Below are positions 1 through 64,000 of a DNA stretch of 64,000 bases, piece after piece. Within the stretch, counting starts at the first letter, position 1. Every line of letters starts with the position of its first letter. The notes under the pieces were generated by a model. It worked only from the letters and a program-made list of their open reading frames with translations, made no database searches and was not told the DNA's origin. The translations under genes and the position numbers were made by a program. The DNA is from Conexibacter arvalis (lineage in GTDB: Bacteria; Actinomycetota; Thermoleophilia; Solirubrobacterales; Solirubrobacteraceae): NCBI RefSeq assembly GCF_014199525.1, contig NZ_JACHNU010000003.1:310001-374000 (forward strand), in the 5' to 3' direction.

Positions 1-23
1 CGCTGCTCCACCGCTCCCGCCTC

Positions 24-1010
24 CTACGCGCCGGCGGCGACGCCGAGCCGCTCGCGCACGCTCGCGACGATCGCCTCGGTGCCGGGCAGGAAGTCGTCCT
101 CCAGCGGCGGGCTGTACGGCGTCGGCAGGTCGTCGGTCGCCAGCCGCCAGACGTCGTCCAGCTCCCCGAGCGCGTGCTCGGAGACCTGCGCGACCAGCTC
201 GCCGGCCCAGCCGCCGGTCAGCGGCCCCTCCTCGACGACGAGCAGGCGGTTGGTCTTCGTCACCGAGGCGACGACCGCCGGCACGTCGAGCGGGCGCAGC
301 GAGCGCAGGTCGACGACCTCGGCCTCCAGGCCCTTGGCGGCGAGCGTCTCGGCGGCGGCGAGCGCGTGGTGGACGCTCGTCGCGACCGCCGCGATCGTCA
401 GGTCGCCGCCCGCGCGCACGACCTTCGCCTCGCCGATCGTCGTGACCTCCTCGGTCGGAGCGTCGCCCTTGAGCGAGTAGAGCCGCTTGTGCTCGAGGAA
501 GAGGACCGGGTTGTCGTCGCGGATCGCCGCCTTCAGCAGCGCCTTCGCGTCGGCCGGCGTGCTCGGCGCGACGATCTTCAGCCCCGGCACGTTCTGGAAC
601 CAGGCGACCGGGGACTGGGAGTGGATCGCGCCGAAGCGGCCGCCGGCGCCGTAGGCGGACCGGACGACGATCGGCGCCGGCGCCTGCTCGTTGGAGAGGT
701 ACCAGTACTTCGCCGCCTGGTTGACCATGCCGTCCATCGCGAGCGGCAGGAAGTCGGCGAACATGATCTCGATCACGGGGCGCAGGCCGCAGACGGCCGC
801 GCCGAACGCGGCGCCGGTGATCGCCAGCTCCGAGATCGGCGTGTCGAAGACGCGCGCCTCGCCGTGGGCGTCGTAGAGCCCGGGCGTGGCGGCGAAGACG
901 CCGCCCGGCTTGGCGACGTCCTCGCCGAAGAAGACGACCCGCTCGTCGCGCGCCAGCTCCTCGTCGAGCGCGTCGCGGATCGCGCGGCGGAACTCCAGCT
1001 TGTCAGCCAT
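24..1010 (-). CDS. 2-oxoacid dehydrogenase E1 component, beta subunit (copy 1)
   Basis: Beta chain of an alpha2beta2 thiamine-diphosphate E1 of the pyruvate/acetoin/branched-chain type. With the alpha chain (2375-3379) it decarboxylates a 2-oxoacid and acylates the lipoyl domain of the E2 at 1086-2378, in the cytoplasm. The 328 residues match the usual family length. Visible signatures are FGEDVAKPGGVF (res 28-39), FADFLPLAMDG and IHSQSPVAW (His130 is the conserved active-site histidine region), followed by the C-terminal transketolase domain. The ATG at 1010 has an AGGGG sequence seven bases upstream. It is the last gene visible in the operon, and a 75-bp gap separates it from E2. Substrate preference cannot be read from sequence. 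Confidence 0.93.
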   Translation of the reverse strand: MADKLEFRRAIRDALDEELARDERVVFFGEDVAKPGGVFAATPGLYDAHGEARVFDTPISELAITGAAFGAAVCGLRPVIEIMFADFLPLAMDGMVNQAAKYWYLSNEQAPAPIVVRSAYGAGGRFGAIHSQSPVAWFQNVPGLKIVAPSTPADAKALLKAAIRDDNPVLFLEHKRLYSLKGDAPTEEVTTIGEAKVVRAGGDLTIAAVATSVHHALAAAETLAAKGLEAEVVDLRSLRPLDVPAVVASVTKTNRLLVVEEGPLTGGWAGELVAQVSEHALGELDDVWRLATDDLPTPYSPPLEDDFLPGTEAIVASVRERLGVAAGA

Positions 1011-1085
1011 CGATGGACCCCTTCATTCCGAGTGAAGTGCTCTGCGCGCCGGCGTGGCGGCGGCCGGCGGTGGTTGCGTACGGGC

Positions 1086-2378
1086 TCACAGCGCCAGCAG
1101 CTCCGGCGTCTCGAGCAGCTCGCGGATGCGCGCGAGCAGGGCGGCGCCGTCGGCGCCGTTGAGGATGCGGTGGTCGCAGGTGAGGCGCGCCACCATCGTC
1201 GGCGCCAGCACGAGCGCGCCGTCGCGGCCGACCGCCCGCTCCCTGATCGCGCCGACGGCGAGGATCGCCGCCTGCGGCGGGTTGAGCACGGCGGTGAAGG
1301 CGTCGACGCCGAACATGCCGAGGTTGGAGACGGTGAAGGTCGCGCCGCTCATCTCCTGCGGCGTCAGCCTCCCGGCGCGCCCGGCCGCGGCCAGCCGCCG
1401 CACGTCGGCGGCGATCTGCCCGAGCGAGCGGACGTCGGCGTCGAAGACGGTCGGCACGAGCAGCGCGTCGGGCGCCGCGACGGCGACGCCGACGTTGACC
1501 CGTCCGTACAGCTCCACGGCGTCGCCGGCGAAGGCGCCGTTGGCGCGCGGGTGCTCGCGCAGCGCCAGCGCCGCGGCCTTGATCGCGAAGTCGCCGAGCG
1601 ACGGCGGCTTCCTCTCGCCGCCTGCGAGCAGCTGCTTGAACCGCTCGCGCAGCGCGATCGCCGCCGACATGTCGACCTCGGCGTCGAGCACGAACTCCGG
1701 CGCCTGCTTCGCCTCGGCCATCCGCTTGGCGATCGTCTGCTGCACGCGGCTGAGCGCGATCCGCTCGACCGCGCCCTTGGCGGCGTCGGCGGCCGGGCTC
1801 GCTTGCGCGGACGCGGCGGCCGGCGCGGGCGTGCCGTTCGCCGGGGCGGCCGGTGCGCTGCCGACGGGCGCGAGCGGCGCGCCGCTCGCGAGCACGGCCG
1901 GCTGCGCCGCCAGCACGTCGCGCTTGACGACCCGTCCGTTCGGCCCGCTGCCGACCAGCGCGGCGAGGTCGATCCCCAGCTCGCGCGCGATCCGCCGCGC
2001 CAGCGGCGAGGCCGAGACCCGTCTCCCGTTCTCGCGAACAGGCGCGGCCGGCGCGGGGGCCGGCGCGGCGGGCACGGGAGCCGGCGCGGGAGCGGGCGCC
2101 GCCGCCTCGACGGCCACGCCCTCCGGGGCGATGCGGGCGATGATCGCGCCGACCGCGGCGGTCTCGCCCTCCTGCACGGCGATGTGGAGGATGCCGTCGA
2201 CCTCGGCCTCGTAGGGCATCGTCGCCTTGTCGGTCTCGACCTCGACGATCTCCTGGCCGCGCGTCACGGCCTCGCCGTCGGCGGCCAGCCACGTGACGAT
2301 CGTGCCCTCCTCCATCGAGTCGGAGAGGCGCGGCAGCGGGACCTCGACGATCGCGGCCGCCTGCTCGGTCGCGCTCAT
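1086..2378 (-). CDS. 2-oxoacid dehydrogenase E2 (dihydrolipoyl acyltransferase, copy 1)
   Basis: Core acyltransferase of the same complex, moving the acyl group from lipoamide to CoA. The 430 residues run: one lipoyl domain (1-85) with lipoylated Lys51 in the motif VETDKATM, an Ala-Pro linker (about 90-118), the E1/E3-binding PSBD (121-157, ASPLARRIARELGIDL), a second linker, and the catalytic domain ending in DHRILNG (res 402-408). The ATG overlaps the E1-alpha stop as ATGA, so the two are translationally coupled. The order alpha-E2-beta is unusual, since most operons of this type run alpha-beta-E2. Whether the product is acetyl-, isobutyryl- or another CoA is unknown. Confidence 0.93.
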   Translation of the reverse strand: MSATEQAAAIVEVPLPRLSDSMEEGTIVTWLAADGEAVTRGQEIVEVETDKATMPYEAEVDGILHIAVQEGETAAVGAIIARIAPEGVAVEAAAPAPAPAPVPAAPAPAPAAPVRENGRRVSASPLARRIARELGIDLAALVGSGPNGRVVKRDVLAAQPAVLASGAPLAPVGSAPAAPANGTPAPAAASAQASPAADAAKGAVERIALSRVQQTIAKRMAEAKQAPEFVLDAEVDMSAAIALRERFKQLLAGGERKPPSLGDFAIKAAALALREHPRANGAFAGDAVELYGRVNVGVAVAAPDALLVPTVFDADVRSLGQIAADVRRLAAAGRAGRLTPQEMSGATFTVSNLGMFGVDAFTAVLNPPQAAILAVGAIRERAVGRDGALVLAPTMVARLTCDHRILNGADGAALLARIRELLETPELLAL

Positions 2379-3379
2379 GACGTCGTCGGGGCGAACTCGC
2401 GCGCCGCGTCGCGCACGGGGTCGGGGTATGGGGCGGCGAGCGACCGCTCGACGATCGCCTCGAACTGCGCCTCGACCTCGGCGTCGACTCCGTCGACGAC
2501 GGCGCCGTCGACGCCGAACGCCGCGGCCAGCTTCTCGCGCGCGACCTTCAGCGGGTCGCGCTGCTTCCACTCCTCCAGCTCGCCCGGCTTGCGGTACCTG
2601 CCCGGATCGGAGCGCGAGTGGCCGACGAAGCGGTACGTCATCGACTGGATGAACTGCGGCCCCTCGCCGGCGCGGGCGCGCTCGACAGCGGCCTCCGCCG
2701 CCTCGCGCACGGCCCACACGTCCATCCCGTCGACCGTCTCGGTCGGGATCCCGAGCGTCTGCGGGCGGGCGGCGATCTCGCCGGCCGTCACGTCCTCGAA
2801 CGGGGTGAACTCGCCGTAGCGGTTGTTCTCGCAGACGAACAGCACCGGCAGTCTCAGGACGGCGGCGAAGTTGAGGCACTCGTGGAAGTACCCGTGGTTG
2901 GTCGTGCCCTCGCCGAAGAAGGCGACCGCGACGCCGTCGCCCTGCTGTCTCAGCGCCAGCGCGGCGCCGGTCGCGGCCGAGATCGAGCCGCCGATGATCC
3001 CGAAGCAGCCGATCAGGCGGTTGCCGAGGTCGATCACGTTCATCGAGCCGGCGCGGCCGCCGCAGACGCCGGTCTCGCGGCCGAGCATCTCGTCGAGCAG
3101 CGCCTGCGGGTCGACGCCGAGCGCCAGCGCGTGGCCGTGGCCGCGGTAGGTGCCGGCGACCCGGTCGTGGGGCCGCAGCACGTCGGCGACGCCGACCGCG
3201 CCGGCCTCCTCGCCGACGTACAGGTGGGTCGTGCCGTGGACCTCGCCCTTCTGAAACAGCGACTGGACCGCCTCCTCGAAGCGGCGCACGACGAGCATCC
3301 GCCGGTAGAGCTCGACGCCGTGCTGGGCGGGGCCGCTCAGCTCGGTCACGGCGGCGCCGTCCTTGCGCGTGGCAGCCAT
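2375..3379 (-). CDS. 2-oxoacid dehydrogenase E1 component, alpha subunit (copy 1)
   Basis: Alpha chain of the ThDP-dependent E1, 334 residues. The cofactor-binding motif is seen as FFGEGTTNHGYFHE (res 155-167) closing with CENNRYGE. The acidic residue after the first Gly is Glu, as in branched-chain E1-alpha chains, where many PDH chains have Asp. Other family marks are TYRGHGHALALG and the phosphorylation-loop-like YRFVGHSRSDPGRYR. The ATG at 3379 lies three bases after the M24 stop and has a strong GGAGGT site inside the end of that gene; a GTG two codons upstream is possible. Co-transcription with the M24 protein suggests a dedicated catabolic complex and not the housekeeping PDH. Confidence 0.93.
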   Translation of the reverse strand: MAATRKDGAAVTELSGPAQHGVELYRRMLVVRRFEEAVQSLFQKGEVHGTTHLYVGEEAGAVGVADVLRPHDRVAGTYRGHGHALALGVDPQALLDEMLGRETGVCGGRAGSMNVIDLGNRLIGCFGIIGGSISAATGAALALRQQGDGVAVAFFGEGTTNHGYFHECLNFAAVLRLPVLFVCENNRYGEFTPFEDVTAGEIAARPQTLGIPTETVDGMDVWAVREAAEAAVERARAGEGPQFIQSMTYRFVGHSRSDPGRYRKPGELEEWKQRDPLKVAREKLAAAFGVDGAVVDGVDAEVEAQFEAIVERSLAAPYPDPVRDAAREFAPTTS

Positions 3380-3381
3380 GC

Positions 3382-4659
3382 TCACACCTCCACCCGGTCG
3401 CCGACGAGGTCGGCGCCGCGGACGTACTGCTTGCCGCAGACGAGCAGCTCCTCCGCCGGGAAGCGGGTGATGATCTGGGGACCGTCGGCGGTGACGACGA
3501 TCTCCTCTTCGATCCGGGCCGCCCCGGTGCCGTCTCTGGTGGCGCAGTAGGTCTCCAGCGCGAAGACCATCCCCTCCTCGATCTCGATCGGATCCTCGAA
3601 GGAGTTGAGGCGCGAGATCATCGGCGCCTCGTAGAGGCCGACGCCGATGCCGTGGCCGAACTGGAGGCCGAAGCACGACTCCTCGCTCGGGAAGCCGAGC
3701 TCCTGCGCGGTCGGCCAGACCTCGGCGATCTTGTCGGTCGTGACGCCGGGGCGGACGAGCGCGATCGCGTCGTCGAGCCACTCGCGGCACTGCTTGTAGG
3801 CGTCGATCTGCTGCTGGTTGGTCGAGCCGACCGAGAACGTGCGGTAGTAGCACGTCCGGTAGCCCATGAACGAGTGGATGATGTCGAAGAAGGCCTGGTC
3901 GCCGGGGCGCAGCAGACGGTCGGAGAAGACGTGCGGGTGCGGGCTGCAGCGGTCGCCGGAGACGGCGTTGATCGCCTCGACCTGCTCGGAGCCGAGCTCG
4001 AACAGCATCCGCTGCGCGTCGGCGACGATCTCGTGCTCGCGCACGCCCGGTCTGAGCGTCTCGTAGATCCGCTGGTAGACGGCGTCGACGATGCCGGCCG
4101 CCTGGTCGAGCAGCGCGATCTCGTCGGCGGTCTTGATCTTGCGGGCGCTCTGCATCACCGGCGCGGCGTCGCCGGTCTCGATCCCGCGGCGGGCGAGCGA
4201 GGCGAGCGTCTCCATGTCGGTCAGGTCGATGCCGACCGGCTTGTCGAGCAGGCCGTGGTCGTCGAGCACGTCGTAGATGTGGCCGGCGAGCAGGTCCGGG
4301 ACGCCGCTCTCGCGCGGCATCGCGCCGCGCATCGAGGTGACGCCGGCCTGCCAGCTGCTCTCCGGCAGCCACGGTGCGTACAGCTGGTGGTGCTTGGCAG
4401 CCGAGCCGAAGTCCCACAGGACCGGGTCGCCGTTGCGCGGCAGCAGGACGCAGCGGGCGCTCTTGTCGCGCGCCCACTCGCCGATGTGGGTCGAGGTGAC
4501 GTAGCGGATGTTGTTCTGGTCGAACAGGAGGACCGCCCCCAGCTCGGAGGCCTCCAGCGCCGCCTTGGCGCGCGTCAGGCGATCCGAGCGCAGCCGCGCG
4601 AAGTCGACGCGCTGCTCCCAGTCGACCGCCATGGACGCTCCACGTGACGCGATGTTCAT
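3382..4659 (-). CDS. M24 (creatinase/aminopeptidase P fold) family protein
   Basis: 425-residue pita-bread-fold protein with the N-terminal creatinase-type domain (about 25-170) and the C-terminal M24 domain (180-425). Expected metal ligands of M24 peptidases are only partly kept: Asp259 (FFDI), His336 (FGHGIGVG), Glu369 (ALETYC) and Glu385 are present. The second Asp of the DxTRTF-type motif reads Cys270 in GYRTCYYRTF, and the usual His before E.P is Tyr. Creatinase is a known non-metal member of this fold, so a C-N hydrolase on a small amidine or amide is as likely as a dipeptidase. The start at 4659 is chosen for its GAGAGG site and because the promoter predicts transcription starting just upstream; an earlier ATG at 4692 lacks a ribosome site. 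Confidence 0.82.
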   Translation of the reverse strand: MNIASRGASMAVDWEQRVDFARLRSDRLTRAKAALEASELGAVLLFDQNNIRYVTSTHIGEWARDKSARCVLLPRNGDPVLWDFGSAAKHHQLYAPWLPESSWQAGVTSMRGAMPRESGVPDLLAGHIYDVLDDHGLLDKPVGIDLTDMETLASLARRGIETGDAAPVMQSARKIKTADEIALLDQAAGIVDAVYQRIYETLRPGVREHEIVADAQRMLFELGSEQVEAINAVSGDRCSPHPHVFSDRLLRPGDQAFFDIIHSFMGYRTCYYRTFSVGSTNQQQIDAYKQCREWLDDAIALVRPGVTTDKIAEVWPTAQELGFPSEESCFGLQFGHGIGVGLYEAPMISRLNSFEDPIEIEEGMVFALETYCATRDGTGAARIEEEIVVTADGPQIITRFPAEELLVCGKQYVRGADLVGDRVEV

Positions 4660-4703
4660 GCCCGAGACCTCTCCCTCGTTCGTACGGCCCATTGCGTGAA
4701 GCA

Positions 4704-4732
4704 AGAATAAACAGTATCGCTGAACACGTCAA
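4704..4732 (-). promoter_or_regulatory. Sigma-70-type promoter of the M24-E1a-E2-E1b operon
   Basis: On the minus strand TTGACG (4732-4727) and TATTCT (4709-4704) are separated by exactly 17 bp. This is the best-looking -35/-10 pair in the window. Predicted transcription begins near 4697, giving a leader of roughly 40 bases before the chosen ATG at 4659. Confidence 0.75.
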
Positions 4733-4858
4733 TCTCAACTGCCCAAACCGGCAGTGGTGGCACCGTTTCGTGCATCTTGACTACACGATCTGGCGGCGGT
4801 CAGCGGTCCGCAATGCGGCGTGACGCCGGGCACGGCAGGGGGTAGCATCGGAAGCTCC

Positions 4859-5140
4859 ATGGGATGGGGCTTCGTGTGGCTGATGCTGGTCCTCAAGATC
4901 CCGATCGGGCTCTTGCTGTGGCTCGTCTGGTGGGCGATCCGCCAGGTGCCCGAGGGCGAGGACGGCGCCCAGGGCGGCGACGGCGGCTCGAAGGTGCGCC
5001 ATGTCCGCGACCCGCGCCACCCTCGTCCGCCCTTCCCGCGCTGGCCGCGCCGGCGCGGACCGCACGGCGACCCGCTCCCCGACGCGCCGGCGCGCACGCG
5101 CACCGCCGTCGGCGGGCACGAGCGGCTGCGCGAGCACTGA
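4859..5140 (+). CDS. Small single-pass membrane protein of unknown function
   Basis: 93 residues. Residues 2-23 form one hydrophobic helix (FVWLMLVLKIPIGLLLWLVW) with Trp at the interfaces. The remainder is a Gly/Asp-rich then Arg/Pro-rich cytoplasmic or external tail. No family was recognised. A TAGCAT -10 element (4843-4848) ends ten bases before the ATG, so the mRNA is probably leaderless or nearly so. It stands alone, 73 bp ahead of the dCTP deaminase gene. Confidence 0.6.
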   Translation: MGWGFVWLMLVLKIPIGLLLWLVWWAIRQVPEGEDGAQGGDGGSKVRHVRDPRHPRPPFPRWPRRRGPHGDPLPDAPARTRTAVGGHERLREH

Positions 5141-5213
5141 TCGGCGCGCGCCCGCGCGCCGCGCGCCGCCCCGCGGCAGCGCGCATCCGCCGGTGCTGGC
5201 ACACTTCGCCGGC

Positions 5214-5807
5214 ATGACGCCGACCGCGACCTCGGTCCTCTCCGACGGGACGATCACCCGCCTCGTCGAGGAGGGCCGCATCAAGATCGACCCCTGGGAC
5301 CCCGCGCTCGTCCAGCCGGCGAGCGTCGACCTTCGCCTCGGCGACACCTTCCGGGTGTTCCACAACCACCGCGTGACGTCGATCGACCTCAGACGGCCGC
5401 CGGAGAACCTGACCGAGGAGGTCCGGATCGCCGAGGGCGACTCGTTCGTCATCCACCCCGGCGAGTTCGCCCTCGGCCGCACGCTCGAATGGGTCGAGCT
5501 GCCGCCCGACATCGTCGCGCGGATCGAGGGCAAGTCCTCGCTCGGCCGCCTCGGACTGATCGTCCACGCGACCGCCGGCTTCTGCGACCCGGGCTGGAAC
5601 GGCACGCTGACGCTGGAGCTGAACAACCTCACGCGCGTGCCGATCAAGCTCTACCCCGGCGTGCTGATAGCCCAGCTGTCGTTCATGACGCTCGACAAGC
5701 CGGCGGTGCGCCCGTACGGCAGCGCCGATCTCGGCAGCCACTACCAGGGCCAGCGGGAGGCGACCGAGAGCCGCTACGGCTCCCCGCCGCCGACGCGCGC
5801 CGCGTAG
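5214..5807 (+). CDS. dcd: dCTP deaminase
   Basis: Converts dCTP towards dUMP supply for thymidylate synthesis, in the cytoplasm. 197 residues, normal for the family (about 190). It has the trimer-forming dUTPase-like fold signatures HPGEFALGRTLEWVELP (81-97), the nucleotide-binding GKSSLGRLGL (106-115, Arg112) and HATAGFCDPGWNGTLTLE, with the general-base Glu135. The TAGF version of the active-site loop resembles the mycobacterial bifunctional deaminase/dUTPase more than the enterobacterial TAHR version, so direct dUMP production is possible (inference). The ATG at 5214 is the first one that gives the canonical N terminus. A perfect hairpin follows 18 bases after the stop. Confidence 0.93.
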   Translation: MTPTATSVLSDGTITRLVEEGRIKIDPWDPALVQPASVDLRLGDTFRVFHNHRVTSIDLRRPPENLTEEVRIAEGDSFVIHPGEFALGRTLEWVELPPDIVARIEGKSSLGRLGLIVHATAGFCDPGWNGTLTLELNNLTRVPIKLYPGVLIAQLSFMTLDKPAVRPYGSADLGSHYQGQREATESRYGSPPPTRAA

Positions 5808-5825
5808 CGCGTCATACGGATAGAC

Positions 5826-5854
5826 GTGCGCGCGCGGAGCGACCGCGCGCGCAC
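5826..5854 (+). terminator. Hairpin terminator after dcd
   Basis: Perfect 12-bp stem (5826-5837 with 5843-5854) built almost entirely of GC alternation, with a 5-base AGCGA loop. It lacks a T-run, as is common for terminators of high-GC actinobacteria. Confidence 0.6.
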
Positions 5855-5948
5855 CTCTCGCCCCCTCCGCCGGCGCGCCGGTCCCGTCCCGCGGCCGCCC
5901 GCCGCACAACTCTCCCCCGCGGCCGGCGCGATCGGTTAGGCTCGCGCC

Positions 5949-6176
5949 ATGCTCGCCTTTCTGGTCTTCGCGGCCGAGGGTGCCGCCGATCACGGCTCTC
6001 AGACGCCCTTCTACGTCGCCGGCGCGGTGCTCGCCGCGTGGGCCGTCCTCGTCGGCGGCATCGGCGTGCTGCGGCCGGCCTTCGCCGACGGCGAGGGCGT
6101 CGCGCGCACGGTGCTGGCCGGCACCGCGGTGCTCGTCGGCGTCACGATCGCGATGGCGATCGTCACCGCCAACTGA
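5949..6176 (+). CDS. Small two-helix membrane protein of unknown function
   Basis: 75 residues. Two hydrophobic segments are visible, residues 23-44 (VAGAVLAAWAVLVGGIGVL) and 55-73 (VLAGTAVLVGVTIAMAIV), joined by a short acidic loop; the N terminus (AFLVFAAEGAADHG) is weakly hydrophobic. No family assigned. TAGGCT at 5937-5942 ends six bases before the ATG, which supports both the start and a leaderless transcript. Function cannot be inferred from its position between dcd and citrate synthase. Confidence 0.65.
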   Translation: MLAFLVFAAEGAADHGSQTPFYVAGAVLAAWAVLVGGIGVLRPAFADGEGVARTVLAGTAVLVGVTIAMAIVTAN

Positions 6177-6320
6177 GCGGCGCGCCGCCGCGTTTCGCGC
6201 TCGCGCGCCCGCTCGGGCGCGTGCGTTTCCCAACCAGCGTTCACGTGCCGGGAAAGGGCCGAGCGGCCCGATCCGGTAAAACGAGTGCGAAACGAGACAA
6301 AAGCTTTTCCAGGGAGAGCC

Positions 6321-7652
6321 ATGAGCACGGACACCACGGGGCAGGGCGCCACTGGCGGCGTAGCCCAGGCCAGCAACACGCTCTCGATCACGGACAACCG
6401 TACGGGTCGTCAGTACGAGATCCCGATCGAGGACGAGACGATCCGCAGCATCGACCTCCGCCAGATCAAGGTCAACGACGACGACTTCGGCCTGATGACC
6501 TACGACCCGGCGTTCATGAACACCGCGTCGTGTCGTTCGGCGATCACCTACATCGACGGCGACAGAGGCATCCTCGAGTACCGCGGGTACCCGATCGAGC
6601 AGCTCGCCGAGCAGTCGAGCTACCTCGAGGTCGCCTACCTGCTGGTCCACGGCGAGCTGCCGACGCAGGCCCAGCTCGACACGTGGACCCACGAGGTCAC
6701 GATCCACACGTTCGTGCACGAGAACGTGAAGGAGTTCATGCAGGGCTTCCGCTACGACGCGCACCCGATGGGGATGCTGCTGGCGTCGGTGGGCGCGCTG
6801 TCGACCTTCTATCCCGAGGCGACGCAGATCAAGGACGCGGAGATCCGCTACGCCCAGATCGTGCGGCTGATCGCGAAGATGCCGACGCTGGCCGCCTTCG
6901 CCTATCGCCACAACCGCGGGATGCCGTACGTCTATCCCGACAACGACCTCAGCTACGCGGGCAACTTCCTCAGCATGGTCTACAAGATCGCCGAGCTGAA
7001 GTACCAGCCCGACCCGCGGCTGGAGAAGGCGCTCGACGTCCTCTTCATCCTCCACGCCGACCACGAGCAGAACTGCTCGACCAGCGCCGTGCGCTCGGTC
7101 GGCTCCTCGCAGGTCGACCCGTACTCGGCGATCGCGGCCGGCGTCGGCGCGCTCTACGGCCCGCTCCACGGCGGCGCCAACGAGGCGGTCCTGCGGATGC
7201 TGCGGCGAATCAGAACCGTCGACAGGATCCCCGAGTTCGTCGAGGGCGTGAAGGCCGGCAACGAGCGGCTGATGGGCTTCGGCCACCGCGTCTACAAGAA
7301 CTACGACCCGCGCGCGAGAATCATCAAGAGAGCGACGATGGACGTGTTCGAGGTGACGGGCACCAACCCGTACCTCGACGTCGCGCTCGAGCTGGAGAAG
7401 ATCGCGCTCGAGGACGAGTACTTCGTCTCGCGCAAGCTGTACCCGAACGTCGACTTCTACTCCGGCCTCATCTACGAGGCGCTCGGCATGCCGGTCGAGA
7501 TGTTCCCGGTCCTGTTCGCGATCGGCCGCACCTCCGGCTGGATAGCGCAGTGGCTGGAGATGATCGACGACAAGGAGCAGAAGATCGCGCGTCCGCGTCA
7601 GATCTACACGGGCGGTCGCCAGCGCGACTACGTCCCGATGGCGCAGCGCTGA
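6321..7652 (+). CDS. gltA: Citrate synthase
   Basis: Condenses acetyl-CoA and oxaloacetate, the first step of the TCA cycle. 443 residues with the type II N-terminal beta extension (ITDNRTGRQYEIPIEDETIR), as in hexameric/actinobacterial enzymes. Active-site elements are all present: HADHEQNCSTS (His248), GPLHGGANEAV (His283), GFGHRVYKNYDPRA and the aspartate of VDFYSG. The start at ATG 6321 has a well-placed AGGGAGAG site, and an ATG in frame at 6285 has none. It is monocistronic: a hairpin follows at 7683. Several AGA arginine codons occur in this presumably highly expressed gene. Confidence 0.96.
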   Translation: MSTDTTGQGATGGVAQASNTLSITDNRTGRQYEIPIEDETIRSIDLRQIKVNDDDFGLMTYDPAFMNTASCRSAITYIDGDRGILEYRGYPIEQLAEQSSYLEVAYLLVHGELPTQAQLDTWTHEVTIHTFVHENVKEFMQGFRYDAHPMGMLLASVGALSTFYPEATQIKDAEIRYAQIVRLIAKMPTLAAFAYRHNRGMPYVYPDNDLSYAGNFLSMVYKIAELKYQPDPRLEKALDVLFILHADHEQNCSTSAVRSVGSSQVDPYSAIAAGVGALYGPLHGGANEAVLRMLRRIRTVDRIPEFVEGVKAGNERLMGFGHRVYKNYDPRARIIKRATMDVFEVTGTNPYLDVALELEKIALEDEYFVSRKLYPNVDFYSGLIYEALGMPVEMFPVLFAIGRTSGWIAQWLEMIDDKEQKIARPRQIYTGGRQRDYVPMAQR

Positions 7653-7682
7653 GCGGCTCCGCCTCCTGACGAACGCCTCACG

Positions 7683-7706
7683 AGCGCCGGCCCTTGGGCC
7701 GGCGCT
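7683..7706 (+). terminator. Hairpin terminator after gltA
   Basis: Perfect 11-bp stem (7683-7693 with 7696-7706) with a TT apex, 30 bases after the citrate synthase stop, followed by a weakly T-containing tail. Confidence 0.65.
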
Positions 7707-7831
7707 TCGCGTTCCGGGGGCCCGGCGCGGCTGGCCGGCGCGGCGCACGGGCACGCGGCCGCGCGCCGTGAGCCGAACGTGTGATCGCCACCACAGACGA
7801 AAGGCGGGACGGTTCGTACGCTGACGAAGCG

Positions 7832-8341
7832 ATGTCCCCCGAGCTGTACGACGGCCTCTCGATCGAGATCCGCCCGATACGTCCCGACGACAAGGAGCGC
7901 CTCGCCGCCGGCCACGCGCTGATGTCGGCCGAGACCCAGCGGCTGCGCTACCTGATGCCGAAGCCGCGGCTGAGCGCGGCCGAGCTCCGCTACCTGACCG
8001 AGGTCGACGGCGAGGACCACGTCGCGCTCGTCGCGGTCGCCGACGCCTACCCCGACGCGACGCTCGGCGTCGGCCGCTTCATACGGCTCAGAGACCGGCC
8101 CGACACGGCCGAGTTCGCGATCGTCGTCGCCGACGCCTTCCAGGGGATCGGCCTCGGCTCCGCGATCGCCGAGGCGCTCGCCGACGCGGCCGTCGAGCGC
8201 GGCATCCGCCACTTCTCCGCGACCGTCCTGCACGAGAACACCGCCGTGCGGGCGGTGCTGAGACGGATCTCCCGCCGTCTCGCCGAGGCGACCTGGTCCG
8301 ACGGCGCCGGCGAGCTGCTGTACGAGCTGAACGCGGCGTAG
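7832..8341 (+). CDS. GNAT-family N-acetyltransferase
   Basis: 169 residues with the GNAT fold. It has an N-terminal IEIRPIRPDDKERLAAG strand-helix, a central strand ALVAVADAYPDATLGVGRF, and the acetyl-CoA P-loop region AFQGIGLGSAIAEALADAA (Q-x-x-G-x-G/A). It is similar in layout to the acetyltransferase module that accompanies acyl-CoA synthetases, which acetylate enzyme lysines, but the substrate is not known. The start at ATG 7832 is chosen because TACGCT (7817-7822) ends nine bases upstream. An in-frame GTG at 7781 would lie upstream of that promoter. Confidence 0.82.
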   Translation: MSPELYDGLSIEIRPIRPDDKERLAAGHALMSAETQRLRYLMPKPRLSAAELRYLTEVDGEDHVALVAVADAYPDATLGVGRFIRLRDRPDTAEFAIVVADAFQGIGLGSAIAEALADAAVERGIRHFSATVLHENTAVRAVLRRISRRLAEATWSDGAGELLYELNAA

Positions 8342-8393
8342 CGGCCCGCTTCGCCGGTGCGCCCGCGGGCGCCTCCCGGATAGGCTCGCGCAG

Positions 8394-8756
8394 ATGGCAG
8401 ACCGCTACCGCCTGACCGTGCGGACCGGGCCGCGCGTCGAGCGGGCCCGCTTCGACTCGCTCGACGCCGCCCTCGACGAGCTCGAGCAGCGGGTCGCGCA
8501 CCTGTCGCTGAGGCCGCGACGCGAGACGATCGACGTCAAGACGCGCAGGTTCTCCCCCGCCGAGCAGGTCGTCGCGCGCGCCGAGCTGAGCGGACCGGAG
8601 CGGTTCCTCCCGCGCGTCCGCGCCGGCGTCGACGTGCGCGGCGACGGCTCGACCGAGGCGTGGACCGGCCGCGCCAGCCGCAAGGTCGTCGAGCGGCGCG
8701 ACGACGAGACCGCCACGACCGCGCTGCGGCGGGCGCTGGCCGACGGCCGGGGGTGA
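8394..8756 (+). CDS. Hypothetical protein
   Basis: 120 residues, highly charged (many Arg and Glu), with no signal or membrane segment. A helix-rich N-terminal half (LDAALDELEQRVAHLSLRPR) is followed by a segment on sequence turn patterns (VRAGVDVRGDGSTEAWTGRA) that looks like a small beta meander. No family recognised. TAGGCT at 8381-8386 ends seven bases before the ATG, giving strong support for the start and for a leaderless message. Confidence 0.6.
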   Translation: MADRYRLTVRTGPRVERARFDSLDAALDELEQRVAHLSLRPRRETIDVKTRRFSPAEQVVARAELSGPERFLPRVRAGVDVRGDGSTEAWTGRASRKVVERRDDETATTALRRALADGRG

Positions 8757-8786
8757 GCGGCGGGGCGGGGGCTCTCGCGCGGCGCG

Positions 8787-9692
8787 CTACAGCTCCGCGC
8801 CGGTGAGCTGGCGGCCGTAGGGGCCGCGGCCGGTCGCGCACCAGGCGCCGCAGCGGGCGGCGAGCGCGAGCGCGTCGGGGAGCGGGAGGCCGGCGCCGAG
8901 GCCGTAGGTCAGCCCGGCCGCGAACGAGTCGCCGCAGCCGTAGGCGTCGACGAGCGGGCCGGGCGGCGTCGCCGGTTCCCATCGCCCGACGCTGCCGTCG
9001 GCTCCCTCCCACCGCCCGCCGCGCGCGCCGTCGGTCAGCACCAGCCAGCGCGGGCGTTCCGGCAGCGCCTCGGCGCCGGCCAGCTCCTTGCGGTCGCTCG
9101 CGCTGGCGACGACGACGTCGGGCCTCACGCCGGCGGCGATCAGGCCCTTGGGCGCGCGGCCGGTCGCGACCAGCACCCGCGCGCGCCGCGCGGCGGCGGC
9201 CGCGGCGGCGTCGCCGCCGGTCCAGTAGACGGCGTCGGCCGCCGCCAGCTCTTCCCACGGCAGCGGCTCCTCGCCGCGCGGGACGAGCCGCTCGCCGAGC
9301 ACGGTGATCGTGCGCTCGGCGGAGGCGTCGACGTGCGTGAAGGCGCGCCGCTGGCCACGACCGGGCCGCGGGACGGCGTGCAGCGCGACGCCGAGCGCCC
9401 CGCGCAGCTCGGCCGCCGCCCGCGCGCCGAGCGCGTCGTCGCCGACGACGCTGTAGAAGTCGGCGTGCCCGGCGAGCCGGCGCAGCTGCACGGCCGCGAC
9501 GGCGCCGCCGCCGGCGGCCGCCTCGAGGTGGTCGGTCGCCGTCACGATCTCGCCCGCGCGCGGCAGATGATCGACGACGGCGAGGTCGAGCCACTCGACA
9601 TGGCCGACGACGGCGAACCGGCCCCGCTCGCGTGCGGCGGCCGCACCCGCGGAGCGCGTGCCCGGCGCGCCCTCCCGGCCGCCTTCGCTCAC
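8787..9692 (-). CDS. PfkB/ribokinase-family carbohydrate kinase
   Basis: 301 residues. PfkB kinases phosphorylate sugars or nucleosides with ATP. The N-terminal Gly-rich substrate motif is present as AAAGGGAVAAVQLRRLAG, and the second signature reads DAYGCGDSFAAGL, where Asp of GCGD is the catalytic base. Most members have GAGD, so the Cys in the anion hole is a mild deviation. It also has VVGHVEWLDLAVV at the N terminus. Its ATG overlaps the stop of the YgjP-like gene (ATGA), so the two form one operon. The sugar substrate is not predictable. Confidence 0.82.
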   Translation of the reverse strand: MSEGGREGAPGTRSAGAAAARERGRFAVVGHVEWLDLAVVDHLPRAGEIVTATDHLEAAAGGGAVAAVQLRRLAGHADFYSVVGDDALGARAAAELRGALGVALHAVPRPGRGQRRAFTHVDASAERTITVLGERLVPRGEEPLPWEELAAADAVYWTGGDAAAAAAARRARVLVATGRAPKGLIAAGVRPDVVVASASDRKELAGAEALPERPRWLVLTDGARGGRWEGADGSVGRWEPATPPGPLVDAYGCGDSFAAGLTYGLGAGLPLPDALALAARCGAWCATGRGPYGRQLTGAEL

Positions 9693-10357
9693 AGCACCAG
9701 CGTCCCGCCGTTGCGGCGCAGCCAGTCGGCGTGGGCGCGGTAGTCGGGCCAGCGGCTGGCGAGCAGCGCCCAGAAGCGCGGCGAGTGGTCCATCACCTCG
9801 AGGTGGCAGACCTCGTGCCAGACGACGTAGTCGACGACCGGCTCGGGCGCCAGCAGCAGCCGCCAGTTGAAGCTCATCGCGCCCCTGCTGGAGCAGCTCG
9901 CCCAGCGCGTTCTCTGCCCGCGGATCGTCAGCTTCGTGTACGCGGTGCCGGCCTGCGCCGTCGCGCGGTCGAGGCGCGGCGCGATCTCCTCGTGGGCGCG
10001 GCGGCGGTACCAGCGCTCGAGCGCGTCGCGGTGGTCGCCGGCGGGGACCAGCAGCGTGTCGCCGCGCCGGTGGACGCGCGCACGGCCGGGCTCGGCGGCG
10101 AGCCGCAGCGGGCGGCCGAGGTACGGCACGGTCGCGCCGCGCGCGGCGACGGCGGCGCGCGCCTGCTCGAGCTCCGCGATCCGCCGCTCGATCCAGGGCC
10201 GCAGCTGCCTGATCGCGGCCGCCGCCTCGCGCTCGGGCGCGCGGCGCGGCAGCACGACCTCCACCCCCTCGGCGGCGTCGACCCGCACGCGCACGCGCCG
10301 GGCCCGGTCGGAGCGCCGGATCGTGTACGCGATGTCGAGGTGCTCGTCACGACGCAT
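9689..10357 (-). CDS. YgjP-like (DUF45) zinc metallopeptidase-domain protein
   Basis: 222 residues. The C-terminal half carries the gluzincin-like motif WHEVCHLEVMDHSPRFW: HEVCH binds zinc with the third His six residues on, exactly the spacing of the YgjP/SprT-like group. A conserved TRWASCSSRGAMSFNWRLLLAP strand precedes it. A function in housekeeping proteolysis or DNA-protein handling is speculative. TACCCT (minus strand 10369-10364) ends six bases before the ATG, so the message should be leaderless. It is co-transcribed with the PfkB kinase. Confidence 0.85.
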   Translation of the reverse strand: MRRDEHLDIAYTIRRSDRARRVRVRVDAAEGVEVVLPRRAPEREAAAAIRQLRPWIERRIAELEQARAAVAARGATVPYLGRPLRLAAEPGRARVHRRGDTLLVPAGDHRDALERWYRRRAHEEIAPRLDRATAQAGTAYTKLTIRGQRTRWASCSSRGAMSFNWRLLLAPEPVVDYVVWHEVCHLEVMDHSPRFWALLASRWPDYRAHADWLRRNGGTLVL

Positions 10358-10363
10358 CGCAAG

Positions 10364-10369
10364 AGGGTA
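10364..10369 (-). promoter_or_regulatory. -10 element TACCCT, leaderless start of the YgjP-pfkB pair
   Basis: Six bases separate the hexamer from the ATG at 10357. A second, oppositely directed element (TAGTTA, 10462-10467) serves the YfhO-like gene, making 10358-10473 a divergent promoter region. Confidence 0.55.
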
Positions 10370-10473
10370 CGCCGGCCACCGGCCGGTCCGGTCACGCGGC
10401 TCCCGGACGAACGCGCATCGCGACGCGACTTTATTTCTGACAGCTTCTTCTTGAATTCTGGTAGTTAAGCGCA

Positions 10474-12960
10474 ATGGCTTCTCGCGCACGTCCGGGGGAA
10501 CGTGCGGCGGCCGACGTGCGCGCACGTCCGCTCAGTCGCTCGGTCGCACCCCGCCTTCAACGCACCGTCGACACGCTCGCCGAGCATCAGACCGCGACGG
10601 CCGCGGCCTGCTTCTCGCTGCTCGTCCTCGTCTATCTCTGGCCGGCCCTCGTCGGCGGCGGCGTCCTCACGCCCGCGGCGCTCCTCTACGCGTTCGCCCC
10701 TTGGGCCGCCGCGGCGCCACCCGACCTGCACCAATACGACAACCTCCTGCTGAGCGACGTGCCGATGTCGTACCTGCCATGGGACGGCCTCGCTCGCGAG
10801 CTCCTGCACGCCGGAACGTTCCCGGCCTGGAACCCGCACGCCTTCGCCGGAACCCCGTTGTGGGCGAACGCGTCGGTCGCATGGCTCAGCCCCTTCAGCC
10901 TCCCGCTGTGGATCCTCACCCTGAACTACGGGCTCGGCGTCGCGGCGGCGGCCAAGCTGTGGCTCGCCGGCTTCGGCACGTATCTGCTCGCACGCGAGCT
11001 GCGACTCGGATTCTGGGCGGGGATGCTCGCGGGGGTCGCGTTCGCGCTCTGCTCGTTCAACGTCGTCTGGCTCAGTCACGGCGCCCACGTCTCGGCGGCG
11101 GCGATGCTCCCATGGCTGCTGTGGCTGACGGAGCGGATCGTCCGCCGCGGCCGGCCGGCGGACGGACCGCTCCTCGGTGCGGTCGTCGCGGTCACCCAAC
11201 TCAGCGGCCACCCCGGCACGCAGCTCCACGTGCTGGCGTTCACCTTCCTCTACGCGGCCGTCCGGCTGATCGCGGAGCGCGAGTTCGCACGTCGCGACAG
11301 GCTCGTCCGGATCGCGACGGTCGGCGCGGCCCTCGGCGCCGGCACGCTCGCGGCCGCCGTGGTGCTGCTGCCTGCCCAGCTCGCCGCGAGCGGCACCGCC
11401 GGCGAAGTCGCGCGGCGCGGCGGCGCGAGCGGCATGCCCGGCTCGACGCTGTCGGCCGACGCACTGCGGGCGATCCTGCTGCCGGATTGGTGGGGACGCC
11501 CGAGCGAGGGCGTCATAGCCGGGCCGGGCAACTACAACGAGCGGGCGCTCTACGCCGGCGCCATCGCCGCGATCCTCGGGATGGCGGCGCTGATCTCCCC
11601 CGACGGGTGGCGCCGAAAAGCGCCGTTCGTCGCCCTGGGCGCCGTCGGGCTCGCGGTCGCGTTCGACGTCGCACCGGTTCGCGATGCGGTCAACGCGCTG
11701 CCGCTCTTCGACCACGTGCAGAACCAGCGCCTGCTGCTGTGGTTCCTGCTCGGCGTCGCGATCCTCGCCGCGTTCGGCCTCGATCGTCTCCTGAAGGGAA
11801 AGCACCGCGTGCAAGCGTGGAGCGTGCTCTGCCTCTCCGCCCTCGCGGTGGTCGCGACGATCGGCGACGCGGATCTCGCAGGCGGCGATCTCGGACGAGC
11901 CTTGCGCCGGATGACCGACCGCTTCGCCGCCGACACGACAGGCTCGCTCGCGCTGGCGAGCGTGCTTCGCTGGGGGCTGCTGGCCGCAGCCCTGACTGCC
12001 ATCTGGCTGGCGTTCCAGCGCCGACGCAGGCCGATGCTCGTCGGCGCGGCGATCGTCGCGCTCGCGGCGGTCGACATGGTCACGTTCGCGTCCGGCTACC
12101 AGCCGATCGGCCCGGAGGAGAAGGTGATCCCGCCCCGCACGCCGGCGATCGCATACCTTCAGAGATACGCTGACGAGAGCCGGATAGTGGGCACCGAGTA
12201 CACGCTCGCGAGCGACTGGTCGACCCACTACGGCCTGCGGGACGTCCGCGGCTACGACGCGCCGCAACCGAGCCTGCGCTTCTTCCGTCTGTGGAGCGTG
12301 CTCAACACCGCCCAGGAGGGCTGGGCACCGTTCGACCTCGCCGGCATCAGCCCGGAGTCGACCCGAGTGCTCGGGATGCTCGGCGCCGGACATGTCGTCA
12401 CCCGGCCGGGAACCGCGCTCCACGAGGAGAGAGGCTCACTGCTGCGCAAGGTCTACGACGGCAACGACGCGACCGTCTATCGCAACGAGCTCGTCGCGCC
12501 GCGTGCCCTCGTCGCGAGGAGGGTCGTGCTTGCGGCCGACGAGGACGAGGAGTTCGCCGCCGTCCTCGACCCAGCCTTCGACCCGCGCACGACGATCGTG
12601 GTCGGTGCCGACGACGTCGGCGGAGATCGCTCCGCGACCGAGCTCGCCAGCAGCGGCACCGCGCGGGTCGTCGACGAGGGCAACGCGCACGTCACGCTGC
12701 AGACCGAGACCGATTCGCGCGCGCTGGTCTTGATCGACGACGCGTGGGCGCCGGGATGGAAGGTGACGATCGACGGGGTGGCGGCGAGAGCGGTCCGTGC
12801 CGATTTCGTTCTCCGCGCCGTCGTCGTTCCGCCCGGCAGACATGAGGTCAGATGGAGCTATGTCGTCCCCGGACTCCGGACCGGCCTGCTCGTCAGCGCG
12901 GCGGGCGTCGCCGTGCTGCTTGCGTGGGGGGCAGTCGCATGGAGGCGTCGGCAGCGGTGA
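10474..12960 (+). CDS. YfhO-family polytopic membrane protein
   Basis: 828 residues. An N-terminal helix (about 40-65) is followed by around a dozen hydrophobic segments to residue 540, then a large extracytoplasmic domain (about 545-795) ending with the YfhO hallmark APGWKVTIDGV near residue 760, and a final helix with an RRRQR tail. YfhO proteins belong to the GT-C glycosyltransferase-like superfamily and act in cell-wall polymer decoration, for example teichoic-acid glycosylation in Firmicutes. The substrate here is unknown. The loop LLSDVPMSYLPWDGLARELLHAG carries the typical D-x-x-x-x-Y catalytic-site pattern. TAGTTA at 10462-10467 ends six bases before the ATG. The upstream 100 bases are noticeably AT-richer than the rest of the window. 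Confidence 0.85.
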   Translation: MASRARPGERAAADVRARPLSRSVAPRLQRTVDTLAEHQTATAAACFSLLVLVYLWPALVGGGVLTPAALLYAFAPWAAAAPPDLHQYDNLLLSDVPMSYLPWDGLARELLHAGTFPAWNPHAFAGTPLWANASVAWLSPFSLPLWILTLNYGLGVAAAAKLWLAGFGTYLLARELRLGFWAGMLAGVAFALCSFNVVWLSHGAHVSAAAMLPWLLWLTERIVRRGRPADGPLLGAVVAVTQLSGHPGTQLHVLAFTFLYAAVRLIAEREFARRDRLVRIATVGAALGAGTLAAAVVLLPAQLAASGTAGEVARRGGASGMPGSTLSADALRAILLPDWWGRPSEGVIAGPGNYNERALYAGAIAAILGMAALISPDGWRRKAPFVALGAVGLAVAFDVAPVRDAVNALPLFDHVQNQRLLLWFLLGVAILAAFGLDRLLKGKHRVQAWSVLCLSALAVVATIGDADLAGGDLGRALRRMTDRFAADTTGSLALASVLRWGLLAAALTAIWLAFQRRRRPMLVGAAIVALAAVDMVTFASGYQPIGPEEKVIPPRTPAIAYLQRYADESRIVGTEYTLASDWSTHYGLRDVRGYDAPQPSLRFFRLWSVLNTAQEGWAPFDLAGISPESTRVLGMLGAGHVVTRPGTALHEERGSLLRKVYDGNDATVYRNELVAPRALVARRVVLAADEDEEFAAVLDPAFDPRTTIVVGADDVGGDRSATELASSGTARVVDEGNAHVTLQTETDSRALVLIDDAWAPGWKVTIDGVAARAVRADFVLRAVVVPPGRHEVRWSYVVPGLRTGLLVSAAGVAVLLAWGAVAWRRRQR

Positions 12961-12973
12961 TAATACGCCCGGG

Positions 12974-13285
12974 ATGGAGCGTTGGCGTGTTCACCTGCCG
13001 CCGGACCTGGAGCCGCCGTTCGAGGTCTACGTGAACGGCGTGCTGCAGCGCGCGGGCGACGACTACGAGGTCGCCGATCGGCTGCTGCTGTTCGAGCGGC
13101 CGCTGGCGCAGGAGGGCAGACTCGGGTTCTGGCGCTGGTTCTGGGGCGCCTGGGGCATAGGGACCTACCGCGCCCACCACACGGTCGACATCCGCTACGA
13201 GCGCGACGGCCGCACGCTCGTCGCGCACGCGCTGAGAGTCGAGCCGCCGCCGCGCGACGGCGGCGTCGACGACGCCGGGGGCTGA
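12974..13285 (+). CDS. Conserved-looking hypothetical protein with a short beta-rich motif
   Basis: 103 residues. The pattern FEVYVNGVLQRAGDDYEV and LLLFERPL is typical of small beta-sandwich modules in which a residue pair -NG- makes the turn. A Trp-rich loop (FWRWFWGAWGIGTY) follows, then a strand HTVDIRYERDG. No catalytic residues evident. TAATAC (12961-12966) directly follows the TGA of the upstream gene and ends seven bases before the ATG, predicting its own leaderless transcript. Confidence 0.65.
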   Translation: MERWRVHLPPDLEPPFEVYVNGVLQRAGDDYEVADRLLLFERPLAQEGRLGFWRWFWGAWGIGTYRAHHTVDIRYERDGRTLVAHALRVEPPPRDGGVDDAGG

Positions 13286-13492
13286 GCGGCCGGGATTGAG
13301 CGGCGGGGCTGAGCGCCCGCGTCGCTCTCCCCCTGCAAGGCCGAGCGCTGACGTCCAGTGGACCGATGGCCGAGGCGTCGGCGCCCTTGGTGTCCGAATT
13401 CGGTCATGACACTTGATTCCTGCTGAACGGTCGTGTTCTGCTGGACCCCGGGTACCGGGGAGCCCGCTGCTCACTCAACAGGAAGGAAGGGG

Positions 13493-14425
13493 ATGTCCAA
13501 CTCGTCACGCGCGACGGCGGTCCGTCGCGCGCGCATCGCCGTGCTCGCGGCGCTGGTCGCGCTCGTCGCGGCGCTCACGGCCCAGTCGGCCCGCGCCGAC
13601 CTGCCGGTCGTCTACAACTTCCCGACCGCGCTCGCGGCCGGGACCTTCGCGCCGAACGCCGATCCGGCCGGCTCCAACGACTGGTCGTGCAGACCGAGCG
13701 CCGCGCATCCGCGCCCGGTGGTGCTCGTCCACGGCACGGTCGAGAACAAGCGCATCAACTGGGGCGCGCTGTCGCCGCTGCTGAAGAACAACGGCTGGTG
13801 CGTCTTCGCGCTCAACTACGGGGAGCATCTCCCGGGGCCGTTCAAGGGCCTCAGCAGCATCCCCGACTCGGCGATCGAGCTGGCCGGGTTCGTCGACAGA
13901 GTGCTGAGCGCGACCGGCGCGAGAGAGGTTGACATCGTCGGCCACTCGCAGGGCGGGATGATGCCCCGCTGGTACCTCAAGTTCGACCCGACCGCGCCGG
14001 CGCGCGTCCACACGCTCGTCGGGCTCGCGCCCTCCAACCACGGCACGACGCTGCTCGGCCTCTCGACGCTCGGGAGATTCATCCCCGGCGTCTCGGGCAT
14101 CCTCTCCGCGGGCGCGCCCGCGCTCGAGGACCAGCGCGCCGGCTCGTGGATGAACAGAACGCTCGACGCCGGCGGCGACACGATAGCCGGCGTCGACTAC
14201 ACCGTGATCGCGTCGATCTACGACGAGGTCGTGACGCCGTACACCAACGCCTTCCTCAGAGGCGCGACCAACATCACGCTCCAGAGCGGCTGCATCGTCA
14301 ACTTCACCGAGCACCTCGGCATCGCGTACGACCGCCGGGCGCTGCGGATGACGTTGAACGCGCTCGACCCGGCCAACGCCAGAACGCCGCCGTGCGTTCC
14401 GACGCTGGCGGGCGTCGGCGGCTGA
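13493..14425 (+). CDS. Secreted alpha/beta-hydrolase lipase (LipA/EstA type)
   Basis: 310 residues. Residues 1-35 are a classical signal peptide (Arg-rich start, AVLAALVALVAALTAQSARA, cleavage after ARA). The mature part has the oxyanion strand PVVLVHGTVENKRINW and the nucleophile elbow IVGHSQGGMMPRWYL (Ser of GHSQG). Asp of IYDEVVTPY and His of FTEHLGIAYD complete the triad. Two Cys pairs (WSCRP/NGWC and QSGC/PPC) could form disulfides. The closest described group is the Streptomyces/Pseudomonas EstA-like triacylglycerol lipases, acting outside the cell. The ATG at 13493 has a GGAAGGAAGG site. The 207 bp upstream hold no other gene. Confidence 0.88.
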   Translation: MSNSSRATAVRRARIAVLAALVALVAALTAQSARADLPVVYNFPTALAAGTFAPNADPAGSNDWSCRPSAAHPRPVVLVHGTVENKRINWGALSPLLKNNGWCVFALNYGEHLPGPFKGLSSIPDSAIELAGFVDRVLSATGAREVDIVGHSQGGMMPRWYLKFDPTAPARVHTLVGLAPSNHGTTLLGLSTLGRFIPGVSGILSAGAPALEDQRAGSWMNRTLDAGGDTIAGVDYTVIASIYDEVVTPYTNAFLRGATNITLQSGCIVNFTEHLGIAYDRRALRMTLNALDPANARTPPCVPTLAGVGG

Positions 14426-14468
14426 CCGCTTCGCACGCTGCCGGCCAGCCGTCGCGCGACCAGGCGCG

Positions 14469-14491
14469 GCGGCCGGCCGTCAGCCGGCCGC
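14469..14491. terminator. Hairpin between convergent lipase and metF genes
   Basis: GCGGCCGGC (14469-14477) pairs with GCCGGCCGC (14483-14491) around a 5-base loop. It overlaps the metF stop and lies 44 bases after the lipase stop, so it could end both transcripts. Confidence 0.45.
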
Positions 14492-15406
14492 GACCTTCAG
14501 GGCCGGCTCGGCGCCGGCGCCCTTCTCCCACGGCCGCTGCAGCCGCAGCGCCGACAGGATCGCGCGTGTCGCCGGCGAGCGGTTGATCGTGTAGAAGTGG
14601 ATCCCGGGCGCGCCGTTGGCCAGCAGCTCGGCGCACTGGAGCGTCGCGTAGGCGACGCCCAGCTCGGCGACCGCCTCCTCGTCGTCGGCGCGCGCCTCCA
14701 GCGCCTCCAGCAGCGCCGGCGGGATCGTCGAGCCGCCGAGCGCGGTCATCCGCTTGACGCCCGCGGCGGAGATGATCGGCATGATCCCGGGGACGATCGG
14801 CACGTCGATTCCGACCGCCCGCGCATCCTCGACGAAGCGGTAGTAGTGGGCGTTGTCGAAGAACAGCTGCGTGATCAGCACGCGCGCGCCGGCGTCGACC
14901 TTCTCCTTCAGGTGGCGCAGGTCGCTCTCGCGGTCGGTCGCCTCGGTGTGGACCTCCGGATAGCAGGCGCCGACGAGGCACATCTCCGGGTAGCCCTCGG
15001 CGACGAGCCGCGTGAGGTCGCTCGCGTAGGCGAGGCCGTCCTCGGTCGGTCTGAAGGTCGTCTCGCCCTTCGGCGGGTCGCCGCGCAGCGCCAGCACGTT
15101 CTGGATCCCGGCCGCGCGCATCTGCTTCAGCGCGGTGTGCAGGTCGTCGCGGGTGGCGCCGACGCAGGTGAAGTGCGCCATCGCCTCGAGGTCGTGGTTG
15201 TCGCGGATTCTCGAGACGATCTCGATCGTCTTCGTGCGCGTCGAGCCGCCCGCGCCCCAGGTGACCGAGACGAACGCCGGCTCCAGCGGCCGCAGCGCCT
15301 CGAGCGCCGCGAACAGTCTCGCCTCCCCTTCCTCGCTCTTGGGCGGGAAGAACTCGAAGGAGAAGACCGGCTCCCCGCCGGCGGCGATGATCTCGTCGAT
15401 GCGCAT
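14480..15406 (-). CDS. metF: 5,10-methylenetetrahydrofolate reductase
   Basis: FAD enzyme that reduces methylene-THF to methyl-THF for methionine synthesis. 308 residues, a TIM barrel with the diagnostic FSFEFFPPKSEEGE (16-29), FVSVTWGAGGSTR, NVLALRGDPPKG and LITQLFFDNAHYYRFV motifs. All are canonical. The ATG at 15406 is preceded by TAGACT (minus strand 15421-15416, nine bases), whose TAG is also the stop codon of the upstream GNAT gene, so metF probably has its own leaderless transcript although it follows the GNAT closely. Confidence 0.96.
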   Translation of the reverse strand: MRIDEIIAAGGEPVFSFEFFPPKSEEGEARLFAALEALRPLEPAFVSVTWGAGGSTRTKTIEIVSRIRDNHDLEAMAHFTCVGATRDDLHTALKQMRAAGIQNVLALRGDPPKGETTFRPTEDGLAYASDLTRLVAEGYPEMCLVGACYPEVHTEATDRESDLRHLKEKVDAGARVLITQLFFDNAHYYRFVEDARAVGIDVPIVPGIMPIISAAGVKRMTALGGSTIPPALLEALEARADDEEAVAELGVAYATLQCAELLANGAPGIHFYTINRSPATRAILSALRLQRPWEKGAGAEPALKVAAG

Positions 15407-15415
15407 GGGAGAAGC

Positions 15416-15421
15416 AGTCTA
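15416..15421 (-). promoter_or_regulatory. -10 element TAGACT of metF, overlapping the upstream stop codon
   Basis: The first three bases (15421-15419) are the amber stop of the GNAT gene. The hexamer ends nine bases before the metF ATG. Confidence 0.55.
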
Positions 15422-16207
15422 GGACAGCTCGGGCGGCGGATCCCCGCAGAGCCACATCCCGAGCCGCCCCAGCGGCGCGTAGCCAAGTCCCTCGTAGAGG
15501 CGCTGCCCCTCGTAGCTCGACTCCAGCGTCGAGGTCCGCATCCCGCGCTCGCGCGCGTCGAGCAGCGCGGCGTGCAGGAGCCGCCCGGCGAGCCGGCGCC
15601 GCTGCGCGACGGGGTCGGTCGCGACCCACTGGACCATGCAGTTGTCGCCGTCGTCGAAGGTCACGAGGCAGGCGGCCGGACGGCCGTCGAGCTCGGCGAC
15701 GTAGCGGTGGAAGCCGGGCTCGCGCAGGCCGGTGAAGGCGGTGCCGAAGGTGCCGGGCAGCTCGCCGTTGGCGCGCTCGTTGAGCGTCGTGATCTCGACC
15801 GGATGGGGATCGCGGTCGAGCCGGAACGGCGGGCCGTCGCCGGGCGCGCGCAGCGCGTCGAGCTCGAGCGCCATCGCCATCGGCTCGTACTCGAGCAGGT
15901 GGCCGGCGGCCTTCAGCAGCCGCGGCCCCTCCTCGTCGCCGGGCCGCGTCCACACCATCCAGTGCGTGACGCCGGCGTCGCGGTAGACGGCCGCCAGCTC
16001 GCCGAGCGCCTCCTCCAGCGCCGCCAGCTCGTCGTAGATGACGCAGTTGAGGATCGACTGGGTCGGCGCCCCGGGGGCGACGAACGCCGACAGGCCGTCG
16101 AGCTCGACCGCCGCGCCGCCGGGCGCCGCGGGCGCCTCCTTGCGGTAGAAGGCGCGCATCGTCTGGAAGAGGGTGTCGAGCGCCGCGCCGCCGACGGGGG
16201 CGGTCAT
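15419..16207 (-). CDS. GNAT-family acetyltransferase with a divergent N-terminal half
   Basis: 262 residues. Residues 150-262 form a good GNAT domain (FHRYVAELDGRPAACLVTF, then WVATDPVAQRRRLAGRLLHAAL, the acetyl-CoA loop being V-A-x-x-R-R-R-L-A). The first 140 residues resemble a degenerate second GNAT-like unit (AVYRDAGVTHWMVWT, LLKAAGHLLEYEPMAMAL), as in tandem GNAT proteins. Substrate unknown. The start overlaps the MBL gene stop (ATGA), so the two are co-translated. Confidence 0.78.
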   Translation of the reverse strand: MTAPVGGAALDTLFQTMRAFYRKEAPAAPGGAAVELDGLSAFVAPGAPTQSILNCVIYDELAALEEALGELAAVYRDAGVTHWMVWTRPGDEEGPRLLKAAGHLLEYEPMAMALELDALRAPGDGPPFRLDRDPHPVEITTLNERANGELPGTFGTAFTGLREPGFHRYVAELDGRPAACLVTFDDGDNCMVQWVATDPVAQRRRLAGRLLHAALLDARERGMRTSTLESSYEGQRLYEGLGYAPLGRLGMWLCGDPPPELS

Positions 16208-17202
16208 ACCGCGACCCAACGCTCGGGATCGCCGGGCTCGCGCCGGGCCGCCCCGATCGCCTCCAGGTGGCGCAGGTAGCAGAGCGTCTCCGACAGCAGC
16301 CACGCCGCGGCGTGGAGCGAGTCCTCCCCGTGGATGTAGGGGACGACCTCGTAGGCCGTCAGCGGCGCGCCCTCGATCGCGACCGCCGCGGCGGCGACGC
16401 GCTGGGCGACCAGCTCGCGGTTGGCCTCGATGTGCGCCTCGACGTCGGTGAAGGGCCGGGCGTGGCCGGCGAGGCAGAGGCGGGGCAGCGGGTCGAGCGC
16501 CTCGATCGCGTCGAGCGAGCGCAGGAACTCGCCGACCGGGTCGGGCGTCCAGCCGTAGTCGAAGTAGAGCGAGATGCGGCCGAGCAGGTGGTCGCCGGAG
16601 ATCAGGATGCGGCGCTCGGGCTGAAAGAGGCAGACGTGCGAGGGGGCGTGACCCGGGGTCTCGATCACGCGCCAGAAGCCGAGGTCGGTCTCTATCTCGA
16701 TCCCCGGCAGCAGCGCCAGGTCGGGAGCGACCACGCGTGCGATGCCCGGCTTCTGCTCCTTCGCGATCTCGGCGTAGCGGCGCAGCACCAGCTCCGGCAC
16801 GCCGCTGGTGCGGCCGATCTCCAGCCGCCGCTGGAAGGCCTGCTCGGGATCCTCGAACGAGCGCGTCGCGTGCTCGTAGCTGGGATGCATCCACAGCTCG
16901 CAGCCGGTGCGGTCGACGATCGTCGCCGCCTGCCCGTAGTGGTCGATGTGGGCGTGGGTGCAGACGAGCAGCCGCACGTCCTCGATCGCCAGGCCGACCA
17001 TCGACATCGCCCGCTCGAGCTGCTCGATCGAGCCCTCCTCGTGCATGCCGCAGTCGACCAGCACGATCCCGTCGCCGGCTCTGATCGCCCAGGCGTTGCA
17101 ATGCGGCACGCCGGGCCATGGCAGGGGCAGGCGCAGGCGCCACAGCCCCGCCAGCACGCGCTCGCCGCGACCCAGCTCCCGCTTGCGCACCGGTTCGGAC
17201 AT
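16204..17202 (-). CDS. Metallo-beta-lactamase-fold hydrolase
   Basis: 332 residues. Zinc ligands: the family motif is TCTHAHIDHYGQ in variant form (CTHAHIDHYG, H-x-H-x-D-H), then the third His in PGHAPSHVCLF, Asp in ISGDHLLG and the C-terminal CLAGHARPFTD. The C-terminal 80 residues hold a winged-helix-like tail (LCYLRHLEAIG), as in the LACTB2/glyoxalase-II-like group. Likely a thioester or phosphodiester hydrolase; substrate not determinable. TATGGT (minus strand 17217-17212) ends nine bases before the ATG. Head of the MBL-GNAT pair. Confidence 0.85.
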   Translation of the reverse strand: MSEPVRKRELGRGERVLAGLWRLRLPLPWPGVPHCNAWAIRAGDGIVLVDCGMHEEGSIEQLERAMSMVGLAIEDVRLLVCTHAHIDHYGQAATIVDRTGCELWMHPSYEHATRSFEDPEQAFQRRLEIGRTSGVPELVLRRYAEIAKEQKPGIARVVAPDLALLPGIEIETDLGFWRVIETPGHAPSHVCLFQPERRILISGDHLLGRISLYFDYGWTPDPVGEFLRSLDAIEALDPLPRLCLAGHARPFTDVEAHIEANRELVAQRVAAAAVAIEGAPLTAYEVVPYIHGEDSLHAAAWLLSETLCYLRHLEAIGAARREPGDPERWVAV

Positions 17203-17222
17203 GCTCGGCCCACCATATAGGC

Positions 17223-17276
17223 GAGCGGGGCGGTCGCGTGGCGCGAGGCATGCGCGCGCCGACGCGCCACCCGCTC
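17223..17276 (-). terminator. Compound hairpin after the PucR-type gene
   Basis: Outer arms GAGCGG/CCGCTC (17223-17228, 17271-17276) enclose an 8-bp stem GTGGCGCG/CGCGCCAC (17238-17245, 17263-17270). It starts at the regulator's stop codon and lies just before the promoter of the MBL gene. Confidence 0.4.
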
Positions 17277-18576
17277 AGCCGGGCGGCGACGGCAGCGCCG
17301 CGACGCCGTCGGCGCGCCGACGCTCCAGATGCCGGCGCAGCCGCAGCGCCGTCTCCAGCTCGGCGCGCCGCGACGCGACCGGGCTGCCGGTCGCCTGCTC
17401 GACCGCGCGCAGGCGGTTGACGACCGTCTGCTCGTGGACGCCGAGGGCGCGGGCGGTCGCCGCGGCGTTGTGGCCCGTCGCGAACCACGCGGCGAGCGTC
17501 TCGCGCAGCACGACGGCCCGGCCGCCGGGCCGGCCGTCGTCGAGCGCGCCCAGCTCGGCGGCGACGAAGCGGCGGGCGGCGGCCTCGTCGGCGCTCGCCA
17601 GCAGCTCGAGCGCGACGTCGGCGTAGCGCGTCACCGGCTCGTCGCGGCGGACCGCGGCGCGGTGCGCGTCGCGCGCCTCGCGGTGGGAGCCGCGGAAGCC
17701 CTCGCGGCCCGGCTGCTCGCCGCCGAGCGCGACGCGGGTGCCGGGCGGCGGCCGCCACGCGGCGAGCCGCTCGCGTGCGAGCGCGCGGTCGAGCGGTCGC
17801 GGCCCGCTCAGCCACGCCCACCACGTCCCCTCCGCCTGCTCGACCAGCAGCGGCGCGCGGTCGAGCTCGCGCGCGAGCGCCGTGACGGCTGCCGCGGCGT
17901 CGTCGCCCCACGCGACGAGCGCGAGGTGGTGGTGGCCGTCGAGCTCGTGGCCGAGGCCGCCGGCGTCGGCCTGCGGGTCGGCGAGCAGCGCCTGCACGAT
18001 CTCGGCCCGCCGCTGCCGCTCGCCGCGGCGGGCGTTCTCGCGCTCGTCGCGGTAGGCGACGATCATCAGCTTCGAGAGGCAGCCGGCGTAGGAGCTGAAG
18101 AAGCGCGAGCCGGCCCGCAGCAGCGCCAGCCGCTGGTCGCGCGCGGGGTCGAGCCGCTCGACCTCCTCCATCCAGGCGTCGAGCAGCAGCGCCGAGCCGG
18201 TCCGATAGGTCGTGATCAGCGGGCCCAGCGGCGCGGCGACGCTGACGGCCAGCCGCGCCAGCTCGCGATCCCACGGCGGGCAGGTCTGCGGCAGCGGGTC
18301 GCCGGCCCGCAGCGTCTCCAGCTGGTCGCGCAGGCTGCCGCGTGCGATCGCCTCCTCCGGCTCGCGCAGGTCGGGCCGCTCGACCGTCCACTCGGGCAGC
18401 TCGCGCGCGAGCGCGGCGAGCTGGCGCGCCGTCAGCTCCTCGAGCCGGCCGGCGAGCGCGAGCGCCGCCGCGCGCCCGCCGGGCAGGGCGTGGACGCGCG
18501 CGGCGGCGTCGGGGTGGACGGGGCCGGGCGCATGCGCGGGATCGTGCTCGTCGAACTGGAACATCGGGGCTTCCAC
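17275..18576 (-). CDS. PucR/CdaR-type helix-turn-helix transcriptional regulator
   Basis: 433 residues. The C-terminal HTH (about 375-425) reads AWFATGHNAAATARALGVHEQ then TVVNRLRAVEQATG, the PucR C-terminal signature. The N-terminal two thirds is a sensor-like region with a GGDEF-related fold position (LALVAWGDDAAAAVTALARELD) but no ligand motif I can name. I place the start at GTG 18576 because TAGCGT (minus strand 18587-18582) ends five bases upstream; ATG 18564 is the alternative. It is divergent from the secreted Calx-beta/OmpA gene, which may be a target. Confidence 0.8.
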   Translation of the reverse strand: MEAPMFQFDEHDPAHAPGPVHPDAAARVHALPGGRAAALALAGRLEELTARQLAALARELPEWTVERPDLREPEEAIARGSLRDQLETLRAGDPLPQTCPPWDRELARLAVSVAAPLGPLITTYRTGSALLLDAWMEEVERLDPARDQRLALLRAGSRFFSSYAGCLSKLMIVAYRDERENARRGERQRRAEIVQALLADPQADAGGLGHELDGHHHLALVAWGDDAAAAVTALARELDRAPLLVEQAEGTWWAWLSGPRPLDRALARERLAAWRPPPGTRVALGGEQPGREGFRGSHREARDAHRAAVRRDEPVTRYADVALELLASADEAAARRFVAAELGALDDGRPGGRAVVLRETLAAWFATGHNAAATARALGVHEQTVVNRLRAVEQATGSPVASRRAELETALRLRRHLERRRADGVAALPSPPG

Positions 18577-18625
18577 GAAGCACGCTAGCGCCGATGCATG
18601 GATTCCACGATGGCGCGTCGGCGCC

Positions 18626-20368
18626 ATGGCGGTCATGGTGCGCCGCCTCATGCGTTCCCGCCTGCGCCTGCTCCCCACGCTCCCGCTCGCCGTCCTGCTC
18701 TGCGCCGTCGCCGCCTCCACCGCGCGCGCCGGCTTCTCCGACGGCAGCATCCCGGACGCGATCGCCGCCTGCCAGGGCGGGCCGTACGACATCGTGGAAC
18801 GCGACGGCGACCTCTACGTCGCCTGCCATGGCCCGACGCTCGACTGGATGCGCTTCTCCGCCGCGGTCGAGGTCGACGGGGCCCTCGCCCGCATCACGGT
18901 CAGACGGACCGACGCCGGCAGCGGACGCCGCGCGCTGCTGCGGTGGAGCACCGTCGACGGGACGGCGCAGGCCGGGCGCGACTACACGGCGGTGTACAAC
19001 GAGCCGCTCTACTTCGACGACCTCGAGACCACCCGGACGATCACCGTCCCGCTGCTCGACGATCCGGCGGCGACCGCACCGCGCAGCTTCTCGGTCGCCT
19101 TCTCCGAAGGCGCCAGTCAGAACCTGGTCGCCCCGGGGACGCAGACGGTGACGCTGCCGTTCGCGACGCCGGCCGGGCCGGCGCCGTCGGTCGCCGGCCG
19201 CGCCCGCGCCGGCGAGACGCTGATCGCGACCGCCGGGCCGTGGTCGCCCGACGCCGACGCGGTCGCATGGCAGTGGGAGCGCTGCGACGCCGGGAGCGGA
19301 TGCGCCCCGATCGACGGCGCGACCGCGGCGACCGTGACGCTCGGCGCCGACGACGTCGGCCGGCGGCTGCGGGCGACCGCGACGGCGACCAACGCCGCCG
19401 GGACGACGACGCTCCGTTCGGCGCCGACCGAGATCGTGCGACCGGCGCTGTCCGCGCCGTCGCTGAGCGGCCCGCCGGCGACGACGAGAGCCCGCACCGC
19501 GACGTTCACGTTCGCGGGCGAGGCCGATGCGACCTTCGACTGCCGCCTCGACGACGGCGCCTGGTCGGCCTGTGTCTCGCCCCGCACCTACGCCGGGCTC
19601 GACGTCGGCCCGCACGTGCTGTCGGTCCGCCAGCGGGCCGCCGACGGCGCGCTCTCGCCGACCGCGGAGCACCGCTGGGAGGTGCTGGACGACCGGCCGG
19701 AGGAGCCGGGGCCGGGCGGGCCTGGGCCCGGGGAGCCGGGACCGGGCGAGCCGGGGCCGGTCGAACCTGGACCGGGCGAACCCGGGCCGGGGCAGCCGGG
19801 GCCCGGGGAACCGGGGCCGGGGCAGCCCGGGCCGGGCGAGCCGGGGCCGGGGCATCCGGGGCCGGGGCATCCGGGGCCGGGCGAGCCGGGACCGGGGCAG
19901 CCCGGGCCGGGCGAGCCCGCGACGGGACAGCCGGGACCGAACGTGCCGGGGCCGGGCGGCGCGGTGTCAAGACCGCGGCCGAGCGCGCCCGGCAGAGCGG
20001 CGCCGAGACGGCCGCGCGCCAGACGGGTCGTCACGACCGCGACGATCCGCTTCTGCGCCGGCTGCACGACGCCGTCGGCACGCGACCGCGCGCGGTTGCA
20101 GCGGCTGCGCGGGCAGGTCCGCGGCGCCCGGCTGCTGCGCGTCGTCGGCCACGCCGACAGCTCGGGCGACCGGCGCATCAACCGCCGCCTCGCCGAGCGC
20201 CGCGCCCGCGTCGTCGCGCGCCTCCTGCTCCCCGGCCGCGGCGCGGCGCGGCCGCGACGGGTCGAGGTCCGCAACGCCGGCGTCTCGCGGCCGGCCGCCT
20301 CCAACGACACGCTCGCGGGCCGTGCGCTCAACCGCCGAGTGACGATCCGGATCGTCACGACCGGATAG
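18626..20368 (+). CDS. Secreted Calx-beta / OmpA-domain protein with Pro-Gly pentapeptide linker
   Basis: 580 residues. Signal peptide 1-35 (LPLAVLLCAVAASTARA). Residues 80-178 are a Calx-beta-type module (RWSTVDGTAQAGRDYTAV, then TITVPLLDD). Residues 185-270 are an Ig-like module with AVAWQWERCD and DVGRRLRATATATNAAG. A further Cys-containing beta module (FDCRLDDGAWSACVSPRTY, 290-345) follows, then 17 PGPGx pentapeptides (361-445). The C terminus (about 470-580) is an OmpA-like peptidoglycan-binding domain: IRFCAGCTTPSARDRARL, VVGHADSSGDRRINRRLAERR, and NRRVTIRIV at the end. It probably sits outside the membrane, anchored to peptidoglycan by the OmpA domain and displaying the adhesive modules. 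The start is uncertain (ATG 18626 or 18650). Confidence 0.78.
   Translation: MAVMVRRLMRSRLRLLPTLPLAVLLCAVAASTARAGFSDGSIPDAIAACQGGPYDIVERDGDLYVACHGPTLDWMRFSAAVEVDGALARITVRRTDAGSGRRALLRWSTVDGTAQAGRDYTAVYNEPLYFDDLETTRTITVPLLDDPAATAPRSFSVAFSEGASQNLVAPGTQTVTLPFATPAGPAPSVAGRARAGETLIATAGPWSPDADAVAWQWERCDAGSGCAPIDGATAATVTLGADDVGRRLRATATATNAAGTTTLRSAPTEIVRPALSAPSLSGPPATTRARTATFTFAGEADATFDCRLDDGAWSACVSPRTYAGLDVGPHVLSVRQRAADGALSPTAEHRWEVLDDRPEEPGPGGPGPGEPGPGEPGPVEPGPGEPGPGQPGPGEPGPGQPGPGEPGPGHPGPGHPGPGEPGPGQPGPGEPATGQPGPNVPGPGGAVSRPRPSAPGRAAPRRPRARRVVTTATIRFCAGCTTPSARDRARLQRLRGQVRGARLLRVVGHADSSGDRRINRRLAERRARVVARLLLPGRGAARPRRVEVRNAGVSRPAASNDTLAGRALNRRVTIRIVTTG
19706..19960 (+). repeat. 15-bp tandem repeat encoding 17 PGPGx pentapeptides
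   Basis: Seventeen consecutive in-frame 15-base units encode P-G-P-G-x, with x mostly E, Q or H. Two late units deviate (PATGQ, PGPNV). Synonymous variation (ggg/ggc, ccg/cct/ccc) is scattered among units, indicating an old array. It forms an extended linker between the adhesive modules and the OmpA domain. Confidence 0.92.
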
Positions 20369-20440
20369 GCTGGCCGTCCAGCCAGTCGGGCCGCCGCGAG
20401 CGCGCGAGCGGCCGGCGAGACGCCCGAGCGAGGAGAGAGC

Positions 20441-21652
20441 ATGGGGTCAGCGAGGAGAGCTGAGGCCGCCGCCGCGACCGAGGCGGTCGCGCGCAGATAC
20501 TTCGCGGCGGTCGCCGCGCGCGACCCCGAGGCGATGGCCGCCTGCTGGCAGCCGGGCGGGATAGACCGCCTCCACGGCCAAGCCGACCTCGTCGCGCCCG
20601 ACGGCGTGCGCGCGTACTTCGGCGAGCTGTTCGCCGCCTTCCCCGACCTCGCGGTCGAGATCCTCTCGACGACCGCCGACGCCGAGCGCTGCGCGGTCCG
20701 GTGGCGGATGACCGCGACCTTCGCCGGGCCCGGCCGCTTCCAGCGGTTCGAGCCCAACGGCGCCCGCGTCAGCTTCGAGGCGGTCGACGTCGTGCGCGTC
20801 GAGGACGGCCTGATCGCCGGCAACGACGCCTACCTCGACGGGATGGACGTCGCCCGCCAGCTCGGCGTGCTGCCGCCGAGGGACTCCGGCCAGGAGCGCG
20901 GGCTCGCCGCGCTCGTCAACGGCCGCACGCGCGTGGCGCGGATGCTCGCGGCAAACGCGCCGGAGCGGATCGCCGACGGCGTCTGGCTCGTGCGCGGCGG
21001 GCTGCCGCGCAAGGTGATGAACGTCTACCTGCTCGAGCACGACGGCGGCGTCGTGATGTTCGACGCCGGCGTCAAGGCGATGACCGACGCGCTCGCCGCG
21101 ACCGGCGCGCGGATGGGCGGGATCAGACGGATCGTGCTCGGCCACTCCCACGCCGACCACCGCGGCGCGGCGGCCGGCCTCGACGCCGAGGTCTTCTGCC
21201 ATCCGCTCGAGCGCGCCGACGCCGAGGGCGACGGCGGCGCCCACTATCTCGACAAGCGCAAGCTCGACGCCCACGGCCGCGTGCTGCTCGGGCGGCTGCT
21301 GCCGATCTGGGACGGCGGGCCGCTGGAGGTCGCCGGCACCGTCGAGGAGGGCGACGAGGTCGCCGGCTTCGAGGTCGTCCACCTGCCCGGCCACGCGCCC
21401 GGGCTGATCGGGCTGTGGCGCGCGTCCGACCGGCTCGCGCTCGTCAGCGACTGCTTCTACACGCTCGACCCGCAGACCGGCGTCCCGGGCGCCCTGCGCG
21501 TGCCGCACGAAGCGTTCAACCACAGCACCGACGACGCGCGCGCGAGCATGCGCAAGCTCGCCGCGCTGCGGCCCGCGACCGCCTGGTGCGGCCACGGCGA
21601 GCCGCTGACCGGCGACGTCGCGGACCAGCTGGAGCGCGCGGCGGCGCAGTAG
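20441..21652 (+). CDS. Fusion of a SnoaL/NTF2-like domain with a metallo-beta-lactamase-fold domain
   Basis: 403 residues. Residues 12-138 form a SnoaL-like cone (YFAAVAARDPEAMAACW, VRAYFGELFAAFPDL, WRMTATFAGPG, VDVVRVEDGLIAGNDAYLD). Residues 160-403 form an MBL hydrolase with HSHADH (235-240), HLPGHAPG, SDCFY and CGHGEPL as zinc ligands. Each half is complete, so this is a genuine domain fusion. SnoaL domains bind polar polycyclic or small organic ligands, which suggests substrate delivery to the hydrolase (inference). The ATG has an AGGAGAG site nine bases upstream. A TAGGCT at 20366, overlapping the previous stop, is the likely -10 with a leader of about 60 bases. Confidence 0.82.
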   Translation: MGSARRAEAAAATEAVARRYFAAVAARDPEAMAACWQPGGIDRLHGQADLVAPDGVRAYFGELFAAFPDLAVEILSTTADAERCAVRWRMTATFAGPGRFQRFEPNGARVSFEAVDVVRVEDGLIAGNDAYLDGMDVARQLGVLPPRDSGQERGLAALVNGRTRVARMLAANAPERIADGVWLVRGGLPRKVMNVYLLEHDGGVVMFDAGVKAMTDALAATGARMGGIRRIVLGHSHADHRGAAAGLDAEVFCHPLERADAEGDGGAHYLDKRKLDAHGRVLLGRLLPIWDGGPLEVAGTVEEGDEVAGFEVVHLPGHAPGLIGLWRASDRLALVSDCFYTLDPQTGVPGALRVPHEAFNHSTDDARASMRKLAALRPATAWCGHGEPLTGDVADQLERAAAQ

Positions 21653-21655
21653 CCT
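21650..21655 (+). promoter_or_regulatory. -10 element TAGCCT overlapping the SnoaL-MBL stop codon
   Basis: TAG at 21650-21652 ends the upstream gene. The hexamer ends eight bases before the ATG at 21664. Confidence 0.5.
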
Positions 21656-21663
21656 GTTCGGCG

Positions 21664-22023
21664 ATGGGCCGCCGCAGCCGCCAGCGCGACAGAGCCGAGA
21701 GACTGGTCGCGCCGACCACCGACTACGCCGATCCCGACGGGAACGTGCTGACCCTGCGCGGCGCGCTGACGCCGGCGACGCGGCGCCAGTACGCCGAGGT
21801 CGTCGGCGGCTCTCCGCTCTCGCAGGAGGACGCCTGGCAGCGCGCCGTCGAGTTCCTGTTCGAGCGGCTCGCGGTGCGCTGGACGATCCACGACGTGCCG
21901 ATCGAGAAGCAGAAGGAGCTGCTCGCGCGCTACCGCTTCGCCTCGCAGGACGAGCGGCGCTGGATCCGCGACACGCTGCGCGAGCACCTCGCCGAGTGGT
22001 TCCCCGACATGAGAGCGCCCTGA
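21664..22023 (+). CDS. Small hypothetical protein
   Basis: 119 residues. The centre reads LTLRGALTPATRRQYAEVV and EDAWQRAVEFLFERLAVRW, and the C-terminal half is helical and charged (KELLARYRFASQDERRWIRDTLREHLAEWF). No signal or membrane segment and no family recognised. It is compact and soluble in appearance. Leaderless start supported by the TAGCCT element. Confidence 0.62.
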   Translation: MGRRSRQRDRAERLVAPTTDYADPDGNVLTLRGALTPATRRQYAEVVGGSPLSQEDAWQRAVEFLFERLAVRWTIHDVPIEKQKELLARYRFASQDERRWIRDTLREHLAEWFPDMRAP

Positions 22024-22104
22024 CGGTGGCAGCGCTCGCGCCCGCACGGCCTCCGTCGCGAGCGCGCGCCGGAGGCTCGATCTCGCAGGCCCGGAGGTGG
22101 CCGC

Positions 22105-23195
<1,091 letters not shown>

Positions 23196-23199
<4 letters not shown>

Positions 23200-23852
23200 G
23201 CGCCGCCGTCCTCTGGAGCGGCGGCAAGGACTGCTTCGCGGCGGGGCTGCGCAGCGGGGCGCTCGGCGATCCCGCCACGCGGCTGGTGACGTTCGTGCCG
23301 GCCGACGGCGAGGCGGCGTTCCGCTGTCACCCGCTGTGGCTGATGGAGCGACAGGCGCGGGCGCTCGGGCTGGCGCACGAGCGGGTGCCGATCGCGCTGC
23401 CCGACTGGGAGGCGTCGTACCGGGCGGCGTTCGCGCGGCTCGCCGCCGAGGGGGTCACGCGCGTGGTGACCGGCGACATCACCCCCGCCGCTTGGCCGTG
23501 GCTGCCGGCGGCGCTGGGCGCCGCCGGGCTGGCGCTGGAGACGCCGCTGGCCGACGAGCCCGACCCGCTCGCGCTGCTCGACGACCTCGACGCGGCGGGG
23601 ATCGTGGCGACGGTGTCGGGGATGCGCGACGACGTCTACCGCGCCGGCTTCCTCGGGCGGCGCGCCGGGCGGGCGCTGCTCGCCGAGCACGGCCTGACCG
23701 ACCCGGCGGCCTTCCACCCGTGCGGCGAGCGGGGCGAGTACCACACGGCGGTCACCGCGTTCGGCGAGCTGCGCTTCCTGGACGACGATCCCTCCACGCT
23801 GGAGCACGAGCTGCGTGACGGGATCTGGGCGCTGGTCTTCCCGGCGGCCTGA
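23196..23852 (+). CDS. Dph6/ATP_bind_4-family ATP pyrophosphatase
   Basis: 218 residues, GTG start. The PP-loop is SAAVLWSGGKDCFAAG (SGGKDC at 8-13). HPLWLMERQARALGL and VTRVVTGDITP match the diphthine-ammonia-ligase-like group, and the C-terminal CGERGEYHTAVTAF is the family signature (G-E-x-G-E-x-H-T). Bacteria lack diphthamide, so the amidation or ligation target is unknown; it is translationally coupled to the M29 aminopeptidase. Confidence 0.85.
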
Positions 23853-23971
23853 GCGGGGAGGCGCTGGACGGGCGCCCGGGGTGGCCCTGAAGCGGGGCCG
23901 GGCCTGGCCCGCCGACCACCATGTCCGAAAACCACTAGTGCCGGGCGGCCGGGCCCGCCATCATCGACGTC

Positions 23972-25630
23972 GTGGTCGAGGACTTCGAACAGTGCTACCG
24001 GGCCGTCAGCTCGAAGGACGGGCGCTTCGACGGGTGGTTCGTGACCGCCGTCACCTCGACCGGGATCTACTGCCGGCCGAGCTGCCCGGCGGTCACGCCG
24101 CGGCGTGAGAACGTCCGTTTCCTGCCGACCGCCGCGGCGGCGCAGCGGGCCGGCTTCCGCGCCTGCAAGCGCTGCCGGCCGGACGCGTCGCCCGGCTCGC
24201 CCGAGTGGAACGTGCGAGCCGACCTGACCGGCCGCGCGATGCGGCTGATCTCCGACGGCGTCGTCGACCGCGACGGGGTCGGCGGGCTCGCGCGGCGGCT
24301 CGGCTACAGCGAGCGCCACCTCAACCGGCTGCTCGTCTCCGAGCTGGGCGCCGGCCCGCTCGCGATCGCCCGCGCGCAGCGCGCCCACACCGCGCGCCTG
24401 CTGATCGAGACGACGGCGCTGCCGTTCACCGAGATCGCCTTCGCCGCCGGCTTCCCGAGCATCCGCCAGTTCAACGAGAGCGTCAGAGCGGTCTTCGCGA
24501 CGACGCCGAGCGAGCTGCGGCTGCGCAGCGCACATCGCGACGGATCGGCGGGCGCGCGGAGAGGGAGCGGGTCCGGCGACGGCCGGGGGGCGGGCGATCC
24601 CGCGACCGGCAGCGGCGGCGCGAACGGCAGCGGCCGGACGGACGGCGGCCCGGCGACCGGCGCGATCACGCTGCGGCTGCGCCACCGCCCGCCGCTCGAC
24701 GCCGCGGGGCTGCTCGGCTTCCTCGGGCTGAGGGCCGTGCCCGGCGTCGAGTCCTACGAGCCGGAGGCGGCGACCTACCGCCGCGTGCTGTCGCTGCCGC
24801 ACGGCCTCGGGATCGCCGCGCTCACCCCGCGCGCCGAGCACGTCGACTGCACGCTGCGGCTCGCCGACCTGCGCGACCTCGGCGCCGCCGTCCAGCGCTG
24901 CCGGCGGCTGCTCGACCTCGACGCCGACCCGATCGCGACCGACGCGGCGCTCGCCGCCGACCCGCTGCTGGCGCCGCTGGTGCGGGCGACGCCCGGGATG
25001 CGCGTCCCCGGCGCCGCCGACGGCGCCGAGCTGGCCGTCCGGGCGGTGCTCGGGCAGCAGGTCTCGGTCGGCGGCGCGCGCACGATCGCCGCGCGGCTGG
25101 CCGCCGAGCACGGCGCCCCGCTCGCCGAGGCGCTGACGAGCTGCGCGCCGGCGCAGGCCGCGGGGGGAGCCGCCGAGGCACTGCCGACGTGGGCCGCGGC
25201 GCAGGAGGCGTCGCTGACCCACGCCTTCCCGTCCGCGGCGGCGATCGCGGCGCTCGACCCCGAGCAGCTGCCGATGCCGCGGGCGCGCGGGCGGGCGCTC
25301 GTCGGACTCTGCGCGGCGCTCGCCGGCGGCGAGATCGTGCTCGACCCGGGCGCCGATCGCGACGAGGTCCGGCGACAGCTCGTGGAGCTGCCGGGGATCG
25401 GGCCGTGGACGGCCGAGTACGTCGCGATGCGCGCGCTCGGCGACCCCGACGCCTTCCCCGCCTCCGACCTCGGCATCCGCCACGCGCTCGCCAAGCTCGA
25501 CCAGCCCCACGACGCGCGCGCCGCGGCGGCGCTGTCGGAGCGCTGGCGCCCGTGGCGCGCCTACGCCGCACTTCACCTGTGGGCCGTGCTGGCCCGCTCG
25601 AACCACGCCAACGAAGGAGCGAGAAGATGA
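23972..25630 (+). CDS. Ada-AlkA fusion: methylphosphotriester sensor plus 3-methyladenine DNA glycosylase
   Basis: 552 residues with four modules. The Ada N-terminal zinc domain (1-75) has Cys34, Cys38, Cys65 and Cys68 (GIYCRPSC, ACKRCRPD); one of these accepts methyl groups from DNA phosphates. An AraC-type HTH (80-180, LARRLGYSERHLNRLLVSELG) follows. After a Gly/Ser linker (183-222) comes the AlkA N-terminal beta domain (225-325), then the HhH-GPD glycosylase (330-545) with LPGIGPWTAEYVAMRALG and the catalytic Asp in PASDLGIR. Such fusions with an adjacent ogt are known in mycobacteria. Methylation presumably turns it into an activator of this repair group. GTG start, with no clear ribosome site. 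Confidence 0.92.
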   Translation: MVEDFEQCYRAVSSKDGRFDGWFVTAVTSTGIYCRPSCPAVTPRRENVRFLPTAAAAQRAGFRACKRCRPDASPGSPEWNVRADLTGRAMRLISDGVVDRDGVGGLARRLGYSERHLNRLLVSELGAGPLAIARAQRAHTARLLIETTALPFTEIAFAAGFPSIRQFNESVRAVFATTPSELRLRSAHRDGSAGARRGSGSGDGRGAGDPATGSGGANGSGRTDGGPATGAITLRLRHRPPLDAAGLLGFLGLRAVPGVESYEPEAATYRRVLSLPHGLGIAALTPRAEHVDCTLRLADLRDLGAAVQRCRRLLDLDADPIATDAALAADPLLAPLVRATPGMRVPGAADGAELAVRAVLGQQVSVGGARTIAARLAAEHGAPLAEALTSCAPAQAAGGAAEALPTWAAAQEASLTHAFPSAAAIAALDPEQLPMPRARGRALVGLCAALAGGEIVLDPGADRDEVRRQLVELPGIGPWTAEYVAMRALGDPDAFPASDLGIRHALAKLDQPHDARAAAALSERWRPWRAYAALHLWAVLARSNHANEGARR

Positions 25631-26172
25631 CCCTCGCGACCGCGACCGTCCCCACTCCCCCCGGCCCGTTCACCGTCGTCGTCGACGGCGACGGCGCCGT
25701 CGTCGCCAGCGGCTGGGCGCCCGACGCCGAGCGCCTGCTCGACGCGATCGGCCCCGACCGCCTGCCGCGGCTCGCCGCCGCGCTCGCCGACGGGTCGTTG
25801 GAGCGACGCGACGAGCTGGGCGCCGTCACCGACGCGGTCGCCGCCTACGTCGGCGGCGACCTCGCCGCGATCGACGCGATCCCCGTCGCCGCGACGGGGA
25901 CGCCGTTCCTGCGGCTCGCCTGGAGCGAGCTGCGGGCGATCCCGGCCGGCGCGCCGGAGACCTACGGCCAGCTCGCCGCCCGCTGCGAGCGCCCGCGCGC
26001 GATCCGCGCCGCCGGCAGCGCCTGCGCGCGCAACCCGACGGCCCTGTTCGTCCCCTGCCACCGCGTGACGCGGACCGGCGGCGCGCTCGGCGGCTTCCTC
26101 TACGGCCTCGACGTGAAGCGCTGGCTGCTCGCGCACGAGGCCGCCGCCGCGCCGGCGCTCGCGGCCGGCTGA
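25627..26172 (+). CDS. ogt: O6-methylguanine-DNA methyltransferase
   Basis: Suicide repair protein that removes alkyl groups from O6-guanine. 181 residues. It shows IPAGAPETYGQLAARCERPRAI (HTH), the arginine finger region and the active site FVPCHRVTRTGGALGGF (PCHRV, acceptor Cys). The ATG overlaps the Ada-AlkA stop (ATGA), so sensor and repair enzyme are made together. This supplies the activity missing from the Ada fusion, which lacks its own C-terminal methyltransferase domain. Confidence 0.95.
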   Translation: MTLATATVPTPPGPFTVVVDGDGAVVASGWAPDAERLLDAIGPDRLPRLAAALADGSLERRDELGAVTDAVAAYVGGDLAAIDAIPVAATGTPFLRLAWSELRAIPAGAPETYGQLAARCERPRAIRAAGSACARNPTALFVPCHRVTRTGGALGGFLYGLDVKRWLLAHEAAAAPALAAG

Positions 26173-26297
26173 GCGGCGGCCGGGCGCGGCCCGGCGTCGG
26201 CTGCGTGGCGGCTGGCCGTGCCGGATCGCGCCGCACCGGTCGTGCCGTCGGGCCGGTCCGCGTGCATCGCCCGCCGCGCCCGCTACCCTCCGCCGCC

Positions 26298-27221
26298 GTG
26301 GCCCTGGTCGACGAGATCCGCGACGGCGCCGCCTGGGTCGCCGGGCAGGCGACCCGCGTCGTCGTCGAGCAGGACGCGGTCGCCGCGTACGCGGAGGCGC
26401 TGCCGCCGCGCGAGCGCTTCCCGGGGATCGACCCCGACGCCCACCTGCTCGACGGCCCGGCCGAGCTGCGCGCCGCCTTCTTCCTCACGCTCGACGCGAT
26501 CAACTTCGGCTCCGGCTGGTTCCCGACGATCCGCAAGCGCGACGGCCGCTCCGGCTACTTCACCGTCGCCCACGGGCTGCGCGACCGCTTTGCCGAGCAC
26601 GGCGCCTGGAGCGCCGGCGCGCTGCGCGAGCTGACCGCGGCGGAGGTCGCGGCGACGCTCGGCCAGGATCCCGAGCACGAGCTGATGGACCTGTTCGCGC
26701 GCTCGCTCAACGACCTCGGCGCGCGGATCGAGGACGACCACGGCGGCCGCTTCCTCGGACCGGTCGAGCAGGCCGGCGACAGCGCCGCCGCGCTCGTCGA
26801 GCTGCTCGCGACGTGGGAGTGCTTCGCCGACCGCTCGCCGTACGGCGGCCGTGAGGTCCCGCTCTTCAAGCGCGCGCAGGTCGCCGCCTCCGACCTCGCC
26901 TTCGCGGGCGTCGCCGACTTCGCCGACCTCGACCGGCTGACGCTGTTCGCCGACAACCTGATCCCGCACGTGCTGCGGCTCGACGGGATCCTCCGCTTCG
27001 AGCCCGCGCTGGTCGTGCGGATCGAGGCCGGCGAGCTGATCGCCCACGACAGCCCCGAGGAGGTCGAGATGCGAGCGGGCGCGATCCACGTCGCCGAGCT
27101 GATCGCCGCCGCCCGCCCCGACCTGACCGCCCGCGACGTCGACCAGCTGCTGTGGACGAGAGGCGGCGGCCCCGCCTACAAGGCGGTCCCGCGGCCGCGC
27201 TCCCGATCGACGGCGTACTGA
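26298..27221 (+). CDS. Queuosine salvage protein (DUF2419, queuosine-5'-phosphate N-glycosylase type)
   Basis: 307 residues, GTG start. It matches the DUF2419/QNG1 family: FFLTLDAINFGSGWFPTIRK (substrate pocket), YFTVAHGLRDRF, ELMDLFARSLNDLG, LLATWECFADRS, and NLIPHVLRLDGILRF near the C terminus. The family releases queuine from queuosine 5'-phosphate so that exogenous Q can be reused for tRNA modification. Here it starts a new leaderless transcript (TACCCT 26284-26289, eight bases before GTG) inside the repair group. No tRNA-guanine transglycosylase is seen in the window. Confidence 0.88.
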   Translation: MALVDEIRDGAAWVAGQATRVVVEQDAVAAYAEALPPRERFPGIDPDAHLLDGPAELRAAFFLTLDAINFGSGWFPTIRKRDGRSGYFTVAHGLRDRFAEHGAWSAGALRELTAAEVAATLGQDPEHELMDLFARSLNDLGARIEDDHGGRFLGPVEQAGDSAAALVELLATWECFADRSPYGGREVPLFKRAQVAASDLAFAGVADFADLDRLTLFADNLIPHVLRLDGILRFEPALVVRIEAGELIAHDSPEEVEMRAGAIHVAELIAAARPDLTARDVDQLLWTRGGGPAYKAVPRPRSRSTAY

Positions 27222-27982
27222 TGGGCGCCGCGCGCGACAGCGGCCGCGTCCTCGGCGCGGGCGGCCGCGTCCTCGGGACGGCGCGCGCGGCCGGCGCGAG
27301 CGCGGGCGCCGACGCCGGCGGGAGCGCCGGCGCGTTCCCCTCCAGCCTCGCCGCCCCGCTGCTCACCGCGCGGCTGGAGCTGCGCCCGTGGCGCGACGAC
27401 GCCGCCGACCTCGACGCCTACGCCGCCCTCTGCGCAGACCCCGACGTGATGCGCCACATCGGCGCCGGCGAGCCGCTGACCCGCGCGCAGGCGGCCGCGC
27501 AGCTGACCCGCTTCGCCGAGCACTGGGAGCGCCATGGCTACGGCCTGCGCGCCGCGGTGCTGCGCGACTCGGGCGAGCTCGCCGGCTTCGTCGGCGTCGC
27601 GCGCGCCGGGCAGCCGGGCGTGCGCCCGGGCGACGTCGAGATCGGCTGGCGGCTGGCGCGACGGTTCTGGGGCCGCGGCCTCGCGACCGAGGGCGCGCTC
27701 GCGGTGCGCGACCACGCCTTCGCGAGGTTGCGGCTCGCACGGCTGGTCGCCTTCGTGCGGCCGGCCAACGCCGCCTCGATCGCCGTCATGCGCAAGCTCG
27801 GGATGGAGCCGCTGCGCGACGCGACCTGCAGCTTCGGCCGCCCGATGCGGATCTTCGCGCTCGACAACCCGCTCGCCGCCGGCCGCTCGGCGGCCGGCCC
27901 CTCCGGCGACCGGCCGGCGCCCGCGCCGCCCTCCGCGTCCGGCCCGCCGCCGACCGGGCGCCCGGCCGACGCCGACCGATAG
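27221..27982 (+). CDS. GNAT acetyltransferase, RimJ/RimL type
   Basis: 253 residues. The domain runs from about residue 47 (LLTARLELRPWRDDAADLDA) through PDVMRHIGAGEPLTRAQA to the acetyl-CoA site RRFWGRGLATEGALAV, and closes with VRPANAASIAVMRKLGM. This is the standard pattern of the RimJ/L-like group that acetylates protein N termini or small amines. An Ala/Gly-rich N-terminal extension of about 40 residues and a Pro-rich C-terminal tail are low complexity. Its ATG shares one base with the upstream stop (TGATG). Its TAG stop forms the -10 of the next gene. Confidence 0.82.
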   Translation: MGAARDSGRVLGAGGRVLGTARAAGASAGADAGGSAGAFPSSLAAPLLTARLELRPWRDDAADLDAYAALCADPDVMRHIGAGEPLTRAQAAAQLTRFAEHWERHGYGLRAAVLRDSGELAGFVGVARAGQPGVRPGDVEIGWRLARRFWGRGLATEGALAVRDHAFARLRLARLVAFVRPANAASIAVMRKLGMEPLRDATCSFGRPMRIFALDNPLAAGRSAAGPSGDRPAPAPPSASGPPPTGRPADADR

Positions 27983-27985
27983 CCT
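27980..27985 (+). promoter_or_regulatory. -10 element TAGCCT overlapping the GNAT stop codon
   Basis: TAG at 27980-27982 is the stop of the GNAT gene. The hexamer ends seven bases before the GTG of the exonuclease III gene. Confidence 0.55.
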
Positions 27986-27992
27986 CCCGCCG

Positions 27993-28775
27993 GTGCGCCT
28001 GGTCACCTGGAACGTCAACTCGCTGAGAGCGCGGCTGCCGCGCGTGCTCGAGTTCCTCGGCGAGCACCGGCCCGACGTGCTGCTGCTGCAGGAGACGAAA
28101 TGCGAGGCCGAGGCCTTTCCGCACGCCGAGCTGGCTGAGGCCGGCTACGTCGCGGCCGACCACAGCGCCGGGCGCTGGGCCGGCGTCGCGATCGTCGCGC
28201 GCGCGGAGCTGGGTCTCGCCGACGTGACGAGCGGCCTGCCCGGCGAGGTCGTCGAGGACGAGGCGCGCTGGATCGAGGCGACCGTCGGCGGCGAGCTGCG
28301 CGTCGCGAGCGTCTACGTCCCCAACGGCCGCGAGCTGGACAGCGAGTGGTACGCGCAGAAGCTCGTCTTCCTGGAGGCGATGGCGCGCCGCGTCGGCGAG
28401 CTGCGCGCGGCCGCCGAGGCGCCGGAGCTGGTCGTCGCCGGCGACATGAACGTCGCGCCGGCCGACGTCGACGTCTACGACCCGGCCGCCTTCGTCGGCT
28501 CGACCCACACGAGCGCGCCGGAGCGCGACGCGCTGCAGGGCGTCGTCGCCGCCGGCCTCGTCGACGCCTTCCGCCGCCTCCACCCCGACGACGTCGGCTT
28601 CACCTGGTGGGACTACCGCCAGGGCCACTTCCACCGCGGCCTCGGGCTGCGGATCGACCTGATCCTCGCGACGCCCGCGATCGCCGACCGCCTCACCCGC
28701 GTCGGGATCGAGCGCGACTACCGGAAGGGCTCCAAGCCCTCCGACCACGTCCCGCTCGTCGCCGACTGGACCTGA
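27993..28775 (+). CDS. xth: Exodeoxyribonuclease III
   Basis: AP endonuclease and 3'-5' exonuclease of base-excision repair. 260 residues, with every signature: LVTWNVNSLRARLPRVLEFL, LLLQETKCE (metal Glu), VYVPNGRELDSEWYAQKL, VAGDMNVAP (Asp-Asn), FTWWDYRQ and the C-terminal SKPSDHVPLVADW (Asp-His). It would process abasic sites left by the AlkA domain encoded 2.4 kb upstream. Its GTG start is set by the leaderless -10. Confidence 0.95.
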   Translation: MRLVTWNVNSLRARLPRVLEFLGEHRPDVLLLQETKCEAEAFPHAELAEAGYVAADHSAGRWAGVAIVARAELGLADVTSGLPGEVVEDEARWIEATVGGELRVASVYVPNGRELDSEWYAQKLVFLEAMARRVGELRAAAEAPELVVAGDMNVAPADVDVYDPAAFVGSTHTSAPERDALQGVVAAGLVDAFRRLHPDDVGFTWWDYRQGHFHRGLGLRIDLILATPAIADRLTRVGIERDYRKGSKPSDHVPLVADWT

Positions 28776-28879
28776 GCAGCAGCCGGCGTGCGGCCCGCCC
28801 GCACGGCCTAGATCGTCCGACGAGCACGCGACGCTCGACCTGCTCGACCCACGACGTCGGCGCCGCACCGCAGCGCCAC

Positions 28880-28928
28880 GAGCTGCGTCGATCTGCCTAC
28901 CGCTGCGGTAGGCAGATCGACGCAGCTC
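28880..28928. terminator. 49-bp perfect palindrome, probable bidirectional terminator
   Basis: Two 24-base arms (28880-28903 and 28905-28928) are exact reverse complements around a single T. The palindrome sits between the convergent xth and O-methyltransferase genes, 25 bases after the latter's stop. It is longer than needed for termination and could also form a cruciform. Apart from it, 28776-28952 holds nothing recognisable. Confidence 0.75.
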
Positions 28929-28952
28929 CCACGTCCGGGCCGCGCCGACCGG

Positions 28953-30053
28953 TCAGCCCGGCTTCCGCGCGCTGAGCACGGCGATCGGGCCGAAGCCGCG
29001 CACGAGGTCGATCTCACCGAGGCCGGCGCGCTCCAGCCAGGCGCGGTGCTCGGCCTCCGAGTACGCGTCGCCGCCGTCGTTCTCGACCATCATCATCACC
29101 GCGAACAGCGGCAGGTCGGGCGCGTCCGTGTCGGGGTTCGGGATCCACTCGTACAGGAGCAGCGTGCCGCCCGGGGCGAGCAGGCCGGCCGCCTCGCGCA
29201 CGAGCCGCTCGTTCTGCGCCGGCGTGTGGTCGTGGAGGATGTTGGCGAGCAGGACGACCTCCCACGTCTCCCCCTCCGGCCGGCCGAAGCGCGGAGCGGC
29301 GAGGTCGCCGGCCTCGAACGGGAGGCCGCCGTGGCGCTCGCTGACCAGCGGCGCGATCTCCGGCAGGTCGAGGACGGTCGGCCGCACGTCGGGCCGCAGC
29401 GCCGCCAGCCGCGCCGCATGCGAGCCGGAGGCGCCGCCGACGTCCAGCAGCCGCAGCGGACCGCCGTCGCCGCGCGCCGGCAGCGCCGCGGCCGCCATCT
29501 CCGCCAGCTCGCCGCCGAAGCGCGCGGCGAGGTCGTCGAGCGCGCGCAGGAAGCCGAACGCGGTCGAGCGGTCGTCGCGCAGGCGGTCGCGCCACGGCGC
29601 GATCCGCGCTCTGCCGTCCTCCAGCGCCGCCGGCAGCTCGTTCCAGACGCCGTAGAAGAACCACTCCTTGCGGACGATCCAGGCGAGCGTCTGCGGATGG
29701 TCGCTCGCCAGCGTCGCGCCGGCCTCGCTGAGCGCGAAGCGGGTCGCGGCGTCGACCGGCGCGCCGGCGTTCAGCCCGTCGGCGCGCGTCGCGAGACCGA
29801 TCGCGACGAGCGCTGAGAGCAGGATCCGCGTCGCGCGCGGGTCGGTGCCGGCGGAGGCGGCGACCTCCTCGACGGTCCGCCCGGCGCCGAGCGCGTCGGG
29901 GCCGTGGGAGCCGTCGACCCCCTCCGCGAGCGCGTCGGCGACGCCGCTCACGACGGCGCTCGCGAGCACGGCGGAGTGCTGGTAGGCGGTCAGCAGCGCG
30001 AGCGGGTCGACCCCGGCGTCGCCGCCGCCGGCGCCGGGGAGCGCGCCGGGCAT
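28953..30053 (-). CDS. SAM-dependent O-methyltransferase (hydroxyneurosporene/ASMT-like)
   Basis: 366 residues. The N-terminal dimerisation/winged-helix region (20-110) includes ALLTAYQHSAVLASAVVSGV and TVEEVAASAGTDPRATRILL. The Rossmann domain has the SAM motif LLDVGGASGSHAARLAAL and the catalytic His-Asp pair in NILHDHTPAQNERLVREA. This family methylates phenolic or carotenoid hydroxyls. It is the last gene of the nine-gene operon and shares one base with the FAD enzyme gene (TGATG), pointing to consecutive steps on one substrate. Confidence 0.86.
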   Translation of the reverse strand: MPGALPGAGGGDAGVDPLALLTAYQHSAVLASAVVSGVADALAEGVDGSHGPDALGAGRTVEEVAASAGTDPRATRILLSALVAIGLATRADGLNAGAPVDAATRFALSEAGATLASDHPQTLAWIVRKEWFFYGVWNELPAALEDGRARIAPWRDRLRDDRSTAFGFLRALDDLAARFGGELAEMAAAALPARGDGGPLRLLDVGGASGSHAARLAALRPDVRPTVLDLPEIAPLVSERHGGLPFEAGDLAAPRFGRPEGETWEVVLLANILHDHTPAQNERLVREAAGLLAPGGTLLLYEWIPNPDTDAPDLPLFAVMMMVENDGGDAYSEAEHRAWLERAGLGEIDLVRGFGPIAVLSARKPG

Positions 30054-31690
30054 CAGCCGGCCCTCCGCAGCGCGCGGGTCGCCTTCCACGCGTCGCGCAC
30101 GAGCGCGGCCCGCTCGCGGGCGCGCCGGGCGACGCGCGCCCCGGTCGACCCGCCGCCGATCGCGTCGAGCGCGACCCGCGCCGCGTTGCGGCCGGGGACG
30201 CCGGTGATCCCGCCGCCGGGATGGGTCCCCGCGCCGGTCAGGAAGAGGCCGTCGATCGGCGTCCGGTAGCCGGACAGCGAGGGGCTCGGGCGGAACCCGA
30301 GCAGCTGGTCGATGCTCATCTCGATGTGGTTGGGGTTGGCGTTGGCGTTGCCGTGGCGGGCGACCCAGGCGACTGGTCCGGTGACGCGCCGCTCGACGAC
30401 GCCGATCGGCTGGCCGAGCGCTCGCTCGGCGATCCCCCAGGCGTGGTCGGCGGCCGCTTCGAGCTTGCGCTCGTCCCACGGCCCGTCGGCCGGCTGCCAC
30501 GGCACGAAGGTCGAGACCCACGCGACCGCCCTGCCCGGCGGCGCCCAGCCCTCCTCCAGCACCGACGGGAAGGCGATCATCACCGGCGGGCGCTCGGCGA
30601 GCTGGCCGAGCTGGACGCTCGCGAAGGCGCGCTCGATGTCGCTGATCGTGTTCGCCGACAGCATGAAGGCGCGGTCGAAGCCGGCCGGCTTGACCGCCGG
30701 CGGCGCGTCGATCACGGCGTCGACCTTCAGCTCCGAGACGTTGCGGCGGCCGGAGTGGATCCGTCTCAGCTCTCTCTTCAGCCGCTCGGGCACGTGCTCG
30801 GGAGCGACGAGACCCCCGGGTCCGAGCAGCCGCCGCGCGTCGATCGCCGAGACGATCCCCTTCGCCGCGACGTGCCGGTCGCCGCCGGCGACGACGGCGG
30901 TCGCGCGCCCGCCGGAGACCTCGACCGACTCGACGCCGGAGTTCAGCGCCACCCGCCCGCCGGCCGCCTCCAGGCAGCGCACGAGCGCCTCGACGGTGGC
31001 GCGCGAGCCGCCGGCGGGGCGGGCCGCGGGCGCGCCGTGGAAGGCCGCCAGCATCAGCCCGCCGCCGCCGGTGCCGGGGTCGAGCGGCGACTGCTGCGAA
31101 TGCGCCGCCCAGTGCGCCATCGGCGCCATCAGCCGCTCGTCCTCGAAGGTCGCGCGCAGGACCGTCGAGGCCGAGCCGAGCAGCGTCTGCATGAACGGCC
31201 CGGCATCGGCGCCGAGCGTCGCCTGCGCGGCGGCGGCGAGCTGGCCGAACGACGGCGGCGGGCCGGCGTCGAGCGCGCCGACGAGGTTCATGCCGGCGGT
31301 CGCCCAGGCGGTGAAGCGGCGGTACGCCTCGGTCTCGGCCGTGCCGACGACCGGCCGCAGCAGCTCCAGCGTCTCCTCCAGGCCGTTGTGGAAGGCGATC
31401 CGCGCGCCGTCGTCGGCGGGGCCGAGCGTCACCTCGTCGCGCAGGTGGAAGCGCAGGCCGTGGCGGCTCTCCAGCTCGAGGTCGGCGGCGACCCCGCTGC
31501 CGCGGATGCCGCCGTGCTCGTAGGCGCCCAGCTCCAGCCGGCCGCGGCCGTCGGGCAGGTCGCGCGTGTCGATGCAGCCGCCGACGGTGTCCGACTGCTC
31601 GAGCACGAGCACGTCGAGCCCGGCGCGGGCGAGGTAGCAGGCGCAGACGAGGCCGTTGTGGCCGGCGCCGATCACGATCACGTCAGGCAT
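30053..31690 (-). CDS. FAD-dependent phytoene-desaturase-like oxidoreductase (PYROXD2 type)
   Basis: 545 residues. N-terminal dinucleotide fold VIVIGAGHNGLVCACYLARA with LEQSDTVGGC, and a C-terminal FAD motif GLFLTGAGTHPGGGITGVPG that is typical of the CrtI/retinol-saturase/PYROXD2 superfamily. Substrate unknown: carotenoid synthesis genes are absent nearby, so a different desaturation or isomerisation is likely. The start at 31690 overlaps the aldolase-like gene by eight bases. Confidence 0.86.
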   Translation of the reverse strand: MPDVIVIGAGHNGLVCACYLARAGLDVLVLEQSDTVGGCIDTRDLPDGRGRLELGAYEHGGIRGSGVAADLELESRHGLRFHLRDEVTLGPADDGARIAFHNGLEETLELLRPVVGTAETEAYRRFTAWATAGMNLVGALDAGPPPSFGQLAAAAQATLGADAGPFMQTLLGSASTVLRATFEDERLMAPMAHWAAHSQQSPLDPGTGGGGLMLAAFHGAPAARPAGGSRATVEALVRCLEAAGGRVALNSGVESVEVSGGRATAVVAGGDRHVAAKGIVSAIDARRLLGPGGLVAPEHVPERLKRELRRIHSGRRNVSELKVDAVIDAPPAVKPAGFDRAFMLSANTISDIERAFASVQLGQLAERPPVMIAFPSVLEEGWAPPGRAVAWVSTFVPWQPADGPWDERKLEAAADHAWGIAERALGQPIGVVERRVTGPVAWVARHGNANANPNHIEMSIDQLLGFRPSPSLSGYRTPIDGLFLTGAGTHPGGGITGVPGRNAARVALDAIGGGSTGARVARRARERAALVRDAWKATRALRRAG

Positions 31691-32342
31691 GGCTCTCCTG
31701 CAGCCAGCGCCACGCCCGCGCCTCCTCGGCGGCGTAGTGACGGGCTCGCGCTTGGACGTCGGTGAGCGGCGAGGCCTCCGGGCCGGCCTCCAGGGCGACG
31801 CGCGCCCGCTCCTCCAGGAACCAGGCGCGCACCGTCGCCTGCTCGACCGTCGCGCCGGTCGCGACGTTCCCGTTCGCGCGCACGAGCAGGCAGTCGGCGG
31901 CGCCGAGCGCCGCGGCGACGGCGGCACCCTGCGCGGCGGTGACGACGAGGTCGCTGTCGCCGCCCCATGCCGTCACCTCGCCGGCGAGCCCGCCGAGGCC
32001 GTGGAGCAGCGGCGGCGCGGCGACGCGGAGGCCCCACGCGACCGCGGCGGCCGAGTGGGTGCGGCAGATCGCGCCGACGTCGGGGCGTGCCGCGTAGATC
32101 GCCGCGTGCAGCGGCGCCTCCAGCGGCACGCCCGCGCCCGACGTCCCGGCCGCGACGACCGTGCCGTCGTCGGCGAGCCGGTGGATCGACGGCGCCGTCT
32201 GCGTGCCCAGCGGCGCCGTCGAGGTCAGCAGGAAGCCGCCGTCGACGCGCGCGGAGACGTGGCCGAACGCCTCGACCAGCCCCGCGCCCGCGATCACGCG
32301 CGCGGCTTCGGCGACCGCCGCGGCATCGACCGCCGACGTCAT
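31683..32342 (-). CDS. Class II aldolase/adducin-like protein with substituted zinc ligands
   Basis: 219 residues, the usual size. It has GHVSARV (phosphate/carbonyl pocket) and catalytic Glu75 in PLEAPLHAAIY. However, the zinc motif H-T-H reads R94-T-H96 (CRTHSAAAVAWG), and the third His of the N-H-G motif is replaced (R-A-N-G-N at 155-159). Two of three expected zinc ligands are therefore lost. It may be a non-metal lyase or decarboxylase, or a structural partner. It follows two tandem hairpins that separate it from the DUF1989 gene, so its expression may be attenuated relative to the first six genes. Confidence 0.75.
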   Translation of the reverse strand: MTSAVDAAAVAEAARVIAGAGLVEAFGHVSARVDGGFLLTSTAPLGTQTAPSIHRLADDGTVVAAGTSGAGVPLEAPLHAAIYAARPDVGAICRTHSAAAVAWGLRVAAPPLLHGLGGLAGEVTAWGGDSDLVVTAAQGAAVAAALGAADCLLVRANGNVATGATVEQATVRAWFLEERARVALEAGPEASPLTDVQARARHYAAEEARAWRWLQESHA

Positions 32343-32359
32343 CGGACGACCGCCCACAC

Positions 32360-32423
32360 GGAAGAACGAGCCCCGCGGGCGAGTTCTTCCAATGCGATCC
32401 AAGGCCGCAGGCCGCCGGATCGC
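32360..32423 (-). terminator. Two tandem intra-operon hairpins (attenuator or partial terminator)
   Basis: Reading the minus strand, the first hairpin (32423-32394) pairs GCGATCC with GGATCGC around an inner GGCC/GGCC. The second (32390-32360) pairs GGAAGAAC with GTTCTTCC around an inner GCCC/GGGC. They start five bases after the DUF1989 stop and end 18 bases before the aldolase-like ATG. Confidence 0.6.
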
Positions 32424-32427
32424 ACGA

Positions 32428-33060
32428 TCACTCGGGCTCCCACACCCGCAGCGCCATCGAGGTCGGCTCGTAGGCGTTGCAGGGGCTGAGGTCCTGCGGG
32501 CAGGCCGACAGCACGACGAGCAAGTCGTCGAGCACCTCGAGGTCGATCGCGGCGCCGGCCTGGTGGGGCGGCTCGTACGTGACGACCCGTCCCCCCTCGT
32601 GTCTGTTGTTCATGAAGACGTTCCAGGCCGTCTCGCCGCGCACCGGCCACGACCGCCCGCTCGCCGCGACCGCCCGCTCCAGCGACGCGAGGCAGGAGGC
32701 GTGGTCGTGGACGTTGTAGTCGCGCGAGTAGCGCTCGGGGTCGCAGCAGGGGACGATCAGGTCGTGCGAGCCGACGTCGTCGTGGAGGATCCGGAAGAGC
32801 GGCCGGCGGTGGTTGGAGAACAGCTCGTCGCCGACCTGCGGGACCAGTCTCGTCAGCGCCGAGACGGTGTGGCCGGCGCTGAAGACCTCGCTCGGGTCGG
32901 CGAGCCGGTAGGCGATCAGGTCGCCGACCTGCTGGCCCTCGAGGTCGACGATCTGGAGGATCTGCCCGGCGCGCACCTCGACGGCGCGCGCCTCGCAGGC
33001 GGGCACGACGACCTCCTCCGCGAGCAGCTCGTAGGAGCGCGGCGCGGGGCCGACCATCAT
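32428..33060 (-). CDS. DUF1989 (urea carboxylase-associated, UAAP-type) protein
   Basis: 210 residues. The family core is visible: VRAGQILQIVDLEGQQVGDL, LFSNHRRPLFRILHDDVGSHD, CCDPERYSRDYNVHDHASCL, a Cys/His-rich putative metal site, and ETAWNVFMNN. These proteins sit beside urea carboxylase or guanidine-degradation genes in many bacteria and are proposed to act in nitrogen-compound breakdown. Their exact reaction is not established for this branch. An excellent GGAGGAG site precedes the first ATG, which overlaps the AA_synth stop. Confidence 0.86.
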   Translation of the reverse strand: MMVGPAPRSYELLAEEVVVPACEARAVEVRAGQILQIVDLEGQQVGDLIAYRLADPSEVFSAGHTVSALTRLVPQVGDELFSNHRRPLFRILHDDVGSHDLIVPCCDPERYSRDYNVHDHASCLASLERAVAASGRSWPVRGETAWNVFMNNRHEGGRVVTYEPPHQAGAAIDLEVLDDLLVVLSACPQDLSPCNAYEPTSMALRVWEPE

Positions 33061-33671
33061 CGCGACTCCTCCTCCGCCAGCCGCGCCTGCGCCTCCTCCT
33101 TCGAGACGCCGCCGAGGCGCGCGTTGAGCCGCCCGCGGGTCGCGACCGCGCCGACCAGGACGATCTCGTCGGGCGCCGGCGCGTCGGGGATCGCGACCGT
33201 GATCGTGTCGTAGTGCGAGCGGACCCAGATCTCGTCCTTGAAGCAGAGCGGCACGTCGATCGAGCAGCCCGGGGCGGCCCGCTTCGTCGTCGAGGGCAGC
33301 CACGCCCGCCCGCCGCCGAACGCCTCCCGGAACGGGTCGCCGAAGCGGGTCGTCTTCGCGGCGTTGCCGTGCTCGCCCTCGCCGGCCGTGCCGACGACGA
33401 CCGCCTTGCCGTGGCTCTCGACCGGGCCGCCGGCGGCCTCGGCGCAGCGGGCGCCGATCAGCGCGCCGAGCCTGTCGCTGGCGTCGACGATCAGCGAGAG
33501 GTCGTCGCTGTGCGGCCTGCCGGCGTAGGGGTTCTTGAACACGACCGCCGTGGCGACCTTGCGCAGCGGCGCGCCGTCGGCCGGCGCGCCGTCGCTGAAC
33601 GTGTCGTCGACGAGCGTGATCACCTTGCGGATCTCGAGCCCGTCGACCTGCGGATGCTCCGGGGCGCTCAC
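33057..33671 (-). CDS. AA_synth (PF06684-type) family protein
   Basis: 204 residues, GTG start overlapping the upstream stop (GTGA). The family pattern is seen in VITLVDDTFSDGAP, VVFKNPYAG, SHGKAVVVGTAGEGEHGNA and EIVLVGAVATRGRLNARLGG. The family is usually labelled amino-acid synthesis, but its reaction is not clearly known; members often sit next to cyclic amidohydrolases and amidases, as here. A role in opening or hydrolysing a ring intermediate is inference. Confidence 0.8.
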   Translation of the reverse strand: MSAPEHPQVDGLEIRKVITLVDDTFSDGAPADGAPLRKVATAVVFKNPYAGRPHSDDLSLIVDASDRLGALIGARCAEAAGGPVESHGKAVVVGTAGEGEHGNAAKTTRFGDPFREAFGGGRAWLPSTTKRAAPGCSIDVPLCFKDEIWVRSHYDTITVAIPDAPAPDEIVLVGAVATRGRLNARLGGVSKEEAQARLAEEESR

Positions 33672-34432
33672 GCGGCCGGCACCTCCTGGTCGGTGTTGGG
33701 CTTGCCCGTCGGCGTGCGGTCGCCGCACGGGCGCTGGGGCAGCGACCGGAAGTAGGCGATCACCTCGTCGGTCGCCTTCACGTCGCCGTACTTCATCTGG
33801 ATGTCGAGCAGGTTGACCTTGTGGGAGATCGTCGAGCGATCCCAGACGCACTCCTCCGGCACGATCGAGCGGAAGTTGTACTGCGCCGCGTCGACCGCGC
33901 TGGCGCGGACGCAGCCGCTCGTCGTCGTGCCGGTCGTGATCACCGTGTCGGCGCCGAGGTAGATCAGGTAGTCGAGCAGGTGGGTGCCGTGGAAGGCGCT
34001 CGGCTTGTCCTTCACGAAGAAGATGTCCTGCGGCCGCGGCGCGACCTCGGCGACGATCTCGTTGCCGAGCGAGCCTCTGATGTCGCTCGCCTCGGCGGCG
34101 CGGTGGCTCTTCCAGTTCCACGCGCCCTGGTCGAAGCCGTCGGGCCGGCGGTCCATCCCCGTGTAGACGATCGGGACCTCGCGCTCGCGCGCGGCGGCGA
34201 TCAGCCGCTGGAGCTGCCCGACGCCCTCCCAGCCGCGCTCGCCGCACGAGTAGCGCCACTTCTTGATCGACTCGAGGATCGGCTCGGGCCGGTCGCCGAC
34301 GAAGTTGTAGATCACATCGACGACGAGCAGGACGGGACGGGCGCCGAAGCCGACCTCCTTGCCCCACCCGGCCGCCTCGAAGACGAGGCGGTCCTCCTCC
34401 GGCAGCACGTCGTCCCAGACCGCCACGCTCAC
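33668..34432 (-). CDS. Isochorismatase-like amidohydrolase (N-carbamoylsarcosine amidase type)
   Basis: 254 residues, GTG start with a GAGGAGGT site. The cysteine-hydrolase triad is present: Asp in LLVVDVIYNFVG, Lys in FFVKDKPSAFHGT and Cys in TTGTTTSGCVRASAVDA. The cis-peptide region before the Cys and the YCG loop (RYSCGERGWEG) resemble N-carbamoylsarcosine and maleamate amidases. The expected reaction is cleavage of a carbamoyl or amide group, fitting directly after a hydantoinase. It overlaps both neighbours by four bases. Confidence 0.87.
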   Translation of the reverse strand: MSVAVWDDVLPEEDRLVFEAAGWGKEVGFGARPVLLVVDVIYNFVGDRPEPILESIKKWRYSCGERGWEGVGQLQRLIAAAREREVPIVYTGMDRRPDGFDQGAWNWKSHRAAEASDIRGSLGNEIVAEVAPRPQDIFFVKDKPSAFHGTHLLDYLIYLGADTVITTGTTTSGCVRASAVDAAQYNFRSIVPEECVWDRSTISHKVNLLDIQMKYGDVKATDEVIAYFRSLPQRPCGDRTPTGKPNTDQEVPAA

Positions 34433-35934
34433 ACCACCTCCTCGAGCTGGTGCGGCGTCGGCTGGCCGCCGGGGACGCGGCGCAGGTATCTGCCGTCGGC
34501 GTCGCCGACGAACTCGGCCTTCGGCGCGCCCTCCTCCCACTTCGACATCCGCTTGCCGCGCAGGTAGGTGGCGACGCTCCAGCCGTGGATCGTTCTGCCG
34601 TCGAGCACCGTCCAGCCCGAGCGCGTCTGCACCATCGAGTTCTGCACGTGGACGACTCTGTCGAGGTCGACCAGCACCACGTCGGCGTCGAAGCCGACGT
34701 CGAGCGCGCCCTTGCGGCCCCAGACGCCGAAGATCTTCGCCGGGTTCTCGCAGGCGACCTTCACCATCCGGTCGAGCGTCAGCTCGCCGCGGTGGACGCC
34801 CTCCAGCATCACCGGCAGCAGCATCTCGACGCGCGAGGTGAAGCCGGTCCGCAGCTCCCAGATGTTCTCGTTGTAACAGTTCTCGTAGGAGCTGTCGCCC
34901 CAGATCACGACGTGGTCGGAGCCGACCGCGTTGATGACGCCCTCGCGCAGCGCTCTCCAGATGTTGGGGTTGTTCGCGCGCGAGCGCAGCGGCACGTTGA
35001 TCCGCCAGGCGTTGCGCTCCTCCTTGCCGAAGTGGAGCCAGTGCGGACCGGTCTGCGCGTAGCAGGTGACGCCCTTGCCGCGCAGGTCGAGGATCTCGCG
35101 GTAGGTCTCCGGCGTCGTCGCGTGCTGGACGTAGATCGGGCAGCCAAGGTACTCGGCGAAGTGGCCGTACTGACGCAGGTGCTGCGCCTCCAGGAAGTGC
35201 GGCGAGCGATCCGACCAGGTCGCCCAGTCGGTGCGGCCCTGCGCTCTCAGCCGCTCGTCGAAGATCCGCGCGATCTCCCAGTTCTCGCAGTGCATCGCGA
35301 CGACGCCCGGGTAGCCGAGCTCTGCCGTTCTCTCCATCACCTGGTAGACGACCCCGTCGTCGAAGCCGGCGCCGAGGCCGGCGCGGCGGCCGGGCCAGTT
35401 CGGCTCGGCCTCCGGGCTCATCGCCTGGAGGTAGAGCTTGAACGAGGTGACGCCGTGGTCCTTGGCGTACTCGGGGATCTCACGCGCGTGCTGGTCGGTC
35501 TCGACCATGTAGGTGGCGAAGACGTCGACCGCCGCGTCGGCCTCGACCGCGTCGGTGAAGTGGTCGATCACGTCGTGGAAGGAGCCGACGTCCTCCTTCT
35601 GCACGTACTCGACGAAGTCGGGATCGCCCATCCGCGGCTGCGGCGCGTGGATGCCCCACGTCGTCACGCCGGCGGTGACGGCCGCGATCGACTCGGTCGC
35701 GAGGTCGTCGCGCAGCGGCACGTAGCAGCCGGGGTGGGCCTCGGTGTCGACCAGGCCCGGGATGACGTGAAGCCCGGTCGCGTCGTGCGTCTCGCGCGCC
35801 GGCGGCAGCAGCGAGTCCTCCGCGATCGCGACGATCCTGCCGCCGTCGATCGCGATCCCGGCCCGGCGCGTGCCGGTCGGGGTGACCACGGTGCCGCCGA
35901 CGATCTTCAGGTCGACTTCGCGGGGTTCGGTCAT
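34429..35934 (-). CDS. Dihydropyrimidinase/hydantoinase-like cyclic amidohydrolase
   Basis: 501 residues, TIM-barrel amidohydrolase. Metal-site elements: the carboxylated Lys in TSFKLYLQAM, His in VAMHCENWEI, His in IYVQHATTPETY and Asp in NAVGSDHVVIWGD. The first motif, normally D-x-H-x-H, reads D63-T-E65-A-H67, so one alpha-metal His is replaced by Glu. Hydantoinases open five- or six-membered cyclic ureides to N-carbamoyl acids. The start at 35934 has an AAGGAG site lying in the end of the IclR gene. It is the core enzyme of the operon. Confidence 0.88.
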   Translation of the reverse strand: MTEPREVDLKIVGGTVVTPTGTRRAGIAIDGGRIVAIAEDSLLPPARETHDATGLHVIPGLVDTEAHPGCYVPLRDDLATESIAAVTAGVTTWGIHAPQPRMGDPDFVEYVQKEDVGSFHDVIDHFTDAVEADAAVDVFATYMVETDQHAREIPEYAKDHGVTSFKLYLQAMSPEAEPNWPGRRAGLGAGFDDGVVYQVMERTAELGYPGVVAMHCENWEIARIFDERLRAQGRTDWATWSDRSPHFLEAQHLRQYGHFAEYLGCPIYVQHATTPETYREILDLRGKGVTCYAQTGPHWLHFGKEERNAWRINVPLRSRANNPNIWRALREGVINAVGSDHVVIWGDSSYENCYNENIWELRTGFTSRVEMLLPVMLEGVHRGELTLDRMVKVACENPAKIFGVWGRKGALDVGFDADVVLVDLDRVVHVQNSMVQTRSGWTVLDGRTIHGWSVATYLRGKRMSKWEEGAPKAEFVGDADGRYLRRVPGGQPTPHQLEEVV

Positions 35935-35940
35935 CTGCAG

Positions 35941-36801
35941 CTACTCCTTGGCCGCCGGGTCGGCGACGTTCTGGGGGTCCTGCGCATCTCGTCCGGCGGG
36001 CGCGCGACCACCGCCGCACTCGGCGGTGATCGCGTCCGCGACGTCCCGCAGGACGTGGCCGATCGACGGGATCGCCTCGCGGGTGAGCTGGTCGGGGAAG
36101 CCGATCGCGATCAGGACAGCGGCCAGCTTCCCCTCCGCGTCGCGGACGGGGACCGCGACGGCGTTGTTGTGCCGGTATTCGCCGATGCTGACGCCGTAGC
36201 CGGCCGAGCGGACGTGCTCGACGTCGGCGAGCAGCGCCTCGGGGTCGGTCAGCGTCCGCTCGGTGTGGGCCGGGATCTCGCGCGCCCGCGCGCGCACGAG
36301 GCGCTCGGCGTCGGCCGGCTCCTCGAGCGCCAGCAGGCACTTGCCGACGGCGCCGTCGAACCACCCGTAGCGGGTGCCGAGCGCGATCCCGACGTGGACG
36401 TCCTCCGGGTAGGCGACCGACATCACCTCGACGACGCCCCGCTCCAGCGGCTGGGCTGCGATGACGGTGAGGCCGTGCTCGCCGGCGATCTCGTGGGTCC
36501 GCTCGGTCGCGAGCGCGAGCGCGTCGACCTGGCGGACCGCGAAGGCGCCGAGCCGCACGAGGCCGCCGCCGAGGCGGTAGGCGCGGCCGCGCGGGTCGCG
36601 GCGGACCCAGCCGAGCGACTCCAGCGTCGTCAGCAGGTTGTGGGCGCTCGACTTCGACAGCTCCAGCTCGCGTACCAGCTCGGTGTGGGTGAGGCCGTCG
36701 GGCGCTCTCGCGATCGCGTCGAGGATCGAGGCGGCGTGCAGGACGGCGGGGACCCGGTAGCGCTCGCCGTTCGCTCTTCCACCGGCCGCTCCCACGCTCA
36801 T
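35941..36801 (-). CDS. IclR-family transcriptional regulator
   Basis: 286 residues. The N-terminal winged helix (18-85) has ASILDAIARAPDGLTHTELV and LSKSSAHNLLTTLESLGWV. The C-terminal effector domain has AQPLERGVVEVMSVAYPEDV, GTRYGWFDGAVGKCLLA and YGVSIGEYRHNNAVAVPV. The ATG has a GGAGG site and overlaps the ALDH stop (ATGA). Being the second gene of the operon, it most likely controls the operon promoter at 38263-38292, where a direct repeat lies downstream of the -10. Confidence 0.92.
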   Translation of the reverse strand: MSVGAAGGRANGERYRVPAVLHAASILDAIARAPDGLTHTELVRELELSKSSAHNLLTTLESLGWVRRDPRGRAYRLGGGLVRLGAFAVRQVDALALATERTHEIAGEHGLTVIAAQPLERGVVEVMSVAYPEDVHVGIALGTRYGWFDGAVGKCLLALEEPADAERLVRARAREIPAHTERTLTDPEALLADVEHVRSAGYGVSIGEYRHNNAVAVPVRDAEGKLAAVLIAIGFPDQLTREAIPSIGHVLRDVADAITAECGGGRAPAGRDAQDPQNVADPAAKE

Positions 36802-38228
36802 GCGATCGCCTCCTCGCCGGGCAGGTCGCGCCGGAAGCGGCGCAGGACGATCGTCTTCTCGCGCGTCAGCTCGTCGATCGTGTAGCCGAGCCCCTCCCGC
36901 CCGCCGCCGGACAGCTTCACGCCGCCGAAGGGGATGATCGGCGGGCGGTAGTTGTCGGTGCCGTTGATCACGACGCCGCCGGCCTGCAGACGCTCCGCCG
37001 CCGCCATCGCAAGCTGGACGTCGCGGCTGAAGACGCTCGCCATCAGCCCGAACGAGGAGGCGTTGGCGAGCGCGATCGCCTGCTGGACGTCGTCGGCTCT
37101 GATCAGCGCGAAGACCGGGCCGAAGATCTCGTCGTCGGTCGCGATCGCGGCGCCGGCGGGGACGGAGGCGAGCAGCGCCGGGGGCAGGAGCGCTCCCTCG
37201 CCCGCGCCGTCGCCGCCGCGGACGGGCGTCGCGCCCTCGGCGACCGCGCGCTCGACCTGCTCGGCGACGCGCCGTGCGGCGGCGGCGTGGATCAGCGGGC
37301 CGACGGTCGTCGCCGGGTCGGTCGAGGGGCCGAGGACCTGGCGGTCGACGACGGCGGCGAGCCGGTCGACCAGCTCGTCGTGGAGGCTGGGATCGACGAT
37401 CACGCGCTTGCTCGCCGAGCAGGCCTGGCCGTTCATCAGCAGGCGGCCGTAGGCCAGCTCCTCGGTGACGAGGTCGAGGTCGGCGTCCTCGAGCACGAGC
37501 GCTGCGTTGTTGCCGCCCAGCTCGAGGTGGAGCCGCCGCAGCGTCGGCGCGGCCGCCTGCGCGACGGCGACGCCGGCGGCGGTCGAGCCGGTCAGCGAGA
37601 TCGCGTCGACGCCGCGCGCGGTCGCGAGCGCGGCGCCGACGTCGCGGTCGCCGTGGAGCAGCGGCGCGACGTCGGCCGGGACGCCGGCCTCCAGCAGCGC
37701 GCGGTGGAAGCGGGCGACGACGAGCGGCGCCTCCAGCGGCGCCTTCGTCACGACCGCGTTGCCGCCGACGAGCGCGGCGGCCGCCTTCTCGACGAACAGC
37801 TCGACGGGGAAGTTGAACGGGAGGATCGCGGCGATCACACCGAGCGGCTCGCGGCGCGTGAAGGCGAGGTCGCGGGCGGTGCCGGCGAGGCCCTCGGTCG
37901 GCAGCACGCGACCCTCCCAGCGGCGGCCGACGCGGGCGTTGTCCGCGAGCAGGCCGATCGAGGCGCCGATCTCGAACCGCGCCTGCGCGAGCGGCTTGCC
38001 CGACTCACGCGACAGCAGATCGCCGAGCTCCTCGACCTCGTCGCGGAGCGCGCCGGCCGCCGCCTCGATCCGGTCGGCGCGCTCCGCGAGGGTCGTCCGC
38101 GCCCACGCGCCCTGAGCGGCGCGCGCGGCGTCGACGATCCGCTGGACGTCGGCCGGGTCGGCGAGGGGAACCGACCCCAGCTGCTCGGTCTCGAGCGGAT
38201 CCTGCACGGTGAACTGCTTGGTCAACAC
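36798..38228 (-). CDS. NAD(P)-dependent aldehyde dehydrogenase
   Basis: 476 residues. Catalytic Cys in LLMNGQACSASKR, the general base Glu in LHLELGGNNAAL, the cofactor-binding motif SLTGSTAAGVAVA, and EIFGPVFALI and VINGTDNYRPP near the C terminus. It resembles succinate-semialdehyde/lactaldehyde-type dehydrogenases of catabolic operons. First gene of the unit; the GTG at 38228 follows the promoter by about 35 bases. It presumably oxidises the aldehyde left after ring opening and deamidation (inference). Confidence 0.9.
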   Translation of the reverse strand: MLTKQFTVQDPLETEQLGSVPLADPADVQRIVDAARAAQGAWARTTLAERADRIEAAAGALRDEVEELGDLLSRESGKPLAQARFEIGASIGLLADNARVGRRWEGRVLPTEGLAGTARDLAFTRREPLGVIAAILPFNFPVELFVEKAAAALVGGNAVVTKAPLEAPLVVARFHRALLEAGVPADVAPLLHGDRDVGAALATARGVDAISLTGSTAAGVAVAQAAAPTLRRLHLELGGNNAALVLEDADLDLVTEELAYGRLLMNGQACSASKRVIVDPSLHDELVDRLAAVVDRQVLGPSTDPATTVGPLIHAAAARRVAEQVERAVAEGATPVRGGDGAGEGALLPPALLASVPAGAAIATDDEIFGPVFALIRADDVQQAIALANASSFGLMASVFSRDVQLAMAAAERLQAGGVVINGTDNYRPPIIPFGGVKLSGGGREGLGYTIDELTREKTIVLRRFRRDLPGEEAIA

Positions 38229-38229
38229 A

Positions 38230-38257
38230 CTGAACTCGGTTTCTTTCTCTGAACTCG
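38230..38257 (-). promoter_or_regulatory. Direct repeat CTGAACTCG x2 in the operon leader, candidate IclR operator
   Basis: The 9-mer occurs at 38230-38238 and 38249-38257, 19 bases apart (about two helical turns), between the -10 element and the ALDH start codon. The core TTGAACTCG recurs at 40179-40187, at the start of the neighbouring amidohydrolase gene. Confidence 0.4.
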
Positions 38258-38262
38258 TGCCC

Positions 38263-38292
38263 AGCGTAGGCGATCGGCGCGACGGCCGTCAA
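38263..38292 (-). promoter_or_regulatory. Promoter TTGACG-18-TACGCT of the nine-gene operon
   Basis: Minus strand: -35 TTGACG at 38292-38287, -10 TACGCT at 38268-38263, 18-bp spacer. The -35 overlaps the stop codon of the upstream amidohydrolase gene. Confidence 0.7.
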
Positions 38293-40196
38293 GGGTGCCG
38301 GCGGCGAGCGGCACCGCGGGCCGCGCCGCTCCCGCCAGCCGCGCCGCTCCCGCCCACCGCGCCGCTCCCACCCGCCGCGCCGCTCCCGCCAGCCGCGCCG
38401 CTCCCGCCCACCGCGCCGCTCCCGCTCCCGCCAGCCGCGCCGCTCGCACCCGCCGCGCCGCTCCGCACCTTCGCGCCGCTCCCCACCGCGGCCCGCAGCG
38501 CGTGCATCTGCGCGACCGCCCGCTCGGCGGCCGGCGGCAGCGAGCGGGCCGCGGCGGTGCGCCGCGCGGACAGCTCGGCGAGCCGCGCGCCGACCTCCGC
38601 CTCGTCGATCGTCAGGCAGCGGCCGTCGGCGACGACCTGCTCGCCGGCGACGAAGACGTGGCGGACGGCGCGGCCGTCCTCGGACAGCACCAGCGCCGCC
38701 TCCGGCTCGACCGCCCCGGAGAGGCCGGGCGCGCGTCGGTCGAGCAGCGCGAGGTCGGCCGGCGCGCCGACGCGCAGCGTGCCGAGGCCGTCGTCGCGCT
38801 CCCCCGCCCCGCGGGCCATCGCGCGGGCGCCGGCGGTCGTCGCCATCGTCAGCGCCTGCGCCGCCGTCACCCAGCGGTCGGCGTCGCCGTCGTTGTGGAT
38901 CAGCGCCGCGAGCTTCAGCTGGTGCCACAGCAGCTGATTGTCGGAGGAAGCCGAGCCGTCGGTGCCGAGCGCGACGTGGGCGCCCGCGGCGAGCAGCTCC
39001 GGCACCGGTGCGCGGCCGCTGCCGAGGCGGGTGTTGGCAGCCGGGTTGTGGACGACCGTCGCGCCGCCCGCCGCGATCGCCGCGACGTCGTCGCCGTCGA
39101 TCCAGACGCCGTGCGGGAGCGACAGCCGCGCGTCGAGGAGCCCGAGCGCGGCGAGCCGCCGCAGCCCGCTCATGCCGAACGCCTCGCGGCAGGCGGCCGC
39201 CTGCACCCGCGTCTCGAGCAGATGGATGTGGACGCCGCTGTCGTGCGCCCGCGCCAGCTCGGCGGCGCCGAGCAGCAGCTCCTTGGAGGCCCATTGGACG
39301 CCGCCAGGACCGGCGAGGACCCGCAGCCGCCCGCCGGCCGCCCCGTGCCAGCGCGCGAAGGCGTCGGCGAGCAGGTCGAGCTGCTCGCGCGCGGAGAGGA
39401 CGTGCTGGAGCGTCGTGACGAGGCCGGCGCTCACGTCGAGACCGAGCCGCGCCGCGAGCCGGTCGGTGACGTCGACGTCCTCCATCAGCGGCGCGACCGC
39501 GGCGCGCATCCCGGAGCGCTCGTAGCCGCGCATCGCGCCGTCGAGCGCGGCCGCCGACGGCGGCGTCATCCACAGGTGGTCGATCACGCCGGTCGTGCCG
39601 GAGCGCAGCATCTCGGCGGCGCCGGCGAGCGCGCAGACCTCGTGCGCCTCGGCGTCGTACTCGCCGCCGATCGCGAACATCGCGCACAGCCACGGCTCCA
39701 GCGCCAGCCCCTCGCCGGCGCCGCGCAGGCAGTTCTCCGGCGAGTGCGTGTGCGCGTTGACGAGCCCCGGGATCGCCAGCAGCCCACGCCCGTCGATCAC
39801 GCGCCCCTCGCCCGCGACGCCGCCCGCCCCACCCGTACCGGCGCGCCCCTCGCCCACGCCGCCGCCCGCCCCACCCGTACCGGCGCGCCCCTCGCCCACG
39901 CCGCCGCCCGCCCCACCCGTACCGGCGCGCCCCTCGCCCGCCGCGCCACCGCCCGCCTGGCTCGCCCCGCCGCCCGCCTCGCGCGCCGCGCCGCCCCTCT
40001 CGCTCGCGCCACCGCCCGCCGCGCCGCCCGCGCCGCCCGCGCCGCGCCCCCGATCCCCCACGGGCGCGATCGCCGCGACCCGCCCGTCGGCGATCGCGAG
40101 GTCGACCCGCTCGCGCAGGTCGCCCGGCTCCACCAGCACGTCGCAGTCGCGGATCGTCAGCACGGATCGTTCTGCATGTTGAACTCGATCCAGCAT
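38289..40196 (-). CDS. TRZ/ATZ-type amidohydrolase (deaminase/chlorohydrolase family) with Gly-rich insertion
   Basis: 635 residues, far longer than the usual 440-480. The metal site is complete: LVNAHTHSPENCLRG (H149-x-H151), VHIHLLETRVQ, LPHGVWIDGDDV and ALGTDGSASSDN. This group deaminates or dechlorinates aromatic and cyclic amidines (cytosine, guanine, s-triazines, adenosine analogues). Two low-complexity parts are added: an 80-residue Gly/Ala/Arg insertion (50-131) in the N-terminal beta-sandwich loop, containing a 14-residue triplicate, and a Gly-Ser-Gly-Ala C-terminal tail. ATG 40196 and GTG 40163 are both possible starts. It may supply substrate to the adjacent hydantoinase operon. 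Confidence 0.85.
   Translation of the reverse strand: MLDRVQHAERSVLTIRDCDVLVEPGDLRERVDLAIADGRVAAIAPVGDRGRGAGGAGGAAGGGASERGGAAREAGGGASQAGGGAAGEGRAGTGGAGGGVGEGRAGTGGAGGGVGEGRAGTGGAGGVAGEGRVIDGRGLLAIPGLVNAHTHSPENCLRGAGEGLALEPWLCAMFAIGGEYDAEAHEVCALAGAAEMLRSGTTGVIDHLWMTPPSAAALDGAMRGYERSGMRAAVAPLMEDVDVTDRLAARLGLDVSAGLVTTLQHVLSAREQLDLLADAFARWHGAAGGRLRVLAGPGGVQWASKELLLGAAELARAHDSGVHIHLLETRVQAAACREAFGMSGLRRLAALGLLDARLSLPHGVWIDGDDVAAIAAGGATVVHNPAANTRLGSGRAPVPELLAAGAHVALGTDGSASSDNQLLWHQLKLAALIHNDGDADRWVTAAQALTMATTAGARAMARGAGERDDGLGTLRVGAPADLALLDRRAPGLSGAVEPEAALVLSEDGRAVRHVFVAGEQVVADGRCLTIDEAEVGARLAELSARRTAAARSLPPAAERAVAQMHALRAAVGSGAKVRSGAAGASGAAGGSGSGAVGGSGAAGGSGAAGGSGAVGGSGAAGGSGAARGAARRRHP
38300..38455. 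repeat. Degenerate GSGAxG-encoding repeat at the amidohydrolase C terminus
   Basis: About eight 15-18-base units encode alternating Gly-Ser-Gly-Ala-(Ala/Val)-Gly. Units differ mainly in one codon. Confidence 0.7.
39822..39947. repeat. 42-bp tandem repeat, three copies, inside the amidohydrolase gene
   Basis: Units begin at 39822, 39864 and 39906. The first two are essentially identical and the third diverges in its last bases. 42 is a multiple of three, so each unit adds 14 residues in frame (the block containing GEGRAGTGGAGGG). Confidence 0.9.
40169..40184. promoter_or_regulatory. Imperfect palindrome GTTC-N8-GAAC over the amidohydrolase start
   Basis: GTTCTGCATGTTGAAC has 4-base complementary ends and a CATG centre. 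It resembles the perfect palindrome at 47791-47804 (12 of 14 core positions). It lies between the two possible start codons, so it could be an operator. Confidence 0.4.
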
Positions 40197-40388
40197 CCTG
40201 TTCCCTCTGCTTCGCCGCGTCAACCGCGTGGATGCCTTGGCCGGATGGCGGAAGACCGCTCGGGCGGCCCGGCCGGCGGGCGGGACCACCCGCATCGGCG
40301 ACGGCCGACCCCCCACTCGTCGGAAACGGCGTCGGGTTTCACAGGACGAGAGCCGGAAGCGCCCTGCCCACCCGCTACCGTGATGCTC

Positions 40389-41795
40389 GTGCGTCGTACG
40401 AAGATCGTCGGAACCATCGGTCCCGCCTCCCGTGACCCTGAGGTCCTCGTCCGCATGGTGGAGGCGGGCCTGGACGTCGCCCGCCTCAACTTCTCGCACG
40501 GCTCCAGAGAGGAGCACCAGGAGAACGTCGAGCTGATCCGCCAGGCCGCCGGCCGCGCCGGCCGCCAGGTCGCGATCCTCCAGGACCTGCCCGGCCCGAA
40601 GCTGCGGATCGGAACGCTGAGAGGCGGCCACGTCGACCTGCGCGTCGGCGATCCGCTGACGCTGCGCTGCGGCAGCGAGGAAGAGGGCGACGTCGACTCG
40701 ATCGCCGTCTCCTGGGGCGGTCTGCCCGACGCGGTCGAGAGCGGCGACGTCGTCTACCTCGCCGACGGCCGCATCCGCCTCAAGGTCAGCGGCGTGCGCG
40801 ACGGCTCCGGCGAGGTCGACACCGTGATCGAGACGGGCGGCCCAGTCGCCTCCCGCCAGGGCCTGAACATCCCCGGCTCGACGAGAGGGCTGCCGGCCGT
40901 CCCCGAGCGCGACCTCGAGCTGCTCGCGTTCGGGGAGTCGATCGGCGTCGACCTCGTCGCGCTCTCGTTCGTGCGCGAGCCCTCCGACGTCGTCGAAGTC
41001 CGGAGGCACACCAGGCTTCCGCTGATCGCGAAGATCGAGAAGCCGCAGGCTGTCGAGAACGCGGTCGAGATCATCCGCGCCGCCGACTGCCTGATGGTCG
41101 CCCGCGGCGACCTCGGCATCGAGCTGCCGATCGAGGACGTGCCGGTCGTGCAGAAGCAGCTGCTGAGAATCGCCGGCCGCCTCGCGCGCCCCGCGATCAC
41201 CGCGACGCAGATGCTCGACTCGATGATCACCTCGACGCGTCCGACGCGCGCGGAGGTCACCGACGTCGCCAACGCGATCTTCGACGGCACCGACGCCGTG
41301 ATGCTCTCCCAGGAGACGGCCGTCGGCAACCACCCCGAGCTGGTCGTCAGAACGATGGCGATGATCGCCGAGCGGACCGAGCGCGAGCTGCCGTACGAGA
41401 TCTGGAACGAGCAGCGCGTCCGTCGCGACGCGCGCGATCCCGCCTACACGGTCGCCCACTCGGCCTGCGAGGCGGCGCGCGAGCTGGGCCTCGCCGCGCT
41501 GGTGGTCCCGACGCTGTCGGGCCGCTCGGCGCGCCTGATATCGGCCCATCGCCCGAACGTCCCGATCTACGCCCTCTCCCCGGGCAAGGAGACGGTCCGC
41601 CGCTGCGGCCTGATGTGGGGCGTCGAGGCCGCCTCGATGCGCCGTCACGAGGTGACCGAGGAGCTGATCCGCGACGCCGGCCGCCGCGCCGTCGAGCTCG
41701 GCTGGGTCAAGCCCGGCGACCGCATCGGCATCACCGCCGGCCTCCCCTCCGGCAAGCCCGGCACCACCTCCCTGTTCCAGGTCGAGACCGTTTAG
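40389..41795 (+). CDS. pyk: Pyruvate kinase
   Basis: Last step of glycolysis, PEP + ADP to pyruvate + ATP. 468 residues. Canonical motifs: RRTKIVGTIGPASRDPEV, RLNFSHGSREEHQ, LQDLPGPKLRIG, the catalytic Lys in LIAKIEKPQAVEN, MVARGDLGIELP and ATQMLDSMITSTRPTRAE. The C-terminal domain (about 340-468) is full length. The GTG at 40389 is preferred over ATG 40383 because TACCGT (40376-40381) ends seven bases before it and the resulting N terminus matches the family. Several AGA arginine codons. A 16-bp hairpin follows at 41873. Confidence 0.96.
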   Translation: MRRTKIVGTIGPASRDPEVLVRMVEAGLDVARLNFSHGSREEHQENVELIRQAAGRAGRQVAILQDLPGPKLRIGTLRGGHVDLRVGDPLTLRCGSEEEGDVDSIAVSWGGLPDAVESGDVVYLADGRIRLKVSGVRDGSGEVDTVIETGGPVASRQGLNIPGSTRGLPAVPERDLELLAFGESIGVDLVALSFVREPSDVVEVRRHTRLPLIAKIEKPQAVENAVEIIRAADCLMVARGDLGIELPIEDVPVVQKQLLRIAGRLARPAITATQMLDSMITSTRPTRAEVTDVANAIFDGTDAVMLSQETAVGNHPELVVRTMAMIAERTERELPYEIWNEQRVRRDARDPAYTVAHSACEAARELGLAALVVPTLSGRSARLISAHRPNVPIYALSPGKETVRRCGLMWGVEAASMRRHEVTEELIRDAGRRAVELGWVKPGDRIGITAGLPSGKPGTTSLFQVETV

Positions 41796-41872
41796 GCGCA
41801 GACGCGCGTAGCGCCGCGCGCTACCCGTGGCACCCTCACCCGGTGCCGCCGCCGACCGTCCCCGCCGAACCC

Positions 41873-41909
41873 CGCAGGGTTTTGGGTCCCACAGACCCAA
41901 AACCCTGCG
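41873..41909 (+). terminator. 16-bp perfect hairpin between pyk and the AbiEi/DUF559 gene
   Basis: Arms 41873-41888 and 41894-41909 are exact reverse complements with a 5-base CCACA loop and an internal T4/A4 tract. It lies 78 bases after the pyk stop and 12 bases before the next start. It may be a terminator, or attenuation of the downstream gene. Confidence 0.6.
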
Positions 41910-41920
41910 CTCATCCAGAT

Positions 41921-42820
41921 GTGGCCCTCACGGAACTGGCGAATTCACAGTGGGGAGTGGTGGCACGGCGGCAGTTGGGGGCGATCGGCCTGACGCCGAC
42001 GATGGTGCGCGACCGGATCGAGCGCGGCCGCCTGACCCGCCTCCACCGCGGGGTCTACGTCGTCGGGCATCGACAGCTGCGGCCGCGGGCGCACACGCTC
42101 GCGGCGGTGCTGGCGGTCGGGCCGGGCGCGGTCGCCAGCCACCGCGACGCGGCCTGGCTGCACGGGCTGCGGCCCGGCGGCCACGCTCGCTCCGACGTGA
42201 CGACGACCCGCCGCGGCGTGACGGGCGGTCCGCGGATCGCCGTCCATCGCACGACGGTGCTGACCGACGAGGACGTGACCGAGATCGACGGCATCCCGGT
42301 GACGTCGCTCGCCCGGACGCTGGTCGACCTCGCGGCGGTCGTGCCGGCTGACCATCTCGCGAAGGCGTTGAGCGAGGCCGAGCGGTTGCTGCTGCTCGAC
42401 ATGCGGTCGCTGGAGCGGGCGATCGAGCGGACTCGCAATCGCACCGGGTCGGGCCACGCCAGCCTGCGCGCGGTGCTCGCCGACCACGCGGCACACGGGG
42501 TCGAGCACGACCGCTCGACGATGGAGCGCCGGTTCGCCGCGCTCGTCCGCGATGCGGGCCTGCCCCGCCCGAAGCTCAACCACTGGATCGAGGGAGTCGA
42601 GGTCGACGCCGTCTGGCCGCGAGAGCGCGTCGCGGTCGAGTTGGACTCGTGGACCTGGCACCGCCACCGCCGCGCCTTCCAGCGCGACCGCGAGAAGGGC
42701 AACACACTGACCGCGGCCGGCTGGACCGTGCTGCGCTTCACCTACCTCGACGTGGTCGATCGCCCGCGCGAGGTCGCCGCGCAGCTCGTGCCGCTGGTCG
42801 CCAGCGTCGCCCAGCGGTGA
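41921..42820 (+). CDS. AbiEi-like wing domain plus DUF559 endonuclease-like domain protein
   Basis: 299 residues, GTG start. The N-terminal winged helix with RRQLGAIGLTPTMVRDRIERG and LTRLHRGVYVVGHRQL matches AbiEi-type antitoxins. The C-terminal part is a DUF559/very-short-patch-repair-like nuclease fold: EVDAVWPRERVAVELDSW (Asp and Glu of the PD-(D/E)xK site), then AFQRDREKGNTLTAAGWTV and LRFTYLDV. Such hybrids are frequent orphans in actinobacteria. No AbiEii nucleotidyltransferase toxin is adjacent, so a toxin-antitoxin role is unsupported; a nuclease or defence function is possible. Confidence 0.8.
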   Translation: MALTELANSQWGVVARRQLGAIGLTPTMVRDRIERGRLTRLHRGVYVVGHRQLRPRAHTLAAVLAVGPGAVASHRDAAWLHGLRPGGHARSDVTTTRRGVTGGPRIAVHRTTVLTDEDVTEIDGIPVTSLARTLVDLAAVVPADHLAKALSEAERLLLLDMRSLERAIERTRNRTGSGHASLRAVLADHAAHGVEHDRSTMERRFAALVRDAGLPRPKLNHWIEGVEVDAVWPRERVAVELDSWTWHRHRRAFQRDREKGNTLTAAGWTVLRFTYLDVVDRPREVAAQLVPLVASVAQR

Positions 42821-42847
42821 GGCCGCGCCGGCCGCGGACGGCCCACC

Positions 42848-43726
42848 TCACGCCCCGCGTCGTGCGGCCCGGGCCGACCTGACGTCGCGGGCGGCGAAGG
42901 CCAGGCCGACGAGGGCCATGCCGACGAGCACGGCGAAGGCGACGAGCGCCTCGGGGGAGCCAAGGTCGTCGAGGCTGCCGCCGAGCGCGACGTAGGCGAA
43001 GGCGCGCGGGGCGCAGCCGAGCGCGGTCGCAGCGGCGAAGATCGCCAACGGCACCCGGGTCAGGCCGGCGGCGTAGTTGACGAGGCTGTACGGGACCGCG
43101 GGCAGGATCCGCGCGTAGAGGACGGCGAGGAAGCCGCGCGCGGCGATCCAGTCCTGCAGCGCGCTGACCCGTCTGCCCGACAGCTCGTCGAGCGCGCCGG
43201 CGCCGAAGCGGCGCGAGATCGCGGCGGCGACCGTCGCGCCGAGCGTCGCGGAGACGATCGCCGTCGGCGTCCCCAGCGCCGTGCCGAACAGCAGCCCCGC
43301 CGCGCCCGCGAGCAGCGGCCCGGGGACGCACGCGACCGTCAGCGACGCCGAGAAGGCGACGAAGACGACCGGCGCGAGCGGCCCGAACCCGTCGACCGCG
43401 TCGCGCACGCCCTCCGACGAGAGCCCGAACAGCGACGCGGCGACGAGGAAGAGGACGACGACGAACAGCCCGAGCCCACCGAGCCGCAGCAGAGCCCGCA
43501 GCTGCCCGCGCCGCCCGCCCGCCGCGCCCGGGTCGAGCGGTGCGCCGCCCGCTCGCTCCCGACCGCCGTCGCCCGGCGCCTGCCGGTCGGCGGCCGACGC
43601 CCCGAGCTGCGCGCCACCCGGCCCCGCCGCCGCCCCCGCGACGCGGTCGTTCGCCGCCCCCGCCGCCGCGGCCTCGGACGCGCGCGCAGGAGCGCCGCGC
43701 TCACGCCCGACCGGCCCGCGAGGCAT
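42848..43726 (-). CDS. TVP38/TMEM64 (DedA-like) membrane protein
   Basis: 292 residues. A low-complexity, Ala/Gly/Arg-rich cytoplasmic N terminus (1-75) is followed by five or six membrane helices. The SNARE-associated core is recognisable in ACVPGPLLAGAAGLLFG, ISRRFGAGAL, FLAVLYARILPAVPYSLVNYAAGL and PRAFAYVALGG. The family is proposed to act in lipid scrambling or flippase-type transport. The start at 43726 has a GAGGAGG site and overlaps the UbiB-like gene by 26 bases. Confidence 0.85.
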   Translation of the reverse strand: MPRGPVGRERGAPARASEAAAAGAANDRVAGAAAGPGGAQLGASAADRQAPGDGGRERAGGAPLDPGAAGGRRGQLRALLRLGGLGLFVVVLFLVAASLFGLSSEGVRDAVDGFGPLAPVVFVAFSASLTVACVPGPLLAGAAGLLFGTALGTPTAIVSATLGATVAAAISRRFGAGALDELSGRRVSALQDWIAARGFLAVLYARILPAVPYSLVNYAAGLTRVPLAIFAAATALGCAPRAFAYVALGGSLDDLGSPEALVAFAVLVGMALVGLAFAARDVRSARAARRGA

Positions 43727-45089
43727 AGAACGCCTCCTCCTCGCGTCCCAGCTCGGTGACGGCGTCGTCGCCGTACATCCACTCGCGCGCTACCCGGTAC
43801 CAGTTGCCGCGCGCGCGCAGCTGCGACAGCACCGCCAGCGTCAGCATCTCCATGCGGCGCCCGAAGAGGTGCTCGGGCCGTATGTCCTGGTGGCGCATCT
43901 CGCGGAAGTGCGACGAGCGCATGTCGGCCGACTCGATCGCGATGCGGGTCGCGATCTCGGGCGTCAGCTGGACCTCCTCGTCGAGCGTGTACCACCAGAT
44001 CGAGTCGATCACGTACGACATGACAACGTCGGGGTCGACCTTCTCCGGGTGCGGGAGGAAGCCCGAGCCGCCGAGCAGCTCGTGCAGCCGCTCCGCGTCG
44101 TCCTCGGCGACGGCCCGCTGGCAGGCGAGCTCGAACTCGACCGCCTCGGGCGCCATCCGCTTGAAGAGGCCGAAGTCGAGGAAGGCGACTCTGCCGTCCT
44201 CCTGCAGCAGGAAGTTGCCGGGATGGGGGTCGCCGGAGAATTGGTGGTGGCGGTAGAGGCAGCCCATGAAGAAGCGGAAGACGACCTCGCCGAGGCGGTT
44301 GCGCTCCTCCTGCGAGCGCGTCTTCAGCTCCTCGAAGCCGGTCCCCTCGACGTACTCCATCACGATCACGCGCTCGCGCGACAGCCGCGTCACGACGTCG
44401 GGGACGACGATGAAGGGATGGCCGCGGAAGATCCGCGCCAGCGAGCGCTGGTTCTGCGCCTCCAGCTCGTAGTCGAGCTCCTCGTCGATCCGCAGGCGGA
44501 TCTCCTCGGCGACGCCCTTCGCGTCGATGCCGGGCGCGAGCCGCTTGATCAGCCGCATGATCAGCCCGAGGTTCGACATGTCGGCGCGGACCGCCGCGGC
44601 GACGCCCGGGTACTGGACCTTGACGGCGACCTCGCGCCCGTCGTGGAGCCGTGCGCGGTAGACCTGCCCGATCGAGGCGGCCGCGATCGGCTCCTCGTCG
44701 AAGCGGCTGAAGACCTCCTCCAGCGGGTCGTCGAGCTCCTCCTCGATCACCTTGCGCATCTCCTTGAAGGAGACCTTCGGGGCGGCGTCGCGGAGCTTGG
44801 CGAGCTTCGCCTGGAACTCCTCGCGGTACTCCTCGGGGACGAGGCCGACGTCGAGGAACGACATCACCTGGCCGAGCTTCATCGCCGCGCCCTTCATCGA
44901 GCCGAGCGCGGTGACGATCTGCTCGGCCGCCTCGACGTGGCGCTTCTCCAGCGCCGCCTGGGCGCCCTCTCTCGAGCGCCCGACGTTGGCGGCGTGCGTG
45001 GCGGCCTGCCGCATCGCCTGGCCGGCCGCGAGTCTGCCGATCCGCGCGGTGCGACCGACGCGGGATGTGGGCATTCTGTCGCGCGCCAT
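43701..45089 (-). CDS. ABC1/UbiB-family atypical kinase
   Basis: 462 residues. Diagnostic elements: the KxGQ motif (GAAMKLGQVMSFLD), the Ala-rich nucleotide loop AAASIGQVYRARL, the ATP-binding Lys in REVAVKVQYPGV, MEYVEGTGFEEL, the catalytic GDPHPGNFLLQ and the DFG in VAFLDFGLFKRM. In quinone-making bacteria UbiB supports isoprenoid-quinone synthesis; here menaquinone or another lipid is likely. TAAGAT (minus strand 45103-45098) ends eight bases before the ATG. Confidence 0.92.
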   Translation of the reverse strand: MARDRMPTSRVGRTARIGRLAAGQAMRQAATHAANVGRSREGAQAALEKRHVEAAEQIVTALGSMKGAAMKLGQVMSFLDVGLVPEEYREEFQAKLAKLRDAAPKVSFKEMRKVIEEELDDPLEEVFSRFDEEPIAAASIGQVYRARLHDGREVAVKVQYPGVAAAVRADMSNLGLIMRLIKRLAPGIDAKGVAEEIRLRIDEELDYELEAQNQRSLARIFRGHPFIVVPDVVTRLSRERVIVMEYVEGTGFEELKTRSQEERNRLGEVVFRFFMGCLYRHHQFSGDPHPGNFLLQEDGRVAFLDFGLFKRMAPEAVEFELACQRAVAEDDAERLHELLGGSGFLPHPEKVDPDVVMSYVIDSIWWYTLDEEVQLTPEIATRIAIESADMRSSHFREMRHQDIRPEHLFGRRMEMLTLAVLSQLRARGNWYRVAREWMYGDDAVTELGREEEAFYASRAGRA

Positions 45090-45131
45090 CCCCTTCGATC
45101 TTAGGCGGGCGCGCGACGTGGCGAGCTGGTG

Positions 45132-45887
45132 CTAGCGCGAGACCTCGACCCGCGAGCCGGGCACGATGTCGTCGCTCCCGTCGGGCCAGCGGACCCACGC
45201 CTTGTGGCCGCCGTCGTAGTCGTCGCCGAGCAGGATCAGCGTCGCCGGCTCGCCGAGCGCCGTGCACTGCTGTGAGCCCTCCGGATCGAGCCCGCGCCAG
45301 ATCCGCACGAATCTGTTCTCCTCCAGCTCGCGGCCGACCGTCGTCGGCTCGGTGTGGCCGGGATGGACGGGCGTCTCGGGCGGCAGCGTCAGCAGTCTCT
45401 CCATGATCGACGTCTTGATGTCGCCGTAGGTCGTGTGGCCGGGTCCGCGGACGCCGCCGACCGAGCCCTTGAAGAGCGTGTCGCCGGTGAAGAGGAGCTG
45501 CTCGCTGCCGTCGGAGACCAGCAGCGAGACCATCCCGGCGGTGTGGCCGGGCGTGTGGATCGGGTCGACCCTGAGGCCGCCGACCGAGATCGCCTCGCCG
45601 GGCACGATCTCGCCGGTCGCCTGCGGCACCAGCTCGCGCTCGAGCGCGTGGATCAGCACCGGCGTGCCGGGGAAGCGCGCGAGCACGTCGTCGAGCTCGA
45701 CGACGTGGTCGCCGTGATGGTGGGTCAGGAGGATCGCGGTCAGCGTGAGGCGCTCGCGCTCGATCGTGTCGAGCAGCGGCCCGAGTCTCCCGCCGGCGTC
45801 GATCAGCGCCGCCGACCCGTCCGGCCCGTCGGCGATCAGGTACGTGTTGGTCAGGAAGTCGTCGGACATCGTGCGCTCGAGGATCAT
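45132..45887 (-). CDS. Glyoxalase II-like metallo-beta-lactamase hydrolase
   Basis: 251 residues. Zinc ligands: LLTHHHGDHVVEL (H-H-H-G-D-H), HTPGHTAGMVSLL, LLFTGDTLFKGSVG (bridging Asp) and VHPGHTEPTT. A 45-residue C-terminal extension (DDYDGGHKAWVRW) is extra to the core. Possible persulfide dioxygenase or thioesterase activity; the gene alone does not decide. TAAGCT (minus strand 45900-45895) ends seven bases before the ATG, back to back with the glyoxalase I promoter. Confidence 0.87.
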   Translation of the reverse strand: MILERTMSDDFLTNTYLIADGPDGSAALIDAGGRLGPLLDTIERERLTLTAILLTHHHGDHVVELDDVLARFPGTPVLIHALERELVPQATGEIVPGEAISVGGLRVDPIHTPGHTAGMVSLLVSDGSEQLLFTGDTLFKGSVGGVRGPGHTTYGDIKTSIMERLLTLPPETPVHPGHTEPTTVGRELEENRFVRIWRGLDPEGSQQCTALGEPATLILLGDDYDGGHKAWVRWPDGSDDIVPGSRVEVSR

Positions 45888-45962
45888 GGGGACGAGCTTA
45901 GTGCGCCCCACCGCGCTGCCGGGCGACGGTCGCGCGGCGGCCGCGGCGCTACCCTGCGGCCC

Positions 45963-46349
45963 ATGCCCCTGATCCACACCTGCTATCGCATCCTCGAGAT
46001 CGAGCGGTCGGTCGCCTTCTACGAGGCGCTCGGCTTCGAGGAGGTCCGCCGGCAGCCGATCCGCGACGAGGCGATCAACGTCTTCATGAACATCCCAGGC
46101 GACGACGGCGACGGCCCGCGCCTGGAGCTGACGTACAACATCGGCCGCACGGAGCCGTACGAGATCGGCGACGGCTACGGCCACATCGCGATCACGGCGC
46201 CCGACCTCGACGCGACGCTCGCCCGCCTCGCCGAGCAGGGGATCAAGCCCGAGAAGCCGCCGTACCGCGTGCGCGCGGGCGGCTCGCGCCTCTGCTTCGT
46301 GCGCGACCCCGACGGCTACCGGATCGAGATCATCGAGCGGGCGGGCTGA
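45963..46349 (+). CDS. Glyoxalase I (VOC superfamily) lactoylglutathione-lyase-like protein
   Basis: 128 residues, standard size for the two-beta-alpha-beta-beta-beta unit. Metal-binding positions are visible: His5 (LIHTCYRI), Glu in LELTYNIG, His in GYGHIAITAPDL and the terminal Glu in GYRIEIIE. The FVRDPDGYRIEIIE end is typical. It detoxifies methylglyoxal-type adducts, with a thiol that in this group is unlikely to be glutathione. TACCCT (45950-45955) ends seven bases before the ATG; divergent from the MBL gene, which suggests a two-gene glyoxalase pair. Confidence 0.93.
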   Translation: MPLIHTCYRILEIERSVAFYEALGFEEVRRQPIRDEAINVFMNIPGDDGDGPRLELTYNIGRTEPYEIGDGYGHIAITAPDLDATLARLAEQGIKPEKPPYRVRAGGSRLCFVRDPDGYRIEIIERAG

Positions 46350-46385
46350 CGCCGCCGCGGGCGCGCGCTACCCTGCCAGGCAGGC

Positions 46386-46703
46386 ATGGCTGACACGAGC
46401 AAGATCGCCAAGAACCTCGAGCGCTTCGCCCAGGCGATCGCCGCTCACGACCGCGAGAACCCGACCCACAACGCGTACGGGATCGGACTCGCCCACTTCG
46501 ACCTCGAGCGCCTTGGCTTCGAGGAGGGCGAGGAGGTCCTGCCGGGCATCACGATCCACGCCGACAGCGGCGTGACCGGCAACTTCCGCGTCCTCTGCGA
46601 CGGCCAGCACGACGGCGAGCTGGAAGAGGCCGAGGAGGAGGTCGTCGACGCGGTCGCGACGACGACGGTCGGCGGCGGCAGCGTCGAGCGCCGCTCCTTC
46701 TGA
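46386..46703 (+). CDS. Small acidic hypothetical protein
   Basis: 105 residues, acidic C-terminal half (ELEEAEEEVVDAV). The N terminus is helical (ADTSKIAKNLERFAQAIAAHD). The middle, GLAHFDLERLGFEEGEEVLP, is followed by ITIHADSGVTGNFRVLCDG, a beta segment with one Cys. No family recognised. TACCCT (46369-46374) lies 11 bases upstream. Confidence 0.6.
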   Translation: MADTSKIAKNLERFAQAIAAHDRENPTHNAYGIGLAHFDLERLGFEEGEEVLPGITIHADSGVTGNFRVLCDGQHDGELEEAEEEVVDAVATTTVGGGSVERRSF

Positions 46704-46825
46704 GCGCGGGAGCTGGCTGACGGCGACGGCGCCGCCGCATGGCGGCGCCGCCAGGCCTGACTGCGCGCCGCGATCTCCGGCCAGGCGAGCGGACGCGCAG
46801 GCCGCGTCCGCCTGAGCCGCCCGGC

Positions 46826-47401
46826 TCAGCCGTCGCGCCCGAACAGCACGACGAGCGCGACCGCGTCGCGGGCGCTGCCGTCGGCGCCGCGCGCGAGTCG
46901 CCGCCGGCTGCGCCGCTCGATCCGCTCGACCGTCTGCTCGAACGACCGCAGCAGCGCCCGGGCCTGCGCGCAGCCCTCCTCGTCGAGCAGGAGCGCGCGG
47001 GCGTCGGCGCGCGCCTCGACGGCGTCGAAGCCGCCTCTCGCGAGCGCTCCCTGCGCCTCGTCGAGCGCCTCGCGGACGATCGCCGCGGGCCCCTCTCCGG
47101 TCGCGCGCCGACGACGCCGGCGCGGCAGGTCGAGCGCGGCCCGCGCGCGATAGTGGTGCTCGATCGCGCCGCGGCGCTGGGTGCGCGTCGCCAGCTCGAT
47201 GAAGCCGAGCTGGTCGAGCCGTCTGACGTGGTAGCTGACGGTCCCGAGCGGGATCGCGAGCTCGTTCGCGAGCTCGACCGGACTCGCCAGCTCGCGCTCC
47301 TGCAGCAGCTCGAGGATCCGCCGGCGCGTCGGGTGCGACAGCGCCTTGACGACGCGCGCGTCGATCGCGTCGGACGGCTCGGATGGCATCGGCGCGCTCA
47401 T
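46826..47401 (-). CDS. ArsR-family winged-helix transcriptional regulator
   Basis: 191 residues. The DNA-binding domain (12-85) reads VVKALSHPTRRRILELLQE, LANELAIPLGTVSYHVRRLD and GFIELATRTQRRGAIEHHY, a typical ArsR/HTH_20 pattern without the metal-binding CxC. The C-terminal half is an Arg- and Ala-rich helix bundle. It senses an unknown signal; no gene next to it is an obvious target. ATG at 47401; an in-frame ATG at 47389 is possible. Confidence 0.85.
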   Translation of the reverse strand: MSAPMPSEPSDAIDARVVKALSHPTRRRILELLQERELASPVELANELAIPLGTVSYHVRRLDQLGFIELATRTQRRGAIEHHYRARAALDLPRRRRRRATGEGPAAIVREALDEAQGALARGGFDAVEARADARALLLDEEGCAQARALLRSFEQTVERIERRSRRRLARGADGSARDAVALVVLFGRDG

Positions 47402-47790
47402 CCGGCCCTCGACGTCGTCGCTCGTTCGACGACAGCGGCGGCGTGCGCATGGGCGACCCCGTGCGCACGCCGCCGCCACAGTCGGTCCCAGGTGGGCTCG
47501 CAGCCCGCCCGGGCCGCCCTGCGACGCTCGCGCACCATGTCGTCCGCCCTCGCTAGCGATCGTCGGCCGCCGCGGGAGGAGCGGCCGAGCCAGCGTGCCT
47601 ACGCGAAGGGAAGGGGGAGCGCGCAGTGCACCGCGTCGAGCGTTGGGGGAAGAACGGTCGACGCACCAAGGGTGGACAGGACGGCGGCAGCGAGGCTGTC
47701 ATCGCCGCCCATGCTTGGTCGCGCGCCCCTCGGCCGCAAGGCCAAGGTCCGAAGGTTCACAACTGAATAGTGCGCGCCAAAGCTCTCAGA

Positions 47791-47804
47791 TTCAGCATGC
47801 TGAA
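47791..47804. promoter_or_regulatory. Perfect 14-bp palindrome TTCAGCATGCTGAA
   Basis: An exact dyad centred on GCATGC, with a close relative at 40170-40183. This is operator-like, but no start codon lies close to it. Confidence 0.45.
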
Positions 47805-47843
47805 CCGGAGAGAGATCCTTGACTGGTCAGATCCGTCGGTCAA

Positions 47844-47873
47844 CGGCGGTTGTTCGCATGCTGACAACGACCG
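47844..47873 (-). terminator. Hairpin after the panE-like gene
   Basis: Arms 47844-47853 and 47864-47873 pair at 8 of 10 positions around a 10-base loop that itself contains GCATGC. It begins 16 bases past the stop of the minus-strand reductase gene. Confidence 0.45.
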
Positions 47874-47889
47874 TCGCGCGCGCTCGCGC

Positions 47890-48804
47890 TCACGCGACGG
47901 ACGGCGCCGGAATGCCCGCGCGGCGGGCGATCCGCGCGGCCAGCGCGGCGACCGCCGGCGTCGGCACGGCGAGGCGCGCGCCGGCCCGCATCACGGCGCC
48001 GGGGATCGCGTCGAGCTCCGGGACGCGGCCGGCGGCGATGTCGCGCCGCATCGAGCTGCCGAGCGTGGCGTGCGCGGCGTCGAGCTCGGCGACGGTGTCG
48101 TCCGGGTCGATCGCGGCGCCGTCGGCGTTCGCGACGGCGGCCGTCTCGCGCACGCAGGCGACCAGCTCCGCGCGCTTCTCGGCGTCGGCGCGGATCTCGC
48201 CGAGCGGGAGGTCGAACGCGCTGGTCGTGCATGCGAGCGCGTTCAGTCGCACCAGCTTGCTCCACAGCACCTGCGGCTCGCTCGCCTCGACCCGCGCCGG
48301 GACGCCGGCCGCCGTCAGCGCCGCCGCGAACCGCTCCAGCGCCGGGCGCCGCTCGGGATCGGCGCTGGCGAGGTCGACGCGGACGCCGGGGCTCGTCTGC
48401 ACGACGACCCCCGCCTTGGGCCGATCGGCCTCGATCCGGATCGTGCCGGCGACGGCGCGCGTGCCGAACCGCTCGCGCAGGCGCGGCAGGTGGTCGAGGC
48501 CGTTGAGCAGCGGGACGACCAGCGCCGGCTCGCCCTCGACGCGCGCGAGCGCGTCGTCGAGCCCGGCCGCCTTCGTCGCGACGACGAGCACGTCGACGTC
48601 GTCGGCGAGCCGCGCCGTCGCGGCCGGACGAGCGACCATGTCGCCGAGCACGACGCTCTGCACGCGGAGGCCGTCGCGGGCGATCAGCGCGGCGGTCGAC
48701 TCGCGCGCGACGACGGTAACGCCGTCTCCCGCGCGCGCGAGCGCGCCCGCGAGGAAGCCCCCGACGCCGCCGGGGCCAAGGATCGCGATCTTCAGGTCGG
48801 ACAT
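47890..48804 (-). CDS. panE: 2-dehydropantoate 2-reductase (ketopantoate reductase) family
   Basis: 304 residues. NADPH Rossmann motif AILGPGGVGGFLAGAL, then VLVVATKAAGLDDAL, the catalytic Lys in VLWSKLVRLNALACTTSAF, and the ELDAIPGAVMRAG region with Ser/Glu. It reduces ketopantoate in coenzyme A synthesis, or a related 2-oxo acid; several paralogues commonly exist in actinobacteria, so the pathway assignment is provisional. TAGCCT (minus strand 48817-48812), whose TAG is the stop of the FAD-oxidase gene, ends seven bases before the ATG. Confidence 0.85.
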   Translation of the reverse strand: MSDLKIAILGPGGVGGFLAGALARAGDGVTVVARESTAALIARDGLRVQSVVLGDMVARPAATARLADDVDVLVVATKAAGLDDALARVEGEPALVVPLLNGLDHLPRLRERFGTRAVAGTIRIEADRPKAGVVVQTSPGVRVDLASADPERRPALERFAAALTAAGVPARVEASEPQVLWSKLVRLNALACTTSAFDLPLGEIRADAEKRAELVACVRETAAVANADGAAIDPDDTVAELDAAHATLGSSMRRDIAAGRVPELDAIPGAVMRAGARLAVPTPAVAALAARIARRAGIPAPSVA

Positions 48805-48811
48805 GCCGTCC

Positions 48812-48817
48812 AGGCTA
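48812..48817 (-). promoter_or_regulatory. -10 element TAGCCT of panE overlapping the FAD-oxidase stop
   Basis: 48817-48815 is the amber stop of the upstream gene. The start codon lies seven bases downstream of the hexamer. Confidence 0.55.
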
Positions 48818-50452
48818 GAGCGCCCGCGACGGCGGCGCCGTCCGCCCCGCGGCCGTGCCCGACGGGAGCGGGTCGAGCAGCACGCCCGGGTTGAGCAGCC
48901 CGTCGGGGTCGACCGCCGCCTTCGCGCCCGCGAGCGCCGCCGCGAACGGGTCGGGGCGCTGGCGGTCGTACCACGGACGGTGGTCGCGCCCGACGGCGTG
49001 GTGGTGGGTGATCGTCCCGCCCGCGGCGAGGATCGCCTCGCCGGCGGCGCGCTTGATCTCGTCCCAGCAGGCGACCTCCTCCCCGCGCGGCGCCGGCGCG
49101 ACGACGGTGAAGTACGGCGCCGCGCCGTCCGGATAGGCGTGCGTGACGCGGCAGGTGACGATCCCCGCGCCGCAGCGCTCGCGCACCCGCTCCGCGACCG
49201 CCTCGCGCACGCGCGCGACGAAGCCGTCGAAGCGCTCCCACGTGATCGCCGTCTCGAAGGTCTCCGACAGCACCCCCGCGGCGACCAGCACGTCGCGCAC
49301 GTACGGCGCGCGCAGGAAGGCCTCGCGCCAGCTGCCGACCGCGCCGCCGCGCGCGCCCTCGGCCCGCTCCTCCCAGCTGCCGCCGGCCTCGCGGCAGAGC
49401 GCGAGCGCGCTGGCGAGGCGGCCGTCGACCGGCTCGTGAGCCGACTCGAAGCCGAGCACGAGCAGCGCCGCCGAGCCGTCGCCGGCGAAGGTCAGCGCCG
49501 CCTCGCGGGCGTCGATGAGCCGGCAGTTCTCCGGGTGGAGCCCCGCCTGGGCCAGCGCGCGGACGGCCTGCGCGCCGGCGCGGAAGTCGGCGAAGCGGAC
49601 GGCGCGTCCGGCGCGGTGGAGCGGCTTGCGCCGCACGCTCACCCACGCCTCGGTGATCACGCCGAGCGTCCCCTCCGAGCCGAGCAGCAGCCGGTCGGGG
49701 CTCGGCCCGGCGCCGGAGCCCGGCAGCCGCCGCGACGCCCACGTGCCGGTCGGCGTGATCGCGCGAATCGACTCGACGAGGTCGTCGATGTGGGTCTGGA
49801 GCGTCGCGAAGTGGCCGCCGGCGCGGGTCGCGAGCCAGCCGCCGAGCGTCGAGAGCTGGAACGACTGCGGGTAGTGGCGCAGCGTGAGGCCGTGTGGGGC
49901 GAGCTGCGCCTCCAGGTCGGGGCCGAGCGCGCCGGCCTCGATCCGCGCCGCGAGCGAGACGTCGTCGACCTCCAGCACCCGCCGCAGCGCCGTCAGGTCG
50001 AGCGAGACGACGCCGGCCCAGCGGTCGCCGACGCGCGGCTCGACCCCGCCGACGACGCTCGTGCCGCCACCGAACGGGATCACGGCGGCGCCGGCGCCGG
50101 CCGCCCACTCCAGCACCTGCTCGACCTCCGCCTCGTCGCGCGGGCGGGCGACGAGGTCGGGCGGATGCTCGAACCGTCCGCGGAAGCCGCGCACGAGGTC
50201 GCGGTAGGCGCGGCCGTAGGTGTGACGGACGCGCGCCGGCAGATCGGCCGACCAGAGGCCGTCTCGCCCGGCGGCCGGCAGCGGCAGCCGCGGCGCCGGC
50301 AGCTCGACGGCCGCCAGCGGCACCGGCGCCTCCGGCTCGGCGCTGCCGAAGCCAAGGTGCGCGGTCAGCCCGGCGGCCGCCTCGCGCAGCTCGCGCTCCC
50401 CGAGCGCCTCGTCCTCCCAGCCCCAGCCCCAGTGGCTTCGCTCTCGCTCCAT
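48815..50452 (-). CDS. FAD-binding oxidase of the alkyl-DHAP-synthase/GlcD type
   Basis: 545 residues. PP-loop FAD-binding domain: PDLVARPRDEAEVEQVLEWA, VIPFGGGTSVVGGVEP, STLGGWLATRAGGH and LLGSEGTLGVITEAWV. The C-terminal cap has GGTITHHHAVGRDHRPWYDR, where the H-H-H segment is the active-site signature of alkyldihydroxyacetonephosphate synthase, and closes with AVDPDGLLNPGVLL. Ether-lipid synthesis or oxidation of a 2-hydroxy acid are the alternatives. TAGACT (minus strand 50464-50459) ends six bases before the ATG. Confidence 0.86.
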   Translation of the reverse strand: MERERSHWGWGWEDEALGERELREAAAGLTAHLGFGSAEPEAPVPLAAVELPAPRLPLPAAGRDGLWSADLPARVRHTYGRAYRDLVRGFRGRFEHPPDLVARPRDEAEVEQVLEWAAGAGAAVIPFGGGTSVVGGVEPRVGDRWAGVVSLDLTALRRVLEVDDVSLAARIEAGALGPDLEAQLAPHGLTLRHYPQSFQLSTLGGWLATRAGGHFATLQTHIDDLVESIRAITPTGTWASRRLPGSGAGPSPDRLLLGSEGTLGVITEAWVSVRRKPLHRAGRAVRFADFRAGAQAVRALAQAGLHPENCRLIDAREAALTFAGDGSAALLVLGFESAHEPVDGRLASALALCREAGGSWEERAEGARGGAVGSWREAFLRAPYVRDVLVAAGVLSETFETAITWERFDGFVARVREAVAERVRERCGAGIVTCRVTHAYPDGAAPYFTVVAPAPRGEEVACWDEIKRAAGEAILAAGGTITHHHAVGRDHRPWYDRQRPDPFAAALAGAKAAVDPDGLLNPGVLLDPLPSGTAAGRTAPPSRAL

Positions 50453-50514
50453 CGCGCGAGTCTACGGTCGCCCCGCGGGCCGCACGCCACCCGCCCCCGC
50501 GCGGCTCGCCCGCC

Positions 50515-50577
50515 CTCGCGCATCGCTCCCCCGCTCTCGCGCATCGCTCCCCCCACTCTCGCGCGCCGCTCACCCAA
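50515..50577. repeat. Short degenerate 21-22 bp tandem repeat, three units
   Basis: Units starting at 50515, 50536 and 50558 share CTCGCGCATCGCTCCCCC-like sequence, decaying in the third. It lies in the divergent intergenic region and no function is evident. Confidence 0.5.
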
Positions 50578-50631
50578 CCCCGCACGCCGCTCGTCCCGCC
50601 CCCGCCGCGCGCGCCGGTTAGCCTTCATGAC

Positions 50632-51279
50632 GTGGCGCTCACCCACGACATGCTCGCGCGCGGCCCCTGGACGCCCGACCAGGTGACGTGCGTCTGGCGC
50701 GAGGACGCGTTCGTCCCCGACGCGGCCGACGACGCCGCCGCCGACGCGGCGCTCGCGAAGCTGCGCGAGCGCGGCTCGCCGAGCCACGACGGCCTGGCCG
50801 CCCGGCTCGCCTCCTTCGAGCAGCGCGACGGCGGCCTGCAGCTCGTGCTGCAGCCGGCGCGCTGGTCGCTGCGGCTGGTCGGCAGCCACGCGACGCGCAG
50901 CGTCTCGGTCCTGCTCGTCGTGCGCGACGCGCAGGGCCGCTGGCTCGCCGGCCGGCGCGCGCCGTGGCTCGCCTCGTGGACCGGCCGCTGGACGCTCGGC
51001 GCCGGCGGCGCGGTCGAGGTCGGCGAGTCGCCGGTCGAGGCGATGACGCGCGAGCTGGAGGAGGAGTGGTCGGTCGTGCCGGAGCGGCTGACGGTCGAGG
51101 CGCTCGCCGACACGCCCAACGGGCTCGCCTTCCTCGTCGGCCTCGCCTGGCTCCCCGACGGCGCCGAGGCGGTGCCCGACGACGAGCACGACGCCCACGC
51201 GTGGTGGCCGTCCGACGTCGCCGCGTGGCCGCCCGAGGCCGACGAGACGGTGCGCCGGATGGCGGCGCTGCTGGCATGA
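50632..51279 (+). CDS. NUDIX hydrolase
   Basis: 215 residues, GTG start. The Nudix box runs GAGGAVEVGESPVEAM then TRELEEEWSV (G-x5-E-x7-R-E-L-x-E-E-W). The N-terminal 95 residues are a separate small domain (TPDQVTCVWREDAFVP). It hydrolyses a nucleoside diphosphate linked to an unknown moiety. TAGCCT (50619-50624) ends seven bases before the GTG. The stop overlaps the DUF3817 gene (ATGA). Confidence 0.88.
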   Translation: MALTHDMLARGPWTPDQVTCVWREDAFVPDAADDAAADAALAKLRERGSPSHDGLAARLASFEQRDGGLQLVLQPARWSLRLVGSHATRSVSVLLVVRDAQGRWLAGRRAPWLASWTGRWTLGAGGAVEVGESPVEAMTRELEEEWSVVPERLTVEALADTPNGLAFLVGLAWLPDGAEAVPDDEHDAHAWWPSDVAAWPPEADETVRRMAALLA

Positions 51280-51638
51280 AGCTCGCGCCGGCCGATCCGC
51301 TCTCGCGCGTGCCCGCGCGCGCACGCGCGCACCGCTTCCCGAGCTTCCGCTTCCTCGAGGTCCTGTCGTTCGTCCACTCGGCGGTCTACGCCGGCGTCCT
51401 CTACTTCTTCCTCGGCCCCGAGAACGCCACCGCGACGAGAGTCCTCGGCTGGGCGCACGGCCTGCTGTGGATCGGGATGTCACTGCTCTGCATCGTCGCC
51501 GCGCGCCGCCGCACGATCCCGTTCTGGCTCGCCGTCGTGGTCGCCGTGATCGGCGGCCTCGGGCCCTTTGCGGGCACGCTCGGGTTCCTCTGGGAGGAGC
51601 GCCGACGACGGCGCGCCGACACTGTTAAATCTTCCTAA
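51276..51638 (+). CDS. DUF3817 small integral membrane protein
   Basis: 120 residues. An Arg-rich N terminus is followed by three membrane helices: FLEVLSFVHSAVYAGVLYFF, VLGWAHGLLWIGMSLLCIVA and FWLAVVVAVIGGLGPFAGT. The conserved pattern H-G-x-L-W/F and G-P-F matches DUF3817, common in actinobacteria, with no known function. Co-translated with the NUDIX gene. Confidence 0.82.
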   Translation: MKLAPADPLSRVPARARAHRFPSFRFLEVLSFVHSAVYAGVLYFFLGPENATATRVLGWAHGLLWIGMSLLCIVAARRRTIPFWLAVVVAVIGGLGPFAGTLGFLWEERRRRRADTVKSS

Positions 51639-51698
51639 TCCAGCGCCGATCACCGGGGCATGGTCGACAGCGGCGAATCGCTATTGTCAGACAACGAG

Positions 51699-54600
51699 AT
51701 GTCCGTGGACACCACAGTCCAGGTGGTCATGCCCCAGATGGGCGATTCGGTTGCGGAAGGCACCGTTCTCGAATGGCACAAAGCTGAGGGTGACTCGATC
51801 GAAGCTGACGAAACGCTCGTCGAGATCTCGACCGACAAGGTCGACGCTGAGGTTCCGGCCCCTACCTCTGGCACCGTCGTGAGAATCCTCGCCGCCGAGG
51901 GTGACACCGTCACCGTCGGCGCCGTCCTCGCCGAGATCGCCCCGGGCGACGGCGCGGCGGCCGCGAACGGCTCGGGCGCGCCTCCGGGCGCCGCCGCCGA
52001 GGCGCCGCCGGACGAAGCGCGGACGCTCGACATCGTCATGCCGCAGATGGGCGAGTCGGTCAACGAGGGCGTGATCCTCGAATGGCACGTCGAGGCCGGC
52101 GGCCAGATCGCCGCCGACGAGACGATCGTCGAGATCTCGACTGACAAGGTCGACGCCGAGGTCCCCGCCCCCGCCGCCGGCACCGTCACCGAGCTGCTCG
52201 CCGCGGCCGGCGACACCGTCACCGTCGGCCAGGTGCTCGCGCGCATGACGACCTCCGGCGCCGCCGCCGCGGCGCCCTCCGCGGACGCTCCCGCCGCCCC
52301 CGCTCCCGCCGCCTCCGCGCCCGCCGCGGGCGCGGTCGACCAGAGCGGCAACGCCTCGCCGGTCGCGCGCCGCGCGGCCGCCGCGCTCGGCGTCCAGCTC
52401 GACCGCGTCAGCGGCTCCGGCCGCGCCGGCAAGGTCCTCAAGGAGGACGTGCTCGACGCGGCGAGGAACGGTGGGGCTTCGACCAACGGCGCCGTCGCCG
52501 CCAAGCCGGCCGGCTCGACCGTCATCAAGGGCGGCGCGGCGATGCTCGCCAGATACATGGACGAGTCGCGCTCGATCCCGACGGCGACCTCGTTCCGCAC
52601 GCTCACGGTGACGACGCTCGACGCCCGCCGCAAGCAGCTGAAGGCCGGCGGCGTGAAGGTCTCCTTCACCCACCTGATCGCGTACGCGATCGCGAGAGCG
52701 GGCGAGGACCTGCCGGTGATGGCGCATCACTTCGCCGAGATCGACGGCAAGCCCCATCGCGTCGACGACGGCGGCGTCAACCTCGGCCTCGCCGTCGACG
52801 TCGAGAAGAAGGACGGCTCGCGCACGCTGATGGTCCCCGTGATCAGAGGCGCCGACAAGCTCACCTTCAAGCAGTTCCTCGACGCCTACAACGCGCTCGT
52901 CGAGAAGGCGCGCACGAACACGCTCACCGCCGACGACCTCAGCGGCGGCAACATCACGCTCACCAACCCGGGCGGGATCGGCACCGTCGCCTCGGTGCCG
53001 CGGCTGATGGTCGGCCAGGGCACGATCGTCGCGACCGGCTCGATCGCCTACCCGGTCGGCCTCGGCGCGATCGGCGAGCTGATCGGCGCCGAGAAGGTCA
53101 TGTCGATGACCTCGACCTACGACCACCGCATCATCCAGGGCGCGGAGTCCGGTCGCTTCCTGCAGCGGATCGAGCAGTACCTGCAGGGCGAGGACGGCTT
53201 CTACGAGGGCGTCTTCGCCGACCTCGGCGTCGCGCTGCCGGCGCTGCCGCCGGCCCCGCAGCCGAACTTCGCCGCCGCGCCCGCCGCGGCGCCGGCGACG
53301 ACGGCCGCCCCGGCCGCCGCGCCCAGCGAGGAGCTGCTGCAGGCGGTCCAGGCCGCCGTCTCGCTCGTCAAGGCCCACCGCACCCACGGTCATCTCGCCG
53401 CGCGGCTGGACCCGCTCGGCTCCGAGCCGGTCGGCGACTCGGGCCTCGACCCGGAGCCGCTCGGCCTGACGCCGGAGCTGATGGCGCGGCTGCCCGCGCG
53501 GATCATGCGGATGGGCGTCCCGGGCGAGACCTTCGCCGACGCGCTGCCGCACCTGCGCGAGACCTACTGCGGCACGATCGCGTACGAGATCGAGCACATC
53601 TCCTCGCACCGCCAGCGCGTCTGGCTGCGCGAGAAGATCGAGACCGGCGCCTTCCGCAAGCCGCTCACCGCCGACGAGCAGAAGACGCTGCTCAGACGCC
53701 TGATCTCGGTCGACGCCTTCGAGCGCTTCATGCACAAGGCGTACCTCGGCCAGAAGCAGTTCTCGATCGAGGGCCTCGACATGACGGTCCCGATGATCGA
53801 CGAGCTGGTCCGCCTCGCGGCGACGCGCGGCGGCCGCGAGGTCGTGATCGGCATGGCCCACCGCGGCCGGCTGAACGTGCTGGCGCACAACCTGCGCCGC
53901 TCCTACGGCTCGATCTTCGCCGAGTTCGAGGGCGTCACGACGCTCGACGTGATCACCTCGATCCCCGACGGCGGCACCGGCGACGTCAAGTACCACCACG
54001 GCGCGCGCGGCTCGTTCGAGGTCGCCGGCGGCGAGGAGGTCGTCGTCCGCCTGGAGAGCAACCCGTCGCATCTCGAGTTCGTCGGGCCGGTCGCGACCGG
54101 CGCGACGCGCGCGGCGCAGACGACCCGCGAGGGGGCGCTCGCCCACCAGGACACGAACGCCGCCGTGCCGATCGTCCTCCACGGCGACGCCGCCTTCCCC
54201 GGGCAGGGCATCGTGGCGGAGACGTTCAACCTGCAGGCGCTCGACGGCTACACCGTCGGCGGCACGATCCACATCATCCAGAACAACCAGGTCGGCTTCA
54301 CCACCGATCCAGACGACTCGCGCTCCACGCGCTGGGCGTCGGACATGGCGAAGGGCTTCGACGTGCCGATCATCCACGTCAACGCCGACGACGTCGCCGC
54401 CTGCGTGACGGCCGTGCGCCTCGCGCACGCCTACCGCCAGGAGTTCGGCCACGACGTCGTGATCGACCTGATCGGCTACCGCCGCTTCGGCCACAACGAG
54501 GCCGACGAGCCGGCCTACACGCAGCCGGAGATGTACCAGGTCGTCAGAAAGCACCCGACGCTGCCGCAGCTGTTCGGCAGGCAGCTCGTCGAGGCCGGCG

Positions 54601-55961
54601 TCGTCAGCCAGGACGAGGTCGACGCGATCACCGACGGGATCTGGCAGCAGCTGACCGAGGAGCACCAGGAGCTGAAGGCGCGCCTGGCCGCGGCCAGCTC
54701 GGTCGAGCACGGCACCGGCGAGTACAAGCTCGACCGCACGCCCTCCCCGGAGGTCGCGACGGCCGTCGACGCCGACCGCCTGCGCGAGCTGAACGAGTCG
54801 CTGCTGAGGGTGCCGGAGGGCTTCACCATCCATCCGAAGCTGGCTCGCTCGCTCGAGCAGCGCCGCGAGGCGATGGGCAGCGAGGGCGGCATCACCTGGG
54901 CCCACGCCGAGCAGCTCGCGTTCGCGTCGCTGTTGCAGGAGGGCACCCCGGTCCGCCTGACCGGGCAGGACTCCGAGCGCGGCACCTTCTCGCAGCGCCA
55001 CCTCGTGCTGCACGACCCGAAGACCGGCCAGGAGTACTGCCCGATCCAGCACCTGCCGCAGGCGCTGGCGCCGATGGAGCTGCACAACTCCCCGCTGTCG
55101 GAGATGGCGGCGATGGGCTTCGAGTACGGCTACTCGCAGGAGGCGCCGGAGTCGCTGGTGCTGTGGGAGGCGCAGTTCGGCGACTTCGCCAATGGCGCGC
55201 AGGTGATCATCGACCAGTTCATCGTCTCCGGCCTGGCGAAGTGGGGCCAGAGCAGCCGCCTCACGCTGCTGCTGCCGCACGCCTACGAGGGCTCGGGGCC
55301 GGAGCACTCCTCCGCGCGCCTGGAGCGCTTCCTCCAGCTCGCGGCCGAGGGCAACATCCGCGTCGCCTACCCGTCGACGCCGGCGCAGTACTTCCACCTG
55401 CTGCGCCGCCAGGCGAAGATCGCCAAGCAGCGCCCGCTGATCGTGATGACGCCGAAGTCGCTGCTGCGGCTGCCGCAGGCGACCAACCGCATCGAGCACC
55501 TGTCGGACACGCAGTTCTACCCGGTGCTGGCGGAGCCGCGTGTCGACGAGCAGAAGGTGACCCGGCTGATCCTCTGCACCGGCAAGGTCTATTACGACCT
55601 CGTCAACAGCGAGGCGCGCAGAGACAACGAGGGCGTCGCGATCGGCCGGGTCGAGCTGCTCTACCCGTTCCCGCAGGCGCAGATCCTCGAACTGGTCGGC
55701 AGATACCCGAACCTCAGAGAGGTCCTGTGGCTGCAGGAGGAGCCGCGCAACATGGGCGCCCGCGCGCACATGTCGCCGCGCCTGATGCAGATCCTGCCGC
55801 GCGACCTGAAGTTCGGCTACATCGGCCGCCCCGAGCGCGCCTCGACGGCGGAGGGCTACCCCGCCGCCCACGCCGCCGAGCAGCGGCGGATCGTCGAGAC
55901 GGCGCTCGACCTCAGCAGACCGGTCGGCATGTACCCGGTGAAGCTGCCGGGGGAGCGGTAG
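51699..55961 (+). CDS. kgd: 2-oxoglutarate dehydrogenase: double-lipoyl E2 fused to E1
   Basis: 1,420 residues. Order: lipoyl domain 1 (about 6-82, Lys47 in EISTDKVDAEV), lipoyl domain 2 (about 110-184, Lys150 in the same motif), Ala-Pro linker, PSBD (219-256, ASPVARRAAAALGVQ), E2 succinyltransferase core (about 275-500, with DHRIIQG at 475-481), Ala-Pro linker, then the full E1 (about 540-1420) with GMAHRGRLNVLAHNLRR, the ThDP site GDAAFPGQGIVAETFNLQ and a C-terminal KVYYDLVNSEARRDNEG. Mycobacterial Kgd and corynebacterial OdhA share E2-core-E1 but lack lipoyl domains. Only E3 would be needed in trans. TATTGT (51682-51687) is 11 bases before the ATG; an earlier ATG at 51660 is less likely. 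Confidence 0.95.
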   Translation: MSVDTTVQVVMPQMGDSVAEGTVLEWHKAEGDSIEADETLVEISTDKVDAEVPAPTSGTVVRILAAEGDTVTVGAVLAEIAPGDGAAAANGSGAPPGAAAEAPPDEARTLDIVMPQMGESVNEGVILEWHVEAGGQIAADETIVEISTDKVDAEVPAPAAGTVTELLAAAGDTVTVGQVLARMTTSGAAAAAPSADAPAAPAPAASAPAAGAVDQSGNASPVARRAAAALGVQLDRVSGSGRAGKVLKEDVLDAARNGGASTNGAVAAKPAGSTVIKGGAAMLARYMDESRSIPTATSFRTLTVTTLDARRKQLKAGGVKVSFTHLIAYAIARAGEDLPVMAHHFAEIDGKPHRVDDGGVNLGLAVDVEKKDGSRTLMVPVIRGADKLTFKQFLDAYNALVEKARTNTLTADDLSGGNITLTNPGGIGTVASVPRLMVGQGTIVATGSIAYPVGLGAIGELIGAEKVMSMTSTYDHRIIQGAESGRFLQRIEQYLQGEDGFYEGVFADLGVALPALPPAPQPNFAAAPAAAPATTAAPAAAPSEELLQAVQAAVSLVKAHRTHGHLAARLDPLGSEPVGDSGLDPEPLGLTPELMARLPARIMRMGVPGETFADALPHLRETYCGTIAYEIEHISSHRQRVWLREKIETGAFRKPLTADEQKTLLRRLISVDAFERFMHKAYLGQKQFSIEGLDMTVPMIDELVRLAATRGGREVVIGMAHRGRLNVLAHNLRRSYGSIFAEFEGVTTLDVITSIPDGGTGDVKYHHGARGSFEVAGGEEVVVRLESNPSHLEFVGPVATGATRAAQTTREGALAHQDTNAAVPIVLHGDAAFPGQGIVAETFNLQALDGYTVGGTIHIIQNNQVGFTTDPDDSRSTRWASDMAKGFDVPIIHVNADDVAACVTAVRLAHAYRQEFGHDVVIDLIGYRRFGHNEADEPAYTQPEMYQVVRKHPTLPQLFGRQLVEAGVVSQDEVDAITDGIWQQLTEEHQELKARLAAASSVEHGTGEYKLDRTPSPEVATAVDADRLRELNESLLRVPEGFTIHPKLARSLEQRREAMGSEGGITWAHAEQLAFASLLQEGTPVRLTGQDSERGTFSQRHLVLHDPKTGQEYCPIQHLPQALAPMELHNSPLSEMAAMGFEYGYSQEAPESLVLWEAQFGDFANGAQVIIDQFIVSGLAKWGQSSRLTLLLPHAYEGSGPEHSSARLERFLQLAAEGNIRVAYPSTPAQYFHLLRRQAKIAKQRPLIVMTPKSLLRLPQATNRIEHLSDTQFYPVLAEPRVDEQKVTRLILCTGKVYYDLVNSEARRDNEGVAIGRVELLYPFPQAQILELVGRYPNLREVLWLQEEPRNMGARAHMSPRLMQILPRDLKFGYIGRPERASTAEGYPAAHAAEQRRIVETALDLSRPVGMYPVKLPGER

Positions 55962-55993
55962 AAGGCGGCAACCGCGACATCCCCCTGACGTGC

Positions 55994-56021
55994 GAGAGCC
56001 GGGCCGCGAGGCCCGGCTCTC
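55994..56021. terminator. 12-bp hairpin with GCGA tetraloop after kgd
   Basis: Arms 55994-56005 and 56010-56021 are exact complements closed by a GNRA-type tetraloop, 32 bases after the kgd stop, followed by CCGCTTTCC. The facing minus-strand gene ends at 56073, so it may serve both. Confidence 0.7.
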
Positions 56022-56072
56022 CCGCTTTCCGGGCCCGTGCGTTGGCGCCGCGCTCGGGCGGCGCGGACGCGT

Positions 56073-57050
56073 CTACGCCCGCTCGCTCAGGACCAGCTCG
56101 CGCGCGGCGGCGAGCGGGGCGGGATCGACCCACGCGACGATGTCGACCTCGCCGTCGGCGAGGAAGCCGTGGTGCCGCAGGAAGCCGTGCTGGGCCTCCA
56201 GCGCCGCCAGCTTGTGCGCGGAGAGGTCGACGTGGAACTGCTGCTCGATCCCGCCCGCGCCGTAGGCGTCGGCGATCGCCCGCGGCTGGCGCTCGGCCCA
56301 CTCGCCGGCGCGCAGCAGCGCGGCGAGCAGCTCGACGGCCCATTCGGGATCGTGCCGCAGCAGCTTCTCGTCGACCGTGATCGCGCGCGGCGTCGTCGCG
56401 TTGACGCGCACGGCCGGATCGAGATGGGCGCCGAGATCGACGACCTCGACCGCGCCGATCCGCTCCGCGACCGCGCGCCCGGCCGTGCCCGCGACGTAGA
56501 TCGCGTCGACCTCGCCGCGCAGCAGCGCCGCCGTCTCTGCCGCGTACGGCGCCTCGCCGGGCGCGACCGCGACGTCGGTCAGCTCGTATTCGTCGGCGAA
56601 GAGGCAGGCCAGCCCGGTCGCTGCGTCGAAGCCGCGGCAGGCGGCGGCCCGCGCGACGTCGGGGCCGGCGCGGTCGGGCTCACGGCGCGGCAGCGCCAGC
56701 CGGCGGCCGTGCAGCTGCGCCGGCTCGCCGATCCCGGCGTCTGGCAGCGCGAGCACGCCCTGGTAGCCGTCGATCCAGCTGAGGCCGACCAGCCGGGTCG
56801 GGCGGCCGGCGCTGCGGCCGTGCAGCGCGGTCACGTTGTCCTCCTCGCGCAGCCAGCGGACCGGTTCGGCGAGCGGACCGCCGTCGAGCCAGCCGAGGCG
56901 GGTCGCGAGTCCGATGACCGACGGCGCCGCGCCGGAAGCCGTCGCGACGCCTGCCGCCGGCTCCCACGTCGATCGCGCGTCCGTCGAGGCGTTCCCGGTC
57001 CCGATCCCTCGATTCATGACTTTACCGATCGGTTTTGCAGTATTTGCCAT
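56073..57050 (-). CDS. DszB-like/NMT1-type substrate-binding-fold protein without signal peptide
   Basis: 325 residues. The layout is that of SsuA/ThiY-type solute-binding proteins, and closest in pattern to DszB, the cytoplasmic C-S bond sulfinate desulfinase: RGEVDAIYVAGTAGRAVAER, VVDLGAHLDPAVRVNATTPR and LLRAGEWAERQPRAIADAYG. There is no signal peptide or lipobox, and no ABC permease or ATPase nearby, which argues against transport. A desulfinase-type or sensor role is inference. The start at 57050 follows TACGAT (minus strand 57065-57060) by nine bases; an ATG at 57017 is the alternative. Confidence 0.68.
   Translation of the reverse strand: MANTAKPIGKVMNRGIGTGNASTDARSTWEPAAGVATASGAAPSVIGLATRLGWLDGGPLAEPVRWLREEDNVTALHGRSAGRPTRLVGLSWIDGYQGVLALPDAGIGEPAQLHGRRLALPRREPDRAGPDVARAAACRGFDAATGLACLFADEYELTDVAVAPGEAPYAAETAALLRGEVDAIYVAGTAGRAVAERIGAVEVVDLGAHLDPAVRVNATTPRAITVDEKLLRHDPEWAVELLAALLRAGEWAERQPRAIADAYGAGGIEQQFHVDLSAHKLAALEAQHGFLRHHGFLADGEVDIVAWVDPAPLAAARELVLSERA
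57024..57033. promoter_or_regulatory. Perfect palindrome ACCGATCGGT near the DszB-like gene start
   Basis: A 10-bp exact dyad in an AT-rich patch, reminiscent of TetR-type half sites. It falls inside the first codons if translation starts at 57050, or in the leader if it starts at 57017. Confidence 0.4.
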
Positions 57051-57147
57051 CCGCAGACGATCGTAACACCTTCTCGACTGACTTGATCGAGAATCTTTCG
57101 CCCGGTCCGCTCGCGTGCCCAGCCGACCGTGCGCCTACCCTGTGCCG

Positions 57148-57432
57148 ATGACCGACGGCCGACCACGCGCCGAGCTCGTGCTCGAACGGGTCCGCGCGAT
57201 CCCGGAGGGGTTCGTGCGCAGCTACGGCGACCTCTCGCCCGGCGCGCCGCGCTTCACCGGGACCGTCCTGTCGCGGCTGCCGCCGGACGGCGACGACGTC
57301 CCCTGGCATCGCGTCGTGCGCGCCGACGGCTCGCTCGCGAAGGGCGCCCGCCAGCGCGCGCTGCTGGAGGCCGAGGGCGTCCCCTTCCGCGGCGAGCGCG
57401 TCGACATGCGCGCCGCGCGGCTGCCCGAGTAG
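57148..57432 (+). CDS. Alkyltransferase-like (ATL) DNA-binding protein
   Basis: 94 residues, the size of the MGMT C-terminal DNA-binding domain alone. It has the HTH PEGFVRSYGDLSPGAP, and the active-site motif P-C-H-R-V reads PWHRVV, so Cys is replaced by Trp, which is the mark of alkyltransferase-like proteins. These flag O6-alkylguanine for nucleotide-excision repair and do not transfer the alkyl group. TACCCT (57136-57141) ends six bases before the ATG. Confidence 0.88.
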   Translation: MTDGRPRAELVLERVRAIPEGFVRSYGDLSPGAPRFTGTVLSRLPPDGDDVPWHRVVRADGSLAKGARQRALLEAEGVPFRGERVDMRAARLPE

Positions 57433-57450
57433 CGACCGCGGCGCCGGCGC

Positions 57451-58842
57451 TCAGAGCGCCAGCGAGAAGGGGGTTTCGAGCAGTTCGCGGATGCGGGCGA
57501 CGAATTGGGCGGCTTCGGCGCCGTTGAGGATGCGGTGGTCGGCGGCGATCGTGATGCTCATCCGCTTGCCCGGCACCACCTGCCCGTCCTTGACGACGGG
57601 GGTGTCGCGCAGCGCCCCGACCGACAAGATGCCCGCCTGGCCGGAGGTGATGATCGCGGTGAACTCGGTCGTGCCGAACATGCCGAGATTGGAGACCGTG
57701 AAGGTCGCGCCCGACAGCTCGGGCGGGGTGATCTTGCCGGCGCGGACCCGCTGGGCCAGCGCGCGCGCGTCACGGGAGATCTCGCCGAGCGCCTTTCTGT
57801 CGGCGTCGAAGATCGTCGGCACGATCAGCGCGTCATCGGTCGCGACCGCGATCCCGACGTTCACGCGCGAGTACAGCTCCCACTTGCCGTCCCTGTAGCC
57901 GCCGTTGGCCTTCGGGTAGTCGCGCAGCGCGAGCGCGGCCGCCTTCACGACCATGTCGTTGAACGACGGCGCCCGCCGGCTCTCGGTCGCGGCCGCCTTC
58001 ATCTGCTCGCGCAGCGCGACCGCGGCCTCCATGTCGACCTCGGTCGTGACCGTGTAATCCGGGATCGTCGCCTTCGACTCTGCCATCCGCCGCGCGATCA
58101 CCTGCTGCGTCCGCGTCAGCTCGACCGTCGTCGCCTCACCCTTGCCGGAACCGGCATCGCCGGAGACGACCGGACCCGGCACCTCCTTCGCCGGCTGCTC
58201 GGAAGCGGCGGCCGGCGGAGCGGCGGCGGGCGGAGCGGCGGCGGCCGGCGGAGCGGCAGCCGCCGCGGCCGCCGCGGCCGCGTGCTCAGGCGTCGCCTGC
58301 GGGGCGGGCGCGACGGCGAGGCGCGGCGCGGCGGCGCCCTCCGCGGCGCGGGCGACGTCGGCCTTCACGATCCGCCCGCGCGGGCCGCTGCCCGCGACGG
58401 CCGCGAGGTCGACGCCGCGCGCCGCCGCCAGCCGCCGCGCGACCGGCGAGGCGGAGATGCCGTCGCCGCCCGCCGCCGGCGCGCCGGCCGAAGCGGCGCC
58501 GCCACCCGCCGCAGGCGCGCCGGCCGAAGCGGCGCCACCATCCGGCGCCGCCGCTCCCGCGTTCGCGGTCTCGCGCACCGCGGCCCCCGCGCTGGACGTG
58601 CCGGCCGGAGAGGCCGCGCCGATCAGCGCGATCGTCTCGCCGATCGGCAGCGTCGCGCCCTCCTCGGCGACGATCTCCAGCGTCCCCGAGGCATCGGCCT
58701 CGTAGATCATGTTCGCCTTGTCGGTCTCGATCTCGACGAGCTCCTCGCCGCGCTCGACCTCCTCGCCGGAGGCCTTCAACCACTTGACGATCGTGCCCTC
58801 CTCCATCGAGTCGGAGAGGCGGGGCATCACGACATCGGGCAT
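57451..58842 (-). CDS. 2-oxoacid dehydrogenase E2 (dihydrolipoyl acyltransferase, copy 2)
   Basis: 463 residues. Lipoyl domain (1-75, Lys42 in IETDKANM), a Gly/Ala linker containing a 13-residue duplication (GGAASAGAPAAGG), PSBD (129-166, ASPVARRLAAARGVDL), a long Ala-Pro linker, and a catalytic core ending with DHRILNG (435-441). It shares the SDSMEEGTIV signature with copy 1. Last gene of the unit, nine bases after E1-beta; a GAGGAG site precedes the ATG. Confidence 0.94.
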   Translation of the reverse strand: MPDVVMPRLSDSMEEGTIVKWLKASGEEVERGEELVEIETDKANMIYEADASGTLEIVAEEGATLPIGETIALIGAASPAGTSSAGAAVRETANAGAAAPDGGAASAGAPAAGGGAASAGAPAAGGDGISASPVARRLAAARGVDLAAVAGSGPRGRIVKADVARAAEGAAAPRLAVAPAPQATPEHAAAAAAAAAAPPAAAAPPAAAPPAAASEQPAKEVPGPVVSGDAGSGKGEATTVELTRTQQVIARRMAESKATIPDYTVTTEVDMEAAVALREQMKAAATESRRAPSFNDMVVKAAALALRDYPKANGGYRDGKWELYSRVNVGIAVATDDALIVPTIFDADRKALGEISRDARALAQRVRAGKITPPELSGATFTVSNLGMFGTTEFTAIITSGQAGILSVGALRDTPVVKDGQVVPGKRMSITIAADHRILNGAEAAQFVARIRELLETPFSLAL

Positions 58843-58851
58843 CGCAGCTCC

Positions 58852-59829
58852 TCAGTAGGCGACCGTGCGCCGGATCCCGTCGGCGATCCGCTCGACGCTC
58901 GGCAGCCACGCCGCCTCGAGCGCCGCCGCGTAGGCGACCGGCGTCTCCTCCGAGCAGACGAGCAGCGGCGGGGCGTCGAGCAGCTCGAAGCCCTCCTGCA
59001 GCAGCGCGGTGATCAGCGTGCCGCCCCACGAGCCGCCGGCACTGCCCTCCTGCGCGACGACCAGCCGGTTGGTGCGCTCGACCGAGGCGCGGACGGTGTC
59101 GTGGTCGAACGGCACGAGCGTGCGCGGATCGATCACCTCGACCGAGATCCCCTCGCGCTCGAGCAGCTCGGCCGCCTCGACGGCGCGGTGGCGCATCAGC
59201 TGCGTCGCCACGACCGTGCAGTGCTCGCCGGCGCGGACCGTCTCGGCGACGCCCAGCGGCACGATCGGGGCGTCGTCGGGCAGCTCCTCTCTGCGCCCGA
59301 ACAGGCCCTTGTGCTCGAAGTAGAGGACCGGGTCGTCGTCGGCGACGGCGGCGCGCATCAGCCCGTAGGCGTCGGCGGCCGTCCCCGGCACGACGATCTT
59401 CAGGCCCGGCGTGTTGAGGAACCAGTTCTCCGCCGGCTGCGAGTGCTGGGCGGCGAAGCCGGTGCCGGCGCCGTTGGCCATGTGGATCGTGACCGGGCAG
59501 GTGACCTGGCCGCCGGTCATGTAGCGGTACTTGGCCAGCTCGTTGACGATCCCGTCGAAGCAGACGGCGGCGAAGTCGGCGAACATCACCTCGGCCAGCG
59601 GCCGCAGCCCGCGGATCGCGGCGCCGATCGCGGTCCCGACGATCGCCTGCTCGGAGATCGGCGTGTCGAGCACGCGCTCGTCGCCGAACCGCTCCCAGAT
59701 CCCGTCGGTCGTCTTGAAGGCGCCGCCGGCGCGGGCGACGTCCTCGCCGAAGAGGAAGACGTCATCGTCGGCGGCCAGCGCGTCGGCGATGCCGCGCGTG
59801 ATCGCCTGTCTGTAGGTGACGACGGTCAT
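58852..59829 (-). CDS. 2-oxoacid dehydrogenase E1 component, beta subunit (copy 2)
   Basis: 325 residues. Motifs FLFGEDVARAGGAFKTT, VMFADFAAVCFDGIVNELAK and GFAAQHSQPAENWFL (active-site His), then LLVCSEETPVAYAAALE. The central SEETPVAYA-type segment recalls PDH and acetoin E1-beta chains. The ATG overlaps the alpha stop (ATGA). Standard alpha-beta-E2 order, unlike copy 1. Confidence 0.94.
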   Translation of the reverse strand: MTVVTYRQAITRGIADALAADDDVFLFGEDVARAGGAFKTTDGIWERFGDERVLDTPISEQAIVGTAIGAAIRGLRPLAEVMFADFAAVCFDGIVNELAKYRYMTGGQVTCPVTIHMANGAGTGFAAQHSQPAENWFLNTPGLKIVVPGTAADAYGLMRAAVADDDPVLYFEHKGLFGRREELPDDAPIVPLGVAETVRAGEHCTVVATQLMRHRAVEAAELLEREGISVEVIDPRTLVPFDHDTVRASVERTNRLVVAQEGSAGGSWGGTLITALLQEGFELLDAPPLLVCSEETPVAYAAALEAAWLPSVERIADGIRRTVAY

Positions 59830-60821
59830 GCGTAGACGTGCTCCAGTCGGGTCTCGGGGTCGGGGTCGGGCCAGGACTGCGCGCGCTCGAGCGCCTCCTC
59901 GACCGCCTGCTCTGCGGCCGCTCTGATCTCGTCGAGCCGCTCCTGCGGGACCCCGGCCTCGGCGAGCGCGCGCTCGTGCAGGACGATCGGGTCGCGCTTC
60001 AGCCACGCCTCCAGCTCGCCCTCGGGGCGGTACTTCGCCGGATCGGCGCGCGAGTGGCCCTTCTGGCGGTAGGTCATCGCCTCGATCAACGTCGGCCCCT
60101 CGCCGGCGCGGGCGCGGGCGGCCGCCTCCGAGATCGTCGCGTGGACCTCGAGCACGTCGTTGCCGTCGATCCGGATCCCCGGCATCCCGTAGGAGGCGGC
60201 GCGGTCGGCGAGCACCTCGATCGGCGTCGTGCTCGACAGCGGCGAGTACTCGCCGTAGAGGTTGTTCTCGATCACGAACAGGACCGGCAGCCTCCAGACG
60301 GCCGCGAGGTTGAGCGACTCGTGGAAGGCGCCGATGTTGGTCGAGCCGTCGCCGAAGAAGCAGATGCTGACCTCGTCGGTCCCGCGGTATCTGGCCGCGA
60401 AGCCGACGCCGACCGAGACCGGCAGGTGACCGCCGACGATCGCGAAGGAGCCGAGCGCGCCGGCCTCGACGTCGGTCAGGTGCATCGAGCCGCCCTTGCC
60501 GCCGCACAGCCCCGGCGCCTTGCCAAGGATCTCGCCGAACGACCGGTCGAGCGGCGCGCCCTTCGCGAGCACCGCGCCGTGGCCGCGGTAGGTGCAGGTC
60601 ATCTGGTCCTCGCGGCGCAGCGCGTGGCAGGCGCCGACCGCCACGGCCTCCTGGCCCTGGCAGAGATGGGTGGTGCCCCGCACCGCGCCGGTCGCGAACA
60701 GCCGGTGGCAGGCGTCCTCGAAGAAGCGGATCTCGTGCATCGCGCGCAGCATCTCCAGCTGCGCGTCGCGGTCGGGCGGGGTCGCGGCGGCCGCCTGGCC
60801 GCCTGCGGTCTTCGCGGTCAT
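59826..60821 (-). CDS. 2-oxoacid dehydrogenase E1 component, alpha subunit (copy 2)
   Basis: 331 residues. It has TYRGHGAVLAKG, the GKGGSMHLTD loop and the ThDP motif FFGDGSTNIGAFHESLN closing at ENNLYGEYS, here with the Asp form of GDG. The closest functional types are acetoin and pyruvate E1. The start overlaps the stop of the TIM-barrel gene (ATGA), so all four genes are translated as one unit. Confidence 0.94.
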   Translation of the reverse strand: MTAKTAGGQAAAATPPDRDAQLEMLRAMHEIRFFEDACHRLFATGAVRGTTHLCQGQEAVAVGACHALRREDQMTCTYRGHGAVLAKGAPLDRSFGEILGKAPGLCGGKGGSMHLTDVEAGALGSFAIVGGHLPVSVGVGFAARYRGTDEVSICFFGDGSTNIGAFHESLNLAAVWRLPVLFVIENNLYGEYSPLSSTTPIEVLADRAASYGMPGIRIDGNDVLEVHATISEAAARARAGEGPTLIEAMTYRQKGHSRADPAKYRPEGELEAWLKRDPIVLHERALAEAGVPQERLDEIRAAAEQAVEEALERAQSWPDPDPETRLEHVYA

Positions 60822-61705
60822 GTCGTCTCCTGGGTGCGGCCGGCCGCACGCTCGTGCGCCCGGATGAAGTCGCGGAAGCGCTGGATCTCCTGGATCGGGT
60901 CGCAGTCGGAGCAGCCGGGCCGCTCGTCGTGGACGTACTCGATCTCGACCCAGCCGTCGTAGCCCTCGCGCGCCAGCACGTCGAGGATCCGGCCGACGTC
61001 GGTCACGTTGTCGGCGAACTTCGTCTGCACGAGCCCGCGCGCGCCGCCGCGGACGTGCACGTGGCGGGCGTGGGCGAGCAGCGGCTCCACCTCGCGATCG
61101 GGGATCCCCTGCACGTTGAAGTGGCCGTAGTCGAGCGTCAGCTCCAGCCCGGGCACGCGCTCCAGCAGCGCGTGGACCTTCTCGGGGGTGTCGATCACCG
61201 AGCCGGCGTAGGGGTGGGTGCTGACGATGTGCGGCTCGACCGAGCAGCGCAGCCCGGCGGCGCGCGCGACCTCGACGCGGCGCTTGAGCCCCTCGGCGGC
61301 GCGCTCCAGCGCGTCGCTCCACGGCTCGCCGCCGAAGACGAGGCCCGGCAGCAGCGTGATGCCGGTCGAGCCGGCGCGCCTGGCGAAGCGGGTGAACGGC
61401 TCGAACAGCGCGTCGCCGGCGGCCCGCTCGGCCGGGTCGGGATGGTTGACGGCCAGCGGCGCCAGCTGCGCGCTCAGCACGCAGAAGGCGTCGGCGGCGC
61501 CGAGGCCGCGCTGCGCCAGCTCGCCGGCGACCCGCTCGCCCCAGCGCTCCGGGTCCTGCGCGATCAGCTGCGGCGTGCGCGGGGTCCCGCCCTCGCCGCC
61601 GTAGAAGGCCATCGAGACGCCGTCGAGCCCCAGCTCGGCGATCAGGTCGAAGACGAACTCCGGCCGCAGCCCGGGCCAGGTGAAGTCTGCGCTGGCAAGC
61701 CTCAT
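60818..61705 (-). CDS. Sugar phosphate isomerase/epimerase-like TIM-barrel protein
   Basis: 295 residues, AP-endonuclease-2/xylose-isomerase-like barrel. Metal-site candidates: Glu in RCSVEPHIVSTH, Asp-His in LTLDYGHFNVQG, His in HARHVHVRGG and Glu in WVEIEYVHDE. Many members isomerise keto-sugars or inositol derivatives. A GGAGGGGAG site precedes the ATG. As the first gene of the second E1/E2 operon, it may feed a sugar-derived 2-oxo acid to the complex (inference). Confidence 0.87.
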   Translation of the reverse strand: MRLASADFTWPGLRPEFVFDLIAELGLDGVSMAFYGGEGGTPRTPQLIAQDPERWGERVAGELAQRGLGAADAFCVLSAQLAPLAVNHPDPAERAAGDALFEPFTRFARRAGSTGITLLPGLVFGGEPWSDALERAAEGLKRRVEVARAAGLRCSVEPHIVSTHPYAGSVIDTPEKVHALLERVPGLELTLDYGHFNVQGIPDREVEPLLAHARHVHVRGGARGLVQTKFADNVTDVGRILDVLAREGYDGWVEIEYVHDERPGCSDCDPIQEIQRFRDFIRAHERAAGRTQETT

Positions 61706-61768
61706 CGCTCCCCTCCTCTCGTCTTGTTCGCTCGTGGACGACCGCATGCCGGGCGGCACGCGACGGTG

Positions 61769-61840
61769 ATTCTACAATCGTTTCCAGAAACCTTACCGGC
61801 TCGCATTCCAGATCTTTATCCGCTAGGCTGGAAACGTTCC
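61769..61840. promoter_or_regulatory. Divergent promoter region with two CTGGAAACG-type LacI operator candidates
   Basis: Minus direction: TAGAAT (61774-61769), with CTGGAAACGATT immediately upstream (61787-61776). Plus direction: TAGGCT (61824-61829) overlapping CTGGAAACGTTCC (61828-61840). Both sites match the GGAAACG half of the LacI/GalR consensus. The LacI-type gene at 63052 is the obvious candidate regulator. Confidence 0.55.
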
Positions 61841-61885
61841 CGGGAGCGATGTCCACCCGTCTATTCTGCGAGGAGAACCGGCCCG

Positions 61886-63037
61886 TTGTCGTCTTCCACA
61901 GCACCGGCCGGCGTCCAGGCGACGCCGAAGCTCACCATCAGCCACGTCGAGACGATTCCGATCCGGGTCCCGCTCGGCCGCGTCTACCGCGGCAGCCACT
62001 ACCAGATGACCCATCGCTCGACGATCATCACCCGCGTCCACACCGAGGAGGGGATCGTCGGCGAGGCCTACGCCGGCGACGAGGACGCCGGCCTGCTCGA
62101 GATCGACGCAATCATCCACCGCGAGATCGTCCCCTCGCTGCTGGGCCAGGACGGCTTCGCCGTCGAGCGCTGCTGGGAGCTGGCGCGGCCCGCGACCTTC
62201 GACATCCTGCGCGACCGCCGCCTCGGCCTCGTCGCCTGCGCCTGCGTCGACTCGGCGATCTGGGACGCGATCGGCAAGGCGCTCGGGCAGCCGCTGTGGC
62301 GGCTGTGGGGCGGCTTCCGCGACACGATCCCGATGATCTCGATCGGCGGCTACTACGACAGCCCGCTGTCGGTCGCCGAGCAGGTCGCCGAGCTGCGCGA
62401 GCGCGGCCTGGCCGGGATGAAGTTCAAGGTCGGCGGCCTCACCCCGGCCGAGGACGCCAAGCGCTTCAAGGAGGCGCGCGCCGCCGCCGGCCCGGACTTC
62501 GTGCTCGCCGCCGACGCCAACCAGGGCTGGAGCGTCAGGGACGCGATCGCCTTCTCCCAGTTGGTCGCCGACGACGACCTGCTGTGGTTCGAGGAGCCGT
62601 GCCAATGGCACAACGACCGGCGCGCGATGCGCGACGTGCGGATGGTCGCGGGCGTGCGCGTCTGCGCCGGCCAGAGCGAGTTCTCCGCCGGCGGCTGCCG
62701 CGACCTGATGGTCGAGGGCGCGATCGACGTCTGCAACTTCGACGCCTCCTGGTCGGGCGGCCCGACCGAGTGGCGCCGCGTCGCCGGCATGGCGCGCGCC
62801 TTCGACGTGCAGATGGGGCACCACGAGGAGCCGCAGGTCTCCAGCCACCTGCTCGCCTCGATCCCGCACGGCGGCTACGCCGAGTGCTTCGACCCCGATC
62901 GCGACCCGATCTGGTGGAACCTGATCGCCAACCGGCCGCCGCTCGTCGACGGCGCGATCGCGCTGCCGACCGAGCCCGGCTTCGGCTGGGAGCTCGATTG
63001 GGAGTACGTGGACCGCTACCGCCTCAGAACCTCGTAG
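61886..63037 (+). CDS. Mandelate racemase/muconate lactonising enzyme family protein
   Basis: 383 residues, TTG start with AGGAGA nine bases upstream. Enolase-superfamily signatures: catalytic K-x-K in GMKFKVGG, metal ligands Asp in FVLAADANQGW, Glu in LLWFEEPCQW and Glu in AGQSEFSAGG, and the final His in MGHHEEPQVSSH. Members dehydrate sugar acids or racemise 2-hydroxy acids; here a sugar-acid dehydratase generating a 2-oxo acid would suit the adjacent E1/E2 complex. Its TAG stop forms the -10 of the LacI gene. Confidence 0.9.
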   Translation: MSSSTAPAGVQATPKLTISHVETIPIRVPLGRVYRGSHYQMTHRSTIITRVHTEEGIVGEAYAGDEDAGLLEIDAIIHREIVPSLLGQDGFAVERCWELARPATFDILRDRRLGLVACACVDSAIWDAIGKALGQPLWRLWGGFRDTIPMISIGGYYDSPLSVAEQVAELRERGLAGMKFKVGGLTPAEDAKRFKEARAAAGPDFVLAADANQGWSVRDAIAFSQLVADDDLLWFEEPCQWHNDRRAMRDVRMVAGVRVCAGQSEFSAGGCRDLMVEGAIDVCNFDASWSGGPTEWRRVAGMARAFDVQMGHHEEPQVSSHLLASIPHGGYAECFDPDRDPIWWNLIANRPPLVDGAIALPTEPGFGWELDWEYVDRYRLRTS

Positions 63038-63040
63038 CAT
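63035..63040 (+). promoter_or_regulatory. -10 element TAGCAT overlapping the MR/MLE stop codon
   Basis: 63035-63037 is the amber stop. The hexamer ends 11 bases before the ATG of the regulator. Confidence 0.45.
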
Positions 63041-63051
63041 CGCTCGCTCAG

Positions 63052-64000
63052 ATGGCCCCGCAGCGGACGAACATGCGCGAAGTAGCCGATCTGGCCGGCG
63101 TGGCCATGTCGTCGGTCTCGCGCGTCCTCTCCGGCCATCCCGACGTGAGCCCCGCGATGCGCCAGCGCGTCATGGCGGCGGTCGAGTCGCTCGGCTACCA
63201 GCCGGACATGCTGGCGCAGTCGCTGCGGCGCAAGGAGACGAGGTCGGTCGGCTTCGTCGTCAGCGACATCTCCAACCCGCTGCAGTCGCAGATCGCCCTT
63301 GGCGCGGAGACCGCCCTGCGCGCCAAGGGCTACTCGATGCTGCTGACCAACTCCGAGAACGACCCGGCGCTCGACAGCGCGCACATCCGCCTCTTCCAGC
63401 AGCGGCGCGTCGACGGTCTGCTGCTCTCGCTCGCCGCCGAGGACGACCCGCAGACCTTCTCGCTGCTCAGCTCGGCCGCGACGCCGATCGTGCTGATCGA
63501 CCGCGAGCTGCGGGGCGAGGCGGGCAGGCGCGCCAGCTCGGTCCTCTCCGACCACCGCACCGGCATGCGCGACGCCGTCGGCCACCTGCTCGACCTCGGC
63601 CACCGGCGCGTCGGGCTGATCCTTGGCCAGCCGATGCGCTTCTCGCGCGAGCGCCTCGAGGGGCTCAAGGACGCCTACGCCGCGCGCGGCCTGCAGCCGC
63701 TCTACACCGTCGTCGAGGGCCAGCTGGAGCCGCGCCACGGCCGCGCGGCGACGCAGGCGCTGCTCGACGCCGCCGAGCCGGCGACCGCGATCGTCGCCGG
63801 CGGCAACCAGCTGCTCAACGGCGCGCTCGCCGAGATCCAGCAGCGCGGCCTCCGCGTCGGCGCCGACCTCTCGCTCGTCAGCTGCGACGAGATCTCGCTG
63901 ACGCAGCTCTACCAGCCGCCGATCGCCGTCGTGCGCCGCGACACGCGCGCGCTGGGACGCCACGCGGCCGAGCTGCTGCTCAGCCAGCTGGAGGCGCAGG
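63052..64000 (+). CDS. LacI-family transcriptional regulator (3' end beyond the window)
   Basis: At least 316 residues, open at the window edge. The N-terminal HTH reads NMREVADLAGVAMSSVSRVL then SGHPDVSPAMRQRV, followed by the hinge LGYQPDMLAQSLRR, and the periplasmic-binding-like effector domain begins at SVGFVVSDISNPLQSQIALG with the later signature HLLDLGHRRVGLILG. The effector is probably a sugar or sugar acid. It likely regulates the divergent dehydratase and TIM-barrel/E1/E2 promoters. Confidence 0.93.
   Translation, partial: MAPQRTNMREVADLAGVAMSSVSRVLSGHPDVSPAMRQRVMAAVESLGYQPDMLAQSLRRKETRSVGFVVSDISNPLQSQIALGAETALRAKGYSMLLTNSENDPALDSAHIRLFQQRRVDGLLLSLAAEDDPQTFSLLSSAATPIVLIDRELRGEAGRRASSVLSDHRTGMRDAVGHLLDLGHRRVGLILGQPMRFSRERLEGLKDAYAARGLQPLYTVVEGQLEPRHGRAATQALLDAAEPATAIVAGGNQLLNGALAEIQQRGLRVGADLSLVSCDEISLTQLYQPPIAVVRRDTRALGRHAAELLLSQLEAQ

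What the first reader, a model, noticed from the sequence alone, without database searches (positions are those of the whole stretch)
18626..20368. Surface protein: Calx-beta and Ig-like modules linked to an OmpA domain through a PGPGx array in an actinobacterium
OmpA domains anchor proteins to peptidoglycan mostly in diderms. Here one ends a secreted protein with a 17-unit Pro-Gly linker, resembling the wall-spanning spacers of surface adhesins. The divergent PucR-type regulator could control it.
Basis: partly seen in the sequence, partly recalled or inferred. Interest (0 to 1): 0.5.

Follow-up and report, generated by a model that had tools for sequence, protein, structure and literature searches.

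The report
OmpA-anchored surface protein in Gram-positive Conexibacter
A soil bacterium without an outer membrane seems to pin a modular surface protein to its cell wall with a clamp domain best known from Gram-negative bacteria, joined to the exposed part by a long proline-glycine spacer.

Summary
ORF 18626-20368 (+) encodes 580 aa: signal-like N-terminus, Calx-beta (Pfam 3e-13), two Ig-like modules, 17 PGPGx units (14 exact) and a C-terminal OmpA domain (3.5e-8). AlphaFold2 folds the OmpA domain at mean pLDDT 89.6; top PDB matches include OprF and Acinetobacter OmpA with stem peptide. Both diaminopimelate-binding residues are present. A sister genome has C. woesei's published length; that order is Gram-positive with meso-diaminopimelate walls. 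The host genome gives no Omp85 hit and two sortase hits. The protein is one of 22 non-MotB, OmpA-ended proteins read in 14 genomes of the order, with varied front ends. 18 of the 22 have an unannotated domain before OmpA; this one lacks it. Best reading: an adhesin-like rod held non-covalently in the wall by OmpA. The anchor is well supported by sequence and predicted fold; binding and adhesion are inferred. Control by the divergent PucR-type gene is unsupported. New variant of a known kind; moderate interest.

The parts
18626..18730 (+). Signal-peptide-like N-terminus, residues 1-35, cleavage-type site ARA|G
   Evidence: Read by eye from the translation; net +6; no signal-peptide predictor was run
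18731..18868 (+). N-terminal segment, residues 36-81, with the stretch GGPYDIVERDGDLYVACHG
   Evidence: Aligned with GGLYDIVVRDGERIVRCLG of the C. woesei homologue L092, BLASTP
18869..19153 (+). Calx-beta domain, residues 82-176
   Evidence: PF03160 E 3e-13; phmmer to the Na/Ca exchanger chain 3us9_A, E 1.8e-6
19154..19444 (+). Ig-like module 1, residues 177-273 (AWQWERCD...CAPIDGAT...DVGRRLRA)
   Evidence: Matched in relatives; no Pfam hit at E<=1; boundaries by eye
19445..19693 (+). Ig-like module 2, residues 274-356 (TFDCRLDDGAWSACVSPRTY)
   Evidence: Matched in relatives; beta-strands at block pLDDT 73-95 in a single-sequence model; no Pfam hit
19706..19960 (+). PGPGx array, 17 units of 15 bp, residues 361-445
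   Evidence: TRF; unit table; shuffle control
19961..20023 (+). Arg/Pro-rich neck, residues 446-466
   Evidence: Residues 446-475 carry net +9
20024..20365 (+). OmpA-like peptidoglycan-binding domain, residues 467-580
   Evidence: PF00691; AF2 mean pLDDT 89.6; Foldseek to 5u1h, 3td3, 3td5
20054..20065 (+). CAGC motif, residues 477-480, after the first strand of the OmpA domain
   Evidence: Cys pair shared only with L083 among the 23 C-termini aligned
20156..20158 (+). D511, likely counterpart of A. baumannii OmpA Asp271 (diaminopimelate binding)
   Evidence: Invariant in A1; Asp in 18 of 23 C-termini; role from a PMC5974059 passage; equivalence inferred from motif and spacing
20201..20203 (+). 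R526, likely counterpart of Arg286
   Evidence: Invariant in A1; Arg in 23 of 23 C-termini
17275..18564 (-). Divergent PucR-type transcriptional regulator (neighbour only; no shown link)
   Evidence: PF13556 and PF17853; NCBIfam Rv1453-family model 85 bits, below its cut-off of 600
18565..18625 (.). Divergent intergenic region, 61 bp, with imperfect inverted repeats
   Evidence: the repeat finder; short GC-rich repeats, no shuffle control

Best explanation
The gene encodes a wall-anchored surface rod. The signal peptide exports it and is cleaved at ARA|G (inferred). The C-terminal OmpA domain sits in the meso-diaminopimelate peptidoglycan and grips stem peptides with D511 and R526 (fold and residues shown by prediction and alignment; binding inferred). 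Its strong positive charge (+20 over the last 105 residues) may add affinity for acidic wall polymers (inferred). The acidic 85-residue PGPGx array is an extended flexible spacer; at roughly 0.3 nm per residue it could reach about 25 nm, the order of a Gram-positive wall (recalled figures). It carries the Calx-beta and two Ig-like modules to the surface, where they most likely serve cell-cell or cell-surface contact, perhaps calcium-dependent (inferred). Anchoring would be non-covalent and sortase-independent.
For: OmpA fold: mean pLDDT 89.6; Foldseek hits 5u1h, 3td3, 3td4, 3td5 at query TM 0.76-0.81; sequence hits to YfiB, OprF, Omp38 and Rv0899 chains. Binding residues present (role from a PMC5974059 passage). 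Wall chemistry: G003 contig C1 is 6,359,369 bp, the published C. woesei size; the same paper gives Gram-positive, A1-gamma, and meso-diaminopimelate for all Solirubrobacterales (PMC3035278 abstract and passages). No Omp85 in the own genome, while the same search rings in 7 of 14 control genomes. OmpA-ended relatives have adhesin-like front ends: CshA repeats in L087, FN3 in L084, RCC1 in L085, L083 and L091, a weak L-type lectin match in L086 (23 bits, cut-off 78). The C. woesei homologue L092 keeps the front (33% over residues 44-353) and a Pro-rich linker but has another C-terminus without an OmpA hit, so the anchor looks like a swappable module. Basic anchor, negative body: last 105 residues +7 to +20 in the first 10 surface proteins against +2 in own MotB; body negative in 9 of 10.
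Against: No binding, localisation or cleavage data. No recognised adhesive domain. The Ig modules rest on recurrence and a low-confidence model (mean pLDDT 63.4). No close orthologue in 20 relatives (best 39%), so selection on this exact protein cannot be tested. The Asp is Ala or Glu in 5 of 23 related C-termini, so stem-peptide binding is not a property of the whole set. The charge pattern is not universal: L157 is only +3, like the MotB L160 (+3), and high Arg may partly reflect the GC-rich genome. NCBIfam OmpA-type models match but all below their cut-offs. C. woesei aggregation is ascribed to flagella in PMC3035278.
Confidence: 0.62

Rival explanations
1. Internal tether: the N-terminal hydrophobic segment is not cleaved and stays in the membrane, so the protein links membrane to wall, as MotB or Pal-like proteins do, with nothing exposed.
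For: An OmpA domain in this genome also serves MotB (L001); several start codons make the N-terminus uncertain.
Against: Consensus-like ARA|G site, no MotB plug motif, no lipobox (recalled motifs, read by eye). Relatives reach 700-1400 aa with CshA, FN3 and RCC1 modules typical of exposed proteins.
Confidence: 0.15
2. Released or matrix protein: the OmpA domain binds weakly or binds other ligands, and the protein acts in the extracellular matrix or as a soluble Ca-binding factor.
For: First-strand loop is unusual (CAGC) and Pfam matches only profile positions 30-98. Related C-termini have lost the Asp (5 of 23). Strong positive charge could bind polyanions instead.
Against: This copy keeps both Asp and Arg and a complete predicted fold.
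Confidence: 0.18
3. The Pro-Gly array is a by-product of slippage in GC-rich DNA and has no spacer role.
For: Tandem 15-bp units, 75% matching without indels, in 86% GC DNA. I saw no PGPGx array in the nine comparison proteins printed, and three of those nine (L081, L087, L088) have no Pro-rich stretch to speak of (at most 6-8 Pro in 40 aa).
Against: Variation falls mostly at synonymous sites. Six of the nine other proteins first compared hold Pro-rich stretches (10-20 Pro in 40 aa) starting 174-324 residues from the C-terminus, of unrelated sequence.
Confidence: 0.12

Closest known systems
Gram-negative fibrillar adhesins with OmpA-like anchors (e.g. Acinetobacter B9T28_05395; PMC10952558 and PMC12617251, passages)
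   Same: Modular beta-domain stalk and an OmpA-like anchor
   Different: Those are diderms; PMC10952558 states that in the Gram-positive members of its set (proteins with CshA_NR2-like domains) the anchor is universally a sortase motif. Here a Gram-positive lineage, a Pro-Gly spacer, no recognised tip domain
Mycobacterium tuberculosis Rv0899/ArfA (2lca, 2lbt, 2l26)
   Same: OmpA domain in an actinobacterium, 2lca matched by phmmer at E 3.9e-7
   Different: BON-type domain before OmpA (recalled); no Calx-beta/Ig rod, no Pro-Gly array (recalled)
Flagellar MotB, present in the same genome (L001)
   Same: OmpA-type domain near the C-terminus, same Asp and Arg
   Different: MotB has the N-terminal helix and plug; its domain is near neutral (+2) against +20
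Sortase-anchored wall proteins with Pro-rich wall-spanning regions (recalled)
   Same: Exposed modules plus a Pro-rich spacer next to the wall anchor
   Different: No LPXTG-type C-terminus; non-covalent clamp expected; sortases do exist in the genome
C. woesei Calx-beta/Ig protein L092
   Same: Front end 33% identical over residues 44-353, Pro-rich linker
   Different: A second Calx-beta domain and a different C-terminus with no OmpA hit

Membership tests
OmpA C-terminal-like domain (PF00691) | Sequence profile match over the curated cut-off | tested here: met
   34.1 bits, cut-off 27.2, profile positions 30-98 of 98
OmpA C-terminal-like domain (PF00691) | Fold with alternating strands and helices as in solved members | tested here: met
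   AF2 elements E-H-E-H-E-H-E; Foldseek query TM 0.79-0.81 to the best 3td3/3td4/3td5 chains
OmpA C-terminal-like domain (PF00691) | Asp and Arg that bind diaminopimelate | tested here: met
   D511 and R526; role from PMC5974059; 3td5 itself not aligned residue by residue
OmpA C-terminal-like domain (PF00691) | Binds peptidoglycan | not testable with these tools
   Needs pull-down
Calx-beta (PF03160) | Profile match | tested here: met
   50.3 bits, cut-off 27, positions 19-114 of 119
Calx-beta (PF03160) | Calcium-binding acidic residues | not tested
   -
Fibrillar adhesin | Repeated stalk domains | tested here: inconclusive
   Calx-beta plus two Ig-like modules only; short stalk
Fibrillar adhesin | Recognised adhesive tip domain | tested here: not met
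   No such Pfam hit at E<=1
Fibrillar adhesin | Cell-surface anchor at one end | tested here: met
   C-terminal OmpA; counted as an anchor in PMC10952558 (passage); anchoring itself not shown
Sortase substrate | C-terminal LPXTG-type motif, helix and basic tail | tested here: not met
   Protein ends ...NRRVTIRIVTTG
MotB | N-terminal helix with plug motif before OmpA | tested here: not met
   No plug motif by eye; own MotB is L001
PucR family regulator (divergent gene) | C-terminal HTH_30 and GGDEF-like domain | tested here: met
   PF13556 1.9e-13, PF17853 2.2e-11

The most novel reading that the evidence does not exclude
Solirubrobacterales, Gram-positive bacteria without an outer membrane, run a surface-display system in which many swappable rods (RCC1, FN3, CshA repeats, Ig, Calx-beta) are clamped non-covalently to meso-diaminopimelate peptidoglycan by mostly basic OmpA domains, alongside sortase. 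Most carry an unannotated conserved domain just before the clamp, often with a Pro-rich linker ahead of it; a few Conexibacter members, this one included, drop that domain and rely on the linker alone, of which this PGPGx array is the most regular I saw.
Probability: 0.5. Interest if true: 0.6.

Novelty: new variant of a known kind. Interest (0 to 1): 0.42.

Why it matters
A survey of fibrillar adhesin-like proteins found no known anchor in nearly half of them (PMC8286594, passages); the anchor models in those passages do not include OmpA, and the term PF00691 does not occur in its main text. If OmpA clamps Gram-positive surface proteins, some such proteins gain an explanation, sortase-independent display becomes testable in a cultivable Gram-positive (C. 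woesei), and the domain need not mark an outer membrane.

Tried and rejected
Outer-membrane role: rejected; no Omp85 in the own genome and C. woesei is described as Gram-positive.

Artefactual ORF: rejected; GC3 0.934 in frame and domain hits on this strand. The long minus-strand ORF 15419-19870 over the same DNA I take for an overlapping open frame; it was not scanned for domains as a whole.

PucR-OmpA module: the PucR protein against the 15 loci L080-L094 gave nothing better than E 0.086; in the genus its other hits are 31-47% identical. Unsupported, not disproved.

Viral relatives of the front end: none confirmed among 8 pattern matches. Plasmids: no match. Comparing array length between strains was not possible: no close orthologue was found in 20 relatives.

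A clean split 'domain before OmpA or Pro-rich spacer' was my first reading and is wrong: L080, and several of the twelve later proteins, have both.

The C-terminus of L092 looked to me like the domain before OmpA in relatives; a model of that domain did not match it at E<=1.

Fold search of the front end listed many Ig/FN3 chains (SiiE among them) with whole-model TM about 0.2; used only as a hint.

Full report
What is there. The frame 18626-20368 (+) reads 580 residues without a stop. Pfam finds Calx-beta at 82-176 (E 3e-13) and OmpA at 503-570 (E 3.5e-8), both over their cut-offs. NCBIfam OmpA-type models match too (best for the domain alone: PA1041 family anchor lipoprotein, E 3.3e-17), all of those listed below their cut-offs. 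The N-terminus MAVMVRRLMRSRLRLLPTLPLAVLLCAVAASTARA|G is Sec-like by eye. Between them lie two modules that Pfam does not name at E<=1. The protein has matches in 15 of 20 relatives (16 of 21 genomes with the own one), most listed rows falling over residues of about 160-370; I call the modules Ig-like on that recurrence and on a beta-rich single-sequence model (mean pLDDT 63.4; blocks 73-95 only from model residue 241 to 320).

The array. TRF reports 15 bp x 17.6 copies at 19695-19958, 75% matches, no indels. In frame it is 17 units, 14 of them PGPGx with x = E, Q, H or G, and three degenerate. Codon shuffles never gave two adjacent units (0 of 2000). From the codon table I count 20 synonymous and 4 non-synonymous departures at the four fixed positions. 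Residues 357-445 are acidic (net -9), 446-475 net +9, 476-580 net +20.

The clamp. With 14 aligned relatives (A1; 14 of the 25 loci), AlphaFold2 gives mean pLDDT 89.6 and strands and helices in the OmpA order. Foldseek's first hits are OprF (5u1h), YfiB and A. baumannii OmpA with glycine, diaminopimelate and stem pentapeptide (3td3, 3td4, 3td5). Pfam's match starts at profile position 30; the first strand and helix are nonetheless predicted. There the protein has CAGC, a Cys pair shared only by L083 among 23 C-termini. Asp271 and Arg286 of A. baumannii OmpA bind diaminopimelate (PMC5974059, passage); D511 and R526 lie 15 residues apart, as those two do. I did not align 3td5 residue by residue.

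The organism. G003 contig C1, same genus, is 6,359,369 bp, the published size of C. woesei (PMC3035278 abstract). That paper describes C. woesei as Gram-positive with A1-gamma peptidoglycan and gives meso-diaminopimelic acid for all Solirubrobacterales (passages). The window's genome (99.16% complete) has no Omp85 hit and two sortase hits.

A set, not a single case. OmpA (PF00691) hits: 16 of 61 genomes in the order sample, 7 of 7 in the genus, 43 of 149 in the phylum sample. The order and genus calls list 34 distinct places; a MotB motif by script or eye is in 18, and 16 lack it. Ten of those 16 are multi-module proteins with signal-like N-termini by eye: window, L080, L081, L083, L084, L085, L086, L087, L088, L091, in 6 genomes. 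The other six (L049, L054, L062, L066, L067, L079) are short, cut by a contig end, membrane-type or otherwise different and were left out. Of 29 phylum loci read (L107-L135; not every match row has a locus), 18 carry the MotB motif and 11 do not; the script printed only 60 residues before OmpA, so whether this architecture occurs outside the order was not settled. Two of the 11, L110 and L130, do have Pro-rich stretches there.

From the 58 rows of a second search (33 of 61 family genomes, MotB included) I picked 14 with long frames by hand, leaving some other long frames unread. One is MotB (L160), one has a degenerate domain that Pfam misses (L156, own genome), twelve carry a Pfam OmpA at the C-terminus. 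Of these twelve, the printed first 70 residues show a signal-like stretch in six (L161, L162, L163, L164, L166, L169); in the rest the start was not examined. Five of the twelve (L158, L166, L167, L168, L169) show no Pfam domain other than OmpA at the limits used. Together that is 22 proteins in 14 genomes, a lower bound from a chosen set.

Front ends differ: RCC1 (L085 14 repeats, L083, L091), FN3 (L084), three CshA repeats (L087), a weak L-type lectin match (L086, below cut-off), Big_13 Ig in several, PD40 propeller repeats in L159, L161 and L162. 19 of the 23 C-termini (L156 counted; 18 of 22 without it) have a stretch of roughly 100 residues before OmpA that a model built here from six of them recognises (E 3.3e-9 or better, the six included); Pfam listed no named domain there at the limits used. 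The four without it are the window protein, L083, L084 and L085, all in this genus; each has a Pro-rich stretch (13-20 Pro in 40 aa). Pro-rich stretches are not confined to them: L080 has one as well (16 in 40), and several of the twelve do (10-21 in 40 in L157, L158, L159, L161, L162, L166, L167, L168 and L169, not always near the anchor). The Asp is lost in 5 of 23 and the Arg in none. The last 105 residues are basic, +7 to +20 in the first ten and +3 to +18 in the twelve, against +2 (L001) and +3 (L160) in two MotB proteins.

Swapping. In C. woesei L092 the front matches residues 44-353 at 33% identity and is followed by a Pro-rich linker, but the end is different and has no OmpA hit. So front and anchor seem to be exchanged in evolution.

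How it works. Shown: domain order, OmpA fold by prediction, key residues, published wall chemistry of the order, no Omp85 hit. Inferred: cleavage, wall binding, spacer length, adhesion, calcium. The regulator is divergent by 61 bp with short inverted repeats, but nothing ties it to this gene.

Known or new. OmpA anchors of fibrillar adhesins are described for Gram-negatives (PMC10952558 and PMC12617251, passages); the first says the Gram-positive members of its set universally use sortase motifs. My searches 'OmpA/peptidoglycan/actinobacteria/Solirubrobacter', 'OmpA-like domain/Gram-positive', 'Calx-beta/OmpA', 'Rv0899', 'fibrillar adhesin/OmpA' and 'OmpA domain/Conexibacter/Thermoleophilia' listed, by title and abstract start, no paper on such proteins in this lineage; each list shows only the top hits, and most subscription journals are not held. 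OmpA domains in actinobacteria as such are known (Rv0899 structures).

Noticed in passing
L080, L081, L086-L088, L091, L156-L159, L161-L169 (stretch just before OmpA): An unannotated stretch of roughly 100 residues (VGC...C.V...LNATGR...GG) precedes OmpA in 19 of 23 C-termini; Pfam named nothing there at the limits used.
   Followed up: partly
L085:2132-6232 (own genome, C1): Second OmpA-ended surface protein of the same genome: 14 RCC1_2 repeats, a (DP)n linker, PKD domain, OmpA.
   Followed up: partly
L156:3313-5748 (-) (own genome, C8): MBG_2-bearing protein with a degenerate OmpA-like end in which the binding Asp is replaced by Ala.
   Followed up: no
L166, L168, L169: OmpA domains with GHTARSG in place of GHTDxxG: binding Asp lost in three proteins, Arg kept.
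   Followed up: no
L084:3467-7120: The part before the FN3 repeats looks C-type-lectin-like by eye; Pfam did not list it at E<=0.01.
   Followed up: no
L110 and L130 (same phylum, outside the class): OmpA domains preceded by Pro-rich stretches (PPPAAPPATPNAAPPASPGAPGPGG; EPEPEPEPEPD), so such linkers before OmpA may be wider in the phylum.
   Followed up: no
window 20441-21652 (+): SnoaL-like domain fused to a metallo-beta-lactamase domain, 72 bp after the OmpA gene; a further metallo-beta-lactamase gene lies at 16204-17202 (-).
   Followed up: no
L089 (G069:C1:461622-461906): OmpA domain in the middle of a 523-aa frame, followed by a HEFGHAFGL zinc-protease-like motif; unlike the surface set.
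   Followed up: no
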